In this document: piece after piece, positions 1-64,000 of the stretch
How the letters are laid out: each line of letters starts with the position of its first letter
How positions within the stretch are numbered: the stretch's first letter is position 1
Source: Acidobacteria bacterium 13_2_20CM_57_17
GTDB lineage: Bacteria > Acidobacteriota > Terriglobia > Acidiferrales > UBA7541
Assembly: GCA_001914785.1 (NCBI GenBank)
Contig: MNDE01000179.1
Coordinates: forward strand, 1-64,000
Reading direction: 5' to 3'
DNA length: 64,000 nt
Notes under the pieces: model-generated
Databases searched by the model: none
Told to the model about the DNA's origin: nothing
What the model saw: the letters and a program-made list of their open reading frames with translations, nothing else
Position numbers and translations under genes: made by a program

Positions 1-1058
1 GTACTCAGACTCCCTGTTTGAACACTAGAGACGACGCTGGGACTTACGACAACGCCAGGAGGTACGCCAGATGGGCTAGAACCGAGATAATGGTCCGGAC
101 GCGGCAAGTTGTTCGTGACATAAGCCTGGTTGGTAAGCCCAGAGTTGTTTCCGGTATCCAATCCCGGTCCAACGGCAATGCCTGCATTTACGGTAGCGGG
201 GTTCGGAGTGCAGCCAGGAACCGCTGGAGCGTTGCCGCTGCCGTCCTGTCCGTCAATGCGGTACTGATTCGAATTGGCGCCCTGGAAATTGCCGACTTGC
301 CCTCCCAAACTCAGAGCTCCTTGAAAATTGAGGCCAAAGTTGACCGGCGTGACCACATACTGCAGGAGCTTTTGGCTGCCGTTGGGCAGTACCGCAAGCG
401 CGGTGATTTCATATATTTGCTTCTGCGTTGGTGGAAGGACCGGACCTGGCACGTTTCCGACCGCTGGGGGCACGACTATGCTGGCCGGAATGAGCCCTGA
501 ATCGTAGTAAAGGGGAGTTGCAGCATTAGCCGCCGCCAGGCCGGTATTATCGACGTTGGCCTTCAGCGATTGTTTTGTGGCCGCATTGATGCGCACCCAT
601 TTATAAAGCGGACCTGTGCTTCCCGCCGCTGTCCAAATGGAGGCGACATAGGTCTTGGTTGCCGCGCCGAGAGCGCCCAAGATAAATTCCTTGTCAAACT
701 CTGTATCTGGGTAAAGCGCCATAAGGGCGGCGCCAGCCGGTTCTCCGACAGCTGGATTCGTGATGTAAACGACCTGATTTGTAGGCAGGTAGGCGTTGGG
801 CGGCACTCCTACCAACGGAAGAGCGATGGGGTTGGGGTCGGTCGGCACGAGCCGCCCTCTTGCCTCCTCGATGCCTGCTCCGGCGGCGAACGAGGCGCTC
901 AAGGTTGTCCGGTAGTTGCCGGCCAATGAGCTCTCCGTTCCCGAAGAAACCACCAAAGAGATGGCTATCGCGCTGATCAGCAGTAGAACGAAGATGGCGA
1001 TCAGCAAGGCGATTCCAGATTCGGACCGCGTTCTGTGAATTTTGCGAGAAGTTTTCAT
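1..1058 (-). CDS. PilX-like pilus assembly protein, partial (C-terminus beyond left window edge)
   Basis: Minus-strand translation from ATG at 1058: MKTSRKIHRTRSESGIALLIAIFVLLLISAIAISLVVSSGTESSLAGNYR, a PilX N-terminal-type hydrophobic segment; no stop before window edge. Confidence 0.75.
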   Translation of the reverse strand, partial: MKTSRKIHRTRSESGIALLIAIFVLLLISAIAISLVVSSGTESSLAGNYRTTLSASFAAGAGIEEARGRLVPTDPNPIALPLVGVPPNAYLPTNQVVYITNPAVGEPAGAALMALYPDTEFDKEFILGALGAATKTYVASIWTAAGSTGPLYKWVRINAATKQSLKANVDNTGLAAANAATPLYYDSGLIPASIVVPPAVGNVPGPVLPPTQKQIYEITALAVLPNGSQKLLQYVVTPVNFGLNFQGALSLGGQVGNFQGANSNQYRIDGQDGSGNAPAVPGCTPNPATVNAGIAVGPGLDTGNNSGLTNQAYVTNNLPRPDHYLGSSPSGVPPGVVVSPSVVSSVQTGSLS

Positions 1059-1072
1059 GGGGTTCCTCGTCC

Positions 1073-1846
1073 TCACTTATTTGGATTGTGGCGACGGCCA
1101 CGGCCGTTTAGCTCGACCAGGCGCAATTGTTGGTTGGTAGTGTCCCTCAGAAGCGACTCCACGATCAGCGTGACTCCCACGTCGCGGATATTGCAGGGCG
1201 AGTTGGGCACAGATATGCAGCCCGCTGCGCCAAGTGGGGGATCAGGGATGTAACTGAAAATGGGAACCGCATTTCCACCGGGAAACATAGCCGGGTAATT
1301 TACTTTGATCGCCGCGATCTGGGCGGCCGGCGCGTTATTCATCACGTTCCGGATATAAGGAGCCAACACCGCTAGCGTGGGAGCGTTAGGATCCCCAGCC
1401 ACCTTGGGCGTGACCCCCCGCATCAGCGTTGTTCCCTGCAACTGATAGCGCACCCAGCGGACCACGCCCGTTCCGTCATAGTCCTCTTCGAAGATCACGT
1501 CAAAGGGGCCTGGGGTGATACACGTGACTCCAACTGTGCATACGACTAAAGGATAGTTCGGACTCCAGGCCACGGGACTCTGCGCATAACCACCCACGGG
1601 CGGCAGCAAGGTAAAATGGTTCGCGGGCGGAAAGCCGGAGTCGCTGGCCTCGCGCACGATCTGGTCCACGCCCAGCCGCGCCTCTTGGAACGTATCAAGA
1701 AGCTGCGACTCCGCTTGGTTGCGTTTTTGGGAAAGATCAAGGAGACCGAACATTGCTCCCGAAAGGATGACAAAAATCGCAACCGAAACCATCAGCTCGA
1801 TGAGCGTGAATCCTGTTTGTTTCTTCTGTCTCGGTGTGGGTCTCAT
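1073..1846 (-). CDS. PilW-like minor pilin (prepilin N-terminal methylation motif)
   Basis: MRPTPRQKKQTGFTLIELMVSVAIFVILSGAMFGLL: class III prepilin signal GFTLIE; start trimmed from ORF 1073..1957. Confidence 0.8.
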   Translation of the reverse strand: MRPTPRQKKQTGFTLIELMVSVAIFVILSGAMFGLLDLSQKRNQAESQLLDTFQEARLGVDQIVREASDSGFPPANHFTLLPPVGGYAQSPVAWSPNYPLVVCTVGVTCITPGPFDVIFEEDYDGTGVVRWVRYQLQGTTLMRGVTPKVAGDPNAPTLAVLAPYIRNVMNNAPAAQIAAIKVNYPAMFPGGNAVPIFSYIPDPPLGAAGCISVPNSPCNIRDVGVTLIVESLLRDTTNQQLRLVELNGRGRRHNPNK

Positions 1847-2364
1847 CTTTCCACCATGCTGTCGAGATTTACTGGCAAAAGGGGGGAGTTGCCGCTCACC
1901 CGGCGTACCCCGAGAATGAAACGCCTGCCTCCGTTCGCGAGCGTCCAGGACGCCCATCGAACGTCATAACGAACTTGGGTTGGATCGTTGGGATCAAACC
2001 ACGTGAAGCTGTAGCCGGGCACCGCGCCACCGGCAAAATTGATCACCTGTGCGCCATTGAAAGTGACGACGGGATTGCCCACAAACACGCCTGGCGTTGC
2101 CGGATTGCCAAGCGTGCAGTTGTTACCCCCCGCATCGACGAACGTGGTGTTAGCCAGCGGCTGTTCGATGAGTTGGTTCATTTCACTTTGTGCCAGCACC
2201 AACGCCGTCGAATCATCTCGATTGGCGGTGTTCAAACGAATTGAGAACGGCACGAGCTGTGCCACCGCCAACAATCCTACCGTCATCATCATCATCGCGA
2301 TCATCATCTCGATGAGAGTAAATCCGCGTTGTTTGCTCCCGGGACTTTCCGTGATTGCTCGCAT
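1843..2364 (-). CDS. PilV-like minor pilin
   Basis: MRAITESPGSKQRGFTLIEMMIAMMMMTVGLLAVAQL: prepilin motif; overlaps next gene by 4 nt. Confidence 0.78.
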   Translation of the reverse strand: MRAITESPGSKQRGFTLIEMMIAMMMMTVGLLAVAQLVPFSIRLNTANRDDSTALVLAQSEMNQLIEQPLANTTFVDAGGNNCTLGNPATPGVFVGNPVVTFNGAQVINFAGGAVPGYSFTWFDPNDPTQVRYDVRWASWTLANGGRRFILGVRRVSGNSPLLPVNLDSMVER

Positions 2365-2383
2365 AGCTTTCTCTTGTTTCCCC

Positions 2384-2992
2384 TTAGTGAAGAAAGGACC
2401 ACGTACCCGTGGCATCCGCCTTCCACAACTGCATGGACCCTGAAGGTAGAACGATAATGGCCCGGTAGCCCGCCCCGGGCACGCCAGTGTTGCCCACAAA
2501 CGAGACTAAAGCTCCCGCTGGCGGTGGATTCACCGCGCCGCGCTGGTCAAACTGGACCTGCGCAACAGTGTTACCAAGTGGAATCAGCGGGCCGACATTT
2601 GCCGCGAGGACTAGGTTCGCGACTGCGCCCGGCGGAAGGCTGGCGGGGGCAAGCAGCGTGATGACGGGGCTAAAGGTCACCTGCCGCTCCACATTGTCTG
2701 GAACTAAGTTTGCGATGGAATCCGTCCAGGCAATGGTTCCCACTGGCGCCGGCCCAATCACACAATTTATAGGGGTGTTGCGGCGAATGGCTTCGTATCG
2801 GGTGTACTTGATGACATTCGCCATGCTCGTCGCCGCGTTAGAAACTTGGTAATATTGGTATGCACGCATGAAGGATGGCGCGGTGATGGCGCTTGTGATC
2901 AGAATCACGACCAGGACCACCACGAGCTCGATCATGGAAAAGCCGCGGCTTGGACTGTGCCTCCCGCGGCTGTATCTGCCAAAGTTCTTCAT
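2384..2992 (-). CDS. GspH/FimT family pseudopilin
   Basis: RGFSMIELVVVLVVILITSAITAPSFMRAYQYYQVSNAATSMANVIKYTRYEAIRRN, FimT/GspH-like. Confidence 0.8.
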   Translation of the reverse strand: MKNFGRYSRGRHSPSRGFSMIELVVVLVVILITSAITAPSFMRAYQYYQVSNAATSMANVIKYTRYEAIRRNTPINCVIGPAPVGTIAWTDSIANLVPDNVERQVTFSPVITLLAPASLPPGAVANLVLAANVGPLIPLGNTVAQVQFDQRGAVNPPPAGALVSFVGNTGVPGAGYRAIIVLPSGSMQLWKADATGTWSFLH

Positions 2993-3554
2993 TTTCTTCT
3001 CGCAGCCTCATGTTCGCCCTGTCCGGCAAAAGGGACTTCCCGGGCGCAAGCAGTAACTTCGAACATAGAAAACGGCACTTTCGCTGCCAACCTAGAGTGA
3101 GAGCTAAACCATTTATTTGCTATGATTTATATCGATCCTACACAGGGACTCTCTCCCATAGCTAATTCGCATGGGGTAGAAACGTAACAAGTTGGGTGGA
3201 AGGCCTTGGAACTCTCCGCTAACAATAAATGGTTGTCCTTTGCGGTGGTTCGCTTCAATTTGGGATGACTTAGAACCCTGAATCTCCGCTCTTGAGAAAC
3301 GTTCAGGTCATCCAGATTGACCCTCTATTCGTTCCCCGATAATGGCCAAATGACACCGTTGCCCGTCACCCCAGTTTGTTGCTGCCAGTTTCAGCGCCTT
3401 GGTATACTCGGAGAGCAAAAGATGCATTCTGGAAACGGCCCCCGCAACACATCATTTCCCGAGGAACCTTTCACGAGTGGCCGGAAGAAGTGCGCGCTAT
3501 CCATCTCTGCGCGCGTTGCCCGCTTTGCGGGCTGTCAGAAACGAGGAGAGCGGT

Positions 3555-4727
3555 ATGGCTGGATATGCCGGAGTCGATTACATCGATTTTGATTCGCAAC
3601 TGAATGACGAAGAAAAACTGGTGCGGCAGACCGCGCGCCAATTCGTGGAAAACGAAATCGTCCCTATCATCGAAAAGCACAGCCGCGAAGCAACGTTTCC
3701 GAAACAATTGATTCCCCAGCTCGGTGAGTTGGGATTTTTTGGCGCGAACCTGCACGGTTACGGCTGCGCGGGAATGTCCAATGTCGCGTACGGATTGATG
3801 ACTCAGGAATTGGAGCGAGGCGATTCCGGCCTCCGCAGTTTTGTTTCCGTGCAAGGTGCGCTGGTGATGTATCCGATTTATTCCTATGGCAGCGAGGCGC
3901 AGAAGAACAAATGGCTCCCGCTTTTGCAGCAGGGCGAGGCCATAGGCTGCTTCGGATTGACGGAGCCGCAGTTTGGTTCGAATCCCGGCGGAATGCTGAC
4001 CCGTGCCGTCAAGAAGGGCCATAAATACGTCCTCAACGGTGAAAAGATGTGGATCACCAGCGGCTCGATCGCTGACGTAGCCGTGGTCTGGGCCAAAGCG
4101 GAAGACGACAAAGTCCGCGGATTCCTCGTGGAAAAAGGTGCGCCGGGATTCAAGGCCTGGGACGTCCATGGAAAATGGTCGCTGCGCGCTTCCGTGACCT
4201 CCGGATTGGCTTTTACAGATTGCGAAATCCCGGAGGAAAATCTTCTGCCCGGCGTTGTCGGCCTGAAGGGGCCGCTGAGTTGCTTGAACCAGGCGCGCTA
4301 TGGAATCGGATGGGGCGCTCTGGGAGCGGCGATGGCGTGCTACGACACGGCGCTGCAGTATGCAAAAACCAGAAAACAATTTGCGAACAAGCCCATCGCT
4401 TCCCATCAATTGGTGCAGGAAAAACTGGCGTGGATGATTACGGAAATCGTGAAAGGCCAATTACTGGCATTGCACGTCGGCCGATTGAAAGACAATGGCA
4501 AAGTCGATCCTTCGCACATTTCCATGTTGAAAATGAACAACGTGGCGATTGCACTGGACACGGCGCGCAAGGCCCGCGACATTCTGGGCGCCAACGGGAT
4601 CGTCGACGATTACTGTATCATGCGGCACATGAACAACCTCGAGAGCGTGTATACCTACGAGGGCACCAACGACATTCACAAGCTGGTGATCGGTGAGCGC
4701 ATCACCGGCATCGCCGCGTTTGTATAG
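3555..4727 (+). CDS. Acyl-CoA dehydrogenase family, glutaryl-CoA dehydrogenase-like
   Basis: ACAD motifs (ERGDSGLRSFVSVQGALVMYPI, GCFGLTEPQFGSNPGGM, YEGTNDIHKLVIGERITG); start chosen at MAGYAGVDYIDFDSQL. Confidence 0.85.
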   Translation: MAGYAGVDYIDFDSQLNDEEKLVRQTARQFVENEIVPIIEKHSREATFPKQLIPQLGELGFFGANLHGYGCAGMSNVAYGLMTQELERGDSGLRSFVSVQGALVMYPIYSYGSEAQKNKWLPLLQQGEAIGCFGLTEPQFGSNPGGMLTRAVKKGHKYVLNGEKMWITSGSIADVAVVWAKAEDDKVRGFLVEKGAPGFKAWDVHGKWSLRASVTSGLAFTDCEIPEENLLPGVVGLKGPLSCLNQARYGIGWGALGAAMACYDTALQYAKTRKQFANKPIASHQLVQEKLAWMITEIVKGQLLALHVGRLKDNGKVDPSHISMLKMNNVAIALDTARKARDILGANGIVDDYCIMRHMNNLESVYTYEGTNDIHKLVIGERITGIAAFV

Positions 4728-4849
4728 AGATCCAAAGGCGACAACAATCCGCCTCTGCGCTTTTCATCCTGCCCATCTCCATGCAGACTGAATCTTGTAT
4801 GCTAATGGGGCGCTGGCCGTGGTCGGCGCACTTACAGGAGCATAGTCCC

Positions 4850-6136
4850 ATGCGTCCAGAATTCGTCGTTTCGATTCGATTTCTCCGCTGTTTCGCCGTT
4901 GCAACGTTGCTGGCCTTGATTTTCAACTGCGAAGTTGTTCGGGCCCAGGCGAAAACTTCTGCAACGCCCGGGAATCCCAAGATCCGCGCGATCACTGCCT
5001 TCATCAATCTGGACCGGCCACGATACCAGCAAGACGTGGCGGACGCGCTGAAAATGCTGCGGCGCGCGCAGACGACATTCGAATCGCGCGGCTACCAGGT
5101 GCAAACCATCCGCATCGCGACGCAGCCGTTTCCGGAATACACCAAAGGCCTGACGAAAGAACAGGCCGTCGCGTTTTTCAAGGATTACGACGCGCTGGCC
5201 GTGAAGGAGAATTTCGCGGCGTCGATCGGTCCGGCGATGCTGCACTCCGGAGACAGCGAGTCGCAAGCAGATCTGCTCGGCGAGATTCTGAGTAACACGA
5301 AAAAACTGAATGGAAGCGTCGTGGTGGCCGGTGAGGACGGTGTTCGCTGGAACGCCGTAGGCGCGGCGGCGCGCGTAATGAAAAAACTGGAAGAAACCAC
5401 GGAGCACAGCCAAGGCAATTTTCGTTTTGCGGCGATTGCGATGGTGCCGCCTCTGACGCCTTTCTTTCCGGCCGCGTATCACACCGGCTTCGGACATCAG
5501 TTCGCGATTGCGCTGGAATCGGCGAACCTTGTGGCCGCAGCGTTTAAAGACTCGCGCGATCTTGGGATGGCCAGGCAGCGGCTGATCGATTCGCTTGCGG
5601 CAATTGCTTTCGACGTAGAAGGACACGCAGGGCGCGTCGATCAGGAAACCGGCTGGACGTACATGGGAATCGATCTATCGCCGGCGCCCTCCGGAGACGT
5701 TTCCATTGGTGCGGCCATCGAAAATCTGACGAGGCAACCAGTCGGCATGAGCGGAACGCTGACGGCGGCGGCAACGATTGCGTCGGCGGTGAAAGACGTC
5801 AAAGTGAAGCAAACCGGATATACCGGCTTGATGTTGCCGATCCTCGAAGATACGCGACTGGCGCAGCGCTGGAGCGAAGGACACATTTCCATCGATGCGC
5901 TGCTGAGTTATTCCGCAGTGTGCGGCACGGGGCTGGACACGGTTCCGCTGCCCGGCGACGTTAGCGCGGAACACCTTTCGCTGATTATCGGCGACATGGC
6001 GAGTCTAGCCGTGAAATGGCACAAACCGCTTTCGGCGCGCCTCCTTCCTGTTCTCGGCAAGGGCTGGGGTGAAATGACGGAGTTCAATGATCCGTTCCTT
6101 GTGAATGCCAAGCTGCAGTCGCTGGACGTGAAGTGA
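4850..6136 (+). CDS. DUF711 family protein with signal peptide
   Basis: Signal peptide then KIRAITAFINLD...FRFAAIAMVPPLTPFFPAAYHTG, DUF711-like. Confidence 0.6.
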   Translation: MRPEFVVSIRFLRCFAVATLLALIFNCEVVRAQAKTSATPGNPKIRAITAFINLDRPRYQQDVADALKMLRRAQTTFESRGYQVQTIRIATQPFPEYTKGLTKEQAVAFFKDYDALAVKENFAASIGPAMLHSGDSESQADLLGEILSNTKKLNGSVVVAGEDGVRWNAVGAAARVMKKLEETTEHSQGNFRFAAIAMVPPLTPFFPAAYHTGFGHQFAIALESANLVAAAFKDSRDLGMARQRLIDSLAAIAFDVEGHAGRVDQETGWTYMGIDLSPAPSGDVSIGAAIENLTRQPVGMSGTLTAAATIASAVKDVKVKQTGYTGLMLPILEDTRLAQRWSEGHISIDALLSYSAVCGTGLDTVPLPGDVSAEHLSLIIGDMASLAVKWHKPLSARLLPVLGKGWGEMTEFNDPFLVNAKLQSLDVK

Positions 6137-6320
6137 TGTTTCAGTTCTAAGTTGTAAGTTGTAAGTTTTATGCAAGAAAAGAAGCAAGATGGCTTTAACT
6201 GAGCTTCGCATGACTGGTGAGCCCGACAGGATCGGGGCAGGTCGGCGGTGCGTGATTTGTGATTCGTGATCCGTGGAAGAGTAGTTCCAGAAGGGGGAAA
6301 ATACCCCACCCCCCGGTTTC

Positions 6321-6420
6321 GCGTAAATGTTGCATCTAAAGGATTTAGGCTGCGCGTAAGTCTTTTGTTTGCAACACTTGGGCGGGGAGGCGCGTAAATG
6401 TTGCAGATAAAGGACTTGGA
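6321..6420 (+). repeat. Short direct repeats GCGTAAATGTTGCAnnTAAAGGAYTT (two good copies, one degenerate)
   Basis: gcgtaaatgttgcatctaaaggattta at 6321, gcgtaagtcttttgtttgcaacact at 6354, gcgtaaatgttgcagataaaggactt at 6392. Confidence 0.6.
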
Positions 6421-6435
6421 GAAGATAAAGCAACG

Positions 6436-6720
6436 AAGTGCAGTAAGGACGCAACGAGGTAAGGGAAGGGCTTGGAGCAAGGCCAACTCAACGCCCCGAG
6501 ATGCTCGGGGCTGGCGGGATATCCGCTCCATGACTGGAGCTTCGATAGTCCGTGGACAGCGGTCAGTCAAGACATTGACAGGAAGCGTAAATCGGCGCGC
6601 GATGAAAGGCCGGCGGGGATGTGGAGCGAGAATCACGCGGAAGAATAGCATGGAAGTAAGGTTTGGCTAAGCGTTTTGCAGTGAACGGTCGAAAATGAGC
6701 GTTGAACGGCAATTCTGGGA
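6436..6720 (+). repeat. Dispersed repeat copy 1 (bipartite; partner of 51832..52115)
   Basis: gtaaggacgcaacgaggtaagg...~210 nt...atagcatggaagtaaggtttggctaagcgttttgcagtgaacggtcgaaa. Confidence 0.6.
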
Positions 6721-6858
6721 ATTGGAAGGGAATTAGAAATCAGAGATCAAAAATCAGGGATCAGAGAGAAGGGAACACGGCGAGACGGGACGTCCGGATA
6801 AGAGGCGGTTGAAGGGTTTCGGCGATTCGAGTGTCGCATGACTCCAGAGAGTTCTAGA

Positions 6859-7326
6859 TCAAAGAACGACAGCGTGTGCGAAATGCAGTTTCTTCGTCCG
6901 CACGACGCGACCATTTCTCGTCTCCGTTAGGACACCAAGGAGATACGGTACTCCCGATATTGAGTCAACCTGCTCACGCCCGAATCGTCCGCGGAACGAA
7001 AACTCGGTTCCATCTAGAGAGACTGTTCGGAATGAGAATCCTTGAGAAGAGAGGTGTGACGACTTAAAGTGAAAGTGCGATTTACCAGCGTGGAAGCCAG
7101 GTTGGGTCGGTGCATCGGGGTCATTGGCCTTTGGCGCGATTGGCCTTCCATCGGGACTGATCACTAGCGCAACCGAGTTGGATTCTGGACTGTCCCAAGC
7201 CGCGTAATACAGGCCATAAAAATCCCCTGTCTGCTGCTTATGTGTTTGTTGGGTTGCAGAAACAGCCGACGCCTGAACAAGAACCAATGCGAAGAGCAAC
7301 ACTAATCGCAAAATCCTACAATGCAT
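6859..7326 (-). CDS. Small secreted hypothetical protein (candidate immunity protein; see findings)
   Basis: 155 aa with N-terminal signal MHCRILRLVLLFALVLVQASAVSA; no family recognised. Confidence 0.5.
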   Translation of the reverse strand: MHCRILRLVLLFALVLVQASAVSATQQTHKQQTGDFYGLYYAAWDSPESNSVALVISPDGRPIAPKANDPDAPTQPGFHAGKSHFHFKSSHLSSQGFSFRTVSLDGTEFSFRGRFGREQVDSISGVPYLLGVLTETRNGRVVRTKKLHFAHAVVL

Positions 7327-7357
7327 CTAGCTTCTCCGTAACAAGCTCCGCTATCAT

Positions 7358-7914
7358 TTATTGCAAGCGACCGACGCTGCACACCGCTCTATAACTGGCA
7401 GCCAGGTTTATCTGAGCTGACCGGTTTCCGGACACCATCTGGAAATGTGGAGGATCGTTCGTAACACGACCGAATCCAAAAATTTCCATTATTGTCTGCA
7501 TCGTCGAGAAGCCAGGGTCCCTGTTTATATCTACCGCTTGGCCGGCCTGGTGCGGCGAGGCTCCCACCGCAGCGGCTGGATTCGACCCAGACCCACCCCC
7601 CACCATCAAAGCCGACTGGTTGCCATACTTGGCTGCCGATTGATTGCCCCAGTTGGAAACCAGACAGAGCTGTCGTAGTGAGCGTCATACTGAAAATTCA
7701 AACCTCGACCAGCCTTGTGAAGTATCGGATACGTCCAGTGAGCGTTGAGATTGGCGTTGTTGATGGTTTCGGGACCGCCACTGAAAGAGCCAAAAGGAGG
7801 AGTGCCGGTGGCGACCTGGGCGGAGGCTGGAAGGCCAGAAAGCAGGAGAAAAACAAAAAGCAGATCCCTCGCTGTGCTCGGGATGACACCCGCTACCTTG
7901 TTTGCGATTTTCAT
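7358..7914 (-). pseudogene. Collapsed Rhs/YD-repeat gene: N-terminus (7606..7914) plus M15-peptidase-like C-terminal tip (stop at 7358) in a different frame
   Basis: Frame 1: LLLSGLPASAQVATGTPPFGSFSGGPETINNANLNAHWTYPILHKAGRGLNFQYDAHYDSSVWFPTG, typical acidobacterial Rhs N-terminus; shifted frame: NWGNQSAAKYGNQSALMVGGG...SPHQAGQAVDI...DPPHFQM with SxHxxGxAxD and PHF M15-type motifs. Confidence 0.6.
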
Positions 7915-8705
7915 AGAGCACCAAACGTGCTGGCGGTAAGGCCGGAGTTGAGGGCGACGGAGTCTGCCTGGAAATCGAGGATGAGCGAGTTGTTTAGGAA
8001 TTTCTGAACGTGATGAGGGACCTGGGCGCCATTGACCGTTCGATAGTCGCTGAAGTTGATTTCAACGGGGAAGTCGACGAGTTCGTTGTCGTCTGGATGG
8101 ATATTAAAGGCGATGGAGAGCGGGAGAAATGAAGTGGAGTCGAGGTAGAGGTCAATTTGACTAAGGTGTTGGAGAATTTCTGCTGTCTTTGCGGGTTTGC
8201 TGTACGGCTGGAAAACTGCAACGTGCTCGACGACGTGGCCTTCGTGGGTTTCATGGCCGACGTAGGTGGCGACGTAGCCAGAATTGGACAACCTGCGAGC
8301 GATGGCGAAGGCGGGGAAGAACCACGAAGGCTCAGTGAGCAGATTGTGGAAGGCGATGGGGTGAGCAACGCGGTCGGGGCCTGACCAGCTTCCTGTGGGA
8401 GAGGCTGCGGAGAGATTCTCGACTTCGCTGCGCTGGCCGGAAGATAAGGTGAGATCCATGCGGGCCGCGCCTACGGCAAGGGCTTTGAAGATGCCCGTGC
8501 CGAATTCGTCGTCGGAACCGGCGATGCGGCGGGCAGTGCCGGAGAGGGTGACGTCGGTGAGCGACGTGTTGCCTTGCAAGGCGGCGAGCGACTGCTGCAG
8601 CAATTGCGAGGCCTGAATGCTCGAAGAGGCGGTCTGTTGCGCGGCGGAAGGGATTACGAGCAGAACGCAGAGTCCAAAGGAAAGTATAAGGCGAGCAGAT
8701 CGCAT
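7911..8705 (-). CDS. Secreted hypothetical protein of a type seen beside acidobacterial Rhs genes
   Basis: Signal peptide MRSARLILSFGLCVLLVIPSAAQQ; SFLPLSIAFNIHPDDNELVDFPVEINFSDYRTVNGAQVPHHVQKFLNNSLILDFQ; overlaps the Rhs remnant start. Confidence 0.55.
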   Translation of the reverse strand: MRSARLILSFGLCVLLVIPSAAQQTASSSIQASQLLQQSLAALQGNTSLTDVTLSGTARRIAGSDDEFGTGIFKALAVGAARMDLTLSSGQRSEVENLSAASPTGSWSGPDRVAHPIAFHNLLTEPSWFFPAFAIARRLSNSGYVATYVGHETHEGHVVEHVAVFQPYSKPAKTAEILQHLSQIDLYLDSTSFLPLSIAFNIHPDDNELVDFPVEINFSDYRTVNGAQVPHHVQKFLNNSLILDFQADSVALNSGLTASTFGAL

Positions 8706-8758
8706 ACGACCTCCGGATGGTCCACGGACCGAGCAGGAGCGTGGAGGCTGTAATTTGC

Positions 8759-8790
8759 CGTCCCGCAAAACCGTGCGGGACGCAAAAACC
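8759..8790. repeat. Hairpin repeat copy A (GTCCCGCAAAACCGTGCGGGACGCAAAA)
   Basis: Inverted repeat cgtcccgc/gcgggacg; second diverged copy at 9027. Confidence 0.6.
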
Positions 8791-9026
8791 GCGTCAGGGT
8801 GGGAGACGCGAGCCGGAAAATACAAAGTTCCATGTAGAGCGTCAATCAGGTGAATATCTGAGAAGCGAGTTAGCTGGTCTCGCAGGGAAGGTACTAAGGG
8901 AGTACTAGGGGAAGGGAATCCAAACTAGAAGTTAGAAAGCAGAAACTAGAAGTCGAGGAGAAGAAAGAGAAGAGAGATTTCTCCTCGCAAGAACCGCTCG
9001 GAGAGGAAGAGGTCTCCCGTTGGTCG

Positions 9027-9059
9027 ATCCCGTAACCCCGTCCGGGATGCAAAAGACGC
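9027..9059. repeat. Hairpin repeat copy B (ATCCCGTAACCCCGTCCGGGATGCAAAAGACGC)
   Basis: Inverted repeat atcccg/cgggat plus shared GCAAAAR tail with copy A. Confidence 0.6.
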
Positions 9060-9092
9060 AAATGACGGGCGGGTAGCTGACGGAGCGAAGAA

Positions 9093-9108
9093 CTGGGCTA
9101 AAGCCCAG
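9093..9108. repeat. REP-like palindrome CTGGGCTAAAGCCCAG followed by CCTCTACAG
   Basis: 7-bp perfect inverted repeat just downstream of the 9154 gene stop (minus strand). Confidence 0.55.
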
Positions 9109-9153
9109 CCTCTACAGGGCCGGAGGATGCCAGCGGGGCCTGGAAGGCGAGCT

Positions 9154-10707
9154 TTAGATGGACCAACCCTGGCGGTACTCGCGGCGCAAGAAGTCGTTGG
9201 CTTGCAGGGCGTTGGTGACACGCATGTTGGAGCCGTCATAGTAGATTTTCTTTCCGGCGCGCAGGGCGACGATGCCGAGGAGCATCACCTCGGTGAGGCG
9301 CGCGGCGTACTCGAACGGGCAGGAAGCTTCGACTTTTCCCTTGCAGGCGTCCACCCAGTTCATTTCGTGGAACTGGCCGGCGATGCGCGGAAGCTTCTGC
9401 GGAGGCTTGCCAAAGGATTCGTGGAGCGACTTGGGCAAGAGGCGGGGCTTGAAGCCGTAGGTGTCGTACAGGAGCTTGCCCTTGCTGCCGATGAGCAGCG
9501 CGCCGCCTTCCTTGTTCAACTCCTCATCGCCGAGCTCTTCGGGCTTGTTGGGCTTGAGGCCGCCGTCGTACCAAGTGAGCTTGACGGGCGGCATCGCGCC
9601 GCGCGCGGGAAACTCGTAGAACGTCAGCGTGGCGCTCGGGTAAGAGACGCCATTGAAAGGCGTCGAGACGGTTTCAACGCTGGTCGGGAAGCCCAGGTCA
9701 AGCGCCCACATAGTATGGTCGATTAAATGAGCGCCCATGTCGCCGATGGCGCCGACGCCCCAATCTGTCCAGCCGCGCCAATTGAAGGGGTGATAGATGG
9801 GATGGTAGTCCACGTTGGAGGCGGCAGTGCCAAGAAAAAGATCCCAGGCGAGGCCGCCCGGAACGGGGTAGTCGCCGCAAAGGGCGGCGGCCAGGCGCGT
9901 GTTGACGTCGCGGCCGCTCCACTTAAGAGGTTCGGGGCCGTCCTTCAGCGGCGCGGGGCGCGGGACGCCCTGAGGCCAAAAGCCGAGTGGGCGATTCGTC
10001 CAGATGTGGACTTCGCGCACGTCGCCGATGGCGCCAGCCCAAACGTATTCGACGGCGGTGCGTCCTTCGTCCGAAGAGTGACCCTGGTTGCCCATCTGCG
10101 TGACGACTTTGGTTTCTTTAGCGCGGCGGGAAAGCTTGCGCGCTTCTTCGACCGACCAGCAAAGCGGCTTCTGGACGTAGACGTGTTTGCCGAGTTCCAT
10201 GGCCGCCAAGGCGATGGGTGCGTGCATGTGGTCGGGCGTGGCGACGACGACGGCATCGATGTCCGTCTGGTGTTCAAGCATGTCGCGAAAATCGGTGTAG
10301 CGCCGGGCTTTCGGCACGTGCTCGGTCTTGAGCTTGACCATCAAGTCCACGCGCGCCTGGGCCTTGATGGGATCAAACTCGCCGGGCAGCTCGCCCGGAG
10401 GCGGGGGGGCGGGCAGCTCGATGCGCTTCTTCAGGCGCTCGATGTCGATATCGAGCCGGTCGAGCCGCTTGCCAGCATAGCCCCAGTCCACATCGCACAG
10501 CGCGACGATGTTCTGGCTTGCGAGGTTGATGAGATTGGCCCGGCCCATGCCGCCAACTCCAACGCTGGCGATGTTCAGCGTATCGCTGGGCGGAGTGAAT
10601 CCACGGCCGAGAACGTGCCTGGGAACAATGGCGCACGCGGCGCCTCCAGCGGCAACTTCTGTGAGAAACTTGCGGCGCGACATTTCTTTCTTCTTGCTCA
10701 TCGGCAT
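9154..10707 (-). CDS. Gfo/Idh/MocA family oxidoreductase with Tat-type leader
   Basis: [89 protein letters not shown]. Confidence 0.9.
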
Positions 10708-10723
10708 TTTCTCCAAGGATTCA

Positions 10724-11350
10724 TTATCGCGTATCGGCGATGGCGACGTAAGTCCCAAGGGTGATCATGCCGAGGCCGGACGCGACACGCTGGCCACGGC
10801 GGAAACGCACACTACTTTTGAGTTTGCGCTCAAGAGGAGCGGCGAGGACAACCACAAGAAGATCGGCGGCGGTATTGAGCAACACGGATAAAGCGCCGAG
10901 AACCATGAACTGAAAGAAAACATGACCCTGTTGCGCGGCGATGAACTGCGGAATGAAGGAAAGAAAAAACAGAGCCGTCTTCGGGTTGAGCACTTCGGTG
11001 AGAATCCCCTGACGAAAGGCTCCCGCGGAGGCGGGCTGCGATGCGCTAACGAGCATTTCCGAATTTCGCGCGCGAATCATGCGGATGCCAAGCCAAACGA
11101 GATAGGCGGCACCCGCGTATTTGACGGTATGAAATGCCACAGCGGAAGCAGCAAGGATTGCGGAGACGCCAAGGGCGGCGGCCAGAACATGGAAGAGCCC
11201 ACCGACAAAGGTGCCCATGGAGGAAAGGATGCCCTCACGACGGCCTCCGGCGAGGCTGCGCGCTAAGACATAGAAGACTCCTGGCCCTGGAGTGATTGCC
11301 AGCAGAAGCGCAGCGACAAGGAAAAGCAAGAAACGGTGCGCGTCGAACAT
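10724..11350 (-). CDS. LysE/RhtB family translocator
   Basis: [47 protein letters not shown], LysE signature. Confidence 0.9.
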
Positions 11351-11460
11351 GGCAAAAATTGTAAACGCTAGCCTTCGGGCGCGCAAGACGCCTTATGGAT
11401 TGTCCATGACCGGCGGGAAATACGAGGGCAAGCATTTCCCGTGGTCCACCGCGCGGCCGA

Positions 11461-13281
11461 TCAGAAGGAGGGCGGGCGCTGGGCGGAGACTGCGAAGGCG
11501 CGCTCGAGGGCGATGCCGACGCGGCCGAGTGCGCCTTCCTCGAAGAGGCGGCCGATCAAGGTGACGCCGTGAGGCACGCGGCGCGGTGGAGAAAACTTGG
11601 GCAGAGGATTCTTCGGATCGGGCGCCCAATCCGAACGCGCTTCGGAAACTTCCACGAAGCCGGCGCGGAAGGTGAGCGAAGGATGGCCGGTTTGATTGCT
11701 GATGGTCAGCATTTCGTCGCGCAGCGAAGGCACGAGCAACAAATCCACTTGCGAAAAGATGCGCGCCATCTCCTGCGCGACCTTGCGGCGGAAACGGTCG
11801 GCCTGAACGAAGTCCACGGCGGAGAGGAAACGCGACTGGCGAAAAAGATTGGGCCAAGCGTCAGGTGTCTGCACTTTGAGCTGGTCAATGCCGTGGTTGA
11901 GCGTGAGTTCCTCAAAAGCGGCGGCGCCTTCGGCGAAGAGAATCAGGTTGAGCGAATTGTACGGCCAGTTGGGAAGCCCAACTTCGACGGGAACGAGGCC
12001 GAGCTTGGGGAGAGTATCGAGGGCGGCGCGATCCACGGTGGTGGCGGGATCTTCCTTCATCCACGCCGGGAAATAGCCGACGCGCAGGCCATTGATGCTG
12101 GCGTTTGAATCGAAATCGAGATGGCTGGGGACACTGGAAAGATCGCCGGGGTCAGGCCCGGAGATGGCTTGCAAAACGAGAAGCGCATCCTCGACGGTGC
12201 GCGTCATGGGGCCGAGCTTGTCGAGCGACCAGCAGAGAGTCATCGCGCCGGTGCGCGGCACGCGGCCGTAGGTGGGACGCAGCCCGGTGATGCCGCAACG
12301 CATGCTGGGGCTGACGATGCTGCCGCCGGTCTCGCTGCCAATCGAGAAGCCGACGAGGCCTGCTGCTGTTGCGGCACCGGGACCCGCGCTGGAGCCGGAC
12401 GCGCCTTCTTCGAGCAACCACGGATTCACGGTTTGGCCGCCGAACCAAATGTCGTTTAGCGCGAGGGCGCCGAGACTGAGCTTTGCGAGAAGTACGGCCC
12501 CCGCGGCGTGGAGGCGTTTGACCACGGCAGCGTCGTCTTTCGGAATGCGGTTGCGGAAAGGCTCGGCGCCATACGTGGTGGGAATGCCGGCGGTGTCGAG
12601 AAGATCTTTTCCGCCCCAGGGAATGCCGTGCAGCGGGCCGCGGTATTTTCCGGCGGTGATTTCTTCGTCGGCCTTTTTGGCCTGGGCGAGCGCGAGATCG
12701 CGCGTGAGAGTAATGATGCAGCGGAGCTTGGGATCGAATTGCTCGATGCGGCGAAGGTAGATTTGCGTGAGGCGCTCGGAAGTAAGTTTGTGCTGCTCGA
12801 TCCAGCGGGAGAGTTGCGTGACCGGGGCGAAGGCGATGTCCGCGTCGTTGGATGGTAGCGGGCCGGGGTCGGTGTTGGTGCGGACGAATTGATCGCGCTG
12901 CGGGCCAGCAGACTGACTCAACAGAACGGAATGGTAGCGCGAGAACGGTGCGAGCGTGGGTTCCAGTGCAATGGTGCGTGGCCCGGTGCGCCGCTCATAC
13001 AGAGAAGCCAGGTTTACGCGCCAGGATTCTGCGGCGAGCGCGCGGTCAGCGGGCGTTAAATTCACTTGTACGAGTTTTTCTGCTTCGGCGAAAGTCGCGG
13101 GCGATACTTCGGGTCCGACGGCCGGCCCGGTGCCGAACGCGGGCGGCGCTCCGGGAGGAAGTTGCGTGGGCTCCTGCGCGACTTCTGCTTCGTGGATTTG
13201 CGCGCTGCCGTTAGAAGCGACGGCAGCGCCAATGAGACCGAGCGACGTCTGGGTCAAGAAATCCCTGCGCGATTTGGACAT
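11461..13281 (-). CDS. Amidase (amidase signature family) with Tat-type leader
   Basis: GPLHGIPWGGKDLLDTAGIPTTYGAEPF...GASGSSAGPGAATAAGLVGFSIGSETGGSIVSPSMRCGITGLRPTYGRV. Confidence 0.9.
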   Translation of the reverse strand: MSKSRRDFLTQTSLGLIGAAVASNGSAQIHEAEVAQEPTQLPPGAPPAFGTGPAVGPEVSPATFAEAEKLVQVNLTPADRALAAESWRVNLASLYERRTGPRTIALEPTLAPFSRYHSVLLSQSAGPQRDQFVRTNTDPGPLPSNDADIAFAPVTQLSRWIEQHKLTSERLTQIYLRRIEQFDPKLRCIITLTRDLALAQAKKADEEITAGKYRGPLHGIPWGGKDLLDTAGIPTTYGAEPFRNRIPKDDAAVVKRLHAAGAVLLAKLSLGALALNDIWFGGQTVNPWLLEEGASGSSAGPGAATAAGLVGFSIGSETGGSIVSPSMRCGITGLRPTYGRVPRTGAMTLCWSLDKLGPMTRTVEDALLVLQAISGPDPGDLSSVPSHLDFDSNASINGLRVGYFPAWMKEDPATTVDRAALDTLPKLGLVPVEVGLPNWPYNSLNLILFAEGAAAFEELTLNHGIDQLKVQTPDAWPNLFRQSRFLSAVDFVQADRFRRKVAQEMARIFSQVDLLLVPSLRDEMLTISNQTGHPSLTFRAGFVEVSEARSDWAPDPKNPLPKFSPPRRVPHGVTLIGRLFEEGALGRVGIALERAFAVSAQRPPSF

Positions 13282-13381
13282 GGGGCCTCCGCGCAGCATT
13301 GTAGCCGAGTCTCGCGGTTACGATGCAGCAGTCCTCGCTTTCACGCGCGGACCAGCAGTTTCAGGCGGCTGGCCCTGCCGC

Positions 13382-16300
13382 CTATTTGCTCGTGATGACG
13401 GCGCTGCCGGCGTCCAGATGGTCGAAGTTGAGCATGGCGTTGAAGACCAGGAAATAACTGCCCATGGTTTCGCCGCGCCACATGGGATTGTTGGCAAAGA
13501 GGACGACGTGGCCCTTGCCGTGGGGGACGTCGACGACGGCGGGCTTTTCGGCGATTTCGTTGCCGCCAGTGATCATGCCACTAAGAAGCAAATCTTTTTC
13601 GGCGGCGAAGCGCAGGACGACGCGCGGCTGCTGATCTTTGGGAGGAATCGCAAAGCGGGCAAAGTCCGGCAGGTCTTCGGGAACGTAGAGTTCTTGCTCG
13701 TGGGGAGTGCGTTTGACAGGTTTTTCCGGAGGCTCGTAGGGGCGGGCCTGGAGGATGTCCGGATCGCTGGCGGTGCCGCGACCGCTCGAACGCGCTGAAG
13801 CGCCTGCGCCTTCCTCAGGCCCACCGCCGCCACCCGGACCGCCGAAATTGCCGCCGACAGTGATAACGGGACCGGTGCGGAAATAGACGTACAGCATGTC
13901 GTCGTAGCCGTAGGTGATGGGGCTTTTCTTGTCGTCGATAGTAGAGAGGACCACGCTGCCGGGCGCCTGCATGGCGCGAGCATCGGAAACGTTCACCATT
14001 TCCGTCATGCCGCCGGCGACGGGGAGCGAAGCGCTGGTTTGCACGGCGATGAGCAAGCCGCCTTCGCGAACGAAGCGCTCGAGATTGGCGAGGCCCTGAT
14101 AGCCGAGGCCGCCGCGAATATCGTCAGTGGAATCCAGGCCAGGAGCGACAAAGTTGGGAGTTTCAGTGGAATTTTTCCAGGGACGCGGATCGCCTCGCAT
14201 GGGCAAGCCGCGCAGCACGGCGCTCAGACCAGCGGGGCCGCCTCCGCCCATGGGAGGAAGGATGATCACGTCAAACTTTTCGCGGAGGTTCGTGGTTTCG
14301 TGCAGCCAGGTATCGGCGACGTAGGTGTAGGGAACTTTCAACTCATCCATAGGAATGCGGAACCAGCCGTCGTTTTGCGTGTTCTGCCAATCGTGGACGA
14401 GAGCGATGCGCGGAGTGGCAAGCGGATGCGTCTTGACGCTCAGTGTCGCATTGGTGGAATGGAGTTTGATTCCGAGATCCTTCGCTGCTTTTTCGAGTTG
14501 AGAGCGATCAGCGTTGCGAATGATAAATGAACCGACTTTGAATTTGATGCCGTCGGCTTCGAAGGAATCTTCCGCGGCGTCCATGGCGACGCTGGCGAGG
14601 CGAAAGCGCAGCGACGCGAGAATATTTTCTGTGTTGTGCTGCACGACAAAAGTTTTGCCCTGTCCATCAATTCCACCCGGCGGATCAATCCTGCCCATTT
14701 TTTGCATGGCGGCGTTGAGGATGGAGAGATCGGTGACGCGGGTGGCCTTTACGTTTCGCAACGCCCCGAGAGTCCAACCGGTGTCGTCATAGGAACGAGG
14801 ATCGCGCGGGCTGTAATACTGAGTGTCGAGGGCCATATCGGCGAGACGGCTGTAAGGCTGGTCCATGCGGACGACGTAGCTCCCCGCGGGGATGACGGTT
14901 TCCGTGGGTTTCTTTTCTTCTTTCGGTTTGGCGGCGGCATCGGATTTCTCCGCCGGTTTTTCTTTATCTTTGTCGCCGGCGGATTCCTGGCTGGTCTGCG
15001 CTGCCGGGATGCGCAATTCTTTTTCGAGGCGGTGAACTTCGACGCCCTGGAGTTCCAGAAGATTCAAGAAGCTGGCCTGTTCGGCGGGGCGCGGGTCGTC
15101 CGCGGGAAAGACCCAGGCCGCAGGGCCTTCGGTGCGGGCTTTCGCAACAGCACGCTTGCTCTTCAAATAAAAGTTGTTGAGAAACTTCTGGCCGTTCGCG
15201 GCGACGTTGTTCATGCCGAAGAGAATGGCGCTCTCCTGCATGTTGATATTGTCGCGGGCGGACCATTTCACCTTAGGGAGTGGGGGATTGGGACGATACC
15301 ACTCGCGACTGGTATCGGGAGGGCGCAGCGTGCGGACGCGAGTGTCGGCGCCGCCATTGCCAAAGGTTTCGTAGAAACGGCCGATAGAGTTGTGATTGTT
15401 GGCGATGGACAGCAGATAGTTGGGAGCCCAGCCGTCGTAAAAGCCGTGAGTCCATACGCCGATGACGCCGCGCTTGGTCATCTCTTCAATTTCGTGGTAG
15501 GCCATCTCCTGCCATTCGCTGATGACGATGGGATCAAGCCATGCGTTGTATGGACCGGTGCCGGTCATGATGTAGAGATAAGGGACGGATTCATGGAGGT
15601 CGTGCATGACGGTGGGATGCCAGTCGAGATAGGTCTTGAGCATATTACGGGAGAGCGCGAGGCTGACGCCGAGATTGTCGCGGTTGTTGTCATGGGAAAC
15701 GTAGTGTCCCCACCAGATAAGGGGATACGGAGGCTGGTCCGGGTGTTTCTTGTGCTGCATATAGATGTCCACCATGCGGTCGTGGCCGTCGGTTTCGACG
15801 ATGGGAGTGATCAGCACGATGGCATCGCGGCGGATTTCTTGAATGAAGGGCGTGTCTTCCACGGCGAGACGGTAAGCAAGCTCCATGAGCATTTCAGGAG
15901 AGCCGGTTTCCGGTGAATGGATGCTTCCGTCAGCCCAGTAGATGGGTTTGCCTTCAGCGATCAGCTTTTGCGCTTCGGCTTCACTAAGGCCACGAGGATC
16001 GGAGAGGCGAGCGGTAATTTCTTTGTAGCGATCGAGTCTTGCGAGATTGGCTTCGTCGGAAACGGCGGCGACGAGCATCTCGCGGCCTTCTTCGGACGTG
16101 CCAATGCTCCAGACCTTCACCCTGGGGCTCTTGTTGGCGAGGAGCCGGAAATAAGCGTTGACATCTTTGGTGTAATCGAGAACCTCGGGCTCTCCCACGA
16201 TGTGATGAAGGGAGACATCTGGCGCGGGAACGCAGGAGCTGAGAGGCAGATGGTCGACGAGCTCGGTGCTGAAGAAGGATTCGGTAGTGAACTCTTTAAT

Positions 16301-16411
16301 TTTCTTGGTGTACAACGTGTGGTCGCTTAGGGAACACGCGTTGGATTGGGCGAACGTCGTGGAAGCGAGGAAACACAATGAGAGGAAACCGCCGAGCAAA
16401 CTGCGCATCAT
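13382..16411 (-). CDS. M14 family zinc carboxypeptidase-like secreted metallopeptidase
   Basis: Signal peptide; VKVWSIGTSEEGREMLVAAVSDEAN; YWADGSIHSPETGSPEMLMELAYRLA; M14-like arrangement. Confidence 0.8.
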   Translation of the reverse strand: MMRSLLGGFLSLCFLASTTFAQSNACSLSDHTLYTKKIKEFTTESFFSTELVDHLPLSSCVPAPDVSLHHIVGEPEVLDYTKDVNAYFRLLANKSPRVKVWSIGTSEEGREMLVAAVSDEANLARLDRYKEITARLSDPRGLSEAEAQKLIAEGKPIYWADGSIHSPETGSPEMLMELAYRLAVEDTPFIQEIRRDAIVLITPIVETDGHDRMVDIYMQHKKHPDQPPYPLIWWGHYVSHDNNRDNLGVSLALSRNMLKTYLDWHPTVMHDLHESVPYLYIMTGTGPYNAWLDPIVISEWQEMAYHEIEEMTKRGVIGVWTHGFYDGWAPNYLLSIANNHNSIGRFYETFGNGGADTRVRTLRPPDTSREWYRPNPPLPKVKWSARDNINMQESAILFGMNNVAANGQKFLNNFYLKSKRAVAKARTEGPAAWVFPADDPRPAEQASFLNLLELQGVEVHRLEKELRIPAAQTSQESAGDKDKEKPAEKSDAAAKPKEEKKPTETVIPAGSYVVRMDQPYSRLADMALDTQYYSPRDPRSYDDTGWTLGALRNVKATRVTDLSILNAAMQKMGRIDPPGGIDGQGKTFVVQHNTENILASLRFRLASVAMDAAEDSFEADGIKFKVGSFIIRNADRSQLEKAAKDLGIKLHSTNATLSVKTHPLATPRIALVHDWQNTQNDGWFRIPMDELKVPYTYVADTWLHETTNLREKFDVIILPPMGGGGPAGLSAVLRGLPMRGDPRPWKNSTETPNFVAPGLDSTDDIRGGLGYQGLANLERFVREGGLLIAVQTSASLPVAGGMTEMVNVSDARAMQAPGSVVLSTIDDKKSPITYGYDDMLYVYFRTGPVITVGGNFGGPGGGGGPEEGAGASARSSGRGTASDPDILQARPYEPPEKPVKRTPHEQELYVPEDLPDFARFAIPPKDQQPRVVLRFAAEKDLLLSGMITGGNEIAEKPAVVDVPHGKGHVVLFANNPMWRGETMGSYFLVFNAMLNFDHLDAGSAVITSK

Positions 16412-16557
16412 GAAACACCTCAGGGCGAAGCGATCGCCGGGGATTTTATAAACCGTTTTTCGGGGAGGCGCAACCCAATCGCCTTGCATGTCGACGATAC
16501 CGGCCAATTAGCCTATGATTGGCCGCCGACGGCAGGCGAATTTGAGGAGAGCGACGG

Positions 16558-17544
16558 ATGGAAGAACAACTGAGCCTGGATTTTTTGCGTGTGGTGGAAA
16601 ACGCGGCGATTGCGGCGGCGCGTACGATGGGATTCGGCGACCGGCATCATGCCGATGAAATGGCCGTGGAGGCAATGCGCAAAACGATGGACTCGGTGGA
16701 GATTGACGGAACGATTGTGATTGGCGAAGGCGAGCGCGATGAGGCGCCGATGCTGTACATCGGTGAAAAGGTCGGACTGGGGACACACGCGCCGAAGGCT
16801 TTGTTTCCGCAAGTGGACATCGCGGTGGATCCGCTGGAAGGCACGAACCTGTGCGCGACCGGCGCCGCGAACGCGATTGCCGTGCTGGCGGCGAGCGAGC
16901 GTGGGGGGTTGCTGCACGCGCCGGACCTGTACATGGAAAAACTCGTAGTGGGTCCGTCGTGCAAAGGCGCGGTGGACCTGGATGCGCCGGTGGCGGACAA
17001 CTTGAAGGCCATCGCCAAGCGGCTGGACCGCGATGTCGAGGATCTCGTGGTGATCGTACTGGACCGTCCACGCCACGAAAAGCTGATTGAGGAGATACGC
17101 ACGGCGGGCGCGCGCATCCGGCTGATTGGGGATGGCGATCTCTCGGCGGGAATTTCGGTGTCGGTCGTGGGCACGGGCGTACACGCAGTGATGGGCACGG
17201 GCGGCGCGCCGGAGGGCGTGCTGACGGCGGCGGCGCTACGCTGCCTGAACGGGCAGATTCTTGCGCGGCTGGTAGTGAGCAAGCCGGAGCACGCGGAACG
17301 TCTGACAAAAATGGGCGTGAAAGACACGAAGCGGATTTACGACACGGAAGATCTGGCGCCGGGAAAGAAAATGATTTTCGCATGCACGGGCGTGACGGAT
17401 GGAAACTTGCTGAAAGGCGTGCGGTTTTTCGGGGAAGGCGTGCGCACCAGCTCCATGATTTTGACGCTGGATGAACGGCAGGTGCGTTTCATCGATTCGG
17501 TGCACCTGGAGAAGCGTCCGGATATCAAGGTGCGGTTTAACTGA
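16558..17544 (+). CDS. glpX: Class II fructose-1,6-bisphosphatase
   Basis: [86 protein letters not shown]. Confidence 0.95.
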
Positions 17545-17566
17545 AAAGCAATTTCGGGGAATCCGG

Positions 17567-19108
17567 TCAGTGCTGCTGATTTGTGATGGCCAGAAAGACG
17601 CGGTCATCCACGGCAACCGAGCGAGCGAAAAGAGTAGCGGTATTTGCGCCCACGATGGCAACGTGTTTGGCATTGCTGCTCAATGCCGGACCAGCAGGCT
17701 TCGAGGCGACTCCGGTTCCATCACCCGGCTGAAGCGAAATGCGAGTCGTTTTCGGCGTGCAGTTCACCGCGCCGATACACGTATCGCGGACAAACACCTG
17801 ACGGTAGCCGCTGTTGGTGCCGCTTCCGGAAGTCTTCGACTGTGCGGAAGCCTGACTCGCAGAATGGCTCGGAGTGACAGCCAGAAACGCGACAAAGCGC
17901 CCCGAAGCGCTGACGGAAGGCAGAATGCTTTCCGTTCCGACCAATGCTCCGTTCACATCGGTGGAAATCAGATGCGTCGACGGCTTGCAGGTTTCTCCCG
18001 CGCCAGCGCAAGTATCCAGCAGGTAGATTTGCCGTCCCTGCGCCGCATTTTCCACGAGGTTCGTCGCAGCCGAGCTGAAAGCCACATAGCGTCCGTCGGC
18101 GCTCATCGAGGGCGTGTGGTTATCGTCGTTCGCGGCAGTGCCGTCGGCCGCTGCGGAAAGAAGAGTCGTGTGCGATTGGCAAGCAGTCGCGGCACCTTCG
18201 CAGGTATCGCGTAGAAAAATTTGGGAATGATCATTCTGTACCGCCGTGTAGGCAACATAGCGCCCGTCAAGACTGAGCGCCGGAGTCTCTTCGGCAACAA
18301 GCGCCGCCGCTGAAACGCTAGCCGGAGTGCCTGGCGGACATCCGCTCGAAGGACAAATGTAGAAAGCTGCGGGCGCACTGGAACCTCCGCCTCCGCCGCC
18401 AGTACAAGCCGTGGTGCAACCTGCAGGAGCAGGAGACGGAGGATTGAAAACCGTCACACTCGCGGTCAAGTTTGTCGATCCCGAATTGACGAGTAGGTCG
18501 GAAGTGACGGTCGCTTGAATCTGAGACGAAGTTGCCCCCGAAAGAACTGTCAGCTTTCTCTGCGCGCCGCCGACATTCCAATTCACCTGTGATCCGCCTG
18601 AAGGATCCGTGGACGGAAGAAAACCAGAGCCATTGAGCATCAGCGTGAATGCCGCGCTGCCTGCCGGCGCACTCGCGGGACTAATTCCAGTGAGCCCGGG
18701 CAAAGGATTCGGCGGCGGATTGATGGTGAAGGCGAGCGGATTGGAGAGGCCGTTTTGTCCCGCGCCGGATGCGGGGTTCACAGTGATGATGGTAGCAACG
18801 CCGGGCTTGGCGACCAGCGCCGCGGGAACCGTCGCTGTGACGACGTTTCCGAGGGCGACTCCTGTGTTGTCCACCGGGACCGTAGTCGCCAAGGGCTTAC
18901 CGTTCCATTGCACAACGGTTTTTAGGACAAAGCCCTGCCCATTTACCGTCAGAGTAAAGTCCACGCTGCCAGCGCTCATCTGGGCAGGTGAAAGAAAAGC
19001 GAGACCGGCGCCCGTGTTGTTCTGAAACGTGTTGCCGTAGTCGTTGCAGCCGGCTGCGGCGAGAATCGCCATCAGTGCGACAGCCAATGCTGTCCAATAC
19101 CGCTTCAT
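17567..19108 (-). CDS. Secreted IPT/TIG-domain protein with TolB/PD40-like repeats
   Basis: Signal peptide/lipobox-like AAAGCN; GISPASAPAGSAAFTLMLNGSGF TIG motif; PALSLDGRYVAYTAV, PSMSADGRYVAFSS, PSVSASGRFVAFLA repeats. Confidence 0.75.
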   Translation of the reverse strand: MKRYWTALAVALMAILAAAGCNDYGNTFQNNTGAGLAFLSPAQMSAGSVDFTLTVNGQGFVLKTVVQWNGKPLATTVPVDNTGVALGNVVTATVPAALVAKPGVATIITVNPASGAGQNGLSNPLAFTINPPPNPLPGLTGISPASAPAGSAAFTLMLNGSGFLPSTDPSGGSQVNWNVGGAQRKLTVLSGATSSQIQATVTSDLLVNSGSTNLTASVTVFNPPSPAPAGCTTACTGGGGGGSSAPAAFYICPSSGCPPGTPASVSAAALVAEETPALSLDGRYVAYTAVQNDHSQIFLRDTCEGAATACQSHTTLLSAAADGTAANDDNHTPSMSADGRYVAFSSAATNLVENAAQGRQIYLLDTCAGAGETCKPSTHLISTDVNGALVGTESILPSVSASGRFVAFLAVTPSHSASQASAQSKTSGSGTNSGYRQVFVRDTCIGAVNCTPKTTRISLQPGDGTGVASKPAGPALSSNAKHVAIVGANTATLFARSVAVDDRVFLAITNQQH

Positions 19109-19453
19109 TGAGACTCCTTAAATTCTGACGACCCTCGGCAGTGCCACGGCCAACTTGCCTGTGCAAACTGTAGCCCGCAGCGCTAGCGCGGTTTCGGGGG
19201 GTAAGATGCCAGTTTTGTGCTGCGCGTTGACCGCGACGAAGCCGGGAACCGGGGAACGCCGCCCAGCTTGAATCCACCCACTGCGTCAGGACGCACTTTG
19301 CCACGAATCTGCGGACTCGTGCAACCCTACATGTTTACCATCTGGAAGGGGATGCGGTCAATGTGGATGCCGGAGTATTTCTGTTGAGGGAAGAAGGCCG
19401 CCGTGAAGCTTTTGCAAGAATTTGCCGGCTGTGATTTCGGGGGTGCGGCCTCG

Positions 19454-20443
19454 CTATTGTGAACCAAGCGCTGCGATCGAGACGCGCGCCAGCTCATGAA
19501 TATGATTCTGACACTCCGCATCCTGGACCGGTAATGCGCTTGCGGCGCGATAACAAGCGAGAGCTTGCTGCTTTCGGCCAAGTTTGGCATAGAGGTCGCC
19601 GCGCGCTAGTTGAAACAGCGGGTTTGTCGGATATTTTTCAGCAAGCGGGCCGAGAACGCCGAGGGCTTTTTCATATTGCTGATCGTAACGGTGCAGGTTC
19701 AGAGCGAGATAGAAGCGCGCGATGTTTGAAGTGAGAACGCCCTGGGCCATGGCGTGTTCGAGCAGGCGCACGCCGTCTTGCTTTGAGCCGCCGGGGATGC
19801 CCATAAAAAAACGCAGAATCCTGGCGAGCGAACTCAGCGCATCCACGTAATAGTTATAAAGCCCCAGACCCAGGTCGGCGTCGACGAGATCCGTGTCCAG
19901 AGTTTTGGCGCGCAGGAAATGCTCGCGTCCACGCACTCCGGCGCGGGCCGTGTTGCGATTTTCACCGCGCAATGCGTAGAGCCGTGCGAAAGCGGCTTCT
20001 GCCATGCCGGCATAAAATTGCATTTCCGCGTTTTCACCCTGCTTGTTCTGCGCTTCCGCAAGCGACAAAGCCTTGGCGGCCAATTCAAAATAGCGCCGAT
20101 CCGATTCGAGTTTGGGGCGGCGCCGGGCATCGCTCATTCCGTACTTGAAATCGGCAGAGGCACACCATATCCGCCACCACAATGCTTCCGTTTCCAGCAA
20201 ATAGCCAAGAGGATGATTAAGCCGTTCCTGTTCCATGTGCTGCGCGGCTTCGACGGCTCCCTGGAGGTCAAAGGAATAAATCTTGTCAAGGATGGCGGGC
20301 GTCTCCGGCGGCAGAGTGAGGCTCGAAGCGCGCGCGGGAATGGAAAGAGGTGCCAGGAGGAGCAGGCAAGCCATGCCGAAGCGCCGGGCCATCTGCAATA
20401 AATTCATCGTCCCCGTCCGAGAAAGAGAATTGCGCCGGTTCAA
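19454..20443 (-). CDS. Secreted TPR-like hypothetical protein
   Basis: Signal peptide, helical repeats (AARYFELAAKALSLAEAQNKQ..., NPLFQLARGDLYAKLGRKQQALACYRAA). Confidence 0.6.
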   Translation of the reverse strand: MNRRNSLSRTGTMNLLQMARRFGMACLLLLAPLSIPARASSLTLPPETPAILDKIYSFDLQGAVEAAQHMEQERLNHPLGYLLETEALWWRIWCASADFKYGMSDARRRPKLESDRRYFELAAKALSLAEAQNKQGENAEMQFYAGMAEAAFARLYALRGENRNTARAGVRGREHFLRAKTLDTDLVDADLGLGLYNYYVDALSSLARILRFFMGIPGGSKQDGVRLLEHAMAQGVLTSNIARFYLALNLHRYDQQYEKALGVLGPLAEKYPTNPLFQLARGDLYAKLGRKQQALACYRAASALPVQDAECQNHIHELARVSIAALGSQ

Positions 20444-20558
20444 GCTCTGCGCCGGAAGAGTTTAAGCTGTTCAAGTAGAGTTGCAAACCGAAATGGTTTT
20501 TGCGTGTAAGGAATCTGGTTAGGTAGCGCGCCGCGCTTTTGTTATTCTCGGCGGACCC

Positions 20559-21929
20559 GTGAAAGCAGATAACAATACGGCAAGCCCCGGCCTGGAACGC
20601 AGTTTGGGACTGAAAGAAGCCGTTGCCCTGAACATGATCGAGATTGTGGGGATCGGACCGTTCGTGGTCAGTTCCCTGGTGATTCGCGCGATGGGCGGGC
20701 CGCAGGCGCTGATTGCATGGCTGCTGGGAGCGGTCCTAGCTACCCTGGATGCTTTCGTATGGTCCGAGCTTGGCGCGGCAATGCCAAAGGCTGGCGGAAC
20801 TTATGTGTTCCTCCGGGAGGCATATGGGCCGCAGCGCTGGGGCCGATTGATGTCGTTCCTGTTTGTGTGGCAAACATTCCTACACGTGCCACTTTCCGTC
20901 GCGTCGGCGTCAATCGGATTCGCGAACTACGCGGAGTATCTTCATCCATTGACGACGGCCGAGCATAAAGCAATTTCAGGCGGACTCGTCCTTTTCCTGG
21001 TTGTTTTACTTTACCGGCGCATTGGAACGATCGGGAAAATCTCCGTTCTCTTGTGGGTCGGGGTCATCGGAACGATGCTTTGGCTGATCTGGGGAGGCGC
21101 CACGCATTTCAACTCCAGCATCGCGTTTGATTTTCCTCGTGGCGCCTTCAATTTGTCGTGGGTATGGTTCGCGGGCCTCGGGTCTGCGATGGTAAGCACG
21201 ATCTACAGCTATTGGGGCTACTACAACATTTGCCATCTCGGCGGCGAGATCAAGGACCCCGAAAAAAATATTCCACGCGGGATTTTTCTTTCGGTGCTGG
21301 GGATCGCCATCCTTTACCTGGCAATGCAAACGAGCATCCTCGGCGTGGTGCCGTGGCGCGAGGCACAGGACTCCAGGTTCCTGGCCAGTCTATTTGTCGA
21401 AAGGCTTTACGGAGCTACAGCCGCCAAGATTGCGACGGGCATGATCTTGTGGGTGGCGCTTGCTTCCGTTTTCTCGGTTTTGCTGGGTGCTTCACGAGTC
21501 CCCTATTCGGCCGCCTTGGACAACAACTTTTTCCCTGTCTTTGCTCGCGTACACCCCACGAAGCACTTTCCCCACGTTTCTCTTTTGGTTCTGGGAGGAC
21601 TGGCATTCTTGTTTAGTGTGAAGTTGAATTTGCAGACAACTATCGTGGGAATTCTGGCGGTGCGACTGATTGTCCAGTTTATCGGTCAAGCAGCCGGAGT
21701 AATGTTGCTGCGGCGCAGGTGGGGTCCGGAGCGCTTCCCCTTCAAGATGTGGCTTTATCCGGTGCCCGCAGTATTGACGATGATCGGCTGGTTCTGGCTT
21801 TTTTGGAGGACCGGTCCGGTGCGAAAATGGGGCTTGCTCCAGATAGCACTCGGCGTGGTTGCGTTTCTGGTCTGGTCCTGGGACAGAAAGCAGTGGCCGT
21901 TTGGGAAGGCAGTGACAGGCGACTCATGA
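20559..21929 (+). CDS. APC family amino acid permease
   Basis: LKEAVALNMIEIVGIGPFVVSSLVIRAMGGPQALIAWLLGAVLATLDAFVWSELGAAMPKAGGTYVFLREAYG. Confidence 0.92.
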   Translation: MKADNNTASPGLERSLGLKEAVALNMIEIVGIGPFVVSSLVIRAMGGPQALIAWLLGAVLATLDAFVWSELGAAMPKAGGTYVFLREAYGPQRWGRLMSFLFVWQTFLHVPLSVASASIGFANYAEYLHPLTTAEHKAISGGLVLFLVVLLYRRIGTIGKISVLLWVGVIGTMLWLIWGGATHFNSSIAFDFPRGAFNLSWVWFAGLGSAMVSTIYSYWGYYNICHLGGEIKDPEKNIPRGIFLSVLGIAILYLAMQTSILGVVPWREAQDSRFLASLFVERLYGATAAKIATGMILWVALASVFSVLLGASRVPYSAALDNNFFPVFARVHPTKHFPHVSLLVLGGLAFLFSVKLNLQTTIVGILAVRLIVQFIGQAAGVMLLRRRWGPERFPFKMWLYPVPAVLTMIGWFWLFWRTGPVRKWGLLQIALGVVAFLVWSWDRKQWPFGKAVTGDS

Positions 21930-24592
21930 CTGGCGAATCACGAAAAGCGTCAGATAGAAGCGGGAGATCCCGCGGTAGCGAAATGCGTTTTTCGGAGAAT
22001 CTAGTGAAGAGAAGAATGTACGGCGTCGCAATCGGATTGCTAAGTCTGCTCGGTACGTGGAGCTACGCGCAATTTCCTCCGGCGCCGGGTACGGGCCCGG
22101 GCTTGCCGGAAACCGTCGAAGCGATCGAGAAGGCTCGCGTCACCACACGCATCCTCTACGTGACAGCTCATCCGGACGACGAGAGCGGCGCTGTGCTCAC
22201 TTACCTTGCCCGCGGGCTTCATGCGGATGTGGCTCTGCTCTCCTTGACGCGCGGCGAGGGCGGACAGAACGACCTTGGGCCCGAACAAGGGCCGCAACTG
22301 GGATTGATCCGAACACAGGAATTGCTGGCGGCCACGCGCGGCTACGGAGTGCGGCTTTTCTTCACTCGCGCCAAAGATTTTGGTTTTTCGAAGACCCCGG
22401 AGGAAACGGAACGGGTCTGGGGCGATCAGGTCGTCGAAGATATGATCCGCGTGATCCGCAGCTTCCGCCCCACTGTTGTAATTAACGGCTGGGGCGGCGT
22501 GCACGGAGGCCACGGGCATCATCAAGCCGCGGGATTGCTCACGCCCAAGGCCGTACAGCTCGCGGCCGACGCTTCCTTCAAGCTGCACGGCTCTCCCCGG
22601 GAAGATCCGGACTCGGCGCCGTGGGGCGACCGCAAGCCCGTGGTTGTCCTGGACCTCGACCGCAGCGAATCCCCCAAGGGTTACATGCTCCCCCTCGATG
22701 ACATTTCGTCACTCTATGGAAAATCCTGGCGTGAAATCGGGCTCGACGCGTTCGCCAATCATCGCACGCAAGGGATCACCGGATTTTTGGGCTCGCCGTT
22801 TCTGCGGCGCGCCGTCGCTCTCCAACGCGAGGACGGCGGTCAACTCGATCCCGCACTTTTGGCTCAGCCGCTCGGCCCCTTGGACGAGGACTACGAGATT
22901 GGCAACATGGGCGTGGACCCGCTCATGCGAACCGTGGATGCCGCTCTGGTCGCGGCCCGCGACGCGGCTCTGCGGCTGGATTGGAAAGCGGCAGCCGATT
23001 CCCTGGTTGCCGCAGGTAGAAAAATCAATGAAGTGCCCGTGCCTTCGAATGCGAACCAAGTTCCCGCTCCCGTCGCATCTCTCGCGCGAAGCCTGAAGCG
23101 GAAACGAGAAAAGATAGATGCAGCGTTAGCTCTCGCCACGGGGCTGCGATTGGATGCTTTTGCCGATCGCAGCGAACTTGTCTCTGGAGAAACGTTCACG
23201 ATCCGCGTCGATACTCATCGTCGCGGTGAAATCACGGGAGACTTCAAGAAGCCCGCGCTAATGTTTCCTTCCGATTGGAGTGTCACGAATGAAGAGCCCC
23301 AAACCGGCGGAGCCATTCGTTTTACAGTTTCTGCCGGGCCGAATCCTCAGCGCGTACCGCCTCCCGCAGCGGCGTTACTGGCGGAACTTCCACCGCTCGT
23401 GATCGCCAGCCAGGAAGCGGTGATCGATGGCTATACGTTCGCCGTCAGCGCACCGGCCATACAACTCCGCGCGACTTCGACTCGCGCGGATCGCATGCCC
23501 TTGCGAATCGTTCCGGCTTATACGCTGGCGATCGAGCCCAAGCAAGCTATCGAAATCGCAGCCAAGCGGGGCAAGCCGTTCGATGTATTGCTGCGCATGC
23601 ATTCCTACGCAACACAACCGGCAGAAGTTCGTGCGGGTCTGACTGCGCCGCGCGGATGGAAAGCAGGCGCGGCCGTGCCCCTGAAATTTGATGGCGCGGG
23701 CGACCACTATGCCCGGCTTACAGTGACTCCGCCACAACGGGTCGCAAAGGGGAACTTCAAGATTGCGGCGTACGTAGAACGTCCGGCCAACCGCGCGCGC
23801 GGCGAAAAAGCGGAGAAATTCACTACTTCCCTGGAACCACTGCCGACGCTGCCGACACAGCTTTGGAGCGAGCCGGCCCTCTGCGCCGTGCACGTGTTTG
23901 ACGTGATTGTTCCGGAGAACCTCCGTGTCGGCTACGTCACGGCGGAAAGCGAGCCTGTGCCCGAAGCGCTTCAGCGCCTAGGTATTCACGTCGAGATGCT
24001 GGACGTTGTGGCCTTGGCGTTTCGAGACTTATCTCCATTCAACGCCATCGTCATCGGTGTACGCGCCTACGAACTTCGGCCGGAATTGGCGGGAGCGAAC
24101 CAGCGGCTGCTGGATTACGTTTCCAGGGGCGGAACGCTGGTAGTGCAATACCAGCGGGAGTTTGCCTGGGACAAATTTCAGTACGCGCCGTATCCTGCTT
24201 TGATCTCACCGCCGCTTCCGCCTGCAAAAGAAGGAACACCGCTGGTCGTTCGTCCGCTTCCGCGCATCACCGACGAGAATTCTCCGGTGAAATTTCTAAA
24301 ACCGAGCGATCTGCTGCTCAATCATCCGAACAAGATTACCCAGGACGATTTCAAAGGGTGGACGCAGGAGCGCGGCCTCTATTTCTGGACGGAATTCGAC
24401 CCCAAGTACACGCCGCTCCTGAGCATGCACGATCCCGGCGAGCTGGAACTCAATGGCGGCCTTGTCTACACGCATCTCGGCAAGGGCACTTACATTTACA
24501 CGGGACTCGCCTTCTTCCGTCAATTGCCTGAAGGCGTTCCTGGTGCTTACCGGCTATTCGTCAATTTACTCAGCGCGCCGCGGAGTCACTGA
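21926..24592 (+). CDS. PIG-L/LmbE family deacetylase, secreted, large C-terminal extension
   Basis: RILYVTAHPDDESGAVLTYLARGLHADVALLSLTRGEGGQN, HGHHQAAG; translationally coupled to upstream permease (ATGA overlap). Confidence 0.88.
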   Translation: MTGESRKASDRSGRSRGSEMRFSENLVKRRMYGVAIGLLSLLGTWSYAQFPPAPGTGPGLPETVEAIEKARVTTRILYVTAHPDDESGAVLTYLARGLHADVALLSLTRGEGGQNDLGPEQGPQLGLIRTQELLAATRGYGVRLFFTRAKDFGFSKTPEETERVWGDQVVEDMIRVIRSFRPTVVINGWGGVHGGHGHHQAAGLLTPKAVQLAADASFKLHGSPREDPDSAPWGDRKPVVVLDLDRSESPKGYMLPLDDISSLYGKSWREIGLDAFANHRTQGITGFLGSPFLRRAVALQREDGGQLDPALLAQPLGPLDEDYEIGNMGVDPLMRTVDAALVAARDAALRLDWKAAADSLVAAGRKINEVPVPSNANQVPAPVASLARSLKRKREKIDAALALATGLRLDAFADRSELVSGETFTIRVDTHRRGEITGDFKKPALMFPSDWSVTNEEPQTGGAIRFTVSAGPNPQRVPPPAAALLAELPPLVIASQEAVIDGYTFAVSAPAIQLRATSTRADRMPLRIVPAYTLAIEPKQAIEIAAKRGKPFDVLLRMHSYATQPAEVRAGLTAPRGWKAGAAVPLKFDGAGDHYARLTVTPPQRVAKGNFKIAAYVERPANRARGEKAEKFTTSLEPLPTLPTQLWSEPALCAVHVFDVIVPENLRVGYVTAESEPVPEALQRLGIHVEMLDVVALAFRDLSPFNAIVIGVRAYELRPELAGANQRLLDYVSRGGTLVVQYQREFAWDKFQYAPYPALISPPLPPAKEGTPLVVRPLPRITDENSPVKFLKPSDLLLNHPNKITQDDFKGWTQERGLYFWTEFDPKYTPLLSMHDPGELELNGGLVYTHLGKGTYIYTGLAFFRQLPEGVPGAYRLFVNLLSAPRSH

Positions 24593-24722
24593 CCCGGTCC
24601 GCCGCGAAAACCTTACGCCCGAAAATTTGAAAATCGCTTACCTGGAGCGCTAAACCAATCGGCACACCGCTGTCACCTTCAATTCCCCGTGCTATTCTCT
24701 TGAACCGAGGAGTGCAACGCGA

Positions 24723-25346
24723 ATGTGGAACCATCCTGGAATTTGCTTTGCGCGCGGCGCGACGCACAAGATCCTTCTATTGTTGCTGGTTTCCGCTCTG
24801 TCTCTGGCCAGTGTTTCTCCCGCCACAGCGCAAAAAGAAAAGAAAAAAAAGACAGACGCCTCTTCATCCTCAGACACCTCCAAGCCGCTGATTCCGTTGA
24901 CTGACGAGCAGCAGATTGATTACACGCTGTCGGATATGCTGGGAGCCTGGCAGCTCGGCGACATTGAAAAACTCCACAAGGATTATGCCGACGACGTGGC
25001 GATGGTGAACGGCTCGTGGGCGCCGCCGATTTTCGGCTGGACCAACTACCTGGCGATTTACCAACAGCAGCGCGCGCGGATGACACAGGTCCGCATGGAT
25101 CGCTTTAACACCTATATCAAAGTGAACGGTACCGTGGGTTGGGCATGCTACCAGTGGGACTTCCAGGCGGTCGTCGACGGCCAGCAGGCGCAATCCCAAG
25201 GGCATACGACCGTCGTGTTAGAAAAGCGCGAGAACCATTGGGTCATCGTGCTCAATCACACTTCGGCGGCCCCGAAGCCCCAGCAACCCGCGCCGGCGAG
25301 CGCACCCTCAGAGCAACAGCCACCTGCAAAGCCGGCGCCGCGCTGA
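24723..25346 (+). CDS. Secreted SnoaL/NTF2-like (DUF4440-like) protein
   Basis: LTDEQQIDYTLSDMLGAWQLGDIEKLHKDYADDVAMVNG...HTTVVLEKRENHWVIVLNHTSAAP. Confidence 0.6.
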   Translation: MWNHPGICFARGATHKILLLLLVSALSLASVSPATAQKEKKKKTDASSSSDTSKPLIPLTDEQQIDYTLSDMLGAWQLGDIEKLHKDYADDVAMVNGSWAPPIFGWTNYLAIYQQQRARMTQVRMDRFNTYIKVNGTVGWACYQWDFQAVVDGQQAQSQGHTTVVLEKRENHWVIVLNHTSAAPKPQQPAPASAPSEQQPPAKPAPR

Positions 25347-25378
25347 AGCTTAACGACACAGTCGGAAAACCTGAAGAG

Positions 25379-25669
25379 CTAAAGAAGGCCCTTCAGCCCT
25401 TCCTTCAGCCACATTCCGGCAATCAGTAGAAGCAGAACGCCTGCCAGAATGCCCGTTCCCATGATGGGCCGGGAAAGCGCGTTGATCTTCGCTACCAGTT
25501 CGCGCTGCTCCTGGGCCATATGTTCTTCAGCCGCATCGAGAAAGATTTGATCGTCTTCGTGGCTTGAGAGGAGACTCCGCCGGAACAACAGACCGAGGAA
25601 TACAGCGGTAGCGACTCCCCAGGCAATCAGCAGATAGAGCAGCGGCCCAGAAAGGAATTGTGATTCCAT
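25379..25669 (-). CDS. Small membrane hypothetical protein (two predicted TM segments)
   Basis: MESQFLSGPLLYLLIAWGVATAVFLGLLFRRS...GTGILAGVLLLLIAGMWLKEGLKGLL. Confidence 0.6.
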   Translation of the reverse strand: MESQFLSGPLLYLLIAWGVATAVFLGLLFRRSLLSSHEDDQIFLDAAEEHMAQEQRELVAKINALSRPIMGTGILAGVLLLLIAGMWLKEGLKGLL

Positions 25670-26072
25670 GGTGACCTCCCATTGGGACCGATCCGCAGTG
25701 CCGGCCGGGGCCGGCAAGGGGGTTTGTAGGGATTTCCAACGCGGAGTATAACACTCTAAATTTAAAATTCTAGTGGTGAGCATCATAAAGATTGATCCCA
25801 AGTCCTGCCTCTAACCAGGCTGGGACCTGGCCACGAAGTGCCGCTAGTTACGGGCCAAAATCAACAAACTAAAGCAACTTACTGACCGGTCGCACCTTCA
25901 CCCTCTGGCATGAGCGGCGTGCTGGTAGCGTAAGGGGACTTGCATGGTTTGCGGCGTACACTCCCATGAAGGTTCTGGCATCGCGTTGACAAAGAGAAAC
26001 CTGCCGGGCAGAATGAACAAGCCTCATTGCAAGCGGCTCCGGCAACACTGGAACTTGCTTTCTCACACTCGT

Positions 26073-26159
26073 GCCCGAGTGGCGGAACTGGCAGACGCGC
26101 TGCGTTCAGGTCGCAGTGATCGCAAGGTCGTGGAGGTTCGAGTCCTCTCTCGGGCACCA
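26073..26159 (+). tRNA. tRNA-Leu (anticodon CAG), CCA encoded
   Basis: Acceptor GCCCGAG/CTCGGGC, anticodon arm CTGCG-TTCAGGT-CGCAG, long variable arm, GGTTCGAGTCC T arm, terminal ACCA. Confidence 0.95.
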
Positions 26160-26321
26160 ATTTTCCCCAACCTTCCAAATCCCTCTGCTTCGGTGGCAAA
26201 AACCTATCCTTAACGCTTGCTCTCCCGCGCGCGGGTCGAGAACCGCGTATAGCTCGCAATCTTCCCCTTGCGCTTCTACAAGAGGAGGAGTATGTTTCCT
26301 GTAGAAGCTATAGGGAGCACA

Positions 26322-26654
26322 ATGCCAGACCCTCGAATAGACCTTCCGCAAGGCACCCTGGACCTACTGATCCTGCGCACGCTCGCCCTTGAGCCGCAGC
26401 ACGGCTGGGCCATCTCGGAGCGCATTCATCAGGTCTCCAGCCAGGCTCTTTTTGTACAGCAAGGCTCCCTCTATCCCGCGCTGCATCGCCTGGAGCGCAA
26501 AGGCTGGATCAAAGCACGGTGGGGCGCGTCGGAAAACAATCGCCGCGCCAAGTTTTATGAGCTGACTCGGCTTGGGCACAAGCAGTTGGAGCGGGAAGAG
26601 AACGCCTGGCGCAAGCTTGCTGCCGCGGTCGCGCAAATCCTGGAGACCACTTAG
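26322..26654 (+). CDS. PadR family transcriptional regulator
   Basis: LPQGTLDLLILRTLALEPQHGWAISERIHQVS...QGSLYPALHRLERKGWIKARWG. Confidence 0.92.
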   Translation: MPDPRIDLPQGTLDLLILRTLALEPQHGWAISERIHQVSSQALFVQQGSLYPALHRLERKGWIKARWGASENNRRAKFYELTRLGHKQLEREENAWRKLAAAVAQILETT

Positions 26655-26663
26655 GAGGGCCCC

Positions 26664-29315
26664 ATGTTGAACGATGTGCTGTTCCGCTTGCGCTCCCTCT
26701 TCCGCCGGAAAAGTGTGGAGGTCGAACTTGACGAGGAGCTGCGCTTCCACTTCGAGCAACAAGTCGCGAAGTTTATCCAGTCCGGCCTGCCGCCTCAGGA
26801 AGCCAAACGCCGCGCGCGTCTGGATTTTGGCGGAGTGGAACAACTCAAGGAGGAACATCGCGACGCCCGTGGCGTGACCTTCATCGAAACTGTGCTTCAG
26901 GATATTCGCTACGGCCTTCGGACGCTGGCGAAGTCAACAGGTTTCACCGTTGTCGCCATGCTTACTCTCGCCCTCGGCATCGGCGCAAACACCGCCATCT
27001 TCAGCTACGTCAACGCCTGGCTGATCAAGCCGCTTCCCTATCCTCAGGCGGACAGGCTCATGGTGCTTGAGACGCATGACAAGAAAAGGGGATGGACAAG
27101 CGAACATTTTACGTCCGCCGCGGACTTCTTCGATTTTCAGAAGCAAAACACTTCGTTCGAGCAAACCGTAGTTTGGACAGACGCGAATTTCAATCTCACC
27201 GGCGACGGTCCTCCCGCGCTGGTCGAGGGCGGCCGAGTGAGCTGGAATTATTTTGACACCCTGGGCACCAAACCGATTCTAGGGCGCACATTCACGCCAG
27301 ATGACGATCGCTCGGGCGCTCCGCACGTTGCCATTCTTAGCCAGGGACTATGGCAAAGCCGATACGCCGGAGATCCGAAAATCCTTGGGCGCAACATCGC
27401 AATTGGAGGCGAGGCGTACACGGTGGTGGGGGTAATGCCCGGAACATTTCAGTTTCCGTTGATGGGCCTCGCCAATTTATGGACGCCCCTGGCCCTGACA
27501 GACAAGCAGTGCGCGGACCGCGGCAGTACCTGGCTTCCCGCATTTGGCCGGCTGAGGCTTGGCGTGACGAGAAAGCAGGCTCAAGCGGAGACGGCGGTGT
27601 TTTTTGCTGGCCTCGAAAAGCGGTTTCCACAGACGAACACCGGCATGACTTTGCTCGTCAACTCCATGACTGACGAAATTGCCAGGGAAGAAGGCGCGCC
27701 CCAGGTGATGATTTGCCTCTGTATGGTAGGACTGATTCTACTGATTGCCTGCGCGAACGTAGCGAATCTGATGCTGGCCCGCGCGACAAATCGCGCCAGG
27801 GAGTTCGCTGTTCGCGGGGCGCTTGGCGCGACGAGTGGCCGGCTGGCCCGCCAACTTCTGACGGAATCGCTGTTGCTGTTTTTGTTCGGCGGCGCGGCTG
27901 GCGTGTTCTTCGGCCTGTGGGGGATGCGCTGGATCGAGTCTCAGATCCCGGGCCACATCCGTGGTTATCTGGTGAACTACGGACATGCGGATTTGGATTC
28001 CACAACGCTCGGCTTCACGCTGGGAATCACGCTGCTGTGCGGCCTGATCTTCGGCCTCGCGCCGGCACGCGAGAATTCGAAGCTCAACCTGAGCAGCACG
28101 CTCAAGGAAGCATCCGCCCAAGCCACCGGTGCCAAAGGCAGTGCGCGGCTGCGGCGCATATTCGTCGCTGCGGAGATCGCGCTGGCCGTGGTAGTGCTCA
28201 TTTCAGCGACGCTGCTGGTGAAGAGCTTTATGATTTCAGTGCGCTCCAGCCCCGGATACAATCCCGCGAACCTAATGGTGGCGCAACTGGCGCTGCCCAG
28301 GACGAAGTACGCGGGGGAGTCGCGGCAACGCAATTTCAGCGAGGATGTGCTGGCGCGTATCCGGGCGCTGCCACAAGTGGACTCGGCGGGGATGGCGAGT
28401 AACGTGCCGTTCGGCGGGTTCGGTCAAGGAGTCGAGTTCGAAGCCGTCGGGAAGCCCGCTCTTCAACCGGGAGAAAGGCAGGGCACGCACTTCACAGCAG
28501 TTTCTGCGGATTATTTTTCCACGATGCAGATTGGCCTGGTCAGAGGCCGTATGTTCAATTTCGCCGACACGCAGGGCGGTTCCCCGTCTGTGATTATCAA
28601 TCAGACCATGGCGGAGCAGATTTGGCCAAATGAAGATCCCATTGGAAAAGAACTTCGATTTGGCGACCAACATACGGTCGGCACGATTGTGGGCGTCGTG
28701 AACGACGTCAAGATGTACCAATTGCGCCCCCGTCCTGAACGTCAAATGTACGTCCCTTTGGCGCAATTTCCTTCGGCGACCCTCGGATTCGTGGTGCGGA
28801 CAACCGCCGATTCCACAGCGATGGCTACCGCTGTCCGCGACACCATTTGGACTGTGGACCGCGACCAGCCAATCTCTTCCGTCGAGCCACTCGAGACCTT
28901 GATGATCATAGTGGACGCGGGGAACCGCGTGTTGACCAAGCTGATGGTTTTCTTCGGCGTCCTGGCCATGTTTTTGGGAGTGATCGGCATATACGGCGTG
29001 ATGTCAAACCTGGTCTCTCAGCGCACGCACGAAATCGGCATCCGCACGGCGCTGGGCGCGAGCCGGCCGCAGGTGATGGGCATGGTCATCGGCCAGGGGC
29101 TTAAGCTCGCGTTGATTGGCGTCGTTGTCGGAGTGCTGGGGGCGCTGGGAGCAACTAGAGCGCTTGCGACGATGCTCTACCAGGTCACGCCCTACGATCC
29201 CCTGACTTTTATTTCGGTCCCGATTGTGTTTGCGGCGGTCGCTGCGGCCGCGTGCAGTATCCCGGCACGCCGTGCGATGCGGGTCGAGCCCATAGTCGCG
29301 CTGCGCTACGAATAA
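26664..29315 (+). CDS. ABC transporter permease, ADOP family (MacB-like FtsX domains, duplicated)
   Basis: N-terminal helical domain LDEELRFHFEQQVAKFIQSGLPPQEAKRRARLDFGG; ANVANLMLARATNRAREFAVRGALGAT; HEIGIRTALGASRPQVMGMVIGQGLKLALIG. Confidence 0.93.
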   Translation: MLNDVLFRLRSLFRRKSVEVELDEELRFHFEQQVAKFIQSGLPPQEAKRRARLDFGGVEQLKEEHRDARGVTFIETVLQDIRYGLRTLAKSTGFTVVAMLTLALGIGANTAIFSYVNAWLIKPLPYPQADRLMVLETHDKKRGWTSEHFTSAADFFDFQKQNTSFEQTVVWTDANFNLTGDGPPALVEGGRVSWNYFDTLGTKPILGRTFTPDDDRSGAPHVAILSQGLWQSRYAGDPKILGRNIAIGGEAYTVVGVMPGTFQFPLMGLANLWTPLALTDKQCADRGSTWLPAFGRLRLGVTRKQAQAETAVFFAGLEKRFPQTNTGMTLLVNSMTDEIAREEGAPQVMICLCMVGLILLIACANVANLMLARATNRAREFAVRGALGATSGRLARQLLTESLLLFLFGGAAGVFFGLWGMRWIESQIPGHIRGYLVNYGHADLDSTTLGFTLGITLLCGLIFGLAPARENSKLNLSSTLKEASAQATGAKGSARLRRIFVAAEIALAVVVLISATLLVKSFMISVRSSPGYNPANLMVAQLALPRTKYAGESRQRNFSEDVLARIRALPQVDSAGMASNVPFGGFGQGVEFEAVGKPALQPGERQGTHFTAVSADYFSTMQIGLVRGRMFNFADTQGGSPSVIINQTMAEQIWPNEDPIGKELRFGDQHTVGTIVGVVNDVKMYQLRPRPERQMYVPLAQFPSATLGFVVRTTADSTAMATAVRDTIWTVDRDQPISSVEPLETLMIIVDAGNRVLTKLMVFFGVLAMFLGVIGIYGVMSNLVSQRTHEIGIRTALGASRPQVMGMVIGQGLKLALIGVVVGVLGALGATRALATMLYQVTPYDPLTFISVPIVFAAVAAAACSIPARRAMRVEPIVALRYE

Positions 29316-29452
29316 GCCGTGGCTCAGTGAAACCGGCATACAAACCCTGAAAGAATCACCAGACGTCCCTCACCCTGATACATTGGAGCACGTGAGCGCG
29401 TACTTGCCTGATGTATGCTCAGGAAGCAACAAAGAATCACCGAGGTGCACGA

Positions 29453-30235
29453 ATGCTTTTGCATTTGATCGCGCTGAGCTTTCCGGAGTGGCACCCGCAC
29501 TTCTCGTTCCTCGACACACCGCACGCGAACGAAATGATGGCCTTGCGTTGGTTGCATCTCATCTTCGGCATTATTTGGATCGGCTTGCTCTACTTTTTCA
29601 ATCTGGTCCTGACGCCCGCGATGAAACAGTGCGATCCCAAGCTTCGCGTCAAGATTTATCCCGAGCTGATGCCCGGCGCCATGGCGTGGTTCCGCTGGTC
29701 CGCGCTGGTTACCTTGTTTGTTGGGATGCGCTATTACGCCATTCATCTGGCGTCCGACGCGAAACTCGTGGGCAACCCTGCGCTCGTCGGCAAGTGGTTC
29801 GGCTGGTGGTTTCTCGTGTGGCTCGTGGCATATGTTTTCATTTACGCGCTGCAGCTTCCCGCTAAGGGAATCTTGAATAGTGTCTGGATTCGGACAGTGG
29901 GAATTACCTTGGTCGTGGTCGCAGCGTCCTGGCTAATTCTCGCGTTGAATGGCGGGCCCAACGTTTCCAATCCGCACCTCGCCATCAGCGTGGGAGGCGG
30001 ACTCGGCTTGATCATGCTGCTGAACACTTGGGGCGTAGTCTGGCGCGTCCAGAACCGCCTAATCGCGTGGTCGCGCGCGAGCGCAGAGCAGGGCATCCCC
30101 ATGCCGCCGGAAGCCGAACGTTTGATGCGTTGGAACTATCTCACCGCGCGAACCTCGTTCTGGCTGTCCTTTCCCATGTTGTTTTTCATGGCCGCGGCCA
30201 GCCACTATCCGTTCTTGAGCACCGTCGCGCGATGA
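29453..30235 (+). CDS. Membrane protein similar to urate hydroxylase PuuD N-terminal domain
   Basis: MMALRWLHLIFGIIWIGLLYFFNLVLTPAMK; multiple TM helices; RLMRWNYLTARTSFWLSFPMLFFMAAASHYPFL. Confidence 0.65.
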   Translation: MLLHLIALSFPEWHPHFSFLDTPHANEMMALRWLHLIFGIIWIGLLYFFNLVLTPAMKQCDPKLRVKIYPELMPGAMAWFRWSALVTLFVGMRYYAIHLASDAKLVGNPALVGKWFGWWFLVWLVAYVFIYALQLPAKGILNSVWIRTVGITLVVVAASWLILALNGGPNVSNPHLAISVGGGLGLIMLLNTWGVVWRVQNRLIAWSRASAEQGIPMPPEAERLMRWNYLTARTSFWLSFPMLFFMAAASHYPFLSTVAR

Positions 30236-30283
30236 ATTTCATTATTTAAGCGAGAGGTTATGACGTCCGGCGAGAAAAATGAA

Positions 30284-30316
30284 AAGGGAGGCGGGCCAGG
30301 TCGTCCCGCCTCCCTT
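30284..30316 (+). terminator. Strong hairpin, putative terminator after 30235
   Basis: AAGGGAGGCGGG / CCCGCCTCCCTT, 12-bp perfect stem; weak U tract. Confidence 0.55.
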
Positions 30317-30483
30317 CTATCCCCTCTCGGGGAATCCGGCCAGTCTGACGGAGGGCGACTAGCCGGTCGTGTGTTGGCCTGCCTATATAATCCCCGGGGG
30401 GTGAAAAAAGTTCCTGTGAAACCTAAAAAAATTGACTAGAATCTTAGTGGAAATCGGCATACGCCGTCTGCCGCCACACCCCT

Positions 30484-33204
30484 ATGCCACGCCCTTCGCA
30501 GCTAAGTCCCGATAACATCCTTCGTTTTCTGCAAGTTAGAAGCGCTCCCGCTTCCACCGCCGAGATCTCTCAGGGACTCCATCTGAGAAAGTCCGACAAT
30601 CGCCCCTTGTTCAAAATGCTTTCCAAGCTCAAAAAACGCCGCGCCATCGAAGAATTGCCTGGGGGCCGTTACCGCCTGCCGGGCCGCAAGTCCGAACGCA
30701 GCGCGCCTATCCAAAAAGCTCCCCAGGACGCCCCGCGCCGGCCTCTACCGCTCGCGAGTCATGACGAAGTCACGGGCCGCCTGGTCCTTCACCACGACGG
30801 TTACGGCTTCGTCGTGCCGGACTCCCCCATGCCCCAGCTCGACGGCGATGTCTTCATCCCCCGCGACGCCATTCAAGACGCCATGCACGGCGATCACGTT
30901 CTCGCAAAGATCCAACGCCTGGGCGGCGTCACCGGCGCGCAGCGCGCCGAAGGCCGCATCGTTCGAGTGCTCGACCGCGCGCACCCCACCGTTGTCGGTC
31001 TGTTTCGCTACGGCTCCCAGCGGAATGTCGTCCTGCCTTACGACGTTCGCATCCAGCACGAAATTGAAATCCCGCGCGGCAACGAGCTCACTCCGGGTCT
31101 CTGGAAAAAACTCGGCTTCAGCGGCGCCGATGAAACCAGTATCCGCTCGCGGCGCATCCCGCGCCTCGATGAGCTCGACGGAGCCGTCGTCAACGTGGAG
31201 TTGCTCCGCTATCCGCACGGAGGCGCATCGCCAACCGGCCGCGTCATCGAAATTCTCGGCCGTCCCGGCGATCTCGGCGTCGACACCGAGATCATCATTC
31301 GCAAGCATCATCTCCCGCACGTCTTCTCCGCAGGAGTTCTTGACGAAGCCGAGCGTGGCGCCAACCCCGTCGGCGAATCCGAGCGCGAGGGCCGCGAAGA
31401 TTTCCGCAACCTGCCCATCGTCACTATTGACGGAGAGACCGCACGCGATTTCGACGACGCCGTCTACGTCGAGCATCGCGCCGACGGAGGCTGGCATCTT
31501 CAAGTCCACATCGCCGACGTCGCGCACTACGTTCGAACCGCCACGCCACTCGACCAGGAAGCGCGCCTCCGCGGCACTTCCGTTTATTTCCCCGATCGCG
31601 CCGTCCCCATGCTTCCCGAAGCCCTTTCGAACGGCATGTCTTCGCTCAAGCCCCGTGAAGATCGCCTGGTGATGAGCGCGCTCGTGGAATTCGACGCCGC
31701 AGGCAACATGAAGTCCTCGCGCATGACTTCTGGCGTCATTCGCTCCGCCGAGCGCATGACCTACACCAACGTCAACAAAGTCCTCGAAGGCGACCCGGAG
31801 ATGTCCAAGCGTTACGCTTCGCTCGCGCCACGCTTCCGCGACATGAAGGAGCTGGCTCTGCTTCTCAACGCCCGCCGCAACGAGCGCGGCTCCATCGATT
31901 TCGATCTTCCCGAGCCGGTCATCGAATTCGACGACGAGCAGCGCATGACCAACATCACCCGTAGCGAGCGCAACATCGCTCACCGCCTCATTGAGGAATT
32001 CATGCTCGCCGCCAATCGCGCCGTCGCCGCGTACCTTCTTCGCCGCGGCATCGAATCGCTCCATCGCGTTCATGAAAAGCCCGATGTCCGCAAAGTCCTC
32101 GAGTTCGAAGAACTGGCCCGCGCCTTCGGCTACTCTCTCGGCGTCGAAGACTTGCATCAGCGCGAAGTCGCCGTTCGCCACGGCCGCGTCCCCGCCCCTG
32201 CAAAAGCCGGCCGCCCGGACTCCTACGGCCATGGCCGCGAGCGCGGGATGAAGGTGGCGCTCCCGGCCGGCGATCTGCGTATCACGCCGCAGCACTATCA
32301 GCGCCTCATTAAGAAGGTAGTCGGCAAGCGCGAAGAGCGCATCGTCTCCTACCTCATGCTGCGTTCCCTCAAGCAGGCCCGCTACGCCGCCGAGCCGCTC
32401 GGCCATTTCGCTCTCGGCTTCGAAGAGTACACCCACTTCACTTCGCCCATTCGTCGTTATCCCGACCTCATCGTTCACCGGATTCTGAAATGGGCGCTCG
32501 AGAATCCCAACGGTGCTCCTCCAACATCGCAGATGCACTCCGCCGCGCCGCGAGGCGCTGAAGCTGTCCTCTATTCGCACAAGATCCTTGAAGAAATCGC
32601 CGCGGAAACCTCCGAAGCCGAGCGCCGCGCCAATGGCGCCGAGCGCGAACTCATGGACTGGAAAACCGCTCAATTCATGGAAGAACATCTCGGCGAGGAA
32701 TACGACGGCCTGATCATTTCCGTCCAGAAATACGGCTGCTTCATCGAACTTTTCGAAGTCTTCGTTGAAGGCCTTCTTCCAATCAACGCGTTGGAGGAAT
32801 TCGCAGGCGCGCGCTGCGTCCTTCGCGAGCGTGATCACGCCATCGTCGCCCTACAGAGTGGCGGCAGCCGCGAAGCAGGTAGTGGTCGCGCGGCCCGCGG
32901 CTCTCGCCGTTCAGGTTCTGCCTCTTCGTCCGTAGGGCCGGGCCTTGCCCCGCCCGTCCGCGTCGGCGGCGCATCACCTTCTCGTCTCGTTAGCAACGCC
33001 AAAGCAGGCGCTTCGGCCTCTGGCCGCGGCGCAAAGCCCGGCCAACTCGAATGGCATCTCGGTGATAAAGTCCGCGTCCGCGCCGAACGCATCGACCCCA
33101 TGCGCCACCGCGTCGAATTCGCCCTCATCCCGGATCCAGATTTTCGCCCTGTCGAAATCTCTGGCGAGCCCTTGTCCAAGACAATTCTCCGTGGGAGGCG
33201 CTAG
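30484..33204 (+). CDS. rnr: Ribonuclease R (with low-complexity insertion in the S1 domain)
   Basis: RNB motif VTIDGETARDFDDAVYVE; GFEEYTHFTSPIRRYPDLIVHRIL; C-terminal S1 domain DGLIISVQKYGCFIELFEVFVEGLLPINAL. Confidence 0.93.
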   Translation: MPRPSQLSPDNILRFLQVRSAPASTAEISQGLHLRKSDNRPLFKMLSKLKKRRAIEELPGGRYRLPGRKSERSAPIQKAPQDAPRRPLPLASHDEVTGRLVLHHDGYGFVVPDSPMPQLDGDVFIPRDAIQDAMHGDHVLAKIQRLGGVTGAQRAEGRIVRVLDRAHPTVVGLFRYGSQRNVVLPYDVRIQHEIEIPRGNELTPGLWKKLGFSGADETSIRSRRIPRLDELDGAVVNVELLRYPHGGASPTGRVIEILGRPGDLGVDTEIIIRKHHLPHVFSAGVLDEAERGANPVGESEREGREDFRNLPIVTIDGETARDFDDAVYVEHRADGGWHLQVHIADVAHYVRTATPLDQEARLRGTSVYFPDRAVPMLPEALSNGMSSLKPREDRLVMSALVEFDAAGNMKSSRMTSGVIRSAERMTYTNVNKVLEGDPEMSKRYASLAPRFRDMKELALLLNARRNERGSIDFDLPEPVIEFDDEQRMTNITRSERNIAHRLIEEFMLAANRAVAAYLLRRGIESLHRVHEKPDVRKVLEFEELARAFGYSLGVEDLHQREVAVRHGRVPAPAKAGRPDSYGHGRERGMKVALPAGDLRITPQHYQRLIKKVVGKREERIVSYLMLRSLKQARYAAEPLGHFALGFEEYTHFTSPIRRYPDLIVHRILKWALENPNGAPPTSQMHSAAPRGAEAVLYSHKILEEIAAETSEAERRANGAERELMDWKTAQFMEEHLGEEYDGLIISVQKYGCFIELFEVFVEGLLPINALEEFAGARCVLRERDHAIVALQSGGSREAGSGRAARGSRRSGSASSSVGPGLAPPVRVGGASPSRLVSNAKAGASASGRGAKPGQLEWHLGDKVRVRAERIDPMRHRVEFALIPDPDFRPVEISGEPLSKTILRGRR

Positions 33205-33402
33205 CAGCGGCTTTTTACTACGTGGAGAGGAGCGCGCTCTGCTGCAGCCATCGCCCACGAGAAAGAAAACCAAACCCTGGGCCACAGCATAATAGCCGCT
33301 GGATCGAATCGTCGAATCCCCCAATGAAAAGACTTGAGCACTTGGCTGTAGAAGGAATACGGGAATACTGTTAGTCTCCCCACGATCTAATCACCCGGAC
33401 AG

Positions 33403-33478
33403 TCATTCCGAACGAGCAGGCCGACTTTTTCTTCCGCTTTCACTCCTGCGAAAGCGTCGGCCTGCGAAGAGAGGAATC
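33403..33478. repeat. Long nested inverted repeat (hairpin) element
   Basis: Arms GCAGGCCGAC (33416-33425) and GTCGGCCTGC (33456-33465), inner CGCTTTC/GAAAGCG, outer ATTCC/GGAAT. Confidence 0.65.
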
Positions 33479-33541
33479 TCTCTTCCTCTTGCATCGGCCG
33501 GACGGAAGACCCGTTCCTTTGGCACGCCGGGCCGTCGTAGC

Positions 33542-33559
33542 GCCGCCCTTCAGGGCGGC
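33542..33559. repeat. REP-like palindrome GCCGCCC-TTCA-GGGCGGC
   Basis: 7-bp perfect stem, 4-nt loop, in rnr 3' intergenic region. Confidence 0.6.
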
Positions 33560-33742
33560 ATCTTTGATTCCTTCCGGTCGCTTCGTCCAAATACATTTCG
33601 CTTGTCGCGTTATCGCTTGCGCGACTATCGCATCATCTGCCAGCTTCGGCACGCCAAGCTCATCGTCCTCGTCGTCGCCATCGGCCACCGCAGCATCATC
33701 TACGACGACTAGTAGCCAATGTCATCCCGCCCTAGCCTATTG

Positions 33743-34267
33743 TTATTCAACAACCTGATACTCGCTCTGAACCAAGCCGCTCGGATAATGCCTCGTCGCG
33801 AGGTGGCGAAGCCGAATGTCGCGCGGCAGACTGCCGAACAGAGGAATTCCCTCTCCAATGAGCACGGGCACGCGCGTGATAATGAGCCGTTGAATGGCCC
33901 CCTCGCGCAGAAACCGCTGAATCGTGATTCCCCCGTCGATGTACAGGTGCTTGATCCCGCGGGCAGCGAGCTGCGAGACGATCTCCGCTGGCGGCCCGGC
34001 CATTTGTTCCACGACGCCTCCGCGCACTGCGGACAAATCGAGTGGGCGGCTGCTCAGCACAACGACTCGCTTGTCGCCGTAGGGCCAGGACTCAAAAGCC
34101 AGAACCGTCTCGAAGGTCTTGCGGCCGATCACAATCGCGTCGACGCTGGCAATAAACTCGTTGTAGCCGTGGGGCTCGCCTCCGCCCTCCGGCAAAAAGT
34201 CGAGATCGCCGTTCGTCCGAGCAATAAAGCCGTCAACACTGGTGCCGATAAACACCGATGCCGTCAT
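33743..34267 (-). CDS. Dihydrofolate reductase family protein (RibD C-terminal-like)
   Basis: MTASVFIGTSVDGFIARTNGDLDFLP...VIGRKTFETVLAFESWPYGDKRVVVLSSRP...HLYIDGGITIQRFLREG. Confidence 0.9.
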   Translation of the reverse strand: MTASVFIGTSVDGFIARTNGDLDFLPEGGGEPHGYNEFIASVDAIVIGRKTFETVLAFESWPYGDKRVVVLSSRPLDLSAVRGGVVEQMAGPPAEIVSQLAARGIKHLYIDGGITIQRFLREGAIQRLIITRVPVLIGEGIPLFGSLPRDIRLRHLATRHYPSGLVQSEYQVVE

Positions 34268-34527
34268 CGTGGACTCCTCGCCTACGGCCGTCTAACTATA
34301 GACTCATAACCCGCAATCATTCCAACGTCCTACCGCTCTATTCGAATGATACCCAACAAATAATTTTACAGAATAACTATTTACTGCTACACTTTTTATG
34401 TTTGTCACCTCGTATCCCCGTCGACCTGACATTCTCCAAGCCCCTTACTTTCCTGCATCTCGTTCTCCGTACCCTCTTCCAAGTTCCGTATCCCGTAAGT
34501 CCTGCAGTTGCCACTCTTACGAACTGC

Positions 34528-34544
34528 CGGGGGTGGGGGTATTC
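34528..34544 (+). repeat. G-rich element CCGGGGGTGGGGGTATT
   Basis: Near-identical copy 166 nt downstream and a reverse-complement relative at 6301. Confidence 0.5.
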
Positions 34545-34693
34545 TTCCCATTTCGGAAAGTTTGCTGGTTGCGGCGACGAGAACTCGCATTTCATTCAAG
34601 CTCTTTCTTTTCACATCCTTGCGCACTCTTTTGCACCGCCAAAAACTCAACTCGTTTCTTTTCAATCGATTCCGCACTCTTTGCCCAAAACCA

Positions 34694-34709
34694 CCCGGGG
34701 TGGGGGTAT
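34694..34709 (+). repeat. G-rich element CCCGGGGTGGGGGTAT
   Basis: See 34528 copy. Confidence 0.5.
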
Positions 34710-34815
34710 GCCTCTCTTCCCAAGCCAGTCACTTCTGCTATTCTGGAAGGCCAAAAATGATCGCTAGGCCACCGCTATTGGCGCAGAACATCACACGAAA
34801 GAGGAAACCCATTCC

Positions 34816-35982
34816 GTGAGTCAAGTAACCGTCAGCGCCCGCGCCGCCAAGCGCGTCCACAACTTCAACGCAGGTCCGGGAGCGATTCCTCTTGCCGTCC
34901 TCGAACGCATCCGTGAGGAACTTCTCGACTGGCGCGGCAGCGGCATGTCCGTCATGGAGATGAGCCATCGCTCGCCCGAGTTTGAAAGCATCAACGCCGC
35001 CGCGGAACAAAAGCTCCGCAATCTCCTCGGAATTTCCGACGATTACGCCGTCATCTTCGTCCAAGGCGGCGGCAGCATGCAGTTCATCATGGCTCCGATG
35101 AATCTCGTCCTTCCCGGAAAGCCCGTTGACGTTCTCCATACCGGCACCTGGACCGCCAAGGCCATCGGTGAATTGAAAAAAGGTTTTCCTTACAATATCG
35201 CTGCCTCCACCGAACTGGAAAAGTTCGCGCGCCTTCCCCGCCGAGACGAAATCAAATTTTCGCCCGACGCCTCCTACGTCCATCTCTGCACCAACAACAC
35301 CATCGAAGGCACGCAATGGAACGCCCTTCCGGAAACCGGCGCCACTCCCATCGTCGCGGACATGTCTTCCGACATTGCTTCGCGTCCCGTCGACGTAAAA
35401 AAGTACGGCGTCATTTTCGCCGGTGCCCAGAAAAATCTCGGGCCCTCTGGCGTCACGATCGTCATCATTCGCAGGGATCTCGCCGAGCGCGCGGACAAAA
35501 ATCTCCCCACGCTTCTGCAATACGGAACTCATATCAAGGAGAAGTCGCTCTATCACACTCCGCCGACCTTCGCCGTTTACATTGTCGGCTTGGTGCTCGA
35601 ATGGATCGAATCCGAAGACGGAATTCCGGGAATGGTGAAGCGCAACGACGCCAAAGCAGGATTGCTCTACGAGACGATTGAATCTAGCGGCGGCTTCTAT
35701 TCCTGCCCGGTCGAAAAATCCTCGCGCTCAAGAATGAACGTAGTCTTCCGCGTCGGCGGCGGTGTCGGCCGCTCAACGGCCGCCCAGAACATGGAAGCCC
35801 CCCGCAACATGGAAACAATAGAAAAGAAGTTCGCCAATGAAGCCGCCGCTGCCGGCCTCGTCGGCACGCCTGGTCACCGCTCCGTCGGCGGTATGCGCGT
35901 TTCGCTTTACAACGCCGTCGAGCCCGCCGCCGTCGAAGCTCTCACCAGCTTCATGCGCGAATTCCAGCGCACCCGCGGCTAA
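34816..35982 (+). CDS. serC: Phosphoserine aminotransferase (GTG start)
   Basis: VHNFNAGPGAIPLAVLERIREELLDWRGSGMSVMEMSHRSPEFESI; YGVIFAGAQKNLGPSGVTIVIIR. Confidence 0.95.
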   Translation: MSQVTVSARAAKRVHNFNAGPGAIPLAVLERIREELLDWRGSGMSVMEMSHRSPEFESINAAAEQKLRNLLGISDDYAVIFVQGGGSMQFIMAPMNLVLPGKPVDVLHTGTWTAKAIGELKKGFPYNIAASTELEKFARLPRRDEIKFSPDASYVHLCTNNTIEGTQWNALPETGATPIVADMSSDIASRPVDVKKYGVIFAGAQKNLGPSGVTIVIIRRDLAERADKNLPTLLQYGTHIKEKSLYHTPPTFAVYIVGLVLEWIESEDGIPGMVKRNDAKAGLLYETIESSGGFYSCPVEKSSRSRMNVVFRVGGGVGRSTAAQNMEAPRNMETIEKKFANEAAAAGLVGTPGHRSVGGMRVSLYNAVEPAAVEALTSFMREFQRTRG

Positions 35983-36093
35983 GAGGATTTTGCGTTTTGA
36001 ACTGCCTCTTCGGCCAGTTTCCGGCGGCGCCTGCTTTGGTGTAAAGTGGTAAGGAAAGCGCGGCGGCCGCGCCGCGGCCCTGAGGGTTTTTCA

Positions 36094-37434
36094 ATGGACT
36101 CCCCACTCTCCGCAACGGCAACGAGAAAGGAAGAGGGCTCCGCTACGCCCCGCCAAACCCTCACCATCGTCGACAATCGCACCGGCAAGTCCTACGAAAT
36201 CCCCATCACGCACGACACCATCCGCGCCGCCGACCTCCGCCAGATAAAAGTGGATCCAAAAGATTTTGGCCTGATGAGCTACGACCCGGCGTTCAACAAC
36301 ACCGCTTCGTGCATCAGCAGGATTACGTACATCGATGGCGACGCCGGCATCCTCCGTTATCGCGGCTATCCCATCGAAGACCTGGCGGAAAAAAGCACCT
36401 ATCTGGAAACGGCGTTTCTGCTCCTGCATGGCGAATTGCCGACGTCTTCGCAGCTGAATGATTGGACCTACAACGTCACGCACCACACTTTCATTCACGA
36501 AAGCATCAAGAAATTCCTCGACGGCTTTCACTACGACGCTCATCCCATGGGCATGATGATCTCGACGATCGCCGCGCTTTCCACTTTTTATCACGACGCG
36601 AAAGACATCTTCAGCGTCGAGTCTCGCAAGAAGCAGACTTATCGCCTGGTTGGAAAAGTCCCGACCATCGCGGCGTTCTCCTATCGGCACACTCTGGGCA
36701 TGCCGTTCGTGTATCCGGACAATGAGCTCAGCTATCCCGGCAATTTCCTGAACATGCTCTTTCGCACTACCGAGCCGAAGTACCGGCCGAATCCAACGCT
36801 GGAACGCGCCCTCGACGTTCTCTTTATTCTTCATGCCGACCACGAGCAAAACTGCTCGGCCAACACCATCCGCGGTGTCGGCAGCTCTCACGTCGATCCG
36901 TATTCCGCCACGGCTGCCGCGATCGCCGCGCTGTACGGTCCGCTCCATGGCGGCGCCAATGAAGAAGTTCTCCACATGCTCTTGCAAATCGGCTCGGTCC
37001 AGAAGGTTCCCGAGTTCATCAAGCGCGTCAAGGCGGGCGAAGTCAAGCTGATGGGATTCGGCCATCGTGTGTACAAGAATTATGATCCGCGCGCGCGGAT
37101 CATCAAGCACATCGCGTATGAAGTGTTTGAACTCATGGGCAAGAACCCGCTCCTCGAAATCGCCCTGGAGTGCGAGCGCATCGCTCTGGAAGACGATTAC
37201 TTTGTGAAGCGGAAACTCTACCCCAACGTGGACTTCTATACCGGCCTCATTTATCAATCGATGGGCTTCCCAATGACCATGTTCCCCGTGCTGTTCGCGA
37301 TTCCGCGGACTTCGGGTTGGATTGCGCAATGGGAAGAGATGCTTCTGGATCCCGAGCAGAAAATTGCCAGGCCCCGGCAGATTTACCTCGGACACGATAC
37401 CCGCCACTATGTTCCGATCGATCAGCGCAGTTAG
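36094..37434 (+). CDS. gltA: Citrate synthase
   Basis: GILRYRGYPIEDLAEKSTYLETAFLLLHGELPT; LHADHEQNCSANTIRGVGSSHVDPYSATAAAIAALYGPLHGGANEEVL; FGHRVYKNYDPRA. Confidence 0.95.
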   Translation: MDSPLSATATRKEEGSATPRQTLTIVDNRTGKSYEIPITHDTIRAADLRQIKVDPKDFGLMSYDPAFNNTASCISRITYIDGDAGILRYRGYPIEDLAEKSTYLETAFLLLHGELPTSSQLNDWTYNVTHHTFIHESIKKFLDGFHYDAHPMGMMISTIAALSTFYHDAKDIFSVESRKKQTYRLVGKVPTIAAFSYRHTLGMPFVYPDNELSYPGNFLNMLFRTTEPKYRPNPTLERALDVLFILHADHEQNCSANTIRGVGSSHVDPYSATAAAIAALYGPLHGGANEEVLHMLLQIGSVQKVPEFIKRVKAGEVKLMGFGHRVYKNYDPRARIIKHIAYEVFELMGKNPLLEIALECERIALEDDYFVKRKLYPNVDFYTGLIYQSMGFPMTMFPVLFAIPRTSGWIAQWEEMLLDPEQKIARPRQIYLGHDTRHYVPIDQRS

Positions 37435-37531
37435 GAAACGCCGTATCCGTTTCGCATATCTCCTACTGGGAGGCCCTCGACAATCGCGTTCCGCAGGGTA
37501 TAGTTGATTTCTGGATTTGGAGAGAGGTTGC

Positions 37532-37927
37532 ATGGCTCAAGTCTCGAATACAACCGCGCACACGGGAGTTCGCCGCCGCAGTCAGCGTGTACTGATGCAA
37601 GTCCCTGTACGCATTCGCGGGAAGAACGCTCAAGGAGCGGAGTTCGACGAACACACGGAAACGCTGGCCATAAACGCTCACGGCGCGCTGATCTTACTTA
37701 ACGCTCGCCTTACCAGCGGCGCGGTTGTGCTCATGAAGCACAACAAAACGGAAGAGGAACAGGAGTGCCACGTGGCGTTTCTCGGTCCGGTGCGTGGCGG
37801 CAAGGCAGAGATCGGTCTGGAATTTACGGCGCCGCGTCCAACTTTCTGGCGCGTGGCCTTTCCTCCGGAAGATTGGACCCCGAAGAGCCCAGAGGCCCGC
37901 AACGTTCTCGGCAATCGTTCGAAATAA
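37532..37927 (+). CDS. PilZ-like domain protein
   Basis: RRRSQRVLMQVPVRIRGK...ETLAINAHGALILLNARLTSG...AEIGLEF. Confidence 0.6.
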   Translation: MAQVSNTTAHTGVRRRSQRVLMQVPVRIRGKNAQGAEFDEHTETLAINAHGALILLNARLTSGAVVLMKHNKTEEEQECHVAFLGPVRGGKAEIGLEFTAPRPTFWRVAFPPEDWTPKSPEARNVLGNRSK

Positions 37928-38033
37928 GTAACTCGTTCCCGCTAACATCTGCCGCTTCATACTTCTTGCGAACTTGCAGGATGGAAGTTTACGGAAGAAC
38001 GTGAGCGCGAAGATTTTCTGATCGTAAAAAACT

Positions 38034-38369
38034 TCAGCCCTGCGGGGCCTTTTTTCCCATCATTGCCGTCAACAGCCATTTCCTCAGCACCATCAGGTAG
38101 TAGGGTTTGGTTTCGCGAAACATCAGACCCATGCCTTGATTGGGCTGCGAATAAATGACGCTCGCTTGCGCTTCAAAAAATTCAGTCTCAGTGAAAAGCT
38201 TTATGGCCAGGGACGTTCCCATCGGATAAGGGCTCTCCATATCCACGTAACAACCGTTCAAACTCAGTTCTTTGACGCGCGCTGTCCGTTTGTCTTCGGA
38301 CGTGCTTTCGCGCACCTCAATGGAGCCGACGAACGGATACCGGGGACTGCGGCGCCGATCCTGTTCCAA
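38034..38369 (-). CDS. PilZ domain protein
   Basis: RRRSPRYPFVGSIEVRE...ELSLNGCYVDMESPYPMGTSLAIKLF...GMGLMFRE. Confidence 0.75.
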   Translation of the reverse strand: MEQDRRRSPRYPFVGSIEVRESTSEDKRTARVKELSLNGCYVDMESPYPMGTSLAIKLFTETEFFEAQASVIYSQPNQGMGLMFRETKPYYLMVLRKWLLTAMMGKKAPQG

Positions 38370-38499
38370 TGGGCCTCCGGGCGAAAACCGTAGTGATTCT
38401 ACTCCGGCACACGCAATCTCGTCGAAAATATGTATTTAATTGTTCAACTAGATAGAATCTGAAGACGTGAAGACCAACCGCTTCCGTGCCGTTCGTTAA

Positions 38500-39231
38500 T
38501 CAATCTCCGCAGGGGCACTCCGCAAACGCTCGTAGCGATATTCTCTGGTCACTCTTGCGTTCCTCGCCGCGACGCGCTGCGTTCATCGCCATAGTCGCGG
38601 GCGAATTCCGTCGCATCGCGGGCTGCAGCGAGACGCTGAGTTTTTCCCGGAGCCTGCGGTGTGCGCGGAAAAGCCTCAGACGCACAGCCATCGCCGAAAT
38701 CCGCAGCCGCCTGGCAACTTCGTGAGTGGAGTACTGCAACACATCACGCAGCAGGCATACCTGCCGAAGATCGGGCGGAAGCTGCCGTATCGCCTCCGCC
38801 ATGTACGCACGCATTTCGCGGCGGGCGAAGCGCTCTTCAGGATTGTCTTCGCGCGCCCTGAAGTTACTTCCAAGAGTTTCTTCGCCCGCGCCGCTGGGCT
38901 CATCGAGCGAGAACAGTCTCCCGTCACGCCGCTTGCGGATCACGTCGATGGAGGCATTGGCCGCAATGCGCGAAACCCAGGCGTGAAGGTCGTCTCGGTT
39001 TTCCGTAGGATTGCCGACAAATTGTTCGAGGCGGTTCATCACTTTCAGGAAAGCGTCCTGTCGCACATCTTCCGCGTCGGCGGGATTGCGTGTCAGGCGC
39101 AGCGCCCCCAGGTACAAGCCAGGAGCGTAGGGCAGTATCAACCTGGCGAGAGATTCATAGTTGCCCCTTCGCGCCTGCAGGAGCAACGCGGATCGGCTCG
39201 CGCCATCCAGGAACAAAGATGTGCTGCTCAT
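38500..39231 (-). CDS. ECF-type RNA polymerase sigma factor
   Basis: ALRLTRNPADAEDVRQDAFLKVMNRLEQF; LPPDLRQVCLLRDVLQYSTHEVARRLRISAMAVRLRLFRAHRRLREKL. Confidence 0.88.
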   Translation of the reverse strand: MSSTSLFLDGASRSALLLQARRGNYESLARLILPYAPGLYLGALRLTRNPADAEDVRQDAFLKVMNRLEQFVGNPTENRDDLHAWVSRIAANASIDVIRKRRDGRLFSLDEPSGAGEETLGSNFRAREDNPEERFARREMRAYMAEAIRQLPPDLRQVCLLRDVLQYSTHEVARRLRISAMAVRLRLFRAHRRLREKLSVSLQPAMRRNSPATMAMNAARRGEERKSDQRISLRAFAECPCGD

Positions 39232-39483
39232 GACGGAAGATGGAGTGGCAGGCGAATCGCCAAGCCAGATCCAGTTGTAAATGACAGAAACTAAAGGACT
39301 AACTGTTTTCCCTAATACGAGGCCTAGAAATGGGAGTGACCGCTTGTGGGACACGGCGTGGCGAATCCGGTCATTTGGAGCGATGAAGAATTCCGCCGTT
39401 TCATAGCACGGCTCAAAGGGAATTTGACAGCATAAGCCCGCTACAGAGGCGCTTCGAATGGGAGACTCAAAATTATGACGGCG

Positions 39484-39750
39484 TTATTCGGCAATTTGAA
39501 GTTTGTCCCCCCGCATTTCCCATTCGATGCGCACCAAAGAGTCGAAGTGCATGCCTTCGGTTTTGAGCCAGGCTTCCAAATCTTCGCGGGAATTGGCGCG
39601 AAACTCGACGAACATTTTTCCCTCGAGCATGTTGACGAGGACACGCTCGGCGCGCGCGAGCCCGCCGGCTTGCATGCGTTGCGCGAGCGCTTCGGCTCCC
39701 TGGCGAGTGAGGCAGGCGAGGGTGTGTTGGGTGACGTAGCGTGGCATCGG
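39484..39750 (-). CDS. Small hypothetical protein
   Basis: MPRYVTQHTLACLTRQGAEALAQRMQAGGLARAERVLVNMLEGKMFVEFRANSREDLEAWLKTEGMHFDSLVRIEWE; compact codon-plausible ORF. Confidence 0.55.
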   Translation of the reverse strand, partial: PMPRYVTQHTLACLTRQGAEALAQRMQAGGLARAERVLVNMLEGKMFVEFRANSREDLEAWLKTEGMHFDSLVRIEWEMRGDKLQIAE

Positions 39751-39921
39751 AACTCCTGCAGTCGATTGCTTTCCAAGTATTCCATAGAAGGAAAGCTCCT
39801 GCACGAGGGCAGGGTGGGGGACCGATGATTTTCGAAAACAAATTTTGCAGTGGACAACGCGAAAGATATTGTGTGCATCTTGATGGACAAGTTAGCTGTC
39901 GATTTTTTACGGGGGTGGTTC

Positions 39922-42369
39922 ATGAAGCGGGTTCTAGCAGTAGTGTGTCTCATCGCATGTTGCAGTCCGAGTCCTGCCCAAGAAAAATCAAAGTCCAAAA
40001 TTACTCAAGCTGGAACGGAAGTCGGGGAGAGCGCGAACTTAGCAACTGCCAAGCTACCAGTGCGGCGAGTAGTGCTCTACAAAAATGGGGTGGGATATTT
40101 CGAGCATCTCGGACACGTACGCGGCAACCAGGACGTACACGTGGATTTTACGAGCGCGCAATTGAACGATGTTCTTAAGTCGCTGACGGTTCTGGACCTT
40201 TCAGGCGGACGCATTACGGGCGTGGATTACAACTCTGAAGCTCCGCTGGCGCTGCGGCTGGCAACGCTGCGGCTGGCGCTGGGCGAGCGTCCTACCATGG
40301 CGGAGTTTCTCGGCGCTCTGCGCGGCGCACGATTGGAAGTGCGCAGCGGCAACGGGCCGGCGTTGGTGGGAAAGCTGCTGAGCGTGGAACGAAAAACGCG
40401 GACGGGGGCAGGTGCCGGGGGGACGGTCGAGATAGACGAAATTTCTGTGATCACCGATACTGGCGAAGTGCGAAGCGTTGACTTAGGTTCCGCGACAAGC
40501 GTGCGGATTGCCGAAAAGGATTTGCAGGCGGAAGTCGGGCGCTACATGAACCTGATGGTAGCATCGCGCGATCAGGATGTGCGGCGGATGACCATCTCGA
40601 CGACAGGTACGGGCGAACGCAATTTGTATTTGAGCTACATTAGCGAAGTACCGATCTGGAAGACCACGTACCGGATCGTACTGCCCGCCAAGGCGGATAA
40701 GAAGCCGCTGCTGCAGGGGTGGGCGATTGTGGACAACACAGTGGGAGAGGATTGGGACAATGTGGAGCTGTCACTGGTGGCGGGAGCGCCTCACTCGTTT
40801 ATTCAGCAACTCTCCGAACCGTTCTACGGCAGACGACCGGTGGTGGCGTTGCCAGAGAGCGTACAACTGACGCCGCAGACGCACGCGGCAACGCTCATGA
40901 GGGGAAACGGGCGATTGGCCGGAACAGTGACTGACCCATCTGGCGCAGTAGTGCCTGGGGCAAACGTGCGGCTGCTGGATGAGAACAATGGAGTGGTTGC
41001 GCAGACAACGACGGAGAGCAACGGACAGTATTCATTTTCGGGAGTTTCGCCGGGAAGCTACCGCGTAGAAATCGAACGGCAGGGCTTCCAGAAAAACCTG
41101 ATTAGCGGCCTCGATGTCGCGCCAGGAGAGAATCAGTTCAACACGCAACTGCGATTGGGATCAAGCACGGAAACTGTAGAGGTCAGCGCAGGGCTTGCTA
41201 CGGCAGTGCAGACTCAGTCAGCGATGGTCGGCACTGTTGGCAAACTGAGTGGCGTGGCAAACCGACCGCATGTGGGAGTCGGGTCGGGGAGCGGCGGTGG
41301 AATAGGGGGCGGGACTTTCAGGGCAGGGCTTTCCGTGGCGAGTCTCGAGGAAGCACGCGCAATGGGCGAAGCGGCGGCAAGCGGGCGGGAATTGGGTGAT
41401 TTGTTCGAATACAAGCTAAAAGACCGTGTGACGCTGAAAAAGAATCAATCCGCGCTGGTACCAATCGCGCAGACGGAGATTGAAGCGGAGAAAATCTCCT
41501 TGTGGAACAGGACGGCCGGATCGGGGCGGCCATTGCGTGGATTGTGGCTGAAAAACACAAGTCCGCTAACGTTTGATGGGGGAAGCTTCAGCGTTCTGGA
41601 AAACGAAGTGTTCGCCGGTGAAGGATTGACGGACCCGATCAAGCCGGGAGAGCGGCGGCTGATTTCGTACGCTACGGACCTGGGACTGCTCGTCGAAGCG
41701 TCGAAAAACAACCAGCCGCAGCACGTCACGCGAGTGAAGATTTTGAAAGGCGTGCTGACACACGTGAGCGAACTGCATGAGCGGACGCTTTATGTTGCGC
41801 GAAATCAGGAAGATGCATCGCGCACGCTGGTGATCGAGCATCCGGCGCGTCCGGATTGGCAGCTGGCCAAAGGATCGAAGGAGCCGGAAGAAAAAGCACC
41901 GGGGGAATACCGGTTCCGCCTGGAAGTGCCGTCGAAGGCCACGGCTTCCCTGCCCATCGAAGAAGTGCGAACGCTATCATCAAACTACGCGCTTTCAGAC
42001 ATAACCGAGGATCAGATCGGAGTGTTCATCAAGCAAGGCACGATTACGCCGAAGATGGCGGATGCGCTGAAGAAAATCACGGCGCAGAAAGCAGTGGTTG
42101 CGAAACTTGAAGAGGAAATGGAGAACCGGCAGAAGGACATCGACAGGATTGTGGAGGATCAGGGGCGTTTGCGCGAGAACATGAAGGCTTTGCGAGGCAG
42201 CGCAGAGGAAAAAGCACTACTGCAACGGTATACAAAGCAGTTGGACGAGCAGGAAACGCAGATCGACACGCTGCGGAAAAAGATCCGAGAGACGGAAGAA
42301 CAACGCGACAAAGCGAACGAAGTACTCGAAAAAATGATCGACGACCTTCAAATCGAGGCGACGCTCTAA
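39922..42369 (+). CDS. DUF4139-type protein with embedded carboxypeptidase-regulatory-like (Oar N-terminal) domain
   Basis: VRRVVLYKNGVGYFEHLGHVRGNQDVHVDFTSAQLNDVLKSLTVLDLSGG; embedded GRLAGTVTDPSGAVVPGANVRLLDENNGVVAQTTTESNGQYSFSGVSPGSYRVEIERQGF; C-terminal coiled coil. Confidence 0.75.
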   Translation: MKRVLAVVCLIACCSPSPAQEKSKSKITQAGTEVGESANLATAKLPVRRVVLYKNGVGYFEHLGHVRGNQDVHVDFTSAQLNDVLKSLTVLDLSGGRITGVDYNSEAPLALRLATLRLALGERPTMAEFLGALRGARLEVRSGNGPALVGKLLSVERKTRTGAGAGGTVEIDEISVITDTGEVRSVDLGSATSVRIAEKDLQAEVGRYMNLMVASRDQDVRRMTISTTGTGERNLYLSYISEVPIWKTTYRIVLPAKADKKPLLQGWAIVDNTVGEDWDNVELSLVAGAPHSFIQQLSEPFYGRRPVVALPESVQLTPQTHAATLMRGNGRLAGTVTDPSGAVVPGANVRLLDENNGVVAQTTTESNGQYSFSGVSPGSYRVEIERQGFQKNLISGLDVAPGENQFNTQLRLGSSTETVEVSAGLATAVQTQSAMVGTVGKLSGVANRPHVGVGSGSGGGIGGGTFRAGLSVASLEEARAMGEAAASGRELGDLFEYKLKDRVTLKKNQSALVPIAQTEIEAEKISLWNRTAGSGRPLRGLWLKNTSPLTFDGGSFSVLENEVFAGEGLTDPIKPGERRLISYATDLGLLVEASKNNQPQHVTRVKILKGVLTHVSELHERTLYVARNQEDASRTLVIEHPARPDWQLAKGSKEPEEKAPGEYRFRLEVPSKATASLPIEEVRTLSSNYALSDITEDQIGVFIKQGTITPKMADALKKITAQKAVVAKLEEEMENRQKDIDRIVEDQGRLRENMKALRGSAEEKALLQRYTKQLDEQETQIDTLRKKIRETEEQRDKANEVLEKMIDDLQIEATL

Positions 42370-42605
42370 GATCACAGCGCTGCTTAAACACACTTTCGAG
42401 CGCGATACATTCGAAGCGCGCCCCGCGGCTTGGTACCTGACCGATAAGGCAGGTTGATGGTGAGGCACATTCCACAGGTTGACGCAGAACACCCGGACGA
42501 ACGCGTTTTACACTCAAGGCAGAAGCGGAGGACGAGCGGGGAATGCACCGGTGTGGCCCGGCTTCCTTGCGGCGTTCCAGGAAAGAACTCCAAAGAGGTT
42601 GAAAA

Positions 42606-42995
42606 ATGAGACGCGTACTGTTCTTGACTGTGACATTCCTGCTGGCGCTGGCGGCGGCTCGCGGGGCAGCTGCAGCGCCACAACACAGGGGTTCGTCCAC
42701 GCTGAATGGCGTGGTGCTGGGTCCGGACGATAAGCCGGTGGCTCACGCGAGCGTTTCGTATCAATCGTCAGGCGGCAACGCGCCGCACGCTGTGCATACG
42801 GACGCGCAGGGCCGTTTTACGATTTCCGGCCTGCGAGCAGACAGTTATGACGTCCGGGCGTCCGGAAAGGGCGTTTCCTCAGAGTGGGAGAGAAACATCC
42901 CGTTGCGGGCCCGGCAAACCAAGACCGTGACGCTGCGTTTGATTTATGCAAAAGAAATTCCCAAGGCGTACGTGAAGAGCAAGCCAAAGCAGTAG
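42606..42995 (+). CDS. Secreted carboxypeptidase-regulatory-like domain protein
   Basis: Signal peptide; LNGVVLGPDDKPVAHASVSYQSSGG...DAQGRFTISGLRADSYDVRASGKG. Confidence 0.75.
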   Translation: MRRVLFLTVTFLLALAAARGAAAAPQHRGSSTLNGVVLGPDDKPVAHASVSYQSSGGNAPHAVHTDAQGRFTISGLRADSYDVRASGKGVSSEWERNIPLRARQTKTVTLRLIYAKEIPKAYVKSKPKQ

Positions 42996-43039
42996 GCCGA
43001 GGCTCCCAAGTTAAGTCCGGGCACTGAAACGCGACTCCT

Positions 43040-43798
43040 CTATTGATACAAAAGCTGGGCAAGCTCGTACAAGTCGGAATCGGAAACATCCGAGACGGCG
43101 CAATACTCCATCCCCTGCCGGCGCCAGTGGCGCCACTGATACCCTTGCCGAAGGCCGGGCGGATGAATCGGAGTGTCCGGCTCCCTGGTAGGCAGAACAA
43201 AAACATTAATGAAGTGCTTGCGACGGGAATAGACGAGCGCCGCGACGTTCTGCCCGCCGAGAACATCCAAGCGGCCACCGACCAGGGAAAAACCCTCATC
43301 CGCAAAATCCTTTACCGGGGGGACGAACGCAAGCTTGCCGTCGAACCAAGGCTTGACGGTGTGATTGTCGGTGGAAGCAACGTCGGTGAGATGCCCAGGT
43401 TGCAACGAACGAACATGGGCGTCAATGATCTCGGCAGCGGTGAAAGGGGCGCTAGCTGCGCTATCCCTGGCGGGACGTAGCCAGGCAAACCAGAAAACAG
43501 AAGCGACGAGCAGAATGGAGGCGGCAACGGCAAGCCAACGCCATGCGGGAATGCGAATGGCACCGGGGGGAGCCGTCGCGGCATCAAGACCGGCACGGAT
43601 TTTCTTGCGAAGACCAACGGGAGCGCTTTCGTAAAGACCGCTGCGCTGAAGCGACGAGCGCAGCGATTCCTCCGCCCCAAGGGCGGTAGTGCATTCGCGG
43701 CAGGACTCGAGGTGGCGCTCAAATTCCGCGGCGCCCGTGGCGTCCAGTTCGCCATCCAGGTAGCCGTGGAGGGCCGTGCGAGTAAAATCACAGCTCAC
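43040..43798 (-). CDS. Anti-sigma factor (zinc-finger type, one TM), GTG start
   Basis: LHGYLDGELDATGAAEFERHLESCRECTTAL; TM IPAWRWLAVAASILLVASVFWFAWL; overlaps sigma gene end. Confidence 0.82.
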   Translation of the reverse strand: MSCDFTRTALHGYLDGELDATGAAEFERHLESCRECTTALGAEESLRSSLQRSGLYESAPVGLRKKIRAGLDAATAPPGAIRIPAWRWLAVAASILLVASVFWFAWLRPARDSAASAPFTAAEIIDAHVRSLQPGHLTDVASTDNHTVKPWFDGKLAFVPPVKDFADEGFSLVGGRLDVLGGQNVAALVYSRRKHFINVFVLPTREPDTPIHPPGLRQGYQWRHWRRQGMEYCAVSDVSDSDLYELAQLLYQ

Positions 43799-44354
43799 GG
43801 GAGGCCTCCTGGGGAGAAGCGTGCGTGAGCTCGCGCTGGAGACGCTGGCGGGCGCGGGCAAGGGCAGACATGACGGTGCCGATCGGAATGGCAGTGATGG
43901 CGGCAATCTCCTTGTAAGAACAGCCTTCGAGTTCGCGAAGGACTAAAACTTCGCGGAAACGCGGAGGGAGCGTTTCGAGGGCGCGCGTTAGGCGTTCGCG
44001 ATTATCTCCAGCGATGGCCAGAGCTTCGGGCGAGGTGCTGGGCTGAGGATGCAGTTCTTCGTCGAATTCGGTCATGAGTTCCACAGGGCGATTTTTCTCC
44101 AACCAGGTGTAACAAGTGTTGCGCACAATCTGCAAAAGCCAGGCGCGCGCATCGCCACCGTGGAATCCACGGAAAAAACGGTAGGCGCGGAGCATGGCCT
44201 CCTGAGCAACGTCTTCGCAGTCAGCGCGGCTTTTGAGGATCCACCGCGCGAGATTGAAGGCGGCATCGAGGTGCGGCAGAACGAGCTGTTCGAAGCGCGC
44301 CCGGTCCTGCGCATCCAACACGTCCGAGCCTTTCCCCTGGTCAGAGCCACTCAT
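43788..44354 (-). CDS. ECF sigma factor
   Basis: ILKSRADCEDVAQEAMLRAYRFFRGF; LPPRFREVLVLRELEGCSYKEIAAITAIPIGTVMSALARARQRLQ. Confidence 0.92.
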   Translation of the reverse strand: MSGSDQGKGSDVLDAQDRARFEQLVLPHLDAAFNLARWILKSRADCEDVAQEAMLRAYRFFRGFHGGDARAWLLQIVRNTCYTWLEKNRPVELMTEFDEELHPQPSTSPEALAIAGDNRERLTRALETLPPRFREVLVLRELEGCSYKEIAAITAIPIGTVMSALARARQRLQRELTHASPQEASREL

Positions 44355-44611
44355 GGATAGGAACCGCCTGGGTGAGCATTTTATTCCCAAACCTCCCTTC
44401 GATGTGACTAATAAAGCAAAAGATTCGTGAGCAGCCAAGCCGGGAATAATTAGCGGGCCCCCGTGGTCTGCACAAACGAAACACGTCCCATATGCGGCGC
44501 GGGCTCCCTGGACTCTCTCACCCGCGCCGCCCTCCCAAGCAAATTGGCAGGAAAGGGCGACCGCGAATGGTAACGGATACGGGTGTCTTCAAATGCCCAG
44601 GAGGAAAAACG

Positions 44612-45580
44612 ATGGCGGGTACGGCGAAAGACGAAATCCAGTACGACCACAATCACGACGGGATCGACCGGCGCGGATTTCTGAAGTGCATGGCTTGGGC
44701 GGGCACAGGGGCTCTTTGTGTGATGAGCGGGGGCGTGCTGAAGTCGTACAGCCTCAGCCGGCTGCCGGAGATGAGTTCGAAGGAAACGATGGGCGAGTTG
44801 AGCTTTGTGCAGATCAGCGACAGCCACATGGGTTTCAATAAGCCGGCGAACCCAGACGTTGCAGGAACTCTGAAAGCCGCGGTGGTCAAGATCAACGCCC
44901 TATCAGCGGCGCCGGAATTCATGCTGCACACGGGGGACATCAGCCATCTCTCGAAGCCAGAGGAATTCGATACCGTTGACCAGATTCTGAAGAGTGCAAA
45001 GCCTCAGGATGTTTTCTATGTGCCCGGTGAGCATGACGTGCTGAACGACGATGGGAAGCAGTTCCTCGAACGCTATGGAAAAGGGAGCAAGGGCGGCGGT
45101 TGGTACAGTTTTGACAAGAAAGGCGCGCACTTTATTGGCCTCGTGAATGTGATGAATCTGAAGGCCGGAGGACTTGGCACGCTGGGCCACGAACAGCTCG
45201 AATGGCTGGAAGACGACGTAAAGCACTTGAAACACAGCACGCCTGTTGTGGTATTCGCGCACATTCCGCTGTGGTCGGTGTATCCGGAGTGGGGATGGGG
45301 TACGGAAGACAGCGCGCAGGCGCTGGCCTACCTGAAGAAGTTCGGCTCGGTGACGGTGCTCAACGGGCACATTCATCAGACGATGCAAAAGGTCGAAGGC
45401 AACGTCACGTTCCATACGGCGGCGTCGACGGCGTTTCCGCAACCGCAACCGGGCAAGGCGGATTCGCCAGGACCTATGAAAGTACCGGCGGAGCAACTCA
45501 AGAGCGTACTTGGAATCACGGATGTGAATTACGTTCAGGGGCAGCACGCGCTGGCGGTCGTCGATTCGACGCTTGCGTGA
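44612..45580 (+). CDS. Secreted metallophosphoesterase (Tat-type leader)
   Basis: DRRGFLKCMAWAGTGALCVMSGG; SFVQISDSHMGF; FMLHTGDISHL; VPGEHDV; VVFAHIPLW; LNGHIHQT. Confidence 0.9.
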   Translation: MAGTAKDEIQYDHNHDGIDRRGFLKCMAWAGTGALCVMSGGVLKSYSLSRLPEMSSKETMGELSFVQISDSHMGFNKPANPDVAGTLKAAVVKINALSAAPEFMLHTGDISHLSKPEEFDTVDQILKSAKPQDVFYVPGEHDVLNDDGKQFLERYGKGSKGGGWYSFDKKGAHFIGLVNVMNLKAGGLGTLGHEQLEWLEDDVKHLKHSTPVVVFAHIPLWSVYPEWGWGTEDSAQALAYLKKFGSVTVLNGHIHQTMQKVEGNVTFHTAASTAFPQPQPGKADSPGPMKVPAEQLKSVLGITDVNYVQGQHALAVVDSTLA

Positions 45581-45623
45581 ACGGAATGACCCAAAACTAA
45601 GAAACCAGTCAGACAACAAATCA

Positions 45624-45998
45624 ATGGAAAGGAAGAGAAACATGAGGAGAAGTGTGTCTATTGCAGTTCTAACTATGACGCTGGTGGTCGGGCTGGGAGC
45701 GATCGGCATCGGCCAGAGGAGCGTTCTAGCAAGCGCTCAACAGAAAGCGGAAACGACAGAAGTGAAGATCGATAACTTCAGCTTTGGTCCGGGGACGCTG
45801 ACCGTTCCCGCGGGTACGACCGTAACGTGGACCAATCGCGATGACATTCCGCATACCGTGGTCAGCACAGACGGGGTCTTCAAATCCAAGGTGCTCGACA
45901 CGGACGAGAAGTTTTCCTTCACCTTCAGCAAAACGGGAACGTATCCGTACTTTTGCTCGATTCATCCGAAGATGACCGGCAAAGTCATCGTGCAGTGA
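45624..45998 (+). CDS. Cupredoxin (plastocyanin/amicyanin-like)
   Basis: VKIDNFSFGPGTLTVPAGTTVTWTNRDDIPHTVVSTDGVFKSKVLDTDEKFSFTFSKTGTYPYFCSIHPKMTGKVIVQ, type 1 Cu ligands H..C..H..M. Confidence 0.93.
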   Translation: MERKRNMRRSVSIAVLTMTLVVGLGAIGIGQRSVLASAQQKAETTEVKIDNFSFGPGTLTVPAGTTVTWTNRDDIPHTVVSTDGVFKSKVLDTDEKFSFTFSKTGTYPYFCSIHPKMTGKVIVQ

Positions 45999-46011
45999 AC
46001 TGGGAGAAACC

Positions 46012-46461
46012 TTGCACCCTTTCGACATCAAAGCGGCGCTGCTCGCGAAACACGCGCAACACGTGGTCTTGATTCATTTTCCGATCGCCTTGTTCATCGT
46101 GGGCGTGGCGTTTGATTTTGCGGCGCAGTGGACGAAGCGCCAAATTCTGGCCGCGGCAGCCTATTGCAATTTGCTGGCTGCGGCAGTCGTCACGGTGCCG
46201 GTCTTGATCACAGGAATTCTCGCGTGGCAGTGGCAACTCGAAGGGCAACGGCTCAAAGGCATTCTCTTGATGCATTTGATCCTTGGGTGCGCTTCCGGCC
46301 TGCTGATCTGGATGGTGTTTTTTGTCCACCTGAGAGCGCGGGGGAGCCATGGAAGAGTTCTGCCTGGTTACCGCTTGCCCATCGAGGCGATCACGGTTGC
46401 GCTTGTGACACTGACGGGCCACCTCGGAGGGTTCCTGAGCGGCGTGAATGGACCAGGCTAA
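46012..46461 (+). CDS. DUF2231-like membrane protein (TTG start)
   Basis: HVVLIHFPIALFIVGVAFDFAAQWTKRQ...LHLILG...LVTLTGHLGGFLSG. Confidence 0.7.
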   Translation: MHPFDIKAALLAKHAQHVVLIHFPIALFIVGVAFDFAAQWTKRQILAAAAYCNLLAAAVVTVPVLITGILAWQWQLEGQRLKGILLMHLILGCASGLLIWMVFFVHLRARGSHGRVLPGYRLPIEAITVALVTLTGHLGGFLSGVNGPG

Positions 46462-46493
46462 GTCGCCGGAAATACTATAGAAGCGGAGTAGAA

Positions 46494-46953
46494 TGGCAAT
46501 GAAACTGTTGTGCGGATTGATGGCCCTGGCCTGCGTGCCAGCGGGTCTAGCAGAAAATCGCGCGACACTTCCCAAAGAAAGGTTGCCGAGTTCGTGGCCG
46601 AGAAGTTAGATGTTACAACGCTTCCCGCCTCCATTCGGCCGAAACCGGAGAAGAGAAAGAAGACGTTCGGCGATTATGGCTACATGACCCAATTCGTCGA
46701 CGAGAGCCAAATACACGCCGAAGCGACGCCGGGCGGGACGCAAATTAATATCAGGATACTGGAAGAAGAGACGTCCGAAATTTACGTTTGCGTTGAAGGT
46801 GAGGGCCGAATGGAGAGCGGCCGTGTCCAGCGAGTGTTTCTGCTGAAACTGAAAAACGCGAACGGACTCTTGAAGGGTAGAGAGTCCTGGAAGGAATTCG
46901 ACGGCTGTCCGGTGATTGGCGGGGCCGACGGTGATTCTCCATCAGAGTACTAA
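46494..46953 (+). pseudogene. Secreted hypothetical protein with probable 1-nt frameshift near 46575
   Basis: Signal-peptide frame MAMKLLCGLMALACVPAGLAENRATLPKE and body frame KVAEFVAEKLDVTTLPASIRPKPEKRKKTFGDYGYMTQ... are in different frames. Confidence 0.5.
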
Positions 46954-47029
46954 GACTCGTCCTGAGGATCACAATTCCCACTCGAGCTGTCTTAAGCATC
47001 GACGGAACGACTAGCCCGGAGTAGCTCCC

Positions 47030-47485
47030 TTGAGCAAGAGTTTCCTAGGAACGGCGGCTCCCACTTATGCCGAACTGACTCTGGTCCTTGAAATTGCCAT
47101 GGGCGTGGGACTGCTCATTGGAGCTCAACTCGCGCGCCTGCGACGCTATCGGTGGCACGCATGGTGCCAGTCATTGATCGTGCTTCTCAATCTTGTCTTG
47201 ATCGCTCTGACGATGATTCCTGCGTTTCATCGCCAGGTACTCCCCAAACTCCCAAGCCGGATCGGAAAGCGCTACTACGCGCTCGCCGCAACGCATGCGG
47301 CGTTGGGCGGCGTTGCCGAGTTCGGAGGAATGTATATCTTGCTGGCAGCGGGAACGGAGATCCTTCCGAAGAAGGTCCGGATCAAACGCTACAAATTCTG
47401 GATGCGAAGTGTTCTTGTGGTTTGGTGGATGGTTCTTTTCCTCGGAATTGCAACCTACGCTCGCTGGTATATGATTTGGCGGTGA
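47030..47485 (+). CDS. DUF420-like membrane protein (TTG start)
   Basis: Four predicted TM segments; RRYRWHAWCQSLIVLLNLVLIALTMIPAFH...THAALGGVAEFGGMYILLAAG. Confidence 0.6.
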   Translation: MSKSFLGTAAPTYAELTLVLEIAMGVGLLIGAQLARLRRYRWHAWCQSLIVLLNLVLIALTMIPAFHRQVLPKLPSRIGKRYYALAATHAALGGVAEFGGMYILLAAGTEILPKKVRIKRYKFWMRSVLVVWWMVLFLGIATYARWYMIWR

Positions 47486-47654
47486 AAGATCAATTCCCAG
47501 GATAGGCCTCAAATCGCTGCTGGAAAGCTCCGAGGCTGGATTAGTACTATTAGCGGTTTTGGCTAAAACCCGCTTGCATCATATCCTTCTATCTTACTGA
47601 TAGTTGGATGTTTATCTCCGGCGTTGAGTTTGGTTTTTGGCTCTAAGTAGCCTT

Positions 47655-47878
47655 GATGTACTACTACTCAGGTACCCCATCGAGTGGCTCCAGTGACCCA
47701 TTGAGGCTCCCGCTCCAGGTGCGTAGTCTCCTAAGAACGGGTTGGGGGCCGCGCGGGGACAGCGACTTCGCAAGGAGTCGTGTGCGAGCTACCCAACCCG
47801 CCAAGTTTCGGTTTCCTGCTTCCCTCAAGCCACGGCATGTGATTTGGAGGGCCTGCAACCAGGCCCTCCTTTCTTTTA
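47655..47878 (+). ncRNA. Structured non-coding RNA candidate (6S-like architecture, unassigned)
   Basis: Nested long-range pairings GTGGC/GCCAC, TTGAGG/CCTCAA, CGGGTTGGG/CCCAACCCG, CGCGC/GTGCG, CGACT/AGTCG, ending in an intrinsic terminator. Confidence 0.45.
47846..47878 (+). terminator. Rho-independent terminator
   Basis: GGAGGGCCTG-CAAC-CAGGCCCTCC followed by TTTCTTTT, 10-bp perfect stem. Confidence 0.85.
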
Positions 47879-47947
47879 AGTTCGCCGGTATGGAACTTGC
47901 ATTCTAGAGGCGCCGTGGATACGCATATTTCCGTGAGCCTTCGTGGA

Positions 47948-48871
47948 ATGAATTACTTGAGAGGACTTGTGTTGCTGCGATCTGAAGGATTCGCGCGACA
48001 GGTGAAATCCATAGACAGCATTGCTGCGAAACTGATCTTTGTGGTGATGCTGGGCTTGATCCCGATGTCTACGAAGGTCGTGCAAGCCGGGGAACCCCCC
48101 ATCCCAAAATTGAAAACGGAAACTGAGGCAGCGTTTGAGCGCTACGTAAAACTGACGGAAGCACGAAATGAAGGTGAATTGAAGCGCGGCACTGGCCTGC
48201 TGTGGGTGGATGGACTCCCACCGGATCAACGGACAGCGGCCTACGCGGCGCTCAAACGTGGCGAAGTAGAGATGCAGAAACTGGAAATCCTCGATAACGG
48301 TAAGCCCATCGCTTGTCCGGGCGGCATGATTCATCACTGGAGCGGCGTGGTTTTCATTCCGGGAGCGAAACTCGAGGATGTCCTGGGCGTGCTCGAAAAT
48401 TACGACAAGCACTCCGTTTATTACGCGCCGGACGTCGAGCGATCGAAAATCGAATCGCGAAACGGCGATCATTTCAAGGTCTTTCTGCGGTTTCGGTGGC
48501 ACAAAGTGATCACCGCGGTGTTGAACGCTGAGCATGAAGTGCAGTACTTCCACGATGGGCCGAGCAAGGCACACAGCCGCAGTTCAGCGGTGCGCATTGC
48601 AGAAGTCGAAAACGCAGGGAAGAGCGATGAACGGGAAAAACCGCCTGGAGATGATGGCGGGTTCCTGTGGCGGATGGAAACGTGGTGGCGGATGGAAGAG
48701 CGCGACGGCGGAGTCTACGTGCAAAGCGAGGCGGCTTCGCTGACAAGAGACATTCCCACAGGGGTTGGCTGGATGATCAATCCCTTTGTGACGGGCATCC
48801 CGAAGGAAGCGCTGACGTTCACGCTGGAAGCTACGCGAAAAACAGTTGAAGCCCAGCGCTCCAGGCGCTGA
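47948..48871 (+). CDS. Secreted hypothetical protein
   Basis: N-terminal hydrophobic segment; long plausible coding ORF; KLEDVLGVLENYDKHSVYYAPDVERSKIESRNGDHFKVFLRFRWHKVITAVLNAEHEVQY. Confidence 0.65.
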   Translation: MNYLRGLVLLRSEGFARQVKSIDSIAAKLIFVVMLGLIPMSTKVVQAGEPPIPKLKTETEAAFERYVKLTEARNEGELKRGTGLLWVDGLPPDQRTAAYAALKRGEVEMQKLEILDNGKPIACPGGMIHHWSGVVFIPGAKLEDVLGVLENYDKHSVYYAPDVERSKIESRNGDHFKVFLRFRWHKVITAVLNAEHEVQYFHDGPSKAHSRSSAVRIAEVENAGKSDEREKPPGDDGGFLWRMETWWRMEERDGGVYVQSEAASLTRDIPTGVGWMINPFVTGIPKEALTFTLEATRKTVEAQRSRR

Positions 48872-48885
48872 TCTCAGGTTGTGTA

Positions 48886-50106
48886 CTATGGCTTCCGCGC
48901 GGAAGGCACGGCTTTTTTGCTGGCAGCATCTTTCAACAGGTCCCAGACGCCAGCGGCATTCGCGTCCCAGGTCCATTGGATGGCAGCCTTCGCGGCCGCT
49001 GAACCGACATTGTCTCGCAAGACTTCATCCGCATAAAGCCGGCCGAGCAACTTCGCGAGAGCCTGGAAATCCTCTGACCGCCTGAGAATGAAGCCGTCCA
49101 TTCCGTCGTGAATCAGTTCGGCAACGCCGGCATCCATGGAGGTAATGACAGGCAGGCCACAAGCCATGGCTTCCGCAACAGGCAAAGCGAAGGAATCTTC
49201 CCGGCTTGGACTGACGTAGAGATCAGCGGCCGAATAGAAATCCAGAACATCTTCGCGAGATGGCTCAAAACGGCAGCGCTCCGATATGCCCAGAGCGTTT
49301 GCCGTCTCAAGGAAAAAATCAGGGGAATCATCCCCAGCCGCAATCACGAGAATGGGGAGTTCTCGAAGGGCGCCGACGGCACGAAGAACGGTTTCAAGTC
49401 CTTTGACGCGCCAATCGTTTCCAATCAGGAGCAGCACAAGATCAGCTTTCTGAATTTTCCGCCTCAGGCGGGCTTCGTGACGTAGTGCGAGGCGTGCAGA
49501 AGGCGAAAACCGCGCCGTATCAACACCGTTGGGTATGACGCGCACATCTCGACGATGAAAGTAATCGTTTAGGAGAGTGGCTGTGCGTTGCGAAACGGCC
49601 GCGAGAGAAACTGCGGGGTCCGCATAGATGCGGCGTTCCAATCGCGCAAGAAGAGTGTAATAAGCGCGACGATGAAGCCTTCGAAGAAAACCGGGCTTTG
49701 CCAAATCGTGGACTTCTTCGTTGGCAAGTTCCTGGAGGCGACGAAAGAGCGCGTGGACAATAATGACATCGGCATCCAAACAGTTAATTCCGGGCGAAAC
49801 AACAACGTCGAAACGGAGTCCGTGGACCCAGCGGCCCCATGCGCGACAGATGGAATTCAGGATTAACCAGGCGGGAAATTGCAGGAGATGAGGACCGGGA
49901 ATGGAGGGAACTTTATGCCAGATGATCGCGCCGGATTCCTGCGCGCGTGGGACACGGGGTTGAACTACGGCAAGGCCATCAACGCGCTGGGCGTAGAGAT
50001 GAATCTCGGAATGCTCGTCGCTTGCGAGGCGCCCCAGCAATTCGGCAAGGGCGCGCTCCGTCCCATGACGGCGGTCAACGAAGGGTGAAACCACTGCTAG
50101 GCGCAA
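48886..50106 (-). CDS. Glycosyltransferase family 4 (GT-B)
   Basis: RVIPNGVDTARFSPSARLALRHEARLRRKIQKADLVLLLIGNDWRVKGLETVLRAV; YVSPSREDSFALPVAEAMACGLPVITSMDAGVAELI. Confidence 0.92.
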   Translation of the reverse strand: MRLAVVSPFVDRRHGTERALAELLGRLASDEHSEIHLYAQRVDGLAVVQPRVPRAQESGAIIWHKVPSIPGPHLLQFPAWLILNSICRAWGRWVHGLRFDVVVSPGINCLDADVIIVHALFRRLQELANEEVHDLAKPGFLRRLHRRAYYTLLARLERRIYADPAVSLAAVSQRTATLLNDYFHRRDVRVIPNGVDTARFSPSARLALRHEARLRRKIQKADLVLLLIGNDWRVKGLETVLRAVGALRELPILVIAAGDDSPDFFLETANALGISERCRFEPSREDVLDFYSAADLYVSPSREDSFALPVAEAMACGLPVITSMDAGVAELIHDGMDGFILRRSEDFQALAKLLGRLYADEVLRDNVGSAAAKAAIQWTWDANAAGVWDLLKDAASKKAVPSARKP

Positions 50107-50107
50107 G

Positions 50108-51691
50108 TCAGCGCATCCAGGGAATGAACCGTGGAAGTTGAGGGGCGGGGGTGTACTGCGCAGAAGCAGCCAGACTGGGCAATCGGAAGAGAATGCCTAG
50201 GAGAAGCCAAAGATAAGCGTTCAAGACGAAATCCTGGTAGGGCTGCATCCCGGTAAACGTCATGGGGAAAAGGAGAAGTCCCGCGTACCAGAAAATAACA
50301 AACGCGACTGGAAACCAAAATGAACCTCTCAGCTTTTTTACGACTCGCCACGCCGCAAACAGGATCGCGAAACTCATGACAAACCAGAGTATGAGACCTC
50401 CCGCGCCCATCTCAAGAACAATTGTGCCGAAGCCACTTTCCACGCCCGCCGCTGGAGGTTTTACATGGAAGAAACGCGCGACATACTGCGTACCAAGGGA
50501 TTGCGTGCCAATACCATATCCATAAGGCCAGCGCTCGAAACCGAACGCCCCGAGGAAATTGGTCAACGGATAATCCCAAGTCCGGTTTTGAAGCTGGCTG
50601 TTGCTGCTGCCGGGCGAAAGAGTCTCGGTATAAAACGCAACGCGTGAGAGGAGCGCCTCGGGAAAAGCAAAAAACAGCAATCCAATACCCATGGAAATAC
50701 CGAGGGCGGCGCGCTGCAAGATACGGAAAACGCGCATCACCTCACGCTGGCGCCAGGGGGCCCCCCAAACGAAGGCCACGGCGAAAACCAACACGCTTCC
50801 GGCGCCCCACAGCAGAACGCCTCGCGCAGCGCCCAAAACGATCGCGCTGGAAACGAGCGCCAGCGCGAAGAAAGCTAGGTGCCTTCCCTTCTTGTGACGC
50901 AGCAGAAGATAACCTATGAAACCAACGACCATGAGCAGGGAAACGAGCATGAAGTCGCCGAAGCGCCCGGTACTGACGAACACGGAGGTCGGGCGATAGG
51001 ACCTCAGACCGGAGATCGGCGAAACACGATAATTCGTGCTCAGTTCGCGAATTTCCTCGGCAGGCCGCGCGGGATTCAAAAACGTGTGTCCCAGGATGGA
51101 TTGCGCAATCCCTAGGGAGGCGATGATCATGACGAGGATAATGTTCACGAAGAAAAAACGGCGCAACTGTTCTTCGGAATTGAGCAGGGCGTATCCCACA
51201 AAGAGCAGCGGAACATAGTAGAAAAAGAGTTTAAAGCCCAGAATACCGAATACCAAACTGGGAGAGGCAAGATTAAACATCTGCAGCACTCCAAACCAAA
51301 CAAAAAGAAGAAGCGGCACCAGGAAAGGAGGCCGGAAGACAGCGGCTTCTTTCCGGCGGTAGGCGGCGAAAAAGGAAAGATAGACGACAGCGACGAGAAC
51401 GTCCTTGGCGAAATAGATCGCCATATTGTTCCCGAGGTATTTCCTAGCAAAATCCTCGAACAAGAGCCATGCCAGGAAGAAATAGACACCGTTGCGCCAG
51501 CTATTGAGCATGGCCACGACGAAAGCGGAACCGATGAATAGCAGGGCGACGTAGGCAAGGCCGTTCATATCGCCGGTGACGACATAACCTGCGGCCTTAT
51601 AGGCGGTGGCAATAAACAACCCTATGAAGCCGAGAAGGGGAAGCGGTCTCCGGAGTTGATCCCCAGCCATCGCTCGCTGAGCAAGATTCAT
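50108..51691 (-). CDS. O-antigen ligase/polymerase-like membrane protein
   Basis: Many TM helices; YRPTSVFVSTGRFGDFMLVSLLMVVGFIGYLLLRHKKGRHLAFFALALVSSAIVLGAARGVLL; adjacent glycosyltransferase. Confidence 0.75.
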   Translation of the reverse strand: MNLAQRAMAGDQLRRPLPLLGFIGLFIATAYKAAGYVVTGDMNGLAYVALLFIGSAFVVAMLNSWRNGVYFFLAWLLFEDFARKYLGNNMAIYFAKDVLVAVVYLSFFAAYRRKEAAVFRPPFLVPLLLFVWFGVLQMFNLASPSLVFGILGFKLFFYYVPLLFVGYALLNSEEQLRRFFFVNIILVMIIASLGIAQSILGHTFLNPARPAEEIRELSTNYRVSPISGLRSYRPTSVFVSTGRFGDFMLVSLLMVVGFIGYLLLRHKKGRHLAFFALALVSSAIVLGAARGVLLWGAGSVLVFAVAFVWGAPWRQREVMRVFRILQRAALGISMGIGLLFFAFPEALLSRVAFYTETLSPGSSNSQLQNRTWDYPLTNFLGAFGFERWPYGYGIGTQSLGTQYVARFFHVKPPAAGVESGFGTIVLEMGAGGLILWFVMSFAILFAAWRVVKKLRGSFWFPVAFVIFWYAGLLLFPMTFTGMQPYQDFVLNAYLWLLLGILFRLPSLAASAQYTPAPQLPRFIPWMR

Positions 51692-51831
51692 AGTATCGCC
51701 GCCGGGAGTAGCCCAGATGTGTGGCAAATACAGCACTTAGACAGGGGCGCTGTCGGATCTGTTGCAATGGCAGGGCTTAGGGGCGAATTCTCGGAGGTGT
51801 GGCAGGGAAAGGACTTAACGGAGAAGAAGTA

Positions 51832-52115
51832 AGGAAGTAAGGACGTAACGAGGCAAGGAAAAGACTTAGAGCGAGAATGCCCCTCCCCCCTCACCTTTTT
51901 GAAAAGATTTGATTCTAAAAGGTTTAGAGGGTGGGGGTCGGCAAAAGATATGACTTCACGGGACTTAGGGTTTATGGGACAGAAAATAGAAGCTAGGCAG
52001 GAGAAAGGGAAATGAGTTCGGCGAGGATGGAGCTTGGCAAACACGACGAAATATAGCATGGAAATTAGTTTTGGCTAAGCGTTTTGCAGTGAATGGCCGA
52101 AATTGAGGATTGAAC
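51832..52115 (+). repeat. Dispersed repeat copy 2 (bipartite; partner of 6436..6720)
   Basis: gtaaggacgtaacgaggcaagg...~215 nt...atagcatggaaattagttttggctaagcgttttgcagtgaatggccgaaa. Confidence 0.6.
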
Positions 52116-52387
52116 TGTCATTTCAGAGGGTTGAAGTGCACCAACGCCTTCAACTAATCAGGCCCCGTCTTGCAGTCAACTCAGCGTCGCCTTCCTCAAC
52201 GTTGTAGCTCGTGGGGTGTCCCGCCACATGGGTCATCCATTTTAGCGCCCTTCCAGAGCCAGCATGGGTGAGCGAACGGCCTTCCTACTAAGGCTCTTGC
52301 ATAGTAATTATAGAGTACTCATGTAATACTCATAGGCGAATTTAAACAGTTGACAACATACGGGCGCGGTGTTAAGAACCCCCTCGT

Positions 52388-52657
52388 ATGGCCCTTAAGC
52401 GCAAGCCCTCTTACCCCGTAGATGCGCTGTGTGTCGCGGAAGCTTGCCGGGGTGTAAGGACCGACCTCCTGTGCTCATGCAAACAGTGGGCGGAACACTA
52501 CGCAGTCCCACTAGATGTCGTCTTTGCGATCGTCGCCGACCAATTCATCTTTGAGCGAAGTGGAATCCCACGGCTGGAAGCGGAGTACTTCGCGCAGATG
52601 GCGAACGACATGCTCACGGAAGAACTCATCGGATTTTTACAAAGAGACCAAGGCTAG
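52388..52657 (+). CDS. Small hypothetical protein
   Basis: 89 aa, MALKRKPSYPVDALCVAEACRGVRTDLLCSCKQWAEHYAVPLDVVFAIVADQF... Confidence 0.45.
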   Translation: MALKRKPSYPVDALCVAEACRGVRTDLLCSCKQWAEHYAVPLDVVFAIVADQFIFERSGIPRLEAEYFAQMANDMLTEELIGFLQRDQG

Positions 52658-52815
52658 GCTAGTGGCCAAGCTAGCAGAAACCGAGACCAGACTAGCAAGC
52701 TTGTGTGCCACTCCTAATGGGAATCTCGCGGACCACAAATGAGCCCTTGGACTCGGAGTAATCCACGGGCAAGAAAGATAATGGCTTAAAGTCATCGTGG
52801 AGTTGGAAGGAGAAC

Positions 52816-53040
52816 ATGCAATCGCTTGAATGGCGCCCACTGACCCTTGATGAAGCCTGTATACAGCATATCCGGCTGATGATTGATTTCTGCGGAGGGA
52901 ATCGAAAGCGCGCTGCTCAGATGCTCGGAATCGGTCGTACTTCCTTATATCGTTACCTGAAAAAAGGCAAGAAGGTGAGTGGCCCTGCACCGCTTCTAGC
53001 GGAGCGCCAGATTCACCTTCGACGTTGCGGCGATCGGTAA
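52816..53040 (+). CDS. Stand-alone Fis-type helix-turn-helix protein
   Basis: LTLDEACIQHIRLMIDFCGGNRKRAAQMLGIGRTSLYRYLKK matches Fis/NtrC C-terminal HTH pattern; no AAA+ domain. Confidence 0.75.
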   Translation: MQSLEWRPLTLDEACIQHIRLMIDFCGGNRKRAAQMLGIGRTSLYRYLKKGKKVSGPAPLLAERQIHLRRCGDR

Positions 53041-53655
53041 CGAGGGAGCTAGGCAGAGCTTTAGATTGTGACCGCAGCCTGGAAACCATTTCGGCGGAAG
53101 GAGGGGTTTTTCACGCCTCGGGGCCACAACCCAGGCTTGTCCTCTTGCGCGCGCCGCCCGCCGGAACTGAGCCTGCCCAAACATCACGGTCGAGGAGGAA
53201 GTGAGCGACACGGATTTCGACTGCGATGCGAGGCTGTAGTTGTGAACAATGTCTGGAACACTGATCGCAGCGTCGATGCCAGGCATTAGCGCGTCGCAGG
53301 CAATCCGCCATGGGCGGGAGTCCCAGTTGACGTCGGGGCAGTGCACGGAACTGGCTATGTGCAAAGCCGTTTCGATTCCGAATCCGACGCTGCTCAAGGC
53401 AATGATGTCACCGTTCCCTGGGTGCTTACCAATGATCGGATTTGTTTCGATGCATCCCGCGCACCGCGAGCGTGCGAGCGCAGTGCTGTGTGCATCCGCG
53501 AACCGAATCCCGGCGATGGCAGCTTCACCCACCCACCACTTCCAGTCTGTATACCAGTGTCTCGGCTTGTCATTCCACCTGTGTTGCGCTTGTGCCCCTC
53601 CGTTCGTGAGTAAGAGAACGACTAGCAGTGTTCCGAGGCGGCTGCGTGGTGTCAT
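52996..53655 (-). CDS. Secreted hypothetical protein
   Basis: Signal peptide MTPRSRLGTLLVVLLLTNGGAQAQHRW; KWWVGEAAIAGIRFADAHSTALARSRCAGCIETNPIIGKHP. Confidence 0.55.
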   Translation of the reverse strand: MTPRSRLGTLLVVLLLTNGGAQAQHRWNDKPRHWYTDWKWWVGEAAIAGIRFADAHSTALARSRCAGCIETNPIIGKHPGNGDIIALSSVGFGIETALHIASSVHCPDVNWDSRPWRIACDALMPGIDAAISVPDIVHNYSLASQSKSVSLTSSSTVMFGQAQFRRAARARGQAWVVAPRREKPLLPPKWFPGCGHNLKLCLAPSLPIAATSKVNLALR

Positions 53656-54160
53656 GGTATCCTCGACTGCAAATTTACTTCCGGTTGATGTGGGCAGCGG
53701 CCGTGGGCGGATCGGTTTTTGGATTCGAAGTCAATTTGTTTGTTTTCAGCGACCGGCAGGTTAGTGGATTCTCAAAACGCTGGGTCCGGATAGGTGACGG
53801 TTGGACAAATTCCGCATACGAGGATTCCAGAATGGAACTCACTCCCACTTTAGGTTAGGTTTTGTATCGGGAATAGCGCTTGGTTCTGACTAGGCGCTTT
53901 TCTCATTGATCGCAGGTAGGATTCATGACGGCTTGAGAACTAGAACGTGGTTATCGCTCAAAAGAGCGGTGCCGGAGAAGCATGAGAGAGCAGTCGAAGC
54001 GTCCAGGCGATGGGCTTCCTCGTGAGTTGGTAGCCGTTGGGTGAAAGACCATGTGCTCGCTTAGCTGCAAGCCAGCCCGCAAAAGGAATTGGCGAGTAAC
54101 GCCGCAGAACTCGGTCGGTGACAAACTCTTGAAGTCCGCTGTTGGTCGTCGTTCGAATCA

Positions 54161-55333
54161 TCAAGTTTTTTGCGTAGGTTGCACCGCGAAATATAGGCGT
54201 GCGTGAGCCTCTATCATACGGCTCCTATTGCAAAAATCGATTGCGCGCTGTCGGGCGCGTTGACCAAGGGAGGCAGCGAACAAAGGATCGTCGACAACGC
54301 GGGAGAGCGCAGCGGCAAGGTCTGCCGGGTTGTCCGCGCAGAATATTAGTCCGGCGTCGCCTAGTACTTCCTTAAAAGCCCCCAGGTCTGAGGCCACGAC
54401 CGGCAAAGCGCGAAGCATATTTTCAACGACAACCAAGCCGAAGACTTCCCCGCCAAGCGAGGGAACGGCCACTACGGTGGCCTGCGCGAGTGCCGTTTCG
54501 AGCTGCGCTCCGTTAAGACGGCCGACAAACCGAACCTTAGCCGGAAAGGCGGGGTCTTGCGCCAACTTTTCGAGGCCTGCGCGCTCTGGACCGTCGCCGA
54601 TAATTAATAATTCAAAGCGACGGTTTTGCTCGGTCAGGATTTTCGCAGCCCTAAACAAAAGGGGCACGCCCTTGGTGGTCACCAGTCGACCGATGAAAGC
54701 AATGACTGGTGGGCTGGATTTCGGTGCGGGAAGAAGAATCGCGTGTGCGGCGTCGAGCCCATGAGGTATGTGGGTGACGCGCGGAAGATCTAGTACCTCG
54801 CCAAGCCATTGCGTGGGGGTAATATTGGCTGAGGCGCGGGCGCAAAGGAGTCGACGAGCGAACGTGAGCAGCCAGAGTTTCCCAGAAGCAACCCAGCCTT
54901 GCGCGGCATTACAGCGCAGGCATTTTGAGTGACGATTGGCCATGAAATGACCTGGACAGGGTACGCCCGGAGGATCGATGAGGAGCTGGCCGTTCGGACA
55001 AATCGTCTGGAAACCGTGATGCTCAACGACGACCGGCTTTCCTGCCAGCAAAGCTAGGGACAGAGGTGCGATCGTCGGGCCAGCGAGGTGAACGACATCG
55101 CACGAGCGGATAAAGCGCCAGAGCCGAAGGAAGCCCGGCTGGCGGACCACGGTGAAAGGAAGTGCGTTGTCGTCGTGATTTAGCGCGGGGGTTTGCGTCA
55201 CCAGGGTGATTTCGATCTCGGGAGCACCGTTGGAGAGGCGTAGCTCTGAGAGCCCGCTGGCCAAGGATTGAACGATGTTCTCCACGCCGCCGATACTAGG
55301 GCCGAAAAAGTGAGAGTAGATGAGCAGCTTCAT
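54161..55333 (-). CDS. Glycosyltransferase family 4 (GT-B)
   Basis: SHFFGPSIGGVENIVQSLASGLSEL; PPVIAFIGRLVTTKGVPLLFRAAKIL; VPSLGGEVFGLVVVENMLRALPVVASDLGAFKEVL. Confidence 0.92.
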   Translation of the reverse strand: MKLLIYSHFFGPSIGGVENIVQSLASGLSELRLSNGAPEIEITLVTQTPALNHDDNALPFTVVRQPGFLRLWRFIRSCDVVHLAGPTIAPLSLALLAGKPVVVEHHGFQTICPNGQLLIDPPGVPCPGHFMANRHSKCLRCNAAQGWVASGKLWLLTFARRLLCARASANITPTQWLGEVLDLPRVTHIPHGLDAAHAILLPAPKSSPPVIAFIGRLVTTKGVPLLFRAAKILTEQNRRFELLIIGDGPERAGLEKLAQDPAFPAKVRFVGRLNGAQLETALAQATVVAVPSLGGEVFGLVVVENMLRALPVVASDLGAFKEVLGDAGLIFCADNPADLAAALSRVVDDPLFAASLGQRARQRAIDFCNRSRMIEAHARLYFAVQPTQKT

Positions 55334-56604
55334 CTCTTTTTTGGCTCTGGGGAGACACCGGGATGTGTTGGAGGGACGATGGGGATGGCAGCCGTGCAGA
55401 TGCGACGGATCCGCGTTACCGCAGTTTGTACCGAATCCACGGTCGCCGTGACATTTTCTTGTGGCCCGCGTGTCTCCATTTGCTTACGAGAGGCACTGGC
55501 AAGACCCGATAACCACATGGGGCTGGCATGGGCGCGTTGAAGGATGGCGGCTAGCGCATCGGTGTTCCCGAACGGGTAGATGAGCTCGGGACATAGGGGA
55601 GCGACGAGGTCACGGCCTGCTCCGACACGATCGCTGACAATGACCGCACAGCCGCAGCACATGGCTTCATTTACCACAACGCCGAAGGGCTCAAATTCGG
55701 AAGGCAACACTAGAAGGTCGGCGGCAGTGTAAACGGCGGGAAGCTGCGTTTGGTTGAGGAACCCGAGGAACCGGACGCGGTAGGCTACGCCTAGGCTGGC
55801 TGCTTCGGACTCAAGCTGGGGAAGTAGAGGGCCTGCGCCGGCAAAAACGAGGATGGCGTTTGAAAGATTTGCTTTTGCAAAGGCGCGGAGAAGATCGAGC
55901 GGCCGCTTCCAGGGCTGCAACTTGGCGGAGAAGAGAATTACAAGCGTGTCGGGCGCGGCGCCCCAGCCAGCGCGAACAGCGGGGCGATCGACGAGCTTCG
56001 ATTGCTGCATCCACCAATCGTTATCAACGACGAAGGGTGTCAACGTGACGCGCTCCTGGGGGATTCCTAGTGAGCGCATTAGATCGACACCACTCGCGGA
56101 TGGAACGATCACTTGATCAGCGAGGCGGAAGAGCCGAGGCCATAAAAACTTCTTCGCCTTGGACTTCCAGGCGCGTTGGTCTCTGGGAGCTAAGGAAACA
56201 GCATCGGTGCCAAAAATGAAAGCAGCGTTGGAGAGTTTGGCAGCGGCGAGAGCGACCCAAAAGCTGGCGCGAACGTAACCAACGTAGGAAACAACCGCGT
56301 CATAATTGCCGCTGCGGATGAGTTTCCAGAGACTCGGATTGAACAGGCCGAAGAACGATTCCGCGCCGGAGCCGCGATTCAGGACATGCGTCCAGGAGTA
56401 GCCGTCGAGAAGAGGCACGTCCCATTGAATACTCGCGCCAAATTCCGGGTCGTGACCAGCTTCCGCACCTCGAAGAGTGCAATACGCAACATGGAGATCC
56501 AGGGAGGACTGTTTAGCCATGCGGCGGAAAAGCGGCGCCTGGTATTGCACGGGATGGGAAGCGACAAACAGAATGCGGTACCGGCGCTCAGGCATGGCGG
56601 GCAC
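55330..56604 (-). CDS. Glycosyltransferase family 4 (GT-B)
   Basis: RYRILFVASHPVQYQAPLFRRMAKQSSLDLHVAYC; LLVLPSEFEPFGVVVNEAMCCGCAVIVSDRVGAGRDLV; overlaps 54161..55333 by 4 nt. Confidence 0.92.
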   Translation of the reverse strand: MPAMPERRYRILFVASHPVQYQAPLFRRMAKQSSLDLHVAYCTLRGAEAGHDPEFGASIQWDVPLLDGYSWTHVLNRGSGAESFFGLFNPSLWKLIRSGNYDAVVSYVGYVRASFWVALAAAKLSNAAFIFGTDAVSLAPRDQRAWKSKAKKFLWPRLFRLADQVIVPSASGVDLMRSLGIPQERVTLTPFVVDNDWWMQQSKLVDRPAVRAGWGAAPDTLVILFSAKLQPWKRPLDLLRAFAKANLSNAILVFAGAGPLLPQLESEAASLGVAYRVRFLGFLNQTQLPAVYTAADLLVLPSEFEPFGVVVNEAMCCGCAVIVSDRVGAGRDLVAPLCPELIYPFGNTDALAAILQRAHASPMWLSGLASASRKQMETRGPQENVTATVDSVQTAVTRIRRICTAAIPIVPPTHPGVSPEPKKR

Positions 56605-56881
56605 CTACTTTTTTGGCGTGATGCGCGGCAGGCTTGAGGAAGTCGGTCGGATTCAACGAGATGCCCCGCCGCGAAGTATAACCCGTTTCCCGAGGTGGGC
56701 GCGTGTGCTAAACTACCGTGGGTCCGCAGGGGTTTGCGGTTCACCGTAAGTCTCCGCACCGGTGTCTTTTTATAGGCGACCGTAGTCGGCCGCCGTCGTC
56801 CGAAGCCGCTATGCGGCGCAAAAATTCCTATTTCGATGATCGCGGTGGGCCGCGGTCACGTGAAACAAATGAGGATGTGTC

Positions 56882-57637
56882 ATGTCCGGACATTCAAAAT
56901 GGGCCACAATTAAGCACAAGAAAGCGGCCACCGACGCGAAGCGCGGCCGCGCTTTCACGCGAATCATCCGAGAAATTACCATTGCGGCGCGGATCGGCGG
57001 CGGCGAGCCAAACTCCAACCCGCGCTTGCGAACGGCGATTTTGGCGGCAAAGAACGAAAACATGCCGAATGAGAACATCGAGCGCGCGATTCTTCGCGGC
57101 ACCGGCCAACTGGAAGGCGAGCAGTACGAGGAAGCTACGTTTGAAGGCTACGGCCCGGGCGGCGTAGGCATGCTGATTCAGGTCGTAACCACGAACCGCA
57201 ACCGCATCGTCGGCGAGTTTCGCCACCTGATGAGCAAGAACGGGGGCAACTTGGCCGAAGCCGGCGCCGTGGGATGGATGTTCCACCGCAAGGGCGAGAT
57301 CTCTGTGCCCAAGGAAGCGGCCAGCGAAGACAAGCTGCTGGATCTCGTGCTGGAAGCGGGCGCCGAAGACCTGAAGGACGATGGCTCCTCATGGTACATC
57401 GTGACTCCGCCGGATGCACTCGAAAAGGTCAAGGAAGCATTGACCAAGGCGGGGATCACGGCCACGTCCGCGGAAATAGCGATGGTCCCGCAGAACTACA
57501 TTAAGCTGACCGGCCCGCAGGCCACGCAAATGGTGCGTTTAGTCGAGGCTCTTGAAGAACACGACGACGTGCAACACGTTTACGCAAACTTCGACATCGA
57601 CGAATCCGAAATCCAAGCGGCTGTCGGCGCGAACTAG
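56882..57637 (+). CDS. YebC/PmpR family DNA-binding regulator
   Basis: MSGHSKWATIKHKKAATDAKRGRAFTRIIREITIAARIGGGEPNSNPRLRTAILAAKNENMPNENIERAILRGTG. Confidence 0.97.
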   Translation: MSGHSKWATIKHKKAATDAKRGRAFTRIIREITIAARIGGGEPNSNPRLRTAILAAKNENMPNENIERAILRGTGQLEGEQYEEATFEGYGPGGVGMLIQVVTTNRNRIVGEFRHLMSKNGGNLAEAGAVGWMFHRKGEISVPKEAASEDKLLDLVLEAGAEDLKDDGSSWYIVTPPDALEKVKEALTKAGITATSAEIAMVPQNYIKLTGPQATQMVRLVEALEEHDDVQHVYANFDIDESEIQAAVGAN

Positions 57638-57743
57638 ACTTTCTTTCTACTGAGGCCGCTGCGGTGCTGTGGCCTTTTCCCTTTACAGCGAAATACTCAC
57701 AAAAGGTTGGCGAGAGTCGCGCGTTCGCCGTAGACTTGGTGCC

Positions 57744-58412
57744 ATGGGTGAAGCGACCTTCACTGGGATAAGCAGCGGAAAGAACGGCTGGATGCGCGTG
57801 CTTGGAGTTGATCCCGCGGCTGCGGGACCGACCGGCTTCGGGATCGTCGAGAGCGACGGGCGCCGCTGCCGAATGCTCCATTATGGGGCATTGAAGGTGA
57901 CTCCCAAGCGGCAGAGAGAATGTGCGAGCGCAGCGCTTCAGGATGTGCATGCTCGCGTTTGCAGGCTGATTGAGCAGTTTTCTCCGGATGCCATGGCCAT
58001 CGAGAGCGTGTTCACCGCGTTGAATATGCGTACGGCACTGAAGCTGTCCGAGGTGCGCGGCGTGATCTTGCTTGCCGCTGCGCAGCACGGCGTTGTGGTC
58101 CATAGCTATGCCCCTCGCGAAGTGAAGGCTTCCGTTGCTGGCCACGGCCACGCCGACAAACGCCAGATGCAACTGATGGTGCGTGCCTTGCTCTCAATGA
58201 ACGAGACACCCGAACCCTCGGACGCCGCAGACGCCCTGGCCGTGGCGCTTTGCCATTTGCAGAAGGAACAAGCTCGGCGGCGGTTTGGGCTGCGGGATGA
58301 AGACTTATCTCTCAAGCTGCGGTCCGCGGCGCGATCTGCCGGATTGTCGGCCGAAATTCGGCCGAGCCGCGCAACGCGTGGCGTGTTGCCGCGCATCGTA
58401 TCGACGCGTTGA
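57744..58412 (+). CDS. ruvC: Crossover junction endodeoxyribonuclease RuvC
   Basis: VLGVDPAAAGPTGFGIVE; AIESVFTALNMRTALKLSEVRGVILLAAAQHGVVVHSYAPREVKASVAGHGHADKRQMQLMV; DAADALAVALCH. Confidence 0.95.
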   Translation: MGEATFTGISSGKNGWMRVLGVDPAAAGPTGFGIVESDGRRCRMLHYGALKVTPKRQRECASAALQDVHARVCRLIEQFSPDAMAIESVFTALNMRTALKLSEVRGVILLAAAQHGVVVHSYAPREVKASVAGHGHADKRQMQLMVRALLSMNETPEPSDAADALAVALCHLQKEQARRRFGLRDEDLSLKLRSAARSAGLSAEIRPSRATRGVLPRIVSTR

Positions 58413-58489
58413 CCGCTTTGCGGGCACGCATGACATGGACCGCTTGGCGGTCACACAGGACATTGATCGCTCTGCGGCCACGAAGAACC
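58409..58489 (+). repeat. Three imperfect 27-nt tandem repeats
   Basis: ttgaccgctttgcgggcacgcatgaca / tggaccgcttggcggtcacacaggaca / ttgatcgctctgcggccacgaagaacc. Confidence 0.75.
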
Positions 58490-59146
58490 ATGAAGACTTC
58501 GCTGCTCCGTTTCTTTCTGGTGATTGCCGCCGCTCTGGCGGCATGTGCGGCGCTCTCCGCCACTGCGCCTTCCGGCGCCAAGCTGACCTTTCGGCGCGTC
58601 TTCAAAGGAAGCTCGCCCGAATTCATCGAAATCACCGTGCGGGAAGATTCGGATACTGCTGCGTATGAAATCCGCCAGTTGGACGAAGATCCGGGCGCGT
58701 TGCCTTTTCAAGTGAGCGCGGCGTGGCGCACGAAGATGTTCGATCTGGCGGCGCAACTCAAGCATTTCCAGGGGCAGGATCTGGACGTGCATCGCAAAAT
58801 CGCTAATCTCGGTGAGAAAACCTTTCGATGGGAATCCCGCAGCGAAGTGCATGAGGCGAAATTCAATTACACACTGAATTCAGCGGCGGCTCAGCTCCTG
58901 CAGATCTTTGAAGGGCTGGCACGACAGCAGGAACACGTGGACTTGATTACACGCCGCATGAAGTACGACCGGTTGGGAATCAATGACGCCTTGCTGCAGT
59001 TTGAATCCGACCTCAACCGCAGCCTTATGCCGGAACCGCAGCGCGTTCTGCCCATGCTCGACCAGATCGCGGGCGATTCGCGGTTTGTCGACATCGCGAG
59101 GCAGCGCGCCCGCTCCCTCGCCGAACGCATCCGCCACCAGGGCTGA
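58490..59146 (+). CDS. Secreted hypothetical protein
   Basis: MKTSLLRFFLVIAAALAACAALSATAPSGAKLTFRRVFKGSSPEFIEITVREDSDTAAYEIRQLDED. Confidence 0.65.
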   Translation: MKTSLLRFFLVIAAALAACAALSATAPSGAKLTFRRVFKGSSPEFIEITVREDSDTAAYEIRQLDEDPGALPFQVSAAWRTKMFDLAAQLKHFQGQDLDVHRKIANLGEKTFRWESRSEVHEAKFNYTLNSAAAQLLQIFEGLARQQEHVDLITRRMKYDRLGINDALLQFESDLNRSLMPEPQRVLPMLDQIAGDSRFVDIARQRARSLAERIRHQG

Positions 59147-59214
59147 AAGATTGTTGAGATTTATTTTGGGCAGCATGCGCGATATGGCTAAGGCGATAAA
59201 TAAGGAATTCTGCG

Positions 59215-61374
59215 ATGGATCGTCTGCAATGGAACGATTTCGGTGGCAATGCGGCAGCGATTAAGAACGCACGCGGCCTCCGTTTTTTTCCCCGCAGGAC
59301 AATAGTTCTTCTTGCGGCCATTCTCTTCGCGCACAGTGGGATCGGTTTTGCCCAGAAAAAGCAGAAACTCGATAAGAATTTTCGCGATTGGCTGGAGCGG
59401 GACGTCGCTTACATCATCACCAAAGACGAACGAGACGCCTTTCTGAAGCTAACAAGTGACGAGGCCCGTGAAAAGTTCATCGAGACGTTTTGGGAAATCC
59501 GCAATCCCTCTCCGGGCTCGCCCACCAACACTTTCAAGGATGAGGTTTACCAGCGCATCGCTTTTGCCGATGCGCGTTTCGGCGTCGGTTCCGGTGTAGA
59601 AGGCTGGCGCACCGACCGGGGCCTCACCTACATTACGCTGGGCCCTCCGCAACAAAAACAGGTTTACCGTAACTCCGCCAATCTCTATCCCATGGAAATC
59701 TGGTTTTACAGCGGCGCCAATCCCGCGCTGCCGCCCTTCTTCTACGTCATGTTTTATCAGCGCGAAGGCAGCGGCGATTACCGCTTTTATAGCCCATATA
59801 CCGATGGCCCGGACAAGCTGGCTACCGGCGTGGAGGCCATCAACTCGCGTTCGGCCGCGCTGCGGATGATTCGAGATTCTGCGGGCCCGGAGGTCGCACG
59901 GGTTTCGCTTTCGCTTCTGCCTGATGAACCCGTCGATGAGACCACAGGAATCGTGAGCCTGGAATCCGACATCCTGCTGAACAGCATCAAGAATCTCGCC
60001 AATCTGCCGGTGAACCGCGATGACATCCTCCGCCGGAGAGCCAATCGCGAGGCGGTAACATCCAGGTTGGTCCTTGAGGGGCGCAGTCTCGACATCGTCA
60101 CTTTCCCGGCTCGCGATTCCCATGGATTGACGCGTCTCGATTATGCTCTCCGATTGCACAGTCCGAGCGACCTCAGCATGGCCGAGGAGAAAGATGGACG
60201 CTATTCCTACTCTGTGGAGGTCCGCGTTCGCGTTCTCAGCGCCGAGAACAAGCTTATCTTCACGCAGCAAAAAACGCTCGCGCATTCGATCACCACGAAA
60301 CGCCTTGATGTCATCAAGGACAAAGTATTCGGTTACGAAGGGACCCTTCCTCTCCCGCCCGGCAAGTACCATCTCGAGTTTCAGTTCACGGATTGGTCCA
60401 AGAAAGCGGCCTTCCACACGGTTCGGGAAGTCTCAATCCCTGCGCTCGCAAGAGACTCTATAGTTGTGCCAGACGTGATGCCATTCTTGTCCGCTGAAAA
60501 TGCTGATCCTGCCCTCGCTGATTTGCTGCCTTTTACCATCGGCGGCGTGCAATTTACCCCCATGCCCAGCAGCACGCCCACTCTCGTCCCGGGCGCCAAC
60601 CTCCAGGTCGTCTACCAGATTTGGAGTCCGCCTTCGGATCCACGCGAGAATCTCGGGAAAAGACTGAACGTGGAATACGCCTTCGGCCGGCCTGCCGCTC
60701 CTGGCAGCGCTACCAAGGTTACGGATGAAATCAACCGGGAACAATTCGACGCGACAGGCTCCCTGGTAACCGGCAAGAAGCTCTCTCTCGATCAACAATC
60801 CAGCGGCAATTATATTTTGAACGTCACCGTGAATAATCCCGAGACGAAGCACAGCGGTTTCGGAACCATGAATTTCAAAGTGCTAGATGGCCCTTCCCAG
60901 CCGGAACCTTGGGATGTGCTTGAGCCGGGAATTGCTCAGGACGCGGAAAAGGGCATTCTCGACCAGCAAAGGGGTCTTTGCTATTGGGCCCTTGGCCAGT
61001 ATGACGAGGCTCGCGTCTGGTTCCGGCGCGCCTTGCAACTGGATCATTCCAACGATGTCGCTCGGGCCCGCCTTGTGGACGCCTACTTTTCAAGGAAGGA
61101 TTATGCCGCGGTTGTCAGCCTCTTTTCGGATGCGGGCGTAACGGAAACCACGGATTCTGAAACGCTGCTTCGCATCGCGACCAGTCTCCAGAAGCGCGGT
61201 GACACGTCCAAAGCCATCTCCGTGCTCGAAAGCGTCCTACCTTCCCACTCGGAGGAGGGCGCTCTCTATCTGGCCCTGGCCCAGTACTACACCGAAGCCG
61301 GGAACTCGAAGAAAGCAGCGGAACTGTCGCAAAGGGGCAAGTCGCTGCGAGGGGAAGCTCCAGTCAAGCCTTAA
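59215..61374 (+). CDS. GWxTD domain protein with C-terminal TPR-like region
   Basis: NFRDWLERDVAYIITKDERDAFLKLTSDEAREKFIETFWEIRNPSPGSPTNTFKDEVYQRIAFADARFGVGSGVEGWRTDRGLTYITLGPP. Confidence 0.88.
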   Translation: MDRLQWNDFGGNAAAIKNARGLRFFPRRTIVLLAAILFAHSGIGFAQKKQKLDKNFRDWLERDVAYIITKDERDAFLKLTSDEAREKFIETFWEIRNPSPGSPTNTFKDEVYQRIAFADARFGVGSGVEGWRTDRGLTYITLGPPQQKQVYRNSANLYPMEIWFYSGANPALPPFFYVMFYQREGSGDYRFYSPYTDGPDKLATGVEAINSRSAALRMIRDSAGPEVARVSLSLLPDEPVDETTGIVSLESDILLNSIKNLANLPVNRDDILRRRANREAVTSRLVLEGRSLDIVTFPARDSHGLTRLDYALRLHSPSDLSMAEEKDGRYSYSVEVRVRVLSAENKLIFTQQKTLAHSITTKRLDVIKDKVFGYEGTLPLPPGKYHLEFQFTDWSKKAAFHTVREVSIPALARDSIVVPDVMPFLSAENADPALADLLPFTIGGVQFTPMPSSTPTLVPGANLQVVYQIWSPPSDPRENLGKRLNVEYAFGRPAAPGSATKVTDEINREQFDATGSLVTGKKLSLDQQSSGNYILNVTVNNPETKHSGFGTMNFKVLDGPSQPEPWDVLEPGIAQDAEKGILDQQRGLCYWALGQYDEARVWFRRALQLDHSNDVARARLVDAYFSRKDYAAVVSLFSDAGVTETTDSETLLRIATSLQKRGDTSKAISVLESVLPSHSEEGALYLALAQYYTEAGNSKKAAELSQRGKSLRGEAPVKP

Positions 61375-61670
61375 GTGATTTCTTCCGTTCCATTGGTCCA
61401 ATCCATATTTTTGCATAATTATCCAAGAATCAGGAACCGATCATGTTTCGGCTCGTCAGACACTCATCTAATATAGTTCTAACTCGCTGAATTTTCGAAT
61501 CTTAGCATTAGATAAATTACCTTCGATTTTGGCAGTTTTTATGCACAGTTTGTGAGAGGATGCCCGTGGATTTTGGGGAATCGATGGGCTCTTATAGACA
61601 TTTCTGCCGTATCCGCTAGACGCAACAAGTTTTTCAATCGCTGAGATGTAACGAAGGGAGTTCGAGCTCT

Positions 61671-64000
61671 ATGAGAAATAAATGGCTCGCGATCAGCATG
61701 GCTTTGACCTTTGGCACGGCCTTTTCACCCTCAGTCGATGCCCAAGACCAAGGGGCCGCGCGCGGTAATTTGGGCGGCATTGTTTATGACGCCTCCAAAG
61801 CTTCCGTTCCGGGGGCCCAAGTTACAATTACTGGTCCGATCGGAAGTCTCTCCCAATCAACGACGGATCAGGGATCCTTCCTCTTCTCCACCTTGATTCC
61901 CGGCATTTACTCCGTCAAAGTGCAGAAACCAGGCTTCAAGGTCGCCAGCGTAAAGAGCGCCGAAGTCCAGATTAATAAGACCACCAGCATCGAAGTCATT
62001 CTCGAAACGGGCCAAGTCTCTGAAACCGTGGAAGTCAGCGCCGCCACGGTCACGGTTGACACTTCCACTTCGGCGGTTACTGCGGACATCTCCGACACCT
62101 TCTTCCAAAACATTCCCGTGCAGCGGGGCGTTGCCAACCTGTTTTATCTGAGCCCGGGCGCGGTCGACGGTATTCAAACCGGCGGCAACAATCCGTCCAT
62201 TTCTGGGTCCAGCGGACTCGAGAATTCCTATGTGGCTGACGGCGTTTCCATCAATGACCCCGCCTTCGGGGGTTTGGGCGTTTGGGCACGTTCTTACGGC
62301 GCGCTCGGCAGCGGCATCAACCAGTCTTTCGTCAAGGAAGTGCAGATCAAGACTGGCGGGTTTGAGCCGCAGTATGGGCACGCCAGCGGCGGCATCGTGC
62401 AGATTGTCACCAAATCCGGCAGCACCAAGACCCATGGCGAAGTCGGCGGCTACTTCCATCCCCTAGGGATGCAGACCACTCCGCTCAATGCGGACGACCC
62501 CCAGTTCGGCAGAGTAAATTTGTTTGGCCGCTATCTCGGCAATGCCAACTACGAAGGTGATGCCGAGCTTGGCGGTTACGTTCCCCTCGGAAAGTTGCGC
62601 GATCACCTCTTCTATTTTGGAAACTTCAATCCGAGCGTGAACAATCAGTATGTCGCACCGGCCGTTGGCTCAGGCCTTTTCACACTCTATAACGGTCAGT
62701 TGCAGCGCACGAAAACCTCCTACGACTATGCCGGCAAGCTGACCTTTAAGATTAACGACCGTCAGACCGTAGAATCCTCGGTTTTCGGTGACCCCTCGCA
62801 CACCAATAATGTCCCATGGGCGACGCTGAATGCTGCGGACAAGACGGTAAGCTCCAAGTGGGACTTTGGCACGCGCAACTGGGCGGTACGTTATGACGGT
62901 GCACTTACCAATACCTGGCTGATCGACAGTGCGTTTACCTGGAGTTGGAACCACTTCAGCGAAACCCCTCTGGCTGACGTGACCCAAATCGTGGATGAGT
63001 CCGGTCTATTCAAGGTCGGGACGTTCAATGCTCAAGGGTTTGGCTTTCTCGAGCCATACGACTCCAACACCCGCAGCATTGCGCTCGATACATCGAAGAC
63101 CTATCACTTCCTTGGACAGCACAGCTTTAGTATCGGCTACACTTGGCAGTTTCCCCTCTACGACGACACTACCTCGTACTCTGGAGGCAAATTTGCCATA
63201 CCGTCCACAAATGCTTCGGGCGGAGATCCCGGGTATCAGAATGCAACAAACCCAACCGTAGCAGGGAAGATGACAAACGCCTCCTTGGTGCTAGAGGCCG
63301 CCAGTATCCTAGCCCCCGATCCAAATTTTCCAAACGATCCGACAAAGACGACTTGTACTCTCTGTCCCTACATGGGTAATACGCCGGTTGTCCTGGTGCA
63401 GTCCCGCGGCCGGTTTGATGGGGGGGTGACAAAGAGCAGCGGAAAGTATCACGCGGCTTACGTAAACGACTCCTGGGCTATGGGCAAACACGTGACTTTG
63501 AATCTAGGCCTGCGTTGGGAACAGCAGCGCTTGATCGGCAACCAGACCCAGAAGCTTTTCAATGACATGTGGTCTCCGCGCTTCGGTTTGGTTGTTGATC
63601 CGAAAGGCAATCGGAAGACAAAGTTTTATGCAAACTACGGCCGGTATGCGTTCATTCTGCCGCTGGACGCAGCAGTCCGTGCGCTGAGTGCCGAGGATGA
63701 CGTATTGGGTGCGTTTTGGGCTCCGGCTTTCACCTCGTCCGGCTGCCCGGCGGGACAGTCACCCTGCATCGTTGCCAATTCCGACGGCTCCCCCAATTAC
63801 AGCGCAATGTTCGTTCCTGATTCCGCCCACCTTCTCAATAAGGCCACGAACGGTATCGGCAAAGGCGTGAACGTTGGTCTTAGCGGCGGCGAACCATTCG
63901 CACCAGGCACACGCATGGAATATACGGACGAGTATGTTGCGGGTTTTCAACACGAATTCAACAACGGCATAGTTTTTGGTGTGCGTTACATCGACCGGCG
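61671..64000 (+). CDS. Oar-like TonB-dependent receptor with N-terminal carboxypeptidase-regulatory domain, partial (runs off right edge)
   Basis: MRNKWLAISMALTFGTAFSPSVDAQDQGAARGNLGGIVYDASKASVPGAQVTITGP...TSGSTKTHGEVGGYFHP-type plug; continuous frame to window end. Confidence 0.88.
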   Translation, partial: MRNKWLAISMALTFGTAFSPSVDAQDQGAARGNLGGIVYDASKASVPGAQVTITGPIGSLSQSTTDQGSFLFSTLIPGIYSVKVQKPGFKVASVKSAEVQINKTTSIEVILETGQVSETVEVSAATVTVDTSTSAVTADISDTFFQNIPVQRGVANLFYLSPGAVDGIQTGGNNPSISGSSGLENSYVADGVSINDPAFGGLGVWARSYGALGSGINQSFVKEVQIKTGGFEPQYGHASGGIVQIVTKSGSTKTHGEVGGYFHPLGMQTTPLNADDPQFGRVNLFGRYLGNANYEGDAELGGYVPLGKLRDHLFYFGNFNPSVNNQYVAPAVGSGLFTLYNGQLQRTKTSYDYAGKLTFKINDRQTVESSVFGDPSHTNNVPWATLNAADKTVSSKWDFGTRNWAVRYDGALTNTWLIDSAFTWSWNHFSETPLADVTQIVDESGLFKVGTFNAQGFGFLEPYDSNTRSIALDTSKTYHFLGQHSFSIGYTWQFPLYDDTTSYSGGKFAIPSTNASGGDPGYQNATNPTVAGKMTNASLVLEAASILAPDPNFPNDPTKTTCTLCPYMGNTPVVLVQSRGRFDGGVTKSSGKYHAAYVNDSWAMGKHVTLNLGLRWEQQRLIGNQTQKLFNDMWSPRFGLVVDPKGNRKTKFYANYGRYAFILPLDAAVRALSAEDDVLGAFWAPAFTSSGCPAGQSPCIVANSDGSPNYSAMFVPDSAHLLNKATNGIGKGVNVGLSGGEPFAPGTRMEYTDEYVAGFQHEFNNGIVFGVRYIDR

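What the first reader, a model, noticed from the sequence alone, without database searches (positions are those of the whole stretch)
6859..7914. Collapsed Rhs gene with an M15-peptidase-like tip and an adjacent small secreted protein as candidate immunity factor
Seen: 7606..7914 (minus) has a signal peptide and an Rhs/YD-repeat N-terminus (VATGTPPFGSFSGGPETINNANLNAHWTYPILHKAGRG...YDSSVW). Within about 50 nt, in another frame, it abuts NWGNQSAAKYGNQSALMVGGG...SPHQAGQAVDI...DPPHFQM. The spacing of SxHxxGxAxD and PHF resembles the zinc-ligand motifs of M15 (VanX/VanY/endolysin-type) peptidases. A 155-aa protein with a signal peptide starts 32 nt after the tip's stop. Established: polymorphic Rhs effectors carry variable C-terminal toxin tips followed by immunity genes, and peptidoglycan-targeting tips need periplasmic immunity. 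Inference: the repeat core was deleted, leaving the N-terminus, tip and immunity gene; the immunity gene may be kept as an orphan.
Basis: partly seen in the sequence, partly recalled or inferred. Interest (0 to 1): 0.7.

Follow-up and report, generated by a model that had tools for sequence, protein, structure and literature searches.

The report
Decayed Rhs toxin with surviving neighbour
A soil acidobacterium carries the wreck of a large secreted antibacterial weapon (an Rhs protein) whose middle is missing and whose wall-cutting tip is cut short, while the small secreted protein next to it, in the place where the protective partner sits in intact copies, still looks like a working gene.

Summary
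The sequence features are confirmed. The N-terminus at 7606-7914(-) is the start of a Sec-exported acidobacterial Rhs gene: intact 1,550-2,200-aa homologues exist in the genus and family, with the same LolA-like partner gene upstream. The second frame (7361-7654) carries an M15 peptidase tip. Other acidobacteria have genuine Rhs C-termini with M15 tips; one full-length gene passes Pfam gathering thresholds for both RHS_repeat and Peptidase_M15_3. In the window the Rhs core is gone, the frame changes near 7,640, and the M15 domain lacks its N-terminal subdomain and a loop, so the toxin is a pseudogene. In seven M15-tipped loci the next gene also encodes a secreted or lipoprotein-like protein, in at least three families. 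The 155-aa protein occupies that position and its domain is under purifying selection, but it matches none of those families. Its only relative found is the C-terminal domain of an SGNH hydrolase in a sister species with no Rhs gene of this type. "Orphan immunity protein" is therefore the best guess, not shown. Assembly collapse cannot be excluded without reads. This is a decayed member of a known kind.

The parts
7911..8825 (-). Secreted LolA-like partner gene (304 aa as called from TTG; likely real start near 8753), directly upstream of rhs; stop and start overlap
   Evidence: Same gene precedes rhs in 9 of 11 loci examined; 24-49% identity to the window copy for the eight aligned; Pfam LolA_like in 3 of 9 members, best E 2.3e-5
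7606..7914 (-). rhs N-terminal remnant, 102-aa ORF; homologous part 7660-7818 (QVATGTPPFGSF...YDSSVW)
   Evidence: start of 1,550-2,200-aa Rhs ORFs in relatives
7862..7887 (-). REP-like repeat GTCATCCCGAGCACAGCGAGGGATCT lying in the signal-peptide coding region
   Evidence: one copy in the window, none expected by chance; calling it REP-like is from own knowledge
7605..7645 (-). Frame change and deletion junction: Rhs homology (GSQVWQPV) continues in another frame and meets the M15 frame (YGNQSALM) in the same few bases
   Evidence: frame score reached by 1 of 1000 (best relative) and 0 of 1000 (sum over six relatives) dinucleotide shuffles
7361..7654 (-). Truncated M15 peptidase tip in another frame. 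Zinc-ligand positions conserved: His 7550-7552, Asp 7529-7531, His 7445-7447. N-terminal subdomain and the W-G-G loop missing; stop at 7358-7360
6859..7326 (-). Intact 155-aa secreted all-beta protein, candidate former immunity gene
   Evidence: domain dN 0.33, dS 3.3; low-confidence all-beta models

Best explanation
This is the remains of a Sec-exported Rhs polymorphic-toxin operon of an acidobacterium, originally in the order LolA-like partner, rhs, immunity gene. The intact Rhs would have been exported to the cell surface. Its tip, an M15 zinc peptidase of the endolysin kind, would have cut stem peptides in a competitor's peptidoglycan, while a secreted immunity protein protected the producer's periplasm. 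In the window the rhs gene has lost its repeat core (by comparison about 4-4.5 kb; inferred), has a frame change, and keeps only a fragment of the M15 domain, so the toxin is dead. The downstream 155-aa secreted beta protein is most likely the former cognate immunity protein, still maintained as an orphan that could protect against neighbours with the same tip. Shown: the remnants, their families, the intact relatives, the follower pattern, and selection on the domain in the 155-aa protein. Inferred: ancestral order, deletion size, enzyme target, and the immunity function.
For: N-terminus and partner gene conserved in intact operons. M15-tipped Rhs genes exist: one full length with RHS_repeat E 2.7e-25 and Peptidase_M15_3 E 5.8e-6, others as Rhs C-termini. 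In seven loci the tip is followed by a protein with a signal peptide, lipobox or N-terminal hydrophobic segment. Four followers form one family (E 6e-9 to 3e-29) and two another (E 7e-7). Window: gap 31 nt, strong hydrophobic leader, dN/dS about 0.1 for the domain, restricted to two genomes of the genus. The zinc-ligand His, Asp and His are invariant across seven tips including the window. The core is not elsewhere in the MAG apart from a separate intact Rhs gene at 36-47% identity (C130) and one short fragment (C153).
Against: The 155-aa protein is not homologous to the followers of intact M15-tipped Rhs genes. Its only relative is fused to an SGNH hydrolase in a genome with no match to this Rhs N-terminus or tip. 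dS is saturated, and selection on the window branch alone cannot be separated. No expression or binding data exist.
Confidence: 0.62

Rival explanations
1. The 155-aa protein is an ordinary envelope protein or glycan-binding module with no immunity role. It came to lie behind the Rhs wreck by chance, and in the sister species the same domain became a C-terminal module of an SGNH hydrolase.
For: Its only relative is the C-terminal domain of an SGNH hydrolase (55% identity) at the conserved ATPase-SGNH-PhoH locus, where genus orthologues lack it. No similarity to known followers.
Against: Position 31 nt behind an M15 tip on the same strand, with a signal peptide, as in seven other M15-tipped loci. 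Very narrow distribution, as expected for immunity genes.
Confidence: 0.27
2. The collapse is an assembly artefact of the MAG: the living cell has a full rhs gene, and the assembler joined the N-terminus to the tip across a short similar sequence.
For: The window's genome is a 77.6% complete MAG in 191 contigs. Rhs genes assemble poorly. The junction sits in short internally similar sequence.
Against: The flanks are unique and the missing core is not elsewhere in the MAG. There is also a frame change, and the tip has a further internal loss, so lesions are multiple.
Confidence: 0.15
3. The short M15 frame is still made, by restart at the ATG at 7604-7606 that overlaps the stop of the N-terminal ORF, as a small functional enzyme or orphan tip.
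For: The TGA stop and the ATG overlap; zinc-ligand residues kept.
Against: The product would lack a signal peptide, the N-terminal half of the M15 fold and the W-G-G loop shared by relatives.
Confidence: 0.04

Closest known systems
Polymorphic toxin systems with RHS repeats and C-terminal toxin tips (Zhang et al. 2012, PMC3482391)
   Same: RHS scaffold, variable C-terminal enzyme tip, immunity gene directly downstream; peptidoglycan-directed peptidase tips are described there
   Different: M15 and VanY do not occur in the held text of that paper. Here export is by a Sec signal with a LolA-like partner gene, and the window copy is decayed
VanY-like carboxypeptidase toxin tips coupled to an immunity protein (PMC12419801)
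   Same: VanY/M15-type peptidase used as a polymorphic-toxin tip with a linked immunity gene
   Different: There the tip is fused to a lipobox cystatin-like N-terminus, not to RHS repeats
M15 peptidase domains in type VI effectors (WHIX effectors PMC12135965; Neisseria PMC10210955)
   Same: M15-like peptidase used as an antibacterial effector domain
   Different: Delivered by T6SS without an Rhs shell; no T6SS hallmark was seen in the Rhs N-terminus here
Phage L-alanyl-D-glutamate endopeptidases of M15 (2vo9_A; LysB4, 6akv_A)
   Same: Same M15 family signature; weak profile hits E 0.013 and 0.036, PHROG endolysin 2649
   Different: Phage lysins are free-standing; here the domain is an Rhs tip, truncated in the window

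Membership tests
Rhs polymorphic toxin (intact) | Rhs N-terminal region with export signal | tested here: met
   70% identity to the start of an intact Rhs gene
Rhs polymorphic toxin (intact) | RHS/YD repeat core | tested here: not met
   Absent between 7,660 and 7,600 and not elsewhere in the MAG except a different Rhs gene and a short fragment; hence a pseudogene, not an Rhs toxin
Rhs polymorphic toxin (intact) | C-terminal toxin domain in frame with the core | tested here: not met
   Tip is in another frame
M15 metallopeptidase | Zinc-ligand signature SxHxxGxAxD and a later His | tested here: met
   Invariant His35, Asp42, His70 in alignment with six intact or near-intact tips
M15 metallopeptidase | Complete catalytic domain | tested here: not met
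   N-terminal subdomain (FAPDxAA...LNxxGIxPxI) and W-G-G loop missing; PHROG 2649 match starts at profile position 64 against 10 in the relative; Pfam M15_4 below gathering score
Cognate immunity protein of an M15 Rhs tip | Gene directly downstream on the same strand | tested here: met
   31-nt gap
Cognate immunity protein of an M15 Rhs tip | Directed to the periplasm or envelope | tested here: met
   Hydrophobic N-terminal leader by a simple hydropathy score; no dedicated signal-peptide predictor was available
Cognate immunity protein of an M15 Rhs tip | Homology to followers of intact M15-tipped Rhs genes | tested here: not met
   no significant similarity
Cognate immunity protein of an M15 Rhs tip | Neutralises the tip | not testable with these tools
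   needs expression assay

The most novel reading that the evidence does not exclude
Acidobacteriota carry a Sec-exported Rhs system, not T6SS-linked, with a dedicated LolA-fold partner that escorts the Rhs protein through the envelope, M15 endopeptidase tips, and a set of unrelated secreted inhibitor families. The 155-aa protein is a new, minimal inhibitor fold that has been captured both as an orphan immunity gene and as a module of an SGNH hydrolase.
Probability: 0.25. Interest if true: 0.62.

Novelty: new member of a known kind. Interest (0 to 1): 0.4.

Why it matters
The locus illustrates how toxin operons decay while the protective gene is kept. Following it up exposed a recurrent acidobacterial arrangement (LolA-like gene, Sec-type Rhs with an M15 tip, secreted follower protein) that gives several testable toxin-immunity pairs in a phylum where interbacterial competition is, to my knowledge, little studied, and new candidate inhibitors of M15 peptidoglycan peptidases.

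Tried and rejected
Homology of the 155-aa protein to the 289/311-aa followers was rejected (hhalign P 0.05 and 0.38, BLASTP none). Its homologues in plasmids, viral contigs and a genome contigs pattern scan: none except the sister-species SGNH fusion; the genome-contig scan used only two short peptide patterns and is not exhaustive. Structure of the 155-aa domain: all-beta, mean pLDDT 63-69; PDB matches (Tp0751 lipocalin-like, salivary lipocalin, avidins) had E at or above 0.16 and were not used as evidence beyond a hint of a small beta barrel. Pfam, NCBIfam, PADLOC and PHROGs gave nothing for the 155-aa protein. PDB profile search for the LolA-like partner gave nothing. Several weak tip hits were read and found not to be Rhs: other M15-like proteins (L022, L030, L112) and chance matches (for example L023-L026). 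Two further M15-like hits in the phylum (L049, L050) are free-standing secreted proteins.

Full report
Observation. The window lies in contig C108 (69,820 bases) of a 77.6% complete MAG. The nearest named relative in hand is an Acidobacteria MAG, isolate gp2 AA96, which I take to be the genome G009 of the same genus, since contig length and sequence agree.

The N-terminus is a real Rhs gene start. Searched in 89 genomes of the family, it is found in 12 including the window's own. In intact cases it is the start of ORFs of 1,550-2,200 aa, one of which has seven RHS_repeat stretches (E 1.2e-31). In 9 of 11 such loci examined the gene directly before rhs is the same ~270-aa secreted protein as at 7911-8825 in the window, 24-49% identical to the window's for the eight aligned. 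Three of nine aligned members match Pfam LolA_like (best 2.3e-5). So the window keeps the 5' half of a conserved operon, down to the overlapping stop and start codons.

The tip is M15. The 98-aa tip alone finds, in another family of the class, an Rhs C-terminus (...GARSYAWRLGRWLSSDW...) carrying an M15 domain (E 6.5e-7, 48% identity). That relative passes the gathering score of Peptidase_M15_4 (E 3.5e-7), and both match PHROG endolysin family 2649 (2.5e-4 and 3.5e-9). Profile searches gave further M15-tipped Rhs C-termini, including a full-length 1,548-aa protein with RHS_repeat E 2.7e-25 and Peptidase_M15_3 E 5.8e-6 preceded by a similarly placed secreted gene. Across seven tips, including the window, the zinc-ligand His, Asp and His are invariant.

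The window's toxin is dead. Relative to the others the window tip lacks the N-terminal subdomain (FAPDxAAxxxxAxxxLNxxGIxPxI) and the W-G-G loop. Its PHROG match begins at profile position 64 instead of 10. The Rhs homology continues beyond the 102-aa ORF's frame: GSQVWQPV (about 7611-7634) aligns with GSQNWQPT and similar segments just after YDSSVWYP in intact genes. The best alignment score was reached by 1 of 1000 dinucleotide shuffles, and the sum over six relatives by 0 of 1000. So there is a frame change near 7,640 and a deletion junction at about 7605-7625, where the Rhs frame (VWQPV) and the M15 frame (YGNQSALM) share the same bases. The deleted core is about 4-4.5 kb by comparison with intact genes (inference). 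It is not elsewhere in the MAG: the other hits are a different intact Rhs gene on C130 (36-47% identity) and a short fragment on C153. Without reads, assembly collapse remains possible.

What stands behind M15 tips. In seven loci (G345, G477, G157, G236, G261, G136, G159) the next gene on the same strand encodes a protein with a signal peptide, a lipobox or an N-terminal hydrophobic segment. In six of the seven it overlaps or lies within 37 nt; in G136 the tip frame is broken and the gap is 191 nt. Four followers form one family (pairwise E 6e-9 to 3e-29), two form a second (7e-7), and one stands alone. Some loci carry tandem Rhs C-terminal cassettes (L081, L113), as in classical polymorphic toxins.

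The 155-aa protein. It has a strong hydrophobic leader and an all-beta, low-confidence model. It is not similar to the followers above. In 399 class genomes, the genome contigs pattern scan, plasmids and viral contigs its only relative is in G009, as the C-terminal domain of a 416-aa SGNH hydrolase (Lipase_GDSL_2 E 1.4e-27). The SGNH gene is widespread in the genus, often beside the ATPase and/or PhoH genes, but lacks the domain elsewhere. Over 134 aligned codons 80 third positions differ against 38 and 36 at the first and second; dN 0.33, dS 3.3 (saturated), so the domain has been kept by selection. Its third-position GC (0.50) is lower than that of the upstream gene (0.67), compatible with a recently acquired cassette.

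Mechanism and verdict. Most likely this was a LolA-like/rhs/immunity operon whose M15 tip cut peptidoglycan stem peptides outside the cytoplasm. The rhs gene has decayed and the 155-aa gene survives as an orphan immunity protein. The main rival is that the 155-aa domain is a general envelope module, as its SGNH fusion suggests. The window locus itself is a decayed member of a known kind. VanY-like tips in polymorphic toxins are on record with a cystatin-like N-terminus (PMC12419801), M15 domains in T6SS effectors (PMC12135965, PMC10210955), and orphan immunity genes are an established idea (for example PMC10539506 and PMC12247911).

Noticed in passing
window 7911-8825 (-); L034 3039-3845, L035 8561-9385, L036 2045-2842, L037 10739-11569, L038 1145-2299, L039 10993-11844, L040 2722-3510, L041 5678-6526; L108 1775-2521 similarly placed: A secreted LolA-like protein is the constant gene directly upstream of Sec-type Rhs genes in this acidobacterial family; it may be a dedicated envelope carrier or chaperone for Rhs.
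   Followed up: partly
L041 (G045:C34) 1-6526: The rhs gene is separated from its LolA-like partner by an insert that looks like an IS1595-type transposase plus a DNA cytosine methyltransferase, another ORF and a Vsr-like endonuclease.
   Followed up: no
L081 (G477) 5815-10096; L113 (G159) 1-3457: Tandem Rhs C-terminal cassettes with different tips and follower genes, typical displaced-tip arrays, in Acidobacteriota.
   Followed up: no
window 7862-7887 (-): A REP-like palindromic repeat lies within the sequence coding the Rhs signal peptide and is read through in frame (VIPSTARDLL).
   Followed up: partly
L019 8164-9414: SGNH hydrolase with a C-terminal domain 55% identical to the 155-aa window protein, at a genus-wide conserved ATPase-SGNH-PhoH locus where other species lack the domain.
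   Followed up: yes
G000:C130 (L085 1983-7733): A second, apparently intact Rhs gene of different type in the window's own genome, beside an IS110-like transposase.
   Followed up: partly
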